Source: Gammaproteobacteria bacterium
GTDB taxonomy: Bacteria; Pseudomonadota; Gammaproteobacteria; DSM-19610
Direction: 5' to 3'
DNA length: 34,273 nt
Assembly (NCBI GenBank): GCA_026197075.1
Contig: JAPHQV010000059.1
Location: 1-34,273 of the forward strand
The translations under genes and the position numbers were made by a program. The notes below the pieces were generated by a model. That model saw only the letters and a list, made by a program, of their open reading frames with translations. It did no database searches and was not told where the DNA came from. Below, in pieces: positions 1-34,273 of the stretch (positions within the stretch are counted from its first letter, which is position 1; each line of letters starts with the position of its first letter).

Positions 1-58
1 CCACTTGCCACGGGGAACGGATGCCTAATATCTGGGTATAAAGCTCTTTGTCTCTCAT
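1..58 (-). CDS. N-terminal fragment of an ISL3-family transposase (partial, runs off the left edge)
   Basis: An ATG at 58-56 on the minus strand opens an uninterrupted frame reading MRDKELYTQILGIRSPWQV up to the window edge. ISL3-family transposases characteristically start with M-x-D-x-x-LY-x-x-(I/L)LG(I/L)-x-x-PW-x-V, so the match covers nearly every conserved position of the extreme N-terminus. A GGGG stretch lies just 5' of the start. Only 19 codons are visible, so it is not known whether the gene is intact. The protein would catalyse DDE-type cut-and-paste transposition of its own element. Confidence 0.65.
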   Translation of the reverse strand, partial: MRDKELYTQILGIRSPWQV

Positions 59-99
59 ACCCCGTACGGTAATCTACCCACTCGATCGGGGGAAGAGCC
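1..99 (-). mobile_element. Right-hand end of an ISL3-like insertion sequence, cut by the window edge
   Basis: The minus strand from base 99 begins GGCTCTTCCCCC, which resembles the terminal inverted repeat of ISL3-family elements as I remember them (GG followed by CTCTT). About 40 bases inside this end a transposase-like reading frame starts. If base 99 is the element's end, the adjacent bases 100-107 would be one copy of the 8-bp target duplication typical of the family; the other copy lies outside the window. The insertion would then sit exactly at the stop codon of the glycosyltransferase gene (107-109). The family assignment is inferred from one end and 19 residues only. Confidence 0.6.
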
Positions 100-106
100 T
101 GAATAC

Positions 107-1063
107 TTATTTATCTTCCTCGCTCCTATCTATTCGCCTCCAGTCACTATCTGCACCTTTATAGTGCAAGGACGATACCTGCTCCGAAATGATTCCCATC
201 AAAAAGGTAAGCAATGACGAACTGAACAGCAAAGCACTCATGTTTGTGAAACGCTGCCACTGGAAGTAGGTGTAGCCGTAATAGGCCAAACCCACTGTAA
301 ACAGGAAGGTGCTGACCGGCAGGAACAGGCGCATGGGGGAAAACAGCGCGCCGATCTTGACGATGATGATGAAAAACCGCAGCCCGTCGCGCAGCACCCT
401 GACCTTGCTCTTCCCTTCCCGCACGCCCGCCCGGATGGACACATAGGCCACGGGCAGACCGGATCGGAAAAAGGCCATGGTACTGGTGGTGGGGTAGGAA
501 AAGCCGTTCGGCAGCAGGTACAGGAACTTTCGGAAGTGACGGGCACGGGCCGCGCGGAAACCGGAGGTCAGGTCATCGATCCGGTAGCCTGTCATCACCG
601 AGGCCAGGCGGTTGTAGAAGTAATTGGCCAGGCGCCGGCCGCTCGAGGCGTGGGTATCCACCTGGCGGGCGCCGACCACCATTTCAAAACCCTCCTCGAA
701 ACGGGCCAGCAGGCGCGCTATGTCGGCCGGGTCATGCTGACCGTCGGCGTCCATGAACACCAGGATCTCGCCGGTGGCCGCGCGGGCGCCGCTCTTGATG
801 GCGGCGCCGTTGCCCATGCTGTAGGGGTGACTGACCACCCGCACCCCGTGGCGCTGGCAGACCTCGGCGGTGGTGTCCGTGGAACCGTCATTGACTACGA
901 TGATCTCCTGCTCGCCGTAGGCCTGCAGTAACCTGGGCAGCAGGCCTTCCAGGTTCTCCGCTTCGTTTTTTGCCGGTAGTACGATGCTGATTTTCATACC
1001 TGGTGGTCTTTTTGAATTTGCCGGCTGCGCAGGCGAAGGCCTGATAGTATCAAATTCGCCCAT
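107..1063 (-). CDS. Family-2 glycosyltransferase of the polyprenyl-phosphate sugar transferase type
   Basis: The GT2 (GT-A fold) core begins ISIVLPAKNEAENLEGLL and contains VVNDGSTD and the metal-binding FMDADGQHD, as in DPM1/GtrB/ArnC-like enzymes that load a sugar from a nucleotide donor onto a polyprenyl phosphate. The last ~90 residues hold two hydrophobic segments (around MRLFLPVSTFLFTVGLAYYG and SALLFSSSLLTFLMGII), which would anchor the enzyme in the inner membrane with its catalytic domain in the cytoplasm. Start choice: the ATG at 1063 has AAGGA 9 bases upstream (318 aa). ATG at 1084 and ATG at 997, the latter directly before the conserved core, are alternatives. Its stop abuts the IS end, so the C-terminus should be compared with intact homologues. 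Substrate unknown; it is divergent from pilB, but a role in pilin modification would be speculation. Confidence 0.8.
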   Translation of the reverse strand: MGEFDTIRPSPAQPANSKRPPGMKISIVLPAKNEAENLEGLLPRLLQAYGEQEIIVVNDGSTDTTAEVCQRHGVRVVSHPYSMGNGAAIKSGARAATGEILVFMDADGQHDPADIARLLARFEEGFEMVVGARQVDTHASSGRRLANYFYNRLASVMTGYRIDDLTSGFRAARARHFRKFLYLLPNGFSYPTTSTMAFFRSGLPVAYVSIRAGVREGKSKVRVLRDGLRFFIIIVKIGALFSPMRLFLPVSTFLFTVGLAYYGYTYFQWQRFTNMSALLFSSSLLTFLMGIISEQVSSLHYKGADSDWRRIDRSEEDK

Positions 1064-1198
1064 GAGTAGAGGTCCTTGAACCATCAAGTTTTCCCCTGAA
1101 TGGACGAAGTAACAGGGAGACGCGGCAGGGACGGCATACCGTGCGCCGAGACCCGGCTGGCCAGCGGACGGGCCAGATTCGGAACTTCAAGTAACTGC

Positions 1199-1226
1199 TG
1201 GAAATAAACGGAATTTTTGCTATTCT
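1199..1226 (+). promoter_or_regulatory. Candidate sigma-70 promoter for pilB
   Basis: TGGAAA (1199-1204) and TATTCT (1221-1226) are separated by 16 bases, and the -10 is preceded by TGC, giving an extended -10 (TGCTATTCT). Each hexamer matches consensus at 4 of 6 positions. It lies about 45 bases 5' of the pilB start, in an otherwise empty divergent spacer. No convincing sigma-54 (GG-N10-GC) site was seen. Confidence 0.35.
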
Positions 1227-1271
1227 AGCCGCCAAACACATGGAATCATCCGCGGGGACCCCGACGATACG

Positions 1272-2990
1272 ATGGCTACTGTAAACCCCATGACCCAGCT
1301 CAGCGGGCTGGCCCGGCGCCTGGTGGCAGATGGCCTGCTGGACGAGGACGCCGCCCAGGGTGCCGCCCAGGCCTCCCTCAAGAGCCGCATGCCCTTCGTG
1401 CAGTACCTGGTGGACCACAAGCTGGCCAAGGCCGGCGATATCGCCTGGTCCGCCTGCCAGGAGTTCGGTGCCCCGCTATTCGACCTTTCGGTCATGGACC
1501 TGGAATCGGCTCCTTCCAAGCTGGTGGACGAGAAACTGATCCGCCAGCACCAGGCCCTGCCCCTGTTCCGGCGCGGCAACCGCCTGTTCGTGGCCGTCTC
1601 CGACCCCACCAACCTGCAGGCCCTGGACGAGATCAAGTTCCACACCGGCATCGCCACCGAAGCGGTGCTGGTGGAGCACGACCAGCTGCACAAGGCCATC
1701 GACCGTGCCCTTGAAGCCATGGACACCTCCATGACGGACATGCTGGACGACGACCTGGACAACCTGGAGGTCATGAGCGGCGAGGAAGCCGACCAGCAAG
1801 GGGAACTCTCCGAATCCGAAATTGACGATACCCCGGTGGTGCGCTTCATCAACAAGCTGCTGCTGGACGCCATCAAGAAGGGCGCCTCGGATATCCACCT
1901 GGAGATCTACGAGAAAACCTGCCGCGTGCGCTTTCGCCAGGACGGCGTGCTGCATGAAGTGAGCGCCCCGCCCATCGGGCTGGCCAGCCGCCTGGTGGCG
2001 CGCCTCAAGGTCATGAGCCGCATGGACATCGCCGAGCGCCGCGTGCCCCAGGACGGCCGCATCAAGATGCAGTTGTCCAAGAACCGGGCCATCGACTTCC
2101 GTGTCAACACCTGCCCCACCCTGTTCGGGGAAAAGGTGGTGCTGCGTATCCTCGACCCCAGCAGCGCCAAGCTGGGCATCGATGCCCTGGGCTACGAGGA
2201 AGAGCAGAAGCAGCTCTACATGGAAAACCTCAACAAGCCCTACGGTATGATCCTGGTCACCGGGCCCACCGGTTCCGGTAAGACGGTGTCCCTGTACACC
2301 GGCCTGAACATCCTCAATACCGCGGACCGCAACATCTCCACCTGTGAAGACCCGGTGGAAATCAACCTGCCGGGTGTCAACCAGTGCAACATCAACCCCA
2401 AGGCGGGCTTCACCTTCGCCACCGCCCTGCGCGCCTTCCTGCGCCAGGATCCGGACATTATCATGGTGGGGGAAATCCGTGACCTGGAAACCGCCGAAAT
2501 CGCCATCAAGGCGGCCCAGACCGGCCACATGGTCATGTCCACCCTGCACACCAACGACGCCCCCCAGACCCTGACCCGACTCATGAACATGGGCGTGCCG
2601 GCCTATAATATCGCCGGTTCTGTGAACCTGATCATAGCGCAGCGCCTGGCGCGCAGGTTATGTAATAACTGCAAGAAGCCGGTGGAGGTACCGGAAGCCG
2701 CCCTGCTGGAAGAGGGCTTCGATGAGCAGGACGTGAAGGCCGGGCTGAAGCTTTACGGCCCGGTGGGCTGCGAACAGTGCACCGGGGGCTACAAGGGCCG
2801 GCTGGGGATCTACCAGGTCATGCCCGTATCCGCCGCCATCGGCCGCATCATCATGGAAGGCGGCTCGGCCCTGCAGATCGCCGACCAGGCCAAGAAGGAA
2901 GGCGTCCCCGATCTGCGCGAATCGGGGCTGAAGAAAGTGAAGGACGGGCTCACCAGCCTGGAAGAAATCAACCTGGTAACCAAGGACTAG
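1272..2990 (+). CDS. pilB: Type IV pilus assembly ATPase PilB
   Basis: Hexameric cytoplasmic ATPase that powers pilus extension through the PilC platform. The 572-residue length is standard. An N-terminal T2SSE/MshEN-type domain (about residues 20-160) precedes the N2 domain (from about 187, PVVRFINKLLLDAIKKGASDIH). The Walker A motif GPTGSGKT is at 331-338, the Walker B region DPDIIMVGEIRD at 393-404, and the tetracysteine zinc motif at C464, C467, C500 and C503, all as in genuine PilB rather than the retraction ATPases PilT/PilU. It heads the pilBCD group; the next gene starts 3 bases after its stop. pilA is not in the window, and the position where it often sits (divergent from pilB) is taken by the glycosyltransferase. 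Confidence 0.97.
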   Translation: MATVNPMTQLSGLARRLVADGLLDEDAAQGAAQASLKSRMPFVQYLVDHKLAKAGDIAWSACQEFGAPLFDLSVMDLESAPSKLVDEKLIRQHQALPLFRRGNRLFVAVSDPTNLQALDEIKFHTGIATEAVLVEHDQLHKAIDRALEAMDTSMTDMLDDDLDNLEVMSGEEADQQGELSESEIDDTPVVRFINKLLLDAIKKGASDIHLEIYEKTCRVRFRQDGVLHEVSAPPIGLASRLVARLKVMSRMDIAERRVPQDGRIKMQLSKNRAIDFRVNTCPTLFGEKVVLRILDPSSAKLGIDALGYEEEQKQLYMENLNKPYGMILVTGPTGSGKTVSLYTGLNILNTADRNISTCEDPVEINLPGVNQCNINPKAGFTFATALRAFLRQDPDIIMVGEIRDLETAEIAIKAAQTGHMVMSTLHTNDAPQTLTRLMNMGVPAYNIAGSVNLIIAQRLARRLCNNCKKPVEVPEAALLEEGFDEQDVKAGLKLYGPVGCEQCTGGYKGRLGIYQVMPVSAAIGRIIMEGGSALQIADQAKKEGVPDLRESGLKKVKDGLTSLEEINLVTKD

Positions 2991-2993
2991 ACC

Positions 2994-4211
2994 ATGGCCG
3001 CAACCGCAGCGAAGCAAGCCACCTTCCACTGGGAGGGCAAGGACAAGAAGGGAAACAAGGTCAAGGGCCAGAGCCTCGGCACCAACGAGGGCATCATCAA
3101 GGCCGAACTGCGCCGCCAGGGGGTCACCCCCACCAAGGTGCGCAAGAAGTCCGCCCTCACCGCCGCCAAGAAGAAAAAGATCACCCCCAAGGACATCGCC
3201 ATCTTCAGCCGCCAGCTGGCCACCATGCTGTCCGCTGGCGTGCCGCTGGTGCAATCCTTCGAGATCATCGGCCGCGGCCACGACAACCCCGCCATGCAGG
3301 ACCTGATCATGGCCATCAAGGGCGACATCGAGGGCGGCAACACCCTGGCCGCCTCGTTCGCCAAGCATCCCCTGTATTTCGATGACCTGACCTGCAACCT
3401 GGTGGAAGCCGGCGAGCACGCCGGTATCCTGGAAACCCTGCTGGGCAAGATCGCCACCTACAAGGAAAAGACCGAGGCTCTGAAGTCCAAGATCAAGAAG
3501 GCCATGTTCTACCCCATCGCCGTGGTGGTCGTGGCCTTCATCGTCACCGCCATCCTGCTCATCTTCGTGGTCCCCACCTTCCAGGAGCTGTTCGCCAGTT
3601 TCGGCGCCGACCTGCCCGCCTTCACCATGATGGTCATCGGCCTGTCCGAGTTCCTGCAGGCCTGGTGGTGGGCGGTGTTTGGCGGCATCGGCCTGGGGAT
3701 TTATGCCTTCATCGAGGGCAAGAAGCGCTCGCGCAAGTTCAACCACATCCTGGGGCGCCTGAGCCTGAAAATCCCCGTGGTGGGCGACATCCTCACCAAG
3801 GCCACCATCGCCCGCTACGCGCGCACCATGTCCACCATGTTCGCCGCCGGGGTGCCCCTGGTGGAGGCCATGGAATCCGTGGCCGGCGCCACCGGCAACA
3901 TCCTCTACGAAGAAGCCGTCTACCAGATGCGCGACCAGGTGGCCACCGGCCAGCAGTTGCAGCTGGCCATGGCCCAGACCGGCCTGTTCCCCAACATGGT
4001 GGTGCAGATGGTGGCCATCGGCGAGGAATCCGGCTCGCTGGACAGCATGCTGGCCAAGGTGGCGGACTTCTACGAACAGGAAGTGGATGATGCCGTGGAT
4101 GGCCTGAGCAGCCTGCTGGAGCCGCTGATCATGGCGGTACTGGGCGTGCTCATCGGCGGCCTGATCATCGCCATGTACCTGCCCATCTTCAAGCTGGGTG
4201 CGGTGGTGTAA
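2994..4211 (+). CDS. pilC: Type IV pilus inner-membrane platform protein PilC
   Basis: Polytopic inner-membrane protein (405 aa) of the GspF/PilC family that couples PilB ATP hydrolysis to pilin polymerisation. Two repeated T2SSF cytoplasmic domains are visible: ITPKDIAIFSRQLATMLSAG in the first half and TIARYARTMSTMFAAGVPL in the second. Hydrophobic segments occur near FYPIAVVVVAFIVTAILLIFVV, WWWAVFGGIGLGIYAF and, at the C-terminus, LIMAVLGVLIGGLIIAMYLPIF. The ATG lies 3 bases after the pilB stop and has AAGGA 7 bases upstream, inside the end of pilB, so the two are translationally linked. A palindromic repeat follows and separates it from pilD. Confidence 0.97.
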   Translation: MAATAAKQATFHWEGKDKKGNKVKGQSLGTNEGIIKAELRRQGVTPTKVRKKSALTAAKKKKITPKDIAIFSRQLATMLSAGVPLVQSFEIIGRGHDNPAMQDLIMAIKGDIEGGNTLAASFAKHPLYFDDLTCNLVEAGEHAGILETLLGKIATYKEKTEALKSKIKKAMFYPIAVVVVAFIVTAILLIFVVPTFQELFASFGADLPAFTMMVIGLSEFLQAWWWAVFGGIGLGIYAFIEGKKRSRKFNHILGRLSLKIPVVGDILTKATIARYARTMSTMFAAGVPLVEAMESVAGATGNILYEEAVYQMRDQVATGQQLQLAMAQTGLFPNMVVQMVAIGEESGSLDSMLAKVADFYEQEVDDAVDGLSSLLEPLIMAVLGVLIGGLIIAMYLPIFKLGAVV

Positions 4212-4228
4212 GCGCCGGGGAATACTGC

Positions 4229-4346
4229 CTGTAGGAGCGGCCTCAAGGTGAGGCCGCGTAGCGGTCGAGAAAGTGCCCTGGGGCATGGCCGCGAACCGTC
4301 TGGGGTTACCACAAACGACATTCGCGGCCGAAGGCCGCTCCTACGG
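4229..4346. repeat. Pair of inverted GTAGGAGCGG REP-type palindromes between pilC and pilD
   Basis: The left copy reads CTGTAGGAGCGGCCTC then AAGGT then GAGGCCGCG (4229-4257). The right copy (about 4319-4346) is the inverse, TTCGCGGCCGAAGGCCGCTC then CTACGG. Each copy folds alone and the two can pair with each other. The same core recurs at 7005, 15410 and 34221. This is the common REP-like repeat of Pseudomonas and relatives. Its position inside the pil group could attenuate or stabilise the transcript between pilC and pilD. Confidence 0.85.
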
Positions 4347-4405
4347 GTGCCTCATTCCGGGTAGCAAGATGACGCATCATTCCGGATAACCAGACAGGGA
4401 CGACC

Positions 4406-5287
4406 TTGGACCAGATCCTGCTCCTCCAGCTGCTGCAAGACAGCCCGACGGCCTTCATCATCCTCACGGCCCTGCTGGGGCTGGTGGTGGGCAGCTTCCT
4501 CAACGTGGTCATCCACCGCCTGCCACTCATGATGGAGCGCGAGTGGCGGGAGCAGTTGCTGGAATCCAACGGTGAGACAGCGCCCGCCGACGCGGAGCCG
4601 CCCCTGGGCCTGGTGTCCCCGCGCTCGCGCTGCCCCCACTGCGGCCACGGCATCCGCTGGTATGAAAACATCCCGGTGCTCAGCTGGCTCTGGCTGCGCG
4701 GACGCTGTTCCTCCTGCCAGGCCGCCATCGGCCTGCGCTATCCGCTGGTGGAGCTGGCCACGGCCGGCTTTTCCGCCGTGGTCGCCTGGCATTTCGGCTA
4801 TGGCGGGGAGGCCGCCGCCGCCCTGTTGCTGACCTGGGCGCTGATCGCGCTGAGCATGATCGACTTCGATCACCAGCTGTTGCCCGATGCCATCACCCTG
4901 CCCTTCCTCTGGCTGGGGCTGGTGCTGAGCCTGTTCCCCCTGTTCGCCGACAGCCGCAGCGCCATCATCGGCGCCGCCGCCGGCTACCTGGCGCTGTGGG
5001 GCATCTACCATTTGTTCCGCCTGCTCACCGGCAAGGAGGGAATGGGCTACGGGGATTTCAAATTGCTGGCCCTGCTCGGCGCCTGGATGGGCTGGCAGGC
5101 ATTGCCGGTGATCGTGATCCTGTCATCCATGGTGGGCGCCGTGGTCGGGGTCGCCATGATTCTGCTGCTGGGCCGCGACCGCCAGCTGCCCATTCCCTTC
5201 GGCCCCTACCTGGCCGCCGCCGGCTGGATCGCCCTGCTGTGGGGGAGCGAGATCAGCGGCGCCTACCTGCGCTGGGTGGGGCTGTAG
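4406..5287 (+). CDS. pilD: Prepilin leader peptidase / N-methyltransferase PilD
   Basis: Inner-membrane aspartic protease (A24 family) that cleaves the prepilin leader and N-methylates the new N-terminus. The 293-residue protein shows GSFLNVVIHRLP near residues 31-42 and the zinc-binding tetracysteine site of the methylase domain (C76-x2-C79 and C101-x2-C104). The two catalytic aspartates are D153 in MIDFDHQLLPD and D217 in GYGDFKLLALLGAWMGW. Start: TTG at 4406 with AGGGA five bases upstream; the nearest in-frame ATG lies inside the conserved first segment, so TTG is preferred. It is about 190 bases from pilC because of the repeat insertion, and only 7 bases from coaE. Confidence 0.95.
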   Translation: MDQILLLQLLQDSPTAFIILTALLGLVVGSFLNVVIHRLPLMMEREWREQLLESNGETAPADAEPPLGLVSPRSRCPHCGHGIRWYENIPVLSWLWLRGRCSSCQAAIGLRYPLVELATAGFSAVVAWHFGYGGEAAAALLLTWALIALSMIDFDHQLLPDAITLPFLWLGLVLSLFPLFADSRSAIIGAAAGYLALWGIYHLFRLLTGKEGMGYGDFKLLALLGAWMGWQALPVIVILSSMVGAVVGVAMILLLGRDRQLPIPFGPYLAAAGWIALLWGSEISGAYLRWVGL

Positions 5288-5294
5288 GGCGGCC

Positions 5295-5927
5295 ATGCCT
5301 GCCCCCCATACCGCCCCCCTCATCATCGGCCTCACCGGGGGCATCGCCAGCGGCAAGTCCACCGCCGCGGCCCGCTTCGCGGAACAGGGTGTTCCCGTCA
5401 TCGATACCGACGTCATCGCCCGCGAGTTGGTGGCCCCGGGTCAACCGGCCCTGGAGGCCATCGTGGCGCGCTTCGGCAGCGACCTCCTGGATCACGAGGG
5501 CCGCTTGCGGCGCGAGTTACTACGGGAACGTGTATTCGCCGATCCGGCCGCACGACAGGAACTGGAGGCCCTGCTCCACCCCCTGATCCGGGCGGAATCC
5601 CTGCGTCGTATCGCCGTACTGCAGACACCCTACTGCATCTGGGTCATCCCCCTGCTGGTGGAAACCGGCGCCCGCGAAGACCTGGACCGGGTGCTGCTGA
5701 TCGACTGCCCCGAGGCCCTGCAGCGCCAGCGGGCACAGGCCCGCGACGGGTTCGACAGGGCCACGCTGGAGGGGATCCTGGCGGCCCAGGCGAGCCGGGA
5801 ACAACGCCGCGCCATGGCCGATGACATCATTGTCAACGACGGCACCCCGGAGGCCCTGCGCCAGGCCGTGGACGAGCATCATGCCGCCTACCTGGCGCTG
5901 GCGGCGCAGCGGGTTGTGTCGGGCTGA
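5295..5927 (+). CDS. coaE: Dephospho-CoA kinase CoaE
   Basis: Last enzyme of coenzyme A synthesis: it phosphorylates the 3'-hydroxyl of dephospho-CoA with ATP in the cytoplasm. The P-loop GGIASGKST is at residues 15-23 after the typical IIGLTGG strand. VIDTDVIARELV and the lid-region segments follow, and the 210-residue length is standard. It starts 7 bases after pilD, the arrangement seen in many pilBCD-coaE loci. Confidence 0.95.
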   Translation: MPAPHTAPLIIGLTGGIASGKSTAAARFAEQGVPVIDTDVIARELVAPGQPALEAIVARFGSDLLDHEGRLRRELLRERVFADPAARQELEALLHPLIRAESLRRIAVLQTPYCIWVIPLLVETGAREDLDRVLLIDCPEALQRQRAQARDGFDRATLEGILAAQASREQRRAMADDIIVNDGTPEALRQAVDEHHAAYLALAAQRVVSG

Positions 5928-5935
5928 GGCCACAT

Positions 5936-5964
5936 TTGCACCCACTCCGGCACTGGTGGACAAT
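5936..5964 (+). promoter_or_regulatory. Weak candidate promoter immediately 5' of zapD
   Basis: TTGCAC (5936-5941) and GACAAT (5959-5964) are 17 bases apart. The zapD ATG is only 8 bases after the -10, so if this is used the transcript would be leaderless or nearly so; consistent with that, no Shine-Dalgarno sequence is visible before zapD. It may equally be chance. Confidence 0.25.
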
Positions 5965-5972
5965 AGTCCGCC

Positions 5973-6773
5973 ATGCAGCAACCGCACCGAAAACCCGCCC
6001 CCGTGGCCGAGCGCATCCACTACGAACAGCCGCTGAACGAGCGCATCCGGACCTTTCTGCGCCTGGAGTTCCTGTTCCGCCAGACCTCCCGCTACCTGGC
6101 GGGCGACAGCGAGTGGGACAGCCGCAATACCCTGAACAGCCTGCTGGAGATCATGCACATCTTCGGCCGCGCCGACCTCAAGACCGAGGCCATGAAGGAA
6201 CTGGACCGCCATCTCCAGAATCTGGCCAAGCTGGAACAGAACCCCAACGTGGACCGCAGCCTGCTGGTGGGCATCCTCGACGAACTGGACCGGCTCATCG
6301 ACCAGTTGCACGGCATCAACGGCCAGATCATCAGCACCCTCAAGAAGAACGAATTCCTCTCCGCCATCATGCAGCGCAGCGCCATTCCCGGTGGCACCTG
6401 CGATTTCGATCTGCCCGAATACCATTTCTGGCTGCAGCAGCCAACGGAGCAGCGCACCCGCGATCTGTCCGGCTGGCTGCATCACTTCGACAGCATTGCC
6501 GAGGCCATCCAGCTCATCCTGCGCCTGACCCGCGACAGCGCGGTGATGCGTCCCGAGGAAGCACCCGGCGGTTTCTTCCAGAAGACCCTCGACCCCAACC
6601 TGCCCTGCCAGATGGTGCGCGTGGCGGTACCCGCCGGCGCCCCCTATTTCGCCGAGATCAGCGGTGGCAAGCACCGCTTCACGGTGCGCTTCCTGGAAGT
6701 GCCGGTAATCGGCGAGCGCCCGGTGCAGACCCGCCAGGATGTTTCCTTCTCCCTTGGCTGCTGCATCATCTGA
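5973..6773 (+). CDS. zapD: Cell division protein ZapD (FtsZ-bundling factor)
   Basis: The 266-residue protein matches the ZapD/YacF (DUF1342) family along its length. The conserved start IHYEQPLNERIRTFLRLEFL, the RNTLNSLLEIMHIFGRADLK block, the SAIPGGTCDFDLPEYHFWL block and the C-terminal QDVSFSLGCCI are all recognisable. ZapD is a dimeric cytoplasmic protein that cross-links FtsZ protofilaments at the Z-ring. The coaE-zapD-yacG order is the same as in Escherichia coli. The spacer from coaE is 45 bases and contains a possible promoter. Confidence 0.95.
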   Translation: MQQPHRKPAPVAERIHYEQPLNERIRTFLRLEFLFRQTSRYLAGDSEWDSRNTLNSLLEIMHIFGRADLKTEAMKELDRHLQNLAKLEQNPNVDRSLLVGILDELDRLIDQLHGINGQIISTLKKNEFLSAIMQRSAIPGGTCDFDLPEYHFWLQQPTEQRTRDLSGWLHHFDSIAEAIQLILRLTRDSAVMRPEEAPGGFFQKTLDPNLPCQMVRVAVPAGAPYFAEISGGKHRFTVRFLEVPVIGERPVQTRQDVSFSLGCCII

Positions 6774-6779
6774 GTGTCC

Positions 6780-6971
6780 ATGAAGACCCCCGTCACGGTC
6801 CCCTGCCCCACCTGCGGCAAAGCCGTTCCCTGGACCGCCGAGCAACGCCACCGGCCCTTCTGCAGTGACCGCTGCCGCCTGATCGACCTGGGGGAATGGT
6901 TCGAGGAACGCCACCGGATCGCGGGCGAGGAACGGCCGGGGGAGGATGATTCGGAGCCGGAAGAAAGGTAG
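6780..6971 (+). CDS. yacG: Zinc-binding protein YacG (DNA gyrase inhibitor family)
   Basis: Small (63 aa) zinc-ribbon protein. CPTC and CSDRC form the four-cysteine zinc site, followed by the family signature [11 protein letters not shown] and an acidic tail. In E. coli YacG binds GyrB and inhibits gyrase. The chosen ATG at 6780 lies 6 bases after the zapD stop; a GTG directly after that stop (6774) would add two residues. No strong ribosome-binding site is seen, so translation is probably coupled to zapD. It is the last gene of the plus-strand group and is followed by repeats. Confidence 0.93.
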
Positions 6972-6976
6972 TAAAT

Positions 6977-7030
6977 TGGGGACAGACCCCATTTTCTAAG
7001 GGTGTTCGCGGCCAAAGGCCGCTCCTACAG
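6977..7030. repeat. TGGGGACAGACCCCA hairpin plus a single REP-type palindrome
   Basis: TGGGGACAGACCCCA (6977-6991) is a short hairpin followed by TTTTCT, directly after the yacG stop; on the plus strand it could act as a weak terminator. The same motif is common in proteobacterial repetitive elements. TTCGCGGCCAAAGGCCGCTC then CTACAG (7005-7030) is one copy of the REP-like family found at 4229, 15410 and 34221. Confidence 0.75.
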
Positions 7031-7052
7031 GGGACCCGGTACGCCATTACCC

Positions 7053-7129
7053 CGTCATTCCCGCGCATGCGGGAATCCATGCATGGCGGAGCCGGTTGGT
7101 CCTGGATTCCCGCATGCGCGGGAATGACG
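7053..7129. repeat. Long inverted repeat of the CGTCATTCCCGCG family
   Basis: Two perfect 27-bp arms, 7053-7079 and 7103-7129, each start or end with the CGTCATTCCCGCGCATGCGG sequence and its complement. They flank 23 bases containing GCATGGCGGAGCCGG. Each arm also contains its own CCCGCGCATGCGGG palindrome. It lies between the convergent genes yacG (plus) and the FixH-like gene (minus), so it could end transcription in both directions. Confidence 0.85.
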
Positions 7130-7181
7130 GCGGATGGCGGGGATTACCAGGTTACGTTGTAACGGAATGACAAAGCCCCAC

Positions 7182-7652
7182 CTACCGCCCCTGCATCTCG
7201 AAGGGAAAACCCGCCTCCCACTGCTGTTCGTCTCCCAGCACCCGCACCGTCACCCACCAGTCACTGCGACCGGTGGCACAGATGGGCAGGGTCACCAGGC
7301 CCACCCAGCCATTGCCCTCGGGCAGCAGCCGGTAGCGGTTCTGGCCCATGTCCATGTCGGGCATGGTGAACTCCAGCTGCACCTCGCGCACCTTCATGCC
7401 CGCGGCCACCAGCTCCACCCGGAAGGGCCGCAGGCCCGTCACCGGGCCCTTCAGGCGCAGGGCGAGGCGACGCTTGTCATCGCCGGCACTGCACAGGGTC
7501 TGGCTGGGATCGCAGGCCGGGTCCGCCGCCGGCAGGGTGATGGTGGGCGGGGCGATGCCTTCGTCGGCCGGACGCAGCCAGTCGGGTAACTGGACGGCCA
7601 GTACCCCGAGCACCAGGCCCAGTACCAGGGCCAGCAGGCCACGACCGCGCAT
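7182..7652 (-). CDS. Membrane-anchored FixH/YtkA-like protein, possible metal-binding
   Basis: No firm family assignment. The 156-residue product has an N-terminal hydrophobic anchor (residues 5-20) after a short basic start (MRGRG), so most of the protein should lie in the periplasm. A beta-rich domain contains FTMPDMDMGQNRYRL (M97, M100, M102), like the methionine motif of FixH/YtkA-like domains, which suggests copper or another soft metal. Cysteines occur at 47, 54 and 125. Start: ATG at 7652 overlaps the stop of the upstream Nudix gene by one base (TGATG) and has GGGA upstream; a GTG four codons earlier is the alternative. It ends the secA-argJ-Nudix run. Confidence 0.7.
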   Translation of the reverse strand: MRGRGLLALVLGLVLGVLAVQLPDWLRPADEGIAPPTITLPAADPACDPSQTLCSAGDDKRRLALRLKGPVTGLRPFRVELVAAGMKVREVQLEFTMPDMDMGQNRYRLLPEGNGWVGLVTLPICATGRSDWWVTVRVLGDEQQWEAGFPFEMQGR

Positions 7653-8593
7653 CAGGCGTCCCACAGGCCGCGGATGGCGGCGATGCCCTGGGCGCCGTGG
7701 TGCCAGGCCGTTTCCAGGTCCGCAGGGCCCAGGCCGCCCAGGGCGTACACGGGCAGGGGGCAGGGATCGGTCAAGGCCTGGAAGGCGGCCCAGCCCAGGG
7801 GCGCGACGCCCGGGTGACTGGCGGTGGCCTGCACCGGCGACAACAGGGCACAGTCGGCGCCCAGGCGCACGGCCCGGGCCAGTTCGATAGCGTCATGGCA
7901 GGAGGCGCACAGCCAGTACTCCTCCGGCAGGGGGCGCTCCTGGCAGGTCCGCAGGGCCGCGCTGGACAGGTGCAGGCCGGCGGCACCCAGTTCCCGCACC
8001 AGCTCCGCCGGGCCGTTCAGCAGCACCCGCGCCCCCTGTTCCCGAGCCAGGGGCACCACCCGCGCCGCCAGACGGGCATAGGCGTCGGGTGACAGGGATT
8101 TGCTACGCAATTGTAGCAGGCGGATGCCGCGCGCCAGGGTGGCTGCCAGCTGGCCCAGGAAGGCATCCTGGTCAGGGCCGGGCTCCGGGGTGATGAGATA
8201 GCGATCCGGCAGCCGGGCGGCGCGCAGGATGGGGCGATTGGCGGCGGGAAACTCGTACCGGCCCAGCTCGTCCGGTGTGACCCAGGCCAGGGGTTGACCC
8301 TCCTGCCCCTGCGGCGTGCCACTGAAGGCCTCGACGCGCCACACATCGAGCAGTACGCGGCGGTCGCCATAGTCGTGGAGGACGCGAATCAGCGGTCGCG
8401 CCTGAAGCACCTCGATACCCAGTTCCTCGTGGAGTTCGCGCCACAGGGCCTGACGGGCGTCCTCGCCGGGTTCCTGCTTGCCGCCGGGAAACTCCCACAG
8501 CCCGCCCTGGTGCAGGTGATCGTGACGCCGGCTGATGAGGATGCGGCCGTCGGTGCCGACGATGACCGCCGCCGCGACCGCCAGCGCGCTCAT
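7652..8593 (-). CDS. Nudix (MutT-type) hydrolase fused to a ThiE-like domain
   Basis: Residues 1-130 form a Nudix hydrolase. The complete Nudix box is G38-x5-E44-x7-R52-E53-L-x-E56-E57-x-G59, preceded by GLWEFPGG as in MutT, which hydrolyses 8-oxo-dGTP. Residues about 133-313 resemble a thiamine-phosphate synthase/TenI TIM barrel (RYLITP, LLQLRSKSL, LLNGPAELVRELGAAGLHLSS, VYALGGLG). This two-domain architecture is known from Pseudomonas and other gammaproteobacteria next to argJ and secA; the ThiE-like part is usually regarded as divergent. ATG at 8593 is chosen because it follows the argJ stop by 7 bases and has GAGG overlapping that stop; the upstream extension of the frame lies inside argJ. 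Confidence 0.9.
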   Translation of the reverse strand: MSALAVAAAVIVGTDGRILISRRHDHLHQGGLWEFPGGKQEPGEDARQALWRELHEELGIEVLQARPLIRVLHDYGDRRVLLDVWRVEAFSGTPQGQEGQPLAWVTPDELGRYEFPAANRPILRAARLPDRYLITPEPGPDQDAFLGQLAATLARGIRLLQLRSKSLSPDAYARLAARVVPLAREQGARVLLNGPAELVRELGAAGLHLSSAALRTCQERPLPEEYWLCASCHDAIELARAVRLGADCALLSPVQATASHPGVAPLGWAAFQALTDPCPLPVYALGGLGPADLETAWHHGAQGIAAIRGLWDA

Positions 8594-8600
8594 GCCCGCC

Positions 8601-9815
8601 TCAGGAACGGTAGTCCGCATTGATGCGCACATACTCCGCGGAGAAATCACAGGTCCACACGGTCTCGGTGACACTGCCACGACCCAGGCGGATATCGATC
8701 AGGAAGTCGGCCTGGCTCATGACCCGCTTGCCCTGTTCCTCGGTGTAGTCGGCAGCGCGGGCGCCCTGGCGCACGATGCACACCTCGTCGAGGTAGATCT
8801 CCACGTCCTCCAGCACCAGGTTCTCGACGCCGGCACGGCCCACGGCGGCGAGGATGCGACCCCAGTTGGGATCACTGGCGGACAGGGCGGTCTTGACCAG
8901 GGGGGAATGGGCCACGGTATAGGCCACGCGCAGGCATTCGTCCGTGTCACGGCCACCGCCAACCCGCACACTGACGAACTTGGTGGCGCCCTCGCCGTCG
9001 CGGATCAGCAGCTGGGCCAGGAAGCGGCAGATGTCGGTGATGGCCGTGCCCAGGGCCTCCAGGGCCGCACCCGGCGCATCGATGGTCACGCCGGCGGCGC
9101 CGGTGGCCACCAGCACGCAGGCATCATTGGTGGAGGTGTCGCCATCCACGGTGACGCGGTTGAAGGAATGGTTCAGGGCGTGGTCGAGCACTTCCTGCAA
9201 CAGTTCCCGCGACACGGCCGCATCGGTGGCGATATAGGACAGCATGGTGGCCATGTCGGGACGGATCATGCCCGAGCCCTTGGCGATGCCGGTGACGGTA
9301 ATGGTCTTGCCCGCGATCTCCACCTGTTTAGAGAGGCCCTTGGCCACGGTGTCGGTGGTCATGATGCCATGGGCCGCCTCGGCCCAGCCGCCCGCGTCGA
9401 GGGCCGTCAGCGCCGCCGGCAGGCCGGCGACGATGCGTTCCACGGGCAGCGGTTCCCCGATCACGCCGGTGGAGAAAGGCAGGATCTGCTCGGGCCCGAT
9501 GCCGGTCAGCCCGGCCAGCCCCGCACAGCACTCGCGCGCGGCGGCCAGACCCGGGGCGCCGGTGCCGGCATTGGCATTGCCGGTGTTGATGAGCAGGTAG
9601 CGTGGCGCGGCGGCCGCCAGGTGTTCGCGCGCCACCGTGACCGGTGCGGCGCAGAAGGCATTGCGGGTAAAGGCGGCGGCTACCGTGCTGCCGGAGGCCA
9701 GCTCCATCACCACCAGATCGCGACGGTTTTTATACCGCACACCCGCCTGTGTGATGCCCCAGCGAATGCCGGCGACGGGCAGGAGTTCGGGAAGTTGGGA
9801 ATAGCCTACGGCCAT
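8601..9815 (-). CDS. argJ: Bifunctional ornithine acetyltransferase / N-acetylglutamate synthase ArgJ
   Basis: ArgJ transfers acetyl from N-acetylornithine to glutamate in the cyclic arginine pathway and may also use acetyl-CoA. It self-cleaves into two chains; the cleavage-site context KGSGMIRPDMATML is present, with the nucleophile Thr at residue 190 counted from the ATG at 9815. The N-terminus AVGYSQLPELLPVAGIRWG and the C-terminus ending in YRS are normal, and the length of 404 is standard. A GTG six codons further upstream is an alternative start. The gene is separated from secA by a palindromic repeat, so it may have its own promoter. Confidence 0.95.
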   Translation of the reverse strand: MAVGYSQLPELLPVAGIRWGITQAGVRYKNRRDLVVMELASGSTVAAAFTRNAFCAAPVTVAREHLAAAAPRYLLINTGNANAGTGAPGLAAARECCAGLAGLTGIGPEQILPFSTGVIGEPLPVERIVAGLPAALTALDAGGWAEAAHGIMTTDTVAKGLSKQVEIAGKTITVTGIAKGSGMIRPDMATMLSYIATDAAVSRELLQEVLDHALNHSFNRVTVDGDTSTNDACVLVATGAAGVTIDAPGAALEALGTAITDICRFLAQLLIRDGEGATKFVSVRVGGGRDTDECLRVAYTVAHSPLVKTALSASDPNWGRILAAVGRAGVENLVLEDVEIYLDEVCIVRQGARAADYTEEQGKRVMSQADFLIDIRLGRGSVTETVWTCDFSAEYVRINADYRS

Positions 9816-9852
9816 GATGTCAGTCTCGCTCACGCAAAACGAGGATCGTCCC

Positions 9853-9944
9853 CGTCATTGCGAGGAGCGCAGCGACGAAGCAATCTCTCGATTTCACACT
9901 CATACCTAGGGGATTGCTTCGTCGCTGCGCTCCTCGCAATGACG
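9853..9944. repeat. Perfect 33-bp inverted repeat of the CGTCATTGCGAGGAG family
   Basis: The arms 9853-9885 and 9912-9944 are exact reverse complements (CGTCATTGCGAGGAGCGCAG ... GCAATC), with a 26-base loop. The sequence belongs to a widely dispersed proteobacterial palindromic repeat. It lies in the secA-argJ spacer and would form a very stable hairpin in the message just after secA. Confidence 0.9.
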
Positions 9945-9963
9945 AAACACGAGACTCGGTCCC

Positions 9964-12686
<2,723 letters not shown>

Positions 12687-12693
<7 letters not shown>

Positions 12694-12737
12694 AGGGACC
12701 AGGGAATGCGGATTCCGGCTTCAGATAAAGGCGACAT
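12687..12737 (-). other. Possible 16-codon upstream ORF overlapping the secA start
   Basis: ATG at 12737 opens [16 protein letters not shown] with a TAA stop at 12689-12687, inside the first codons of secA, in a different frame. It lacks a clear ribosome-binding site. It is recorded because secA itself has a poor Shine-Dalgarno and because secA is regulated by an upstream peptide in E. coli; chance is quite possible. Confidence 0.2.
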
Positions 12738-12792
12738 GATAACCGAAGCGGGGGGCTAATGCGTAGGGGACAAATTGCCGGGAAAGGCGGAT

Positions 12793-13740
12793 TCAGCGGG
12801 CGGCGATGTACTTGGCGGGGTTGACCACCTTGTTGTCGCGCAGCACCTCGAAGTGCACGTGGGGACCGGTGGAACGGCCGGAGGAACCCATGCGGGCGAT
12901 GACCTGGCCCTTTTCCACCCGTTCCCCGGCGCTGACCAGGTGGTCACGGTTATGGGCGTAGCGGGTGACGTAGCCATTGCCATGGCTGAGTTCCACCAGG
13001 TTGCCGTAGCCACCACGATGGCCGACGTAGGTCACTACACCGGCGGCCACCGCCACGACATTGGCGCCCTCCTTGCCGGCGAAATCAATGCCGTAATGGA
13101 GGGCCGGCTTGCCGGTGAAGGGGTCGGTACGCTTGCCGAAGTGGGAGGACAGCCAGCCCTGCTCGATGGGACGTCCGGAGGGCTCGATCTGGGCCTTGAG
13201 GTTACGGTCCATGACCAGCCCCTCCAGCACCGTCAGCTTGCGCTGGCGGTCGCTGAGCTGCAGCTGCAGCTCCTCCAGGGTACGCAGGAAATCCGGCAGT
13301 TCCGTATTCGCGGGGACGGCTTCGGCGAGTTCCTGCACCTCTTCAGTGGAACCCCCCTGGCCCGGCAAGCTGTCGAAATCGAATTCGGCCAGGTCCAGCT
13401 CCGCCATGCGCGCCAGGCGCGTGCCCAGGGCATCCACCCGCAGCAGCTGGGCCTGCATCTGTCCGAGTCGCAGCGCAAGGGCATTGAGATGGGCGTCGGC
13501 ATCTTGACGGGCCATTTCAATGGCGGCCTGCTGCTGTTCCAGTTCGGCCTGCCAGGGCGGTGGCGCCGCGCCGACGGGGATATTCCCGACCGCCTGCGCC
13601 ACCCCGAGGCGGTAGCCCCCGTAGAGCAGCGCCCCGCACAGGAACAACAGCCCCGTCAGCAGGGGCAGCAGGAACTGCGGCCTTCCCAGGGCGATGCTCG
13701 CGGCGCGTCCGCGGCGGTTGGTAAAGAGCATGATATTCAT
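12793..13740 (-). CDS. Membrane-anchored M23 (LytM) family peptidoglycan endopeptidase
   Basis: The 315-residue protein has an N-terminal signal anchor (about residues 22-45, LPLLTGLLFLCGALLYGGYR), a central helical and probably coiled-coil region (residues ~62-190) and a C-terminal LytM domain. Zinc ligands are complete: H215 and D219 in HYGIDFAG, and H296 in HVHFEV with catalytic H294. It is therefore likely an active endopeptidase cutting peptide cross-links in the periplasm, rather than a degenerate activator such as EnvC or NlpD. It sits upstream of secA and divergent from dciA, an arrangement also known in Pseudomonas. The spacer to dciA is only 52 bases. Confidence 0.93.
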   Translation of the reverse strand: MNIMLFTNRRGRAASIALGRPQFLLPLLTGLLFLCGALLYGGYRLGVAQAVGNIPVGAAPPPWQAELEQQQAAIEMARQDADAHLNALALRLGQMQAQLLRVDALGTRLARMAELDLAEFDFDSLPGQGGSTEEVQELAEAVPANTELPDFLRTLEELQLQLSDRQRKLTVLEGLVMDRNLKAQIEPSGRPIEQGWLSSHFGKRTDPFTGKPALHYGIDFAGKEGANVVAVAAGVVTYVGHRGGYGNLVELSHGNGYVTRYAHNRDHLVSAGERVEKGQVIARMGSSGRSTGPHVHFEVLRDNKVVNPAKYIAAR

Positions 13741-13792
13741 TTAGTGTATCCGTTCATTCCCGGTTCATGGCAGTCCACAGGAAGCAAGCATC

Positions 13793-14236
13793 ATGCCCAC
13801 CCGTAAACCGGTCTCCGTTGGCAAACTGTTCACGGGTGGAGCCCTGTCCCGGTTCCTGGAACGGCGGCAACTGCTGGCCGAACTGGAACGCCTGTTGTCC
13901 CGGAACCTGCCACCGCCCCTGGACCTCCACTGCAAGCTACTGAACCTGCGCGGGGACTGCCTGATCCTGGCGGTGGACAACCCCCTGTGGGCAAGCCGCC
14001 TGCGCTTCCAGACCCGAACTCTACTACAGCAGCTTGCGTCTGTGGAATCCGTGACGGTGCGCACAATCCAGATCAAGGTCCTGCCGCAGGCCGTGCCACG
14101 GCAGAAAAAAACCCGGCGCAACAAGCCCTTGTCAGCGGCCAATGCTCAGTTGGTGCGACAGACCGCCCGTTCCCTCAAGGATGAGCGCCTGCGCGCCGCC
14201 CTGTTACGGGTAGCGTCCCGCGGAGAGAAAACCTGA
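13793..14236 (+). CDS. dciA: DciA (DUF721) replicative helicase loader
   Basis: The 147-residue protein has the N-terminal DUF721 domain (KPVSVGKLFTGGALSRFLER through about residue 100) with the characteristic CLILAVDNPLWASRLRFQTRTLLQQL. A basic, flexible C-terminal tail follows. DciA loads the replicative helicase DnaB in bacteria lacking DnaC/DnaI. AGGAAG lies 8 bases before the ATG. The gene is divergent from the M23 gene and convergent with lpxC, the same neighbourhood as in other gammaproteobacteria. Confidence 0.9.
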   Translation: MPTRKPVSVGKLFTGGALSRFLERRQLLAELERLLSRNLPPPLDLHCKLLNLRGDCLILAVDNPLWASRLRFQTRTLLQQLASVESVTVRTIQIKVLPQAVPRQKKTRRNKPLSAANAQLVRQTARSLKDERLRAALLRVASRGEKT

Positions 14237-14240
14237 AGCC

Positions 14241-14279
14241 GGGCCGGCTGCGCCGGCCCTGGTCGGGCGGAAGCCCGAC
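14241..14279. repeat. Two hairpins between convergent dciA and lpxC
   Basis: GGGCCGGCTGCGCCGGCCC (14241-14259) is an 8-bp stem with a 3-base loop. It is followed by GTCGGGC-GGAA-GCCCGAC (14262-14279), a member of the same small palindrome family as the two copies at 16799-16853. They lie between the convergent ends of dciA and lpxC and may stop transcription in both directions, although neither has a T tract. Confidence 0.7.
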
Positions 14280-14286
14280 AAACACC

Positions 14287-15198
14287 TCAGGAAACCGGCA
14301 GTGGCTGGGTGAAACAGATGGGTGCCTGCTCGCTGTCTTCGAACGTGACCTCTTCCCAGGCATCCTGCTCCGCCATGAGGGCACGCAGCAGCCGGTTGTT
14401 GAGGGCATGTCCGGACTTGTGGCCGTGGAAGGCGCCAATGAGGCTCTGGCCGAGCAGGTACAGGTCGCCGATGGCGTCCAGGATCTTGTGCTTGACGAAC
14501 TCATCCTCGTAGCGCAGGCCATCGGTATTCAAGACCCGATAGTCGTCCAGCACCACGGCGTTGTCGAGACTGCCGCCCAGGGCCAGGTTGTGGGCGCGCA
14601 ACTGCTCGATGTCACGCATGAAACCGAAGGTACGGGCGCGACTCACTTCGCGGACGAAGGAGGTGGTGGAAAAATCCACTTCCGCGCGCTGGGTGTCTTC
14701 CTTGAAGACCGGGTGCTGGAAGTCGATGGTGAAGCCCACCTTGAAACCGTTGAAGGGATCAAAGCGCGCCCACTTGTCCTCGTCCTCCACCAGTACCGGG
14801 CGCTTGATGCGGATGAAGCGCTTGGGTGCATTCTGTTCCTCGATACCCGCGGACTGGATCAGGAACACAAAGGGGCCGGCGCTGCCGTCCATGATGGGCA
14901 CTTCGGTGGCGCTCAGGTCCACATAGGCATTATCGATCCCGAGACCGGCCATGGCCGACAACAGATGTTCGACGGTGGAGATGCGCACATCGCCGTTCAC
15001 CAGGGTGGTGGACAGCACGGTGTCGCCCACGTTCTCGGGGCGTGCACGAATTTCGACCGGGGGCTCCAGATCGGTGCGTCGAAACACGATACCGGTGTTG
15101 GGCGCGGCGGGACGCAAGGTGAGGTATACCTTCTCGCCCGTGTGGAGCCCCACGCCGGTGGCGCGAATGACATTCTTGAGTGTACGTTGGCGTATCAT
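14287..15198 (-). CDS. lpxC: UDP-3-O-acyl-N-acetylglucosamine deacetylase LpxC
   Basis: Zinc amidase for the committed step of lipid A synthesis. The 303-residue protein starts [21 protein letters not shown]. It contains [17 protein letters not shown] with zinc ligand H78, the [15 protein letters not shown] motif that supplies the second histidine and the aspartate ligand, and [10 protein letters not shown] with the catalytic histidine. AGGGA lies 7 bases before the ATG. As in enteric bacteria it follows ftsZ, but about 400 bases with a repeat separate them, so it probably has its own promoter. Confidence 0.97.
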
Positions 15199-15609
15199 GG
15201 GTCTTTCCCTAAAAGTGCTTGCCGATCCGGAGCTTAGGCGATGGCTGCGGATGGTAACACAGCTGCAATATCAGGAAAAGAGAAACCAGTCACACTCTTG
15301 CGGCTAAGTCCCTGTTTTCCCGGCACCCATACTTTGCTGAAAACACTAGCAAAATACGCGCCAATCCCGCTTCCAGAACCGGCTGGCCAGCTCCTGCAGG
15401 AGCCGACCCTGTAGGAGCGGGCTTGCCCGCGAACAGGGCATGGTCAGCACCCTCTCGGGCAAGCCCGCTCCTACGGGTACCTGAAAGCCAAATCGATAGA
15501 CAGCTCGCTCGCCCGCCCCCTCCCCGCACTGAGGAGGAAAACGGGTAGGTGGCAGGGCGAACGAAACCCTTCCCCCTTCGCGGGGTGTGTGGCGCGACGG
15601 GGCCGGTAC
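15199..15609. other. ftsZ-lpxC spacer
   Basis: No supportable gene. The lpxC-proximal part must hold its leader, but I could not identify a convincing promoter; TTGCTA and a TATG-containing hexamer near 15325-15350 (minus) are only weak. The middle holds the REP-type palindrome at 15410-15476 and a CTCCTGCAGGAG palindrome at 15391-15402. Just after ftsZ a short CCCC-GCGAA-GGGG hairpin (around 15570-15585) followed by GAAGGGTTT on the minus strand could be a weak terminator. Confidence 0.5.
15410..15476. repeat. REP-type palindrome pair (GTAGGAGCGGGCTTGCCCGCG)
   Basis: TGTAGGAGCGGGCTTGCCCG followed by CGAA starts at 15410, and the inverse, CGGGCAAGCCCGCTCCTACG, ends at about 15475. The two copies are in head-to-head orientation around 26 bases. 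Same family as at 4229, 7005 and 34221. Confidence 0.85.
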
Positions 15610-16758
15610 CTAGTCCGCCTGCCGGCGCAGGAAGGCGGGGATATCCAGGTAATCCAGGTCCTCCTGGCTGGTGATGGGGGCCAGGCCCTCACCTACCGCG
15701 CGCTTGCGCTTGATGGTCGGCTGTTCGTAGTCCTTGTAATCGACCTCGCCATCCTTGTTTCGTTCCACCAGCTTCATGGGCGGCTCCTTCTGCTGCAGTG
15801 CCTGGGCGCCCAGGCCGGTGGCCACCACCGTTACCCGCAACTCGTCGCGCATGGTGGGATCGATCACGGTCCCCACCACGACCGTGGCGTTCTCGGAGGC
15901 GAACTCCTTGATGGTGTTGCCAACTTCCTCGAACTCGCCGATGGACATATCCATGCCGGCGGTCACGTTCACCAGGATGCCACGCGCGCCCATCAGGTTG
16001 ATGTCTTCCAGCAGCGGGCTGTTGATGGCGCTTTCCGCCGCCTCGCGGGCGCGGTCCTCGCCACTGGCGACACCGGAGCCCATCATGGCCATGCCCATCT
16101 CGGACATGACGGTACGCACGTCGGCAAAATCGACGTTGATCAGGCCCGGACGGGTGATCAGCTCGGCGATACCCTGCACCGCGCCCAGCAGTACGTCATT
16201 GGCGGCCTTGAAGGCATCCAGCAGGCTGACCTGCTTGCCCAGTACCGTGAGCAGTTTTTCATTGGGGATGGTGATCAGGGAATCCACGTACTGGCTCAGT
16301 TCCTTCATGCCCGCCTCGGCCGCATGCAGGCGCTTGCCACCCTCGAAGGGGAAGGGCTTGGTCACCACGGCCACGGTGAGGATACCCAACTCCTTGGCCA
16401 GCTGTGCCACCACCGGCGCCGCGCCGGTACCAGTGCCGCCACCCATACCGGCGGTGATGAACAGCATGTCGGAGCCCTCGATCACCTCGATGATGCGATC
16501 ACGATCCTCCAGCGCCGCCTGACGACCGATCTCGGGGTTGGCGCCGGCGCCGAGCCCCTTGGTGATGCTGCTGCCCAGCTGCAGGCTGATACGCGATTCC
16601 ATGTTCTTGAGGGCCTGCGCATCGGTATTGGCGCAGATGAAATCCACGCCCTCGATGTCGGCCTCCACCATGTGCTGCACGGCGTTGCCGCCGCCACCGC
16701 CCACACCGATCACCTTGATGACCGCGTTCTGGCTGTATGCGTCCATTAGTTCAAACAT
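15610..16758 (-). CDS. ftsZ: Cell division GTPase FtsZ
   Basis: Tubulin homologue that polymerises into the Z-ring at midcell. The 382-residue protein has the N-terminal nucleotide-binding [14 protein letters not shown], the tubulin signature GGGTGTG at residues 106-112, and a T7-loop region ([11 protein letters not shown]). After a variable linker comes the conserved C-terminal peptide [14 protein letters not shown], which binds FtsA, ZipA and ZapD. The start at 16758 is supported by GAGGAGG 7 bases upstream, the strongest ribosome-binding site in the cluster. It is the last gene of the dcw operon; two small hairpins lie between ftsA and its ribosome-binding site. Confidence 0.99.
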
Positions 16759-16798
16759 TGTCTTGCCTCCTCAGTTGTACTCTACGATCGCGCCCGTT

Positions 16799-16856
16799 GT
16801 CGGATTGAAATCCGACCAACAACACCCATTTTGCTGTCGGGCTGAAGCCCGACGGC
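16799..16856. repeat. Two GTCGGRY-TGAA-RYCCGAC hairpins in the ftsA-ftsZ spacer
   Basis: GTCGGATTGAAATCCGAC (16799-16816) and GTCGGGCTGAAGCCCGAC (16836-16853, extendable to 16833-16856) have perfect 7-bp stems and 4-base loops. In the dcw message they would form two hairpins in the 110-base ftsA-ftsZ spacer, upstream of the ftsZ ribosome-binding site. A third copy is at 14262-14279. The base changes between copies are compensatory within the stems (AT versus GC pairs), so the hairpin shape is conserved. Confidence 0.8.
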
Positions 16857-16869
16857 AATCACCACAACA

Positions 16870-18111
16870 CTAAAAATTGCCCTGGAACCAGCTCTTCATC
16901 CGGTTCAATACACCCTTGAAACCACGGCCCAGATGCACGTCCAGGTTACGGTGCGTGCGATTCTGGTTGCCGAACAGCAGCAAGCCGACCCCCGTGGCAT
17001 AGATCGGATTGCGCACCACATCGAACAGGCCGGTGACATACTGGGGCGAGCCCAGCCGTACCGGCATGTGGAATATCTCTTCCGCCAGGTCCACCAGGCC
17101 TTCGATCTTGGAGCTGCCGCCGGTCAGCACCACGCCGGCGGCGATCAGGTCCTCGAAACCACTGCGCCGCAGTTCCGCCTGCACCAGGGTCATGAGTTCC
17201 TCGTAGCGGGGCTCCACCACCTCGGCCAGGGTCTGGCGCGCCAGCCGGCGGCTGCCGCGGTCGCCCACGCCCGGCACCTCGATGCTCTCCTCGCTGCTGG
17301 CCAGCTGGGTGAGGGCGCAGGCGTACTTGATCTTGATCTCTTCCGCGTTCTGGGTCGGGGTGCGCAGTGCCACCGCGATGTCATTGGTGACCTGGTCGCC
17401 GGCGATGGGGATTACCGCCGTGTGACGGATGGAGCCCTCGGTGAATACGGCGATGTCCGTGGTGCCGCCACCGATGTCCACCAGGCATACGCCCAGTTCC
17501 TTCTCGTCCTCGGTGAGCACCGAATAGCTCGAGGCGAGCTGTTCCAGGATCACGTCGTCCACTTCCAGGCCGCAGCGGCGCACACACTTGATGATGTTCT
17601 GGGCCGCGCTCACCGCACCGGTGACCATGTGTACCTTGGCCTCCAGGCGTACGCCGGACATGCCCACCGGCTCGCGGATGCCGTCCTGGGCATCGATGAT
17701 GAATTCCTGGGGCAGGATGTGCAGGATCTTCTGGTCGGCGGGGATGGCCACGGCGCGCGCCGCGTCGATGACCCGCTCCACGTCGCTGGGGGTCACTTCC
17801 TTGTCGCGGATAGCGACGATGCCATGGGAATTCAGGCTGCGGATATGACTGCCGGCGATGCCCGCGTAGACCGAGTGGATCTGGCAGCCGGCCATCAGCT
17901 CGGCCTCTTCCACGGCGCGCTGAATGGAATGCACCGTGGATTCGATATTCACCACCACACCCTTCTTGAGGCCGCGCGAGGGATGGGAACCGATGCCGAT
18001 GATTTCCACACCGCCCTCCGGCGTGATCTCACCGACGATGGCCACCACCTTGGAGGTGCCGACGTCGAGTCCCACGATGAGGTTTTTTTCAATCTTCTTG
18101 GCCATGGGCAT
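16870..18111 (-). CDS. ftsA: Cell division protein FtsA (actin-like FtsZ membrane anchor)
   Basis: The 413-residue actin-family ATPase tethers FtsZ to the membrane. It shows LIVGLDVGTSKVVAIVGE (phosphate 1), the 1C subdomain, CLVDIGGGTTDIAVF (phosphate 2) and VVLTGGSSKIEGLVDLAEEIF (adenosine). The extreme C-terminus GVLNRMKSWFQGNF is the amphipathic membrane-targeting helix. The ATG at 18111 follows the ftsQ stop with no gap (TGAATG); an ATG two codons later is possible. Confidence 0.98.
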   Translation of the reverse strand: MPMAKKIEKNLIVGLDVGTSKVVAIVGEITPEGGVEIIGIGSHPSRGLKKGVVVNIESTVHSIQRAVEEAELMAGCQIHSVYAGIAGSHIRSLNSHGIVAIRDKEVTPSDVERVIDAARAVAIPADQKILHILPQEFIIDAQDGIREPVGMSGVRLEAKVHMVTGAVSAAQNIIKCVRRCGLEVDDVILEQLASSYSVLTEDEKELGVCLVDIGGGTTDIAVFTEGSIRHTAVIPIAGDQVTNDIAVALRTPTQNAEEIKIKYACALTQLASSEESIEVPGVGDRGSRRLARQTLAEVVEPRYEELMTLVQAELRRSGFEDLIAAGVVLTGGSSKIEGLVDLAEEIFHMPVRLGSPQYVTGLFDVVRNPIYATGVGLLLFGNQNRTHRNLDVHLGRGFKGVLNRMKSWFQGNF

Positions 18112-18894
18112 TCAGCTCTCTTTGGTCCCGTTGCGCGCCGTCCAGCGTACGGCGAAGCCGTTGCTGTAGCGCAGATCCACGTGTTGCAAACGCTCCTCCC
18201 TGCTTACCACCAGGCTGGGGTAGGCGCGCAGAAAGCGCCGCACCCGTTGCCTGGCATCGATACGTCCCAGTTGCATGCTGACCCCCGAATCCAGGGTCAG
18301 CTCCAGGGCGCGGCGCGGATCCTGGCGCAGCCGCGTCACCGTCAGTCCGGCGGTGGACAGCAGCTGCTCCAGCTCCTGGTATTGGGCCAGCAGCGCCGCT
18401 TCGCGTCCCTCCGGTCCCTGCAAGCGCGGCAGGGGTTCCTGTATCTCGCGACCGGCGGCATCAAAGCGCTCGCCGCGCGGGTTCAGCAGCGCGCCGTCGC
18501 CCCAGCGCGCCACGGGTAGCTGTTCCTGCACATGCAGACGCACGGTGTCCGGCCAGACCCGCCGCACCGACACCCGGTCCACCCAGTCCAGCTCCTGCGC
18601 AGCCCGCTGGATGGCGACCACGTCCACGTTGAAGAATCCGCCGCGCACATGGGGCAGCACCCGTGCCTGCAATTCCGTCTCGCTGAGGTAGCGCAGGCTC
18701 CCTTCGATCTGCAACTGGCGCATGGGCAGGCTGTCGGGATCCTGGGTCCAGCGCACCAGGCCGACACCGGCCAGCACCAGGGCCAGCACCAGCGCGCCCC
18801 GGCCCAGCCGTGGCCACCAGGGCTGCAGACGCGCCAACAGGCTGACGGGCCGCGAGGCCTGTCCGCTTGTTGTCTTGCGCGCGCGCTCGGCCAT
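18112..18894 (-). CDS. ftsQ: Cell division protein FtsQ
   Basis: Bitopic divisome protein (260 aa) that bridges early and late division proteins with FtsL and FtsB. A basic cytoplasmic N-terminus is followed by a transmembrane segment at about residues 33-48 (GALVLALVLAGVGLVRW). A POTRA domain follows, starting MRQLQIEGSLRYLSETEL and including DWVDRVSVRRVWPDTVRLHVQEQ, and then the beta domain. Start: ATG at 18894, one base after the ddlB stop (TGAGATG). Confidence 0.95.
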   Translation of the reverse strand: MAERARKTTSGQASRPVSLLARLQPWWPRLGRGALVLALVLAGVGLVRWTQDPDSLPMRQLQIEGSLRYLSETELQARVLPHVRGGFFNVDVVAIQRAAQELDWVDRVSVRRVWPDTVRLHVQEQLPVARWGDGALLNPRGERFDAAGREIQEPLPRLQGPEGREAALLAQYQELEQLLSTAGLTVTRLRQDPRRALELTLDSGVSMQLGRIDARQRVRRFLRAYPSLVVSREERLQHVDLRYSNGFAVRWTARNGTKES

Positions 18895-18895
18895 C

Positions 18896-19828
18896 TCAGT
18901 CCTGCTCCCCTTCCAGGCTGGTGGCGAGGATACGCACCACCAGGGTTTCGAAATCCAGTCCGGCCTGGCGCGCCGCCATGGGCACCAGGCTGTGGTCGGT
19001 CATGCCCGGCACGGTATTCAGCTCGATGAGCCAGGGCCGGCCCTCGCCGTCCACCATGAAATCCACCCGCCCCCAGCCGCGACCATCGAGGGCCCGGAAG
19101 GCCGCCAGGGCCAGCTGCTGGTAGATACGTTCCTGTTCGACGGGCAGGCCACAGGGACAGTGATACCGGGTGCTGTTCGACTCGTACTTGGCCTGGTAGT
19201 CGTAAAACACATTGCCGGTCTCGAGACGGATCAGCGGCAGGGCCTCGTCACCCAGGATCGCGGCGGTGTACTCGGCGCCGGTGATCCAGCGTTCCGCCAG
19301 CACCGCCTGGTCGTATTGCCGTGCCAGTGCCCAGGCGGAAGGCAGTTGTCCCGCTTCCTCCACCTTGCTCATGCCGATACTGGAACCCTCGTGAATCGGT
19401 TTGATCATCATGGGGAAGCCCACATCCCGCGCGGCCCGTTCCAGGTCCGCCTCGTTGTCGAGCAGCGCGAACTCCGGCGTCGGCAGACCCACGCCATGCC
19501 ACAGCTGTTTGGTGCGCAGCTTGTCCATGGCCAGCGCCGAGGCCAGCACACCACTGCCCGTATAGGGCAGGCCAAGCAATTCCAGGCAGCCCTGCATCAC
19601 ACCGTCCTCGCCACCGCGACCGTGCAGGGCATTGAACACCCGGTCGTAACCGCCTTGTTCCAGTTGCCGCAGCACATCGGAATCCCCTGCGTCCACCGCC
19701 TCGGCGTCCACACCGGCGCGGCGCAGTGCTTCCAGCACGGCCTGGCCACTGCGCAGGGAGATCACCCGCTCCGCCGCGTGCCCGCCCATGAGCACCGCCA
19801 CCTTGCCGAAGGCCTGGACGTCCGTCAT
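18896..19828 (-). CDS. ddlB: D-alanine--D-alanine ligase
   Basis: ATP-grasp enzyme (310 aa) that makes the D-Ala-D-Ala dipeptide used by MurF. Visible motifs are KVAVLMGGHAAERVISLRSG at the N-terminus, the GRGGEDGVMQG loop, PMMIKPIHEGSSIGMSKV, and the metal-binding region WGRVDFMVDGEGRPWLIELNTVPGMTDHSLVPMAA. Its ATG overlaps the murB stop by four bases (ATGA). Confidence 0.97.
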   Translation of the reverse strand: MTDVQAFGKVAVLMGGHAAERVISLRSGQAVLEALRRAGVDAEAVDAGDSDVLRQLEQGGYDRVFNALHGRGGEDGVMQGCLELLGLPYTGSGVLASALAMDKLRTKQLWHGVGLPTPEFALLDNEADLERAARDVGFPMMIKPIHEGSSIGMSKVEEAGQLPSAWALARQYDQAVLAERWITGAEYTAAILGDEALPLIRLETGNVFYDYQAKYESNSTRYHCPCGLPVEQERIYQQLALAAFRALDGRGWGRVDFMVDGEGRPWLIELNTVPGMTDHSLVPMAARQAGLDFETLVVRILATSLEGEQD

Positions 19829-20727
19829 GCCGTTGCCTCACCCACCATGCGTACCTCGGTCTCCAGGCGCACACCATGCACGGCCTGCACCTTCTCCCGA
19901 ACCTCGAAAATCAGCGCCTCGATGTCCGCCGCCGTCGCTGCGCCCAGGTTGACGATGAAGTTGGCGTGTTTCTCCGACACCTGGGCATCGCCGCGACGCA
20001 GCCCCTTCAAGCCCGCCGTCTCGATCAGGCGCGCGGCGTGATCCCCGAGGGGATTGCGGAACACCGAACCACAACTCGGCTGCTGGGTTGGCTGGGTGGC
20101 ACCACGACGCGCCAGCAGTTCCTTGATGTGCGCCTGGGCCGCGCTCACGTCGCCCGGCGTGAGGCGCAGTTCCGCGCCCACGAACCACTCCTCGCGCGGT
20201 GCCTGCACACTGCGGTAGGCCACTTCGTATTCATCCGGCGCGCGTCGATGCAGCACACCGCGCCGGTCCAGGGTCTCCACCACCGTCACCAGGCCCCAGG
20301 TCTCGCCACCGAAGGCACCGGCATTCATCGCCAGCGCGCCACCCAGGGTGCCGGGGATGCCGGCCAGGAACTCCGCCCCGGTGAGCCCGGCCCGCGCCGC
20401 CGCCCGCGCCACCTTGGCACAGGTGACCCCGGCACCGGCATGGAGACGGTCGTCCCCCACCCGGCGCAGCTCGTCGAGTGCGCCAAGGGTGAACACCACC
20501 GTGCCGCGGATGCCGCCGTCGCGCACCAGCAGGTTGCTGCCCAGGCCCAGCCACAACAGCGGTTCTTCCGCCGGCAGGCTGGCCAGGAAGCCGGCCAGGT
20601 CATCCAGGTCTGCCGGCTGGTAGAAACGATCCGCGGGACCACCCACCCGCCAGCTGGTATGGGCGGACATGGGCTCCCGCTCTCGCAATTCACCGCGCAG
20701 GGCTGGCTGTAGGGGCGCCGTCATCAT
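19825..20727 (-). CDS. murB: UDP-N-acetylenolpyruvoylglucosamine reductase MurB
   Basis: FAD- and NADPH-dependent enzyme (300 aa) that reduces enolpyruvyl-UDP-GlcNAc to UDP-MurNAc. It is of the shorter type (type II): FAD-binding TSWRVGGPADRF, WLGLGSNLLVRDGG and GIPGTLGGALAMNAGAFGGE, then the catalytic serine in PSCGSVFRNPLGDHAARLIE. murB is not in the dcw cluster of E. coli; its place between murC and ddl is shared by other proteobacteria. The ATG at 20727 overlaps the stop of the 54-codon ORF by four bases; a second ATG follows directly. Confidence 0.96.
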   Translation of the reverse strand: MMTAPLQPALRGELREREPMSAHTSWRVGGPADRFYQPADLDDLAGFLASLPAEEPLLWLGLGSNLLVRDGGIRGTVVFTLGALDELRRVGDDRLHAGAGVTCAKVARAAARAGLTGAEFLAGIPGTLGGALAMNAGAFGGETWGLVTVVETLDRRGVLHRRAPDEYEVAYRSVQAPREEWFVGAELRLTPGDVSAAQAHIKELLARRGATQPTQQPSCGSVFRNPLGDHAARLIETAGLKGLRRGDAQVSEKHANFIVNLGAATAADIEALIFEVREKVQAVHGVRLETEVRMVGEATA

Positions 20728-20888
20728 GCCTTGCGCCGACCTCGCGCCTTGTCGGCGGTGACCGTCTTGCGCGGCCGACTGACCGTCGTCTTGCGCGCCG
20801 CCGGCTCAGCCAGTGTGGCCCGCAACCATTGGCTGCAGAGCGGCTCACCACAGCCCATGTGAAACTGATACCTGTTGTCCTGGCTCAT
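20724..20888 (-). CDS. Small basic protein of unknown function (54 aa) between murC and murB
   Basis: I do not recognise this protein. ATG at 20888 begins MSQDNRYQFHMGCGEPLCSQ. The first half has a Cys-x4-Cys pair (C13, C18) and a short amphipathic stretch (WLRATLAEP); the last 24 residues carry 10 Arg/Lys with no acidic residue other than D46, ending GRRKA. It has no membrane segment. Evidence that it is translated: GGAG lies 8 bases before the ATG, overlapping the end of murC; the ATG is 5 bases after the murC stop; and its stop overlaps the murB ATG as ATGA, exactly like its neighbours. The basic tail suggests nucleic-acid, ribosome or acidic-membrane contact, but that is inference. The alternative is a non-functional spacer used only for coupling. 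Confidence 0.7.
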   Translation of the reverse strand: MSQDNRYQFHMGCGEPLCSQWLRATLAEPAARKTTVSRPRKTVTADKARGRRKA

Positions 20889-20893
20889 ACCCG

Positions 20894-22330
20894 TTACTCC
20901 CCAACCGACTGCAATTGCCGCGGCAGTTGCTGCGCCGCCGCGCCTACATCCCCGGCGCCCATGGTCAGCACCAGGTCACCTTCGCGCAGCACCCCGTCCA
21001 GTGCCTCCGGAAGCTGTTCCACCGTTTCCACGAAAATGGGATCCACCTTGCCGCGTGTACGGATGGCGCGGCACAGGGCGCGGCCATCGGCGCCGGGGAT
21101 CGCTTCCTCGCCGGCGGCATAGACCTCCATGATGAGCAGCACGTCCACCTCGGACAGCACCTGGGCGAAGTCCTCGAACAGGTCGCGGGTGCGGCTGTAG
21201 CGATGCGGCTGGAAGGCCAGCACCAGGCGCCGCTCCGGCCAGCCACCACGCACCGCGGCCAGGGTCGCCGCCAACTCGCGCGGGTGATGGCCGTAATCGT
21301 CCACCAGCAGCACCGCGCCATGGGACGTGGCAACCTCGCCATAGACCTGGAAGCGCCGGCCGATACCCTGGAAGGATTCCAAAGCGTGCTGGATGGCGGC
21401 ATCGGCCACCTCCAACTCGGTGGCCACGGCGATGGCCGCCAGTGCGTTGAGCACATTGTGATTGCCGGGCAGGTTCAGGGTGACCGGCAGCGATGCATGG
21501 CCTTCCCGCTCCACGTCGAAATGCATCTTCAAGCCCTGCTGGCGCACCTTCACGGCGCGCACATCGGCGGGCTGCTCGATGGCGTAGGTGCGCACCGGAC
21601 GGGTGAGTTCCGGCAGCAGATCGCGCACTTCCGGATCGTCTACGCACAACACCGCCAGGCCATAGAAAGGCAGGTGATGCAGAAACTCCACGAAGGTCTG
21701 GCGCAAGCGCTGGAAGTCACCTTCATAGGTGGCCAGGTGATCCGCATCCACATTGGTGACCACCGCCAGCATGGGCTGCAGGTGCAGGAAGGAGGCATCG
21801 CTCTCGTCGGCCTCGGCCACCAGGTACCAGCCGGCACCGAGGCGCGCATGGCTGGCGGAGCTGTTGAGGCGGCCACCGATGACATAGGTGGGATCGAGTC
21901 CGCCCTCGGCCAGCACGCTGGCCACCAGGCTGGTGGTGGTGGTCTTGCCGTGGGTACCGGCCACGGCGATGCCGTAGCGGAAGCGCATCAGCTCCGCCAG
22001 CATTTCGGCGCGCGGCACCACCGGGATGCGCAGTTCGCGCGCCGCCTGCAGCTCGGGGTTGGCCGGCTGCACGGCGCTGGACACCACTACCACGTCGCAG
22101 TCGCGCACATGCTCGGCATTGTGTCCGACCCAGCAACGCGCGCCCTGCTCGCCCAGGCGCCGGGTCACAGCGTTTTCCTTGAGGTCGGAACCACTCACCT
22201 CGTAGCCCAGGTTGAGCAGCACCTCGGCGATGCCGCCCATGCCCACGCCACCGATGCCGACGAAATGCACGCGCTGGATGCGGCCCATGCCGGCGGCGGG
22301 AACGGCGGGGCTATGCGTCATCTTCCTCAT
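20894..22330 (-). CDS. murC: UDP-N-acetylmuramate--L-alanine ligase MurC
   Basis: Cytoplasmic ATP-dependent ligase that adds the first residue, L-Ala, to UDP-MurNAc. From the ATG at 22330 (478 aa) it shows the Rossmann motif GIGGVGM at residues 25-31, the P-loop [18 protein letters not shown], and the C-terminal [21 protein letters not shown] typical of MurC. The start is chosen because it forms an ATGA overlap with the murG stop and has GGAGG 5 bases upstream; an in-frame ATG four codons earlier lies within murG. Confidence 0.97.
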
Positions 22331-23415
22331 GCCGCCCTCCATTCCAGGCCCGCCGCGGCCACACAGGCCTGCGCCACCCGCCGCGCGGCCTCGGACTGTG
22401 CCAGGGCGCGCGCCTGTCCGGCCATGGCGACCAGGCGGGCGCGATCCGCCAGGAGCGGCTGCAGCAGTTCCGCCAGTCGCGCTGCATTCAATTGCGGCTG
22501 CGGCAGCAGCAGGGCCGCGCCCTGCTCCGCCAGGTAGCGGGCATTACCGGTCTGGTGGTCGTCCACCGCATGGGGATAGGGCACCAGGATGGCGCCGATA
22601 CCCGCCGCCGCCAGCTCGGCCACGGTCAGTGCGCCGGCGCGACAGACCACCAGGTCCGCCCAGCCGTACGCGGCGGCCATGTCGTCCACGAAGGGCTCCA
22701 CCCGTGCCGAAATACCGGCGGCGGCATAGGCCGCGCGGCCGGCATCCAGGTGGCGGATACCGGTCTGGTGCCAGACCTCGGGACGCAGGTCTTCGGGCAA
22801 GCGGGCAATGGCCGCCGGAACGGTCTCGTTGAGTGCCTGCGCCCCCAGGCTGCCACCCAGCACCAGCAGGCGTGGCCCGCCCGTGCGCTGCACCAGTCGT
22901 TCCCCGGGCGCCGGCAGGGCAGCGATGTCCTCGCGAACCGGATTGCCGGTGAGCAAGGCACCGGGCAGGGCCGCGGGGAACGCCACCATCACCTGTCGCG
23001 CCAGCGGCGCCAGCCAGCGGTTGGTCATGCCTGCCACGGAATTCTGTTCATGGATGAGCAGGGGCCGCCGCAGCAGCCAGGCCATCAGGCCGCCCGGGCC
23101 GGTGACGAAACCGCCCATGCCCAGCACCGCCGCGGGACGCAACCGCACCAGCACCCAGAAGGATTGCAGCAGGGCCAGGGCCAGCATGAAAGGCGCCGAC
23201 AGACGCCGAACCAGGCCCTTACCACGCAGGCCACTGACCCGGATCCAGGCCATCGGGAAGCCGGCCTCCGGTACCACCCGTGCCTCCAGGCCCTGGCGGG
23301 TGCCAAGCCAGGTCACCGCGATGCCCTGGGCGCGCAGTACCCGTGCCACGGCGAGCGCGGGAAACACGTGGCCACCGGTACCGCCGGCCATGATCAGGAT
23401 GGGCCGCGCGCTCAT
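22327..23415 (-). CDS. murG: UDP-GlcNAc:lipid I GlcNAc transferase MurG
   Basis: GT28 glycosyltransferase at the inner face of the membrane that converts lipid I to lipid II. The 362-residue product starts [22 protein letters not shown] with the glycine loop that binds lipid I. It continues with [29 protein letters not shown] and the donor site [40 protein letters not shown] at 23415 overlaps the ftsW stop (ATGA) and has GGAGG upstream. Confidence 0.97.
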
Positions 23416-24620
23416 GCCCGCACCCTCCGTCGCTGGGCCGGTTCCGTACCGGTCGCCTTCAGGTTGTGGACGTTGCAGCGGGTCTCGTAATCGATGCGCA
23501 GCAACAGGGCCACGGCCACGCACATGACCAGCAGGCTGCTGCCGCCGTAGCTCATGAGCGGCAGGGTCAGGCCCTTGGTGGGCAGCAGGCCCATGCTCAC
23601 GCCCATGTTGATGACGCTCTGCAGGCCGATCCAGATGCCGATGCCATAGGCCAGGTAGGCGGCGAAGGGCTGCTGACCCTGGCGCGCTACCTCGGCGATG
23701 GCGCAGGCGCGCCAGACCAGGAAGGCATATAGGGCGATGACCAGCAGTACACCCACCAGACCCAGCTCCTCGGCCAGCACCGAGAAGATGAAGTCAGTGT
23801 GCGCCTCTGGCAGGTAGAAGAGTTTCTGGATGCTGGCGCCCAGGCCGACACCGAACAGGTCGCCGCGGCCGATGGCGATCAGCGACTGGGTGAGCTGGAA
23901 GCCGCTGTTGAAGGGATCGGCCCAGGGGTTCAGGAAGGCGGTAAGGCGCGCCATCCGGTAGGGCGAGGTGATGGCCAGCAGGGCGAAGGCGCTCATCGCC
24001 ATGCCCAACAATACGGCGAATTGCCACAGCCGCACCCCGGCCAGGAAGGTCATGCCCAGCACGGTGGTCATCAGCACCACCATGGCGCCGAAGTCCGGCT
24101 CCAGCAGCAACAGCACGGCCGCCACCACCAGCACCGCCATGGGCTTGAGGAAACCGGCCACCTGGGTGCGTACCTCTTCGCCCCGGCGCACCAGGTAACC
24201 GGCCAGGTAGAGGATCAGCAACAGCTTGGCGGGCTCCGACACCTGCAGACGGAACGGACCCAGCACCAGCCAGCGCACGCTGCCGTTCACTTCGCGGCCG
24301 AGACCCGGCACCAGCACCAGGGCCAGCATCGACAGCGCCAAGGCCAGCCAGATGAAGCTGCCCCGCTCCCACACCGAGAGTTTCACCTGCAGTACCAGCA
24401 GCGCCAGCACCAGACCCAGGCCGAGGTGGACGAGCTGGCGCGTGACATAGTAGAAGGGCTGCCCCAGCTGGCGGTCGGCCATGGTGATGGAGGCGGAGGA
24501 CACCATCACCAGTCCCAGCAGCAACAGGGCACTGGTCGCCAACACCAGGCCGGTGTCAAGGCGTGGGCAACGCCCCGCCGGCCGGAAGCGGGCACCCAGG
24601 CGGGCGGCGACGGCCATCAT
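23412..24620 (-). CDS. ftsW: Septal peptidoglycan glycosyltransferase FtsW (SEDS family)
   Basis: Polytopic SEDS protein (402 aa from ATG 24620) that polymerises lipid II at the septum together with FtsI. About ten hydrophobic segments can be followed, starting LVLATSALLLLGLVMVSSAS. Family signatures include GRGDLFGVGLGASIQKLFYLPEAHTDFIFSVLAEELGLVG and the C-terminal LPLMSYGGSSLLVMCVAVALLL. The start forms an ATGA overlap with murD and has GGAG 8 bases upstream; the much longer upstream extension of the frame is murD read in another frame. Confidence 0.97.
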   Translation of the reverse strand: MMAVAARLGARFRPAGRCPRLDTGLVLATSALLLLGLVMVSSASITMADRQLGQPFYYVTRQLVHLGLGLVLALLVLQVKLSVWERGSFIWLALALSMLALVLVPGLGREVNGSVRWLVLGPFRLQVSEPAKLLLILYLAGYLVRRGEEVRTQVAGFLKPMAVLVVAAVLLLLEPDFGAMVVLMTTVLGMTFLAGVRLWQFAVLLGMAMSAFALLAITSPYRMARLTAFLNPWADPFNSGFQLTQSLIAIGRGDLFGVGLGASIQKLFYLPEAHTDFIFSVLAEELGLVGVLLVIALYAFLVWRACAIAEVARQGQQPFAAYLAYGIGIWIGLQSVINMGVSMGLLPTKGLTLPLMSYGGSSLLVMCVAVALLLRIDYETRCNVHNLKATGTEPAQRRRVRA

Positions 24621-25954
24621 GACAGACGCTCCACGGCCGCGGTGAATACGCGCCCGCGCTGTGCGTAGTTTTCGAACATATCGAAACTGGCGCAGGCCGG
24701 TGACAACAACACGCAGTCCCCGGGGACGGCCATCTCGTCGGCACAGGCCACTGCCTCTTCCATGCTGCGCGCATGCACCACCGGCACCACGCCGCGCAGC
24801 ACCTGCTCGATGAGTGGTGCATCGCGTCCGATCAGTACCGCACCGCGACCGGCGGTTGCCATGACCCGCGCCAGGGGCGTGAAGTCCTGGCCCTTGCCCT
24901 CGCCGCCGGCGATCAGCACCACCGGGCCGCTCATGCCCGCGATGGCCGCTTCCGTGGCCCCTACATTGGTGCCCTTGGAATCGTTGTACCAGGTGACGCC
25001 CTGGCGTTCGCGCAACCACTGGGTGCGATGGGGCAGGCCGGGAAACTGGCGCAGGGTTTCGAGCATGGCGTCCATGGTCAGGCCCATGCCCGTGCCAATG
25101 GCCAGTGCCGCCAGGGCATTGGCCAGGTTGTGTCGGCCCGCCATGCGCAATTCATCCGCTGGCAACAAGAGGTCCTCCCCCTGCGCCAGCCATTCGCGAT
25201 CTTCCCGCCGGCGCAGGCCGAAATCCCCGGCGGCCGGGACACCCAGGGTGAAACCTCGCATGGGTCGGGCCGCGTCGGCCAGGGCCAGCACTGCCACATC
25301 ATCGCGATTCACCACCTGCAGGGCCGCATTCCGGAAGATGCGTTGCTTGGCCAGCCCATAGGCCTCCTGGTTGCGATAGCGGTCCAGGTGATCGGGACTC
25401 AGGTTCAACAGCGCGGCGATGTGACCCACCAGGCTATGGGTGGTTTCCAGCTGGAAGCTGGAGAGTTCCAGTACATAGAAATCCGCACGGCTATCGTCGA
25501 GCAGGTCCAGGGCCGGCGTGCCGAGGTTACCGCCCACGCGCACTTCCTTGCCGGCGGCAATCGCCATTTCGCCCACCAGGGTGGTGACCGTGCTCTTGCC
25601 ATTGGTGCCGGTAATGGCCACCACCGGGGCCGTCACGGCACGGGCAAACAGCTCGATGTCGCCGATCACCTCCACACCACGCGCCTGGGCGCGGGCCAGG
25701 AAGGGTTCCTCCAGGGAAACACCCGGGCTCAGCACGATGCGTTCGGCGCGGGCAAAGGCCGCCTCGTTGAAGCCGCCGACGAACAGGGGGATGCCGGGCA
25801 GCTCGCGGCGCAGCTGCTCCAGGGCAGGCGGCTGCGCGCGACTGTCCGTGATGGCCACCTCGGCACCCTGGCGGGCCAGGAACCGGGCGCACGACAGCCC
25901 CGTCGATCCGAGACCGACGATCAGCGTTCTGCTGGCTGTGATCGGCTGTTCCAT
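24617..25954 (-). CDS. murD: UDP-N-acetylmuramoyl-L-alanine--D-glutamate ligase MurD
   Basis: Cytoplasmic ligase that adds D-Glu to UDP-MurNAc-L-Ala. From the ATG at 25954 (445 aa) it begins MEQPITASRTLIVGLGSTGL with the dinucleotide-fold glycine motif. The P-loop is ITGTNGKSTVTTLVGEM, followed by NLSPDHLDRY and the C-terminal NDSKGTNVGATEAAI and LLSPACASFDMFENYAQRG. GGGGA lies 8 bases upstream of the chosen start; ATGs at 25960 and 25981 are in frame and cannot be excluded. The spacer to the preceding 25-codon ORF is 44 bases, the only clear gap between mraY and murB apart from murC-orf54. Confidence 0.96.
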   Translation of the reverse strand: MEQPITASRTLIVGLGSTGLSCARFLARQGAEVAITDSRAQPPALEQLRRELPGIPLFVGGFNEAAFARAERIVLSPGVSLEEPFLARAQARGVEVIGDIELFARAVTAPVVAITGTNGKSTVTTLVGEMAIAAGKEVRVGGNLGTPALDLLDDSRADFYVLELSSFQLETTHSLVGHIAALLNLSPDHLDRYRNQEAYGLAKQRIFRNAALQVVNRDDVAVLALADAARPMRGFTLGVPAAGDFGLRRREDREWLAQGEDLLLPADELRMAGRHNLANALAALAIGTGMGLTMDAMLETLRQFPGLPHRTQWLRERQGVTWYNDSKGTNVGATEAAIAGMSGPVVLIAGGEGKGQDFTPLARVMATAGRGAVLIGRDAPLIEQVLRGVVPVVHARSMEEAVACADEMAVPGDCVLLSPACASFDMFENYAQRGRVFTAAVERLS

Positions 25955-25998
25955 TGGCATGATCCCCGCGGCAAACCCCATGTCGTTTCCGTGACTCC

Positions 25999-26076
25999 CT
26001 ACACCACCACCAGCAGCACCAGCGAGATCACTGCCAGGGTTACACCTACGATTGCCATCTGACTGCGTACGTCCAT
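25999..26076 (-). CDS. 25-residue single-span membrane microprotein between mraY and murD
   Basis: I do not recognise this as a described gene. ATG at 26076 begins MDVRSQMAIVGVTLAVISLV and ends in a run of Leu and Val directly before TAG. Residues 7-25 form one uninterrupted hydrophobic helix; the only charges are D2 and R4 near the N-terminus, which predicts the N-terminus in the cytoplasm. A near-ideal AGGAGG (26081-26086) lies 4-5 bases before the ATG and overlaps the mraY stop, stronger than the ribosome-binding sites of most neighbouring enzymes. It would be made together with MraY, murD and FtsW, so an accessory role beside one of these membrane proteins is conceivable. The alternative is a leader ORF tuning murD translation. 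Confidence 0.65.
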   Translation of the reverse strand: MDVRSQMAIVGVTLAVISLVLLVVV

Positions 26077-26084
26077 ACAACCTC

Positions 26085-27167
26085 CTACCGTATCTTCAGT
26101 GTTGCCAGGCCGATCAGTACCAGGATCACGGTGACGATCCAGAAGCGCACGATGACGCGCGGTTCCGGCCAGCCCATGAGCTCGAAATGATGATGCAGGG
26201 GCGCCATGCGAAAAATGCGCCTTCCGGTCAGTTTGAAGGACGCCACCTGCAGGATGACCGAGACGGTTTCCATGACGAACACGCCGGCCATGACGAAGAA
26301 CACCAATTCCTGGCGCACCAGTACCGCCATCATGCCCAGGGCCGCGCCCAGGGCCAGCGCGCCCACATCGCCCATGAACACCTGGGCGGGATAGGCGTTG
26401 AACCAGAGGAAGCCGAGGCCCGCGCCCATCAGCGCGCCGGCGAACACGATCACCTCGCCCGCATCGCGAATGAAGGGAATGGCCAGGTAGTCGGCAAAGC
26501 GCACATGGCCGGTCACATAGGCGAACACCGCCAGGGCACCGGCGATCATCACCGTGGGCAGTATGGCCAGGCCGTCGAGCCCGTCGGTGAGGTTCACCGC
26601 ATTGCTGGAACCCACCACCACGAAGTACACCAGCAGCACATAGCCCCAGCCCAGGTCCACATAGAAGTTCTTGAAGAAGGGCACCAGCAGCTGCACCTCG
26701 GCAGGCGTCTGTGCCGTGTAATACAGGAACAGGGCCGCGCCCAGCGCCACCACCGACTGCCAGAAGAACTTGCCGCGCGCGGACAAACCCTTGCTGTTGC
26801 GTGCCACTACCTTGCGGTAGTCGTCCGCCCATCCGATGGCGCCGAACAACAGGGTGACCACCAGCAACACCCACACGTAGCGGTTGCCGAGGTCGGCCCA
26901 CAGCAGGGTGGCCACCGCCACACCCACCAGGATGAGTGCACCGCCCATGGTGGGCGTGCCTGCCTTGGCGAGATGGGTCTGCGGACCATCGGCGCGCACC
27001 GACTGGCCGATCTGGTGGAAGCTCAGGCGCCGGATCATCATCGGACCCACCAGGAAGGAGATCAGCAACGCGGTCAGCACTCCCAGGATGGCGCGCAGGG
27101 TCAGGTACTGGAACACATTGAAACCGGTGTGGAACTGGCTCAGGTAATCGGCGAGATAGACCAGCAT
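26085..27167 (-). CDS. mraY: Phospho-N-acetylmuramoyl-pentapeptide transferase MraY
   Basis: Integral membrane enzyme that transfers phospho-MurNAc-pentapeptide to undecaprenyl phosphate, giving lipid I. From the ATG at 27167 it has 360 residues, exactly the classical length. Signatures are [11 protein letters not shown], the second-aspartate region [23 protein letters not shown] and, near the C-terminus, [19 protein letters not shown]. About ten transmembrane segments are present. The ATG overlaps the murF stop as TGATG and has GGAGG 7 bases upstream; the frame's upstream extension lies in murF. Confidence 0.98.
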
Positions 27168-28525
27168 CAGCGCGCCTCCCCATGCCGGGCCCGCAGGGCA
27201 TTCACGACCGCTTCCATACCCATGCTGCGCGAGCCCTTCACCAGCACCTGCACGCCCGCGCACCAGTCCTGCTCCAGGGTACTGATCAGTGCTTCCCTGG
27301 AGGGACAGGTGACACCGTGCGCGCCGAAGGTTTCGGCGGCGGCGGCGGCCAGATCACCCAGCGCGAACAGGCGTTCCACACCGGTTTCCCGCGCCAGCTT
27401 GCCCATCTGGCGGTGCATCCGCTCGCCCTCGGGGCCGAGCTCGGCCATGTCCCCCAGTACCAGCCACTTCGGCCCCTGGCCCAGGGCCAGCACCTCGATG
27501 CCGGCACGCAGGGATCCAGGGTTGGCGTTGTAGGTGTCGTCGATGAGCACGGCCGCGTCGGCCAGCGCGATGCGCTGCAGGCGACCCTGCACCGGCGGCA
27601 GGCCTTGCAGGCCCGCGCGGACCTCTTCCAGGGTGGCGCCCGCGGCCAGGGAGGCGGCAGTGGCGGCCAGCGCATTCATGACATTGTGGCGACCCGGCAG
27701 GGGCAGCCGCAGTGAGAGGCTGCCCTGCGGGGTGCTCATATCCAGTTCGCTGCCGGACGCGTCGCCACGCCAGGTGGCCTGTACATCGGCGCGGCCCTCG
27801 ATGCCGAAACTGAGCTGCGGGTGATCGCCGGCGAACTCGCGCCACAGGGGTGCGAAGCGATCCTCCGCATTGATGACCGCCACGGCGCCGGCCGGGAGAT
27901 GCTGGAACAGTTCACCCTTGGCCCGGGCCACGCCGGTGAGGCTGCCGAAACCTTCCAGGTGAGCCGGACCGGCATTGTTCACCAGCCCCACGGTAGGCTG
28001 GACAAGATTGGTCAGGTAGGCGATCTCACCCGCGTGATTGGCGCCCATCTCGATGACGGCGGTGCCATGCTCCAGGCCCAGGCGCGCCAGGGTGAGCGGC
28101 ACGCCGATATCGTTGTTGAGGTTGCCGCGGGTCACCAGGGCCGGACCGCGGCGACCCAGTATCGCGGCGGTCATTTCCTTCACCGTGGTCTTGCCGTTGC
28201 TGCCGGTAATGCCCACCAGGGGGATGCTGAAGCGGCTACGCCAATGGGCCGCCAGGCGGCCAAGGGCGTGACGGGTATCGTCCACCGCCAGCAGGGGCAG
28301 GTCCGCCGCCGCAACGTCCCGGCTGACCAGGGCGCCGACGGCACCCCGCGCACGGGCCTGTTCGAGAAACGTCTCGCCATTGAAGCGCGGGCCGCGCAGG
28401 GCCACGAACAGGTTCTCCGCTTCCAGGCTGCGGGTATCGGTTCCGAGGCCCGTATACCAGGCGTCGGCACCCTGCAAACCGGCCTGCAGCAGTTCGGCGG
28501 TTTCGGCCAGGCGCATGCGAATCAC
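27167..28525 (-). CDS. murF: UDP-MurNAc-tripeptide--D-alanyl-D-alanine ligase MurF
   Basis: Cytoplasmic ligase (452 aa) that adds the D-Ala-D-Ala made by Ddl to the UDP-MurNAc-tripeptide. It has the P-loop [14 protein letters not shown] (K112), then [22 protein letters not shown] and [17 protein letters not shown], all typical of MurF. The GTG at 28525 forms a GTGA overlap with the murE stop; an ATG three codons on (28516) is the alternative. Confidence 0.97.
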
Positions 28526-30048
28526 GCCGCACCCCCGGCCAGGGCGGCCAGGACCTGGGCGCGGTCGCTGAAGGGGCGGCGCTCGGCGCCGATCTGCTGG
28601 TAGTCCTCGTGGCCCTTACCGGCCACCAGCACCAGGTCTCCGGGGCCGGCCTGGCTCACGGCATGACGGATGGCGGCGGCGCGGTCGGGCATCAGCTGCT
28701 CTGCGCGCGGCCGCGCCATGCCCGCCTGGATCTCCGCCAGGATGGCATCCGGTGCCTCGCTGCGCGGGTTGTCATTGGTGAGCAGCACCCGGTCCGCCAG
28801 GCGTTCCGCCACCGCGCCCATCAAGGGACGCTTGCCGCGATCGCGATCGCCGCCGGCGCCGAACACACACCAGAGACGACCACGGCAGTGGCCGCGCAGG
28901 GCCAGCAACACCTGTTCGAGGGCGCGCGGCGTATGGGCATAGTCCACCACCACCAGGGGCTGCCCCGCTTCGCCACCGAAACGTTCCATGCGACCCGGCA
29001 CCGTGCGCACACGCGCCAGGCGCGCGAGGATTTCCACCAGCGGCATACCGGCGATACCCAGCACCGACAACACCGCCAGCAGGTTGCCTGCATTGAAACC
29101 ACCGAGCAGGCCAGCCTGCAGCTCGCCCTCGCCCCAGGGCGTGCGCACCCGCAGGGACAGGCCGGTTTCATCCAGCCGCAGGTCATGACCACTCACACGC
29201 TCCACATCCTGCAGTCCCGCCAGGTCCTCCTCCAGGCCATAGGCAATGATGCGCGGTATGGAGGTCAGCTGGCCGATCAGTTCACGGCCGAAGGGATCAC
29301 CACCGTTGATCACCGCCGCCCGCAGGTCCGGCGCCTGGAACAACAGCCGCTTGGCATTGCCGTAGGCCGCCAGGTCACCGTGGTAATCCAGGTGGTCACG
29401 GCTGAGGTTGGTGAACACCGCCACATCGAAATGAACACCACTCACACGGCCCTGGTGCAGGCCGTGGGAAGATACCTCCATGGCGACACGATGCAGGCCC
29501 GCGTCACGCATCTCGGCCAGCTCGCGCTGGATCACCAGGGCGTCGGGGGTCGTGTGGGTGGCGGGCTTGAGCCGGCCGATGGGACCATAACCGAGCGTAC
29601 CCAGCAGGGCACCCGGGCAACCCGGCTCGCTGAAGGCCTCGGCAAGGAAATGGGTGCAGGAGGTCTTGCCATCGGTGCCCGTCACGCCGACCACGAACAA
29701 CTCGTGGCTGGGCGCCCCGTAGAAACGACTGGCAATGAGACCCAGCCGCGCGCGCAGGCCGGACAGGGCGATGGCAGGCACCTGCAGGACCGCGGCCTGT
29801 TGCGCCAGTTCCGGACGCTCGGCACGCGGCTCCCACAACACGGCCGCGGCACCGGCCGCCACGGCTTCACGCGCATGGTCCAGGCCATGGTGCTGCAAGC
29901 CGGCAACGGCCAGGAACAGGTCTCCGGGCCGCACCTGGCGTGAATCGGTAGCCAGTCCCGTTACGCACAGCTCCGACTCCACCGGGGCGAACCCCTCGAG
30001 GAGGGCCTGCAAGGGATAACCGGGCTGCCGGGTATGGAGCGGCATCAT
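28522..30048 (-). CDS. murE: UDP-MurNAc-L-Ala-D-Glu--2,6-diaminopimelate ligase MurE
   Basis: Cytoplasmic ligase (508 aa) adding the third residue of the stem peptide. The P-loop is VTGTDGKTS (residues 122-130) and the DHLDYHGD motif follows. The specificity motif DNPR at residues 426-429 (NDNPRSEAP) marks meso-diaminopimelate as substrate, as expected for a Gram-negative cell wall. The start is the first of two adjacent ATGs, overlapping the ftsI stop as ATGA, with a G-rich ribosome-binding site. Confidence 0.97.
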   Translation of the reverse strand: MMPLHTRQPGYPLQALLEGFAPVESELCVTGLATDSRQVRPGDLFLAVAGLQHHGLDHAREAVAAGAAAVLWEPRAERPELAQQAAVLQVPAIALSGLRARLGLIASRFYGAPSHELFVVGVTGTDGKTSCTHFLAEAFSEPGCPGALLGTLGYGPIGRLKPATHTTPDALVIQRELAEMRDAGLHRVAMEVSSHGLHQGRVSGVHFDVAVFTNLSRDHLDYHGDLAAYGNAKRLLFQAPDLRAAVINGGDPFGRELIGQLTSIPRIIAYGLEEDLAGLQDVERVSGHDLRLDETGLSLRVRTPWGEGELQAGLLGGFNAGNLLAVLSVLGIAGMPLVEILARLARVRTVPGRMERFGGEAGQPLVVVDYAHTPRALEQVLLALRGHCRGRLWCVFGAGGDRDRGKRPLMGAVAERLADRVLLTNDNPRSEAPDAILAEIQAGMARPRAEQLMPDRAAAIRHAVSQAGPGDLVLVAGKGHEDYQQIGAERRPFSDRAQVLAALAGGAA

Positions 30049-31754
30049 GATGCCCCCCTGGGACGAGAGGCCTGCAGGGGCGGCGGGATGTCATCGGGCG
30101 GGATGTTCATGAGGCGCAGGGCGCCGGTCATCACCCGCGAGAACACCGGGGCCGCCACCACGCCACCGTAGTACTCCTGGCGACTGGGTTCATCGATCAC
30201 CACCACCATCACCAGGCGCGGCTGGCTGGCCGGCGCCATGCCCGCAAACAGGGCCTGGTAGCGATCATCGGCATAGCCGCCGGCGATGGATTTTTTCACC
30301 GTACCGGTCTTGCCCGCCACCCGGTAACCCGCCACCCGCGCGAGCGGTGCCGTACCCTCGGGGCCGAGCACCTCTTCCATCATGGTGCGCACCTCGCGGG
30401 CCACCCGGGCGGACATTACCCGCTCGCCCTCCGGCACCTTGTCCTGGTACAGGAAGGACACCGGCCGCAACAGGCCGTCATTGGCGATGACGCTGTAGGC
30501 CTCGGCCAGCTGCAAGGGGGTGACCGACATGCCGTAGCCGAAGGCCAGGGTGGCCAGTTCGATATCACGCCAGCGCGGATGGTTCACCAGCAGACCGGCC
30601 GACTCGCCGGGGAAGCCGCTGCCGGTGGTGGCCCCGAAACCCACCCGGGACAACATGTCCCACAGGGTCTTGGGGGGCATGGACAGGGCCATCTTGACCA
30701 CGCCCACATTGCTCGACTTGCGCATCACCCCGGTCACATCCATGGGTCCGAAATTGCGCACATCCTTGACGGTGTTGCGACCCACGGTCAGGTAGCCCGG
30801 GCTGGTATCGATGAGCGTGTGTGGCTGATAGCGCCCGGCCTCCAGTGCCGCGGCAACGGTAAAGGGCTTGATGGTGGAACCGGGCTCGAACACATCGGTC
30901 ACCGCGCGGTTGCGGAAATGATCGCTGCGGCGATGGTCACGGTTGTTGGGGTTGTAGGAAGGCTGGTTGACCATGGCCAACACTTCCCCGCGCTGCACAT
31001 CCAGGATCACCGCCGAGGCGGAGCGGGCGCCATGCTGTTGCACCGCAGCCTTCAACTCACGGTAGGCCAGGAACTGGATGCGACGATCGATGCTGATCCG
31101 CAGTTCGCGGCCCGGCTGCGGCGGACGAATGCTTTCCACGGTCTCGACGATATTACGTCGCCCGTCCTTGATGACCCGCTTGGCGCCGGGCGTACCACGC
31201 AGCCATTCCCCGTAGGCGAGCTCCAACCCTTCCTGGCCCGCGTCATCGATATTGGTAAAACCCAGCACATGGGCCATGACTTCGCCGGCCGGATAGTAAC
31301 GGCGGTATTCCTGCTGCAGGAACACCCCGGGGATCTCCAGGGCACGCACCTGGGTGGCCAGGTCGGGGCTGATGTGGCGCCGCAGGTAGACGAACTCGCG
31401 CCCGGCACGGCTCGCCAGGGTGCGCTGGATATCGTCCATATCCAGATTCAGGGTGCTGGCCAGCCGGGGCAGTTGCTCGCGGGCGGTAATGATCTCCTGG
31501 GGATTGACCCATACCGATTGCACCGGTGTGCTGATGGCCAGCGGTTCGCCCTGACGGTCGAGGATCATGCCGCGGTGGGCGGGCATTTCCACCACGCGCA
31601 AATGGCGTGCATCCCCCTGACCCTGGAGAAAATCACGGTCCAGCACCTGCAGATCCACGGCACGCCACACCAACGCCGCGAAGGCGCAGGCCATCACCAC
31701 CAGCAACAAGCGGCGGCGACCATGAAATTCCCCGCTGGTGGATGCGCGACTCAT
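30045..31754 (-). CDS. ftsI: Septal transpeptidase FtsI (penicillin-binding protein 3)
   Basis: Bitopic class B PBP that cross-links septal peptidoglycan with FtsW. From the ATG at 31754 it has 569 residues. A basic N-terminus (RRRLLLVVMACAFAALVWRAVD) forms the signal anchor, then the pedestal domain with RGMILDRQGEPLA, then the transpeptidase domain. Catalytic motifs are S293-TI-K296, S347-S348-N349 and K482-T483-G484. The start overlaps the ftsL stop as ATGA; the longer upstream frame extension is ftsL in another frame. Confidence 0.98.
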   Translation of the reverse strand: MSRASTSGEFHGRRRLLLVVMACAFAALVWRAVDLQVLDRDFLQGQGDARHLRVVEMPAHRGMILDRQGEPLAISTPVQSVWVNPQEIITAREQLPRLASTLNLDMDDIQRTLASRAGREFVYLRRHISPDLATQVRALEIPGVFLQQEYRRYYPAGEVMAHVLGFTNIDDAGQEGLELAYGEWLRGTPGAKRVIKDGRRNIVETVESIRPPQPGRELRISIDRRIQFLAYRELKAAVQQHGARSASAVILDVQRGEVLAMVNQPSYNPNNRDHRRSDHFRNRAVTDVFEPGSTIKPFTVAAALEAGRYQPHTLIDTSPGYLTVGRNTVKDVRNFGPMDVTGVMRKSSNVGVVKMALSMPPKTLWDMLSRVGFGATTGSGFPGESAGLLVNHPRWRDIELATLAFGYGMSVTPLQLAEAYSVIANDGLLRPVSFLYQDKVPEGERVMSARVAREVRTMMEEVLGPEGTAPLARVAGYRVAGKTGTVKKSIAGGYADDRYQALFAGMAPASQPRLVMVVVIDEPSRQEYYGGVVAAPVFSRVMTGALRLMNIPPDDIPPPLQASRPRGAS

Positions 31755-32020
31755 GGACGCACCATCACGACCTGACCGGGATCGGGGATCACCATACCGA
31801 GGCGGGTGCGGGCCGCGTGCTCCACCTGGCCATGTGTAGTGAGGGTGCCCTGCTCCAACTGTAACTGCCCCCACTCGGTATTCATGCGATCACGCTCCGC
31901 TTCCAGTACCTGCAGCTCGCCGAACAGGCGGCGGCTTTCATGTTTTGCATACACCACACCCAGCGAGGACAACACCACCAACGCCGCCAGCAACAGGTTC
32001 AACACCCAGGAAGAGCTCAT
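31751..32020 (-). CDS. ftsL: Cell division protein FtsL
   Basis: Small bitopic protein (89 aa) with one transmembrane segment (residues 6-25, [20 protein letters not shown]). A leucine-zipper-like coiled coil follows, running [20 protein letters not shown], then the segment ending [18 protein letters not shown]. It pairs with FtsB and FtsQ and activates FtsW-FtsI. Sequence conservation in the family is low, so topology and position between rsmH and ftsI are the main evidence. ATGA overlap with rsmH. Confidence 0.95.
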
Positions 32021-32952
32021 GCCACACGCTCCGCGATGCGCAACACGGCGCTTCGCGACCGGGGGTTTTCCTGCACTTCCTGTTCAGTGGCACGGATGGC
32101 CTTGCCGACGGGACGCAGCCGCGGCTCATGGCCATGACCCATGAGCGGCAGACCCCGCGGCTGTGGTTCACCCTGGTATTCGCGGCGGATGAATCGCTTC
32201 ACCATGCGATCCTCCAGGGAATGAAAACTGATCACCGCCAGACGGCCACCGGGTGTCAACGCGTCCACGGTCTGAGGCAGCACAGACTCGAGTTCCTCGA
32301 GTTCGTGATTGATGAAGATACGAATCGCCTGGAAACTGCGCGTGGCGGGATGTTTGTGTTTTTCCCGCACCGGCACAGCCGCCGCGACCAGTTCGGCGAG
32401 TTGACGAGTGGTTACCAGGGGAGCTTCCTCGCGTTGCTGGACGATGGCCCGCGCGATGCGCTTGGCGAAACGCTCCTCTCCATACACCTTCAGCACCCGC
32501 ACGATCTCACTCTCGCCGGCCTGCGCCAGCCACTGCGCAGCGCTCGCACCGCTGTCCGGATCCATGCGCATGTCGAGGGGACCGTCCTGCAGGAAACTGA
32601 AGCCACGTTGGGCGTCGTCGAGCTGCGGAGAAGAGACACCGAGGTCCAGCAGAATGCCGTCGATCCTTCCCTGCAATCCCAGATTCGCGGCCAGTTGACC
32701 CAGCATGGCGAATGCACCCCGTTCAATGTGAAAGCGCGCATCGCGCGCCGCGGTTTGTTCCGCCATCGCTACCGCGCGCGGATCCCGGTCGATGGCGATC
32801 AGGCGACCATCCGGACCCAGGCACTCCAGGATGGCGTGACTGTGTCCACCACGCCCGAAGGTGCCATCCAGGTACACACCATCGGGGCGGATATTCAGCC
32901 CTGCCAGCACCTCCTCCAGTAATACGGGGCGGTGCGCATATGCTTCCGACAT
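32017..32952 (-). CDS. rsmH: 16S rRNA (cytosine-1402-N4) methyltransferase RsmH (MraW)
   Basis: SAM-dependent methyltransferase (311 aa) that modifies C1402 in the ribosomal P site. It starts [32 protein letters not shown], where [10 protein letters not shown] (residues 29-38) is the SAM-binding loop. [23 protein letters not shown] and FISFHSLED-like [16 protein letters not shown] are family hallmarks. The ATG is 6 bases after the mraZ stop; no separate Shine-Dalgarno is obvious, so coupling to mraZ is likely. Confidence 0.98.
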
Positions 32953-32958
32953 GAAACG

Positions 32959-33411
32959 TTAGAGGGTCAGGGATTCGAGTGCGTCGGGCAGGTCGGCATC
33001 CCCATCGGGACCCGTCACCCAGTCACCACAGTTCTTCTCCCAAACCTCCTCGTTCCAGATTTCAAATTTGTTGCCCACGCCGGCCAGGGACACGCGCTTG
33101 TCCAGCTTGGCGAAGTCACGCAGGCGTGGCGCCACCAGGATGCGGCCGTTGCCGTCCATTTCCACCTCGGTGGCGTACCCGAGCATCATGCGTTGCAGGG
33201 TGCGGGCGCGCTTGTTCTGGTTGGGCAGGCGCACCAGCTTGCGCTGGATGTCTTCCCATTCGGCCAGGGGGTAGAGCAGCAGGCAGCCGTCGTCGTGCAC
33301 CGTGAGCACCAGGCGCGACTCGAAACGGTCCGCGATGATGCCCCGGTAGCGGGTAGGCAGAGCCAGACGCCCCTTGGCGTCCAGGTTGACGGTGCTACCA
33401 CCAATGAACAC
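32959..33411 (-). CDS. mraZ: Transcriptional regulator MraZ
   Basis: First gene of the dcw operon; a DNA-binding ring-forming protein related to AbrB that represses its own operon in E. coli. The 150-residue protein has two SpoVT/AbrB-like repeats with the DxxxR signatures DAKGRLALP and DGNGRILVAP. The start codon is GTG at 33411 (GTG TTC ATT GGT GGT, giving MFIGGSTVNLDAKGR), with GGGGG five bases upstream; an overlapping ATG two bases earlier is out of frame. Its likely operator lies in the leader. Confidence 0.97.
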   Translation of the reverse strand: MFIGGSTVNLDAKGRLALPTRYRGIIADRFESRLVLTVHDDGCLLLYPLAEWEDIQRKLVRLPNQNKRARTLQRMMLGYATEVEMDGNGRILVAPRLRDFAKLDKRVSLAGVGNKFEIWNEEVWEKNCGDWVTGPDGDADLPDALESLTL

Positions 33412-33428
33412 TCATTCCCCCTTGACCA

Positions 33429-33462
33429 TCCCTTTTATCCACTTTGTTCCACTAATCCCCAC
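33429..33462 (-). promoter_or_regulatory. MraZ operator: GTGG boxes spaced 10 bp apart
   Basis: On the minus strand GTGG occurs at 33462-33459, 33452-33449 and 33442-33439, exactly 10 bp apart, followed by a degenerate fourth box GGGA at 33432-33429. MraZ of E. coli and other bacteria binds direct TGGG-type repeats with one helical turn spacing just before mraZ. The boxes lie between the -10 element and the mraZ start, so bound MraZ would block transcription initiation or escape. Confidence 0.85.
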
Positions 33463-33470
33463 ATTTCGAC

Positions 33471-33500
33471 ACTATAGGAACGGCCACCCATCATTGTCAA
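33471..33500 (-). promoter_or_regulatory. Sigma-70 promoter of the dcw operon (PmraZ)
   Basis: On the minus strand a perfect -35 hexamer TTGACA (33500-33495) and a -10 TATAGT (33476-33471; 5 of 6 consensus) are separated by 18 bases. Transcription would start near 33464, about 50 bases before the GTG of mraZ, and run into the GTGG boxes. This is the strongest promoter-like sequence I found in the window and the only clear one for the 18-kb dcw run. Confidence 0.8.
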
Positions 33501-33740
33501 GGGCAATATGGAAATTCCTGCTTTGCTGACAGGCACTTAGGAGAAGAACAGGAGGGTGGTAGCGGTTAGCGAAGGAATGGAAAATCAGTGGGTTGGTGAG
33601 GGTAGTTCGGATGACTTCTGAGAAGCAGGCGGATACGACCCGCCTGGATCCGAACGGGCGGATCCCGCACCCGCTGCGGGTGGCCACACGCCAAAGCGGG
33701 ACTCCACAATAAGCCAGGCTAATGGGGTGCCATAAATTTA
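33501..33740. other. Spacer between the divergent mraZ and DUF3579 genes
   Basis: No supportable gene. A 71-codon minus-strand frame here (33472-33687) overlaps the mraZ promoter and lacks family features. The stretch contains a CACCCGCTGCGGGTG palindrome (33668-33682) and a GC-rich repeat around GGATCCGAACGGGCGGATCC (33647-33666). Base composition drops sharply to AT-rich from about 33730 to 33840. Confidence 0.5.
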
Positions 33741-33769
33741 TTGATGTAAGTCAATCAGTCAATTACTAT
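33741..33769 (+). promoter_or_regulatory. Candidate promoter with an FNR/Anr-like box upstream of the DUF3579 gene
   Basis: TTGATgtaaGTCAA (33741-33754) differs from the FNR/Anr consensus TTGAT-N4-ATCAA at one position, a variant common among Anr/Dnr sites. It coincides with a possible promoter, TTGATG (33741-33746) and TACTAT (33764-33769), 17 bases apart. If that promoter is used, the box covers the -35 and would repress; if FNR activates at -41.5, the start site would instead be near 33789. The sequence alone does not decide. Confidence 0.4.
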
Positions 33770-33855
33770 ATGCCGAATTGATGGCGATACCTAGAAGATC
33801 TACAAGCCAATGAATTTAAATCTTTTATTATTTATTATCCTTGGGAGCTACCAGC

Positions 33856-34158
33856 ATGTCGCGCGATGACCGCTTTGTCATTGTGGAGGGCACATCCTCC
33901 AGCAATACCCCTATCCGACCCCATAACTGGGCCGAACGCTTTGCCGGCAACCTGGCCAGCTATGATCGCCACCTGCGCCTGTCCTTTTCCAGCCTGCTGG
34001 TGCCGGTCATGATCAACGATGTGAAAGGCCTGCGCATGAACCGTGGCCTGTGCCACAGCCATCCGGAGATCTACAAGGACATCCTGGGCTTTGCCGAGGC
34101 CCACGACCTCCGGGTCCATGGCCTGGAGGCCCCGCTGGAGCTGCCGCTGGCCTCCTGA
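33856..34158 (+). CDS. DUF3579 family protein of unknown function
   Basis: A 100-residue soluble protein. The segments FVIVEGTSSSNTPIRPHNWA, ERFAGNLASY, SFSSLLVPVMINDVKGLRMN and DILGFAEAHDLRVHGLE follow the DUF3579 pattern: FRPSDWAERL, then YSPYVRPV, then a C-terminal F-A-x-x-x-x-L-x-V motif. The family is found in beta- and gammaproteobacteria and has no established function. The ATG at 33856 has GGGAG 8 bases upstream; a TTG five codons earlier is unlikely. It is monocistronic: a terminator follows within 25 bases. An FNR-like box upstream hints at oxygen-responsive control. Confidence 0.85.
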   Translation: MSRDDRFVIVEGTSSSNTPIRPHNWAERFAGNLASYDRHLRLSFSSLLVPVMINDVKGLRMNRGLCHSHPEIYKDILGFAEAHDLRVHGLEAPLELPLAS

Positions 34159-34180
34159 GATCGCACCGGCACCTGCATGA

Positions 34181-34206
34181 AAAAAGGGAGCTTGCGCTCC
34201 CTTTTT
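34181..34206 (+). terminator. Rho-independent terminator after the DUF3579 gene
   Basis: AAAAAGGGAGC-TTGC-GCTCCCTTTTT: a 6-bp GC stem (11 bp counting the A-T pairs), a 4-base loop and a T run on the plus strand. The A run on the left makes it usable in both directions. It begins about 22 bases after the stop codon. Confidence 0.92.
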
Positions 34207-34220
34207 CGTGCTCCAGTCCC

Positions 34221-34273
34221 TGTAGGAGCGGGCTCTGCCCGCGAACATTCGCGGGCAAAGCCCGCTCCTACAG
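34221..34273. repeat. REP-type palindrome pair at the right window edge
   Basis: TGTAGGAGCGGGCTCTGCCC followed by GCGAA and then its inverse, ending CCCGCTCCTACAG at the last base. It is the same family as at 4229, 7005 and 15410, again head-to-head, here with only about 3 bases between the two copies. It may continue past the window. Confidence 0.85.

Follow-up and report, generated by a model that had tools for sequence, protein, structure and literature searches.

The window, a 34,273-nt contig, carries a division/cell-wall (dcw) cluster on the minus strand, with murE, murF, mraY, a small open reading frame (smORF), murD, ftsW, murG and murC among its genes. mraY (26085–27167, minus strand), which has strong matches in relatives and can be aligned over its full length with E. 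coli MraY 8g01, encodes 360 amino acids and lies directly 5′ of the smORF. Directly 3′ of the smORF is murD (24617–25981, minus strand), recognized by its open reading frame (ORF) and its GxG and NGKST motifs, for which the ATG at 25981 is a candidate start. The next membrane protein in the operon is encoded by ftsW (23412–24616, minus strand; start approximate), assigned from the ORF list and its sequence character.

The smORF (25999–26076, minus strand) lies between the mraY stop codon and murD. Read from 26076 to 25999, it consists of an ATG, 24 further codons and a TAG, with the sequence ATG GAC GTA CGC AGT CAG ATG GCA ATC GTA GGT GTA ACC CTG GCA GTG ATC TCG CTG GTG CTG CTG GTG GTG GTG TAG, and encodes the 25-residue peptide MDVRSQMAIVGVTLAVISLVLLVVV, a predicted single-span membrane microprotein. 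A Shine-Dalgarno (SD) sequence, AGGAGG (26081–26086, minus strand), whose duplex with the anti-SD is worth −11.1 kcal/mol, overlaps the mraY stop codon TAG (26087–26085) and is separated from the smORF ATG by 4 nt. From the end of mraY the strand reads AAGATACGG TAG GAGG TTGT, followed immediately by the smORF start. This is the arrangement that the original prediction had described, and we confirmed it on the minus strand.

One explanation for such an arrangement is that both the ORF and its ribosome-binding site arose by chance and that there is no gene, as the frame is short and its composition simple and hydrophobic (rich in GTG and CTG, in a genome rich in G+C). We counted comparable ORFs in the 34-kb window, to which these chance estimates apply. 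Among 115 ATG-initiated ORFs of 20–30 amino acids, only the smORF combined a 5-nt SD core with a strongly hydrophobic 15-residue segment, and no such ORF appeared in 40 Markov-resampled windows. With a chance expectation of approximately zero in the window, and with the conservation and purifying selection described below, the chance explanation is refuted and retains almost no probability.

Homologues occupy the mraY-murD junction in 31 genomes belonging to three orders. These include all 20 genomes from the window's order, which contains Thiogranum and is represented by three genera (Thiogranum sp. is among the named carriers); 10 of 11 genomes of a second order; and one (G398) of the 18 genomes read from a third. 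Within the window's order, every member with a readable interval after mraY has a small frame beginning with ATG, usually behind an SD-like site. A profile, A1, built from 17 homologues (consensus MDEKSQIAxVGVTFAVIAVLLVLL), gave one strong match per genome in all 20 members of this order (E 1e-11 to 1e-15) and no second copy or similar match at other places in these genomes. A class-wide search recovered two second-order genomes (E 1e-6 and 2e-4), in both of which the match lies between mraY and murD. Peptides from the second order include MDVRYQMKIVGLTFLVMSVFWLLV, MDLRIQMKIVGLTFLLMSLLWLVL and the divergent MDLRWQFGVVAILFLGMGLVFWVM, while the G398 homologue starts with GTG and reads MDIKSQIAIVSAALLIISLVLSLM. 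In all 31 carriers, the smORF is directly after mraY and before murD, and the peptide is 24–27 amino acids long. The original prediction named the lack of a hydrophobic short frame with an SD at this position in relatives as a refutation, and the comparison revealed that relatives do have such a frame.

Outside these carriers, the frame is missing. The smORF is absent from 17 f153 genomes and from G389; apart from G398, the third-order genomes read have a spacer without such a frame, often 100–137 nt to the MurD motif. We detected no comparable ORF in 107 mraY-murD intervals from other gammaproteobacterial families (27 + 80), a set in which, for a few members, murD was not within the piece read downstream of mraY. 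Wider profile searches of 369, 349 and 339 genomes of the class and phylum yielded no further credible homologue, standalone or otherwise; the remaining matches (E 3.5e-4 to 5e-3) were hydrophobic pieces of longer frames of 115–467 amino acids and were rejected. At four loci (L028 in G051, L170 in G109, L190 in G230 and L204 in G208), murD is not directly 3′ of mraY in the pieces read, which suggests local breaks of the cluster. At another, L110 in G376, the mraY-murD spacer is enlarged to approximately 231 nt before the MurD motif and contains a G/C-rich stretch absent from its sisters; this looks like an insertion after loss of the microprotein.

The smORF reading frame is under purifying selection. 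Pooled over 13 sister-type pairs, pS was 0.385 and pN 0.094, a ratio of 0.24. When the same changes were placed at random in a neutral simulation, pN/pS was 0.77 ± 0.11, and none of 400 runs gave a ratio as low as 0.24. Column entropies at the first, second and third codon positions were 0.72, 0.24 and 1.25 in the first order and 0.78, 0.44 and 1.04 in the second, so that second positions are the most constrained, although a requirement for hydrophobicity alone could explain part of the second-position signal. In the closest pair of loci (L001 and L002), 68 of 1080 bases have changed in mraY against one of 78 in the smORF, a change confined to the stop codon (TAG to TAA). All 28 distinct peptides carry Gln-6, and Val-10 and Phe-14 are nearly invariant. 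Thus, codon positions evolve with a strong synonymous bias, which, with the homologues in relatives, supports the proposal of a microprotein at this site. As the frame has been preserved by evolution across three related orders, we consider it almost certain, from comparative sequence evidence, that the smORF, although unannotated, is a translated and selected gene.

To place gains and losses, we compared the distribution with trees of the flanking genes. The MraY tree joins the three orders in one clade. On a combined MraY and MurD tree, three changes are needed, one gain and two losses, with one loss on the branch leading to G389 and the other within the third order, once G398 had diverged. 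G398 branches deepest in that order, as would fit an ancestral gene that was lost later, and the distribution as a whole fits a single origin with two losses. Since the two trees disagree on where the window's genus and the long-branched G101 belong, placement within the clade is not firm. The two lineages that lost the smORF kept MraY. Judged from these genomes, the microprotein is dispensable on an evolutionary scale and would have a modulating role, not that of an essential subunit.

The peptide has the character of a membrane helix. Wimley-White octanol sums from residue 7 to the end were −8 to −11 kcal/mol for the five peptides computed, and we infer that a hydrophobic helix spanning residues ~7–24 inserts in the inner membrane. 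Charged residues are confined to the N terminus (Asp-2, often Glu-3, and Lys/Arg-4, with none at the C terminus), and membrane orientation is not predictable from these. The conservation moment along the peptide is greatest at 95 degrees per residue (P = 0.024), a weak signal but one that a helix with a single packing face would give; a 25-mer leaves little room for helix specificity. No sequence or profile match in Pfam, NCBIfam, PHROGs or the PDB was significant (best E 0.027 in one of these searches), and we found no report of a protein encoded between mraY and murD in the literature searched. At the least, the smORF defines a new family of microproteins, one that the searched libraries lack. 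We also considered that the smORF arose when the last MraY helix was duplicated in tandem, from a resemblance (IVxVxLxxI) seen by eye. We rejected it: in most genomes the likeness vanishes against hydrophobic-core shuffles, and the MraY tail is not the best match.

Another explanation is that the smORF works chiefly in cis: translating it and terminating there would deliver ribosomes to murD or set the MraY:MurD ratio, and the peptide would be incidental. Like translational leader and coupling ORFs, the smORF is short, lies just 5′ of murD and has a strong SD. Its ribosome-binding site is stronger than that of murD in 30 of 31 genomes; in the window, the anti-SD duplex of the best candidate murD start is worth −8.2 kcal/mol. 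The distance from the smORF stop to the first start in the murD frame is 17 nt in the window and ranges from −4 to 55 nt among carriers, usually below 25 nt. This short spacing and the weaker murD site suggest translational coupling to murD, which is plausible and may be a by-product. As an account of the whole, a cis role is improbable. Selection acts on the amino acids, at second codon positions above all and with Gln-6 invariant, whereas the leader RNA lacks conserved structure (mean MFE z-score of 0.14 over 31 loci) and the spacing to murD varies, making a pure leader or spacer unlikely. Moreover, the 107 intervals examined elsewhere do without an ORF of this kind, and in f153 murD is intact despite loss of the smORF. 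The suggestion in the original prediction of a leader ORF that sets murD translation is therefore disfavored as a sole function. Two to three in-frame ATGs lie near the murD start (25981 in the window, with alternatives at 25960 and 25954, and likewise in relatives), and in the first and third orders a pair spaced ~21 nt is often retained (MLAVTNxM..., MAVPxxxM...). An N-terminal extension of MurD is possible.

The explanation we favor, by analogy with known systems and with the balance tipped slightly toward it, is that the microprotein serves a membrane peptidoglycan enzyme as a small accessory or regulatory helix encoded in the operon, with MraY the preferred partner. The precedents are CydX, an operon-encoded single-helix small subunit (PMC4325964), and KdpF. 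Proteins of this type have fewer than 40 amino acids and one transmembrane helix, share an operon with a polytopic membrane enzyme, and are conserved yet plastic in sequence and often unannotated (PMC4325964, PMC6005532). The microprotein resembles them in having a single helix in fewer than ~50 amino acids and a conserved position in a membrane-enzyme operon in 31 of 31 genomes. It differs in that we found no sequence relationship to CydX or KdpF, in its location in the division/cell-wall cluster and in having a partner deduced from context. In addition, the presence of CydX correlates with the CydA Q-loop, while no partner-sequence feature clearly correlates with the microprotein. The microprotein would work like an operon-encoded small membrane subunit. 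In such a mechanism, the conserved face (Gln-6, Val-10, Thr-13/Phe-14, Ile-17 and Leu-21) would pack on the helices of a membrane enzyme translated from the same mRNA. As with CydX and KdpF, packing would tune the activity, stability or assembly of that enzyme, most likely MraY, and translation of the smORF would also feed translation of murD.

That the partner is MraY has, in our estimate, slightly less than an even chance. We prefer it because the smORF adjoins mraY in all 31 genomes, because operon-encoded helices beside polytopic enzymes can serve that enzyme, as CydX does, and because MraY can be controlled by a single foreign helix, protein E of phages. MraY also has a proposed lipid-II feedback site (PMC10914600), a further reason for the preference. 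Adjacency within an essential operon is, however, a weak pointer to a specific partner. A second candidate is FtsW, encoded two genes downstream, or the divisome, in which case the microprotein would restrain or license septal wall synthesis. The operon also encodes FtsW, itself a polytopic membrane enzyme. SidA, a Caulobacter division inhibitor that binds FtsW/FtsN, has the same anatomy as the microprotein: 29 amino acids, a single inner-membrane span and a context of envelope synthesis (PMC4211646). SidA is not known to resemble the microprotein in sequence. Unlike SidA, which is the product of a solitary, SOS-induced gene, the microprotein is encoded within an operon directly after mraY, making regulation of its own unlikely, and in 31 of 31 genomes the smORF abuts mraY rather than ftsW. 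FtsW or the divisome is a distinctly less probable partner. It is also possible that the microprotein has a membrane role unrelated to peptidoglycan, such as modulation of membrane stress or transport, and is hitch-hiking on expression of the dcw operon. Many single-span microproteins, such as AcrZ, act on partners that are not encoded alongside them (PMC7267776). However, the position of the smORF is unbroken in the 31 genomes of three orders, and first-order carriers have no other copy. We consider such a role unlikely.

The precedent for single-helix control of MraY is protein E of phiX174 and other microviruses, an inhibitor whose transmembrane segment (29–37 amino acids) can by itself act on MraY, which it does in the TM5/TM8/TM9 groove (PMC5039524, PMC11812184). 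The microprotein shares with E a single membrane helix, and its most divergent homologues (L079 in G386 and L080 in G385), of the form MD[FL]RWQFGVVAILFLGMGLVFWV[IM], have Arg-Trp at residues 4–5. This start recalls E and may mark a functional shift. The microprotein is not itself protein E: the essential kink proline of E is absent, with no proline in the 28 distinct peptides, as is the RWxxW motif, Arg-Trp occurring only in L079 and L080 and there without the second Trp.

Comparison of MraY sequences from carriers and non-carriers revealed differences at positions 180 and 184 (helix 5), 291 (helix 9), 262 and 311, numbered from the alignment to E. coli MraY, with helices assigned by nearness to Phe-182 and Phe-288. 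Within the third order, the five positions show fixed or nearly fixed differences between loci without the ORF (L109–L111 and L208–L222) and L211 of G398, which has it. Changes at 184 (V/I), 291 (F/M-L) and 311 (F/Y) occur at both losses, but were picked out post hoc and are conservative, few and within overall divergence. We treat co-variation of MraY with presence or absence of the microprotein as a lead only: MraY of G389 is no closer to non-carriers, and shares no more diagnostic residues with them, than outgroups of similar divergence. The E. coli MraY changes V291M and G186S are presumably E-resistance mutations. Positions 180, 184 and 291, together with the Arg-Trp start in two genomes, are leads, post hoc and statistically weak, for a more specific possibility: that the host helix binds MraY in the groove used by E and is the cell's own regulator of the first lipid-linked step in wall synthesis. 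We regard this as a long shot. If it were true, the helix might also protect MraY against single-gene phage lysis.

Few bacterial gene clusters have been studied as much as the division/cell-wall cluster. MraY is an antibiotic target, and understanding of its regulation began only recently. If the microprotein acts on MraY, it would be a cellular small-protein regulator of this enzyme, overlooked at the mraY-murD junction of three orders, and the carriers and the lineages that lost it would offer a ready natural comparison for testing.
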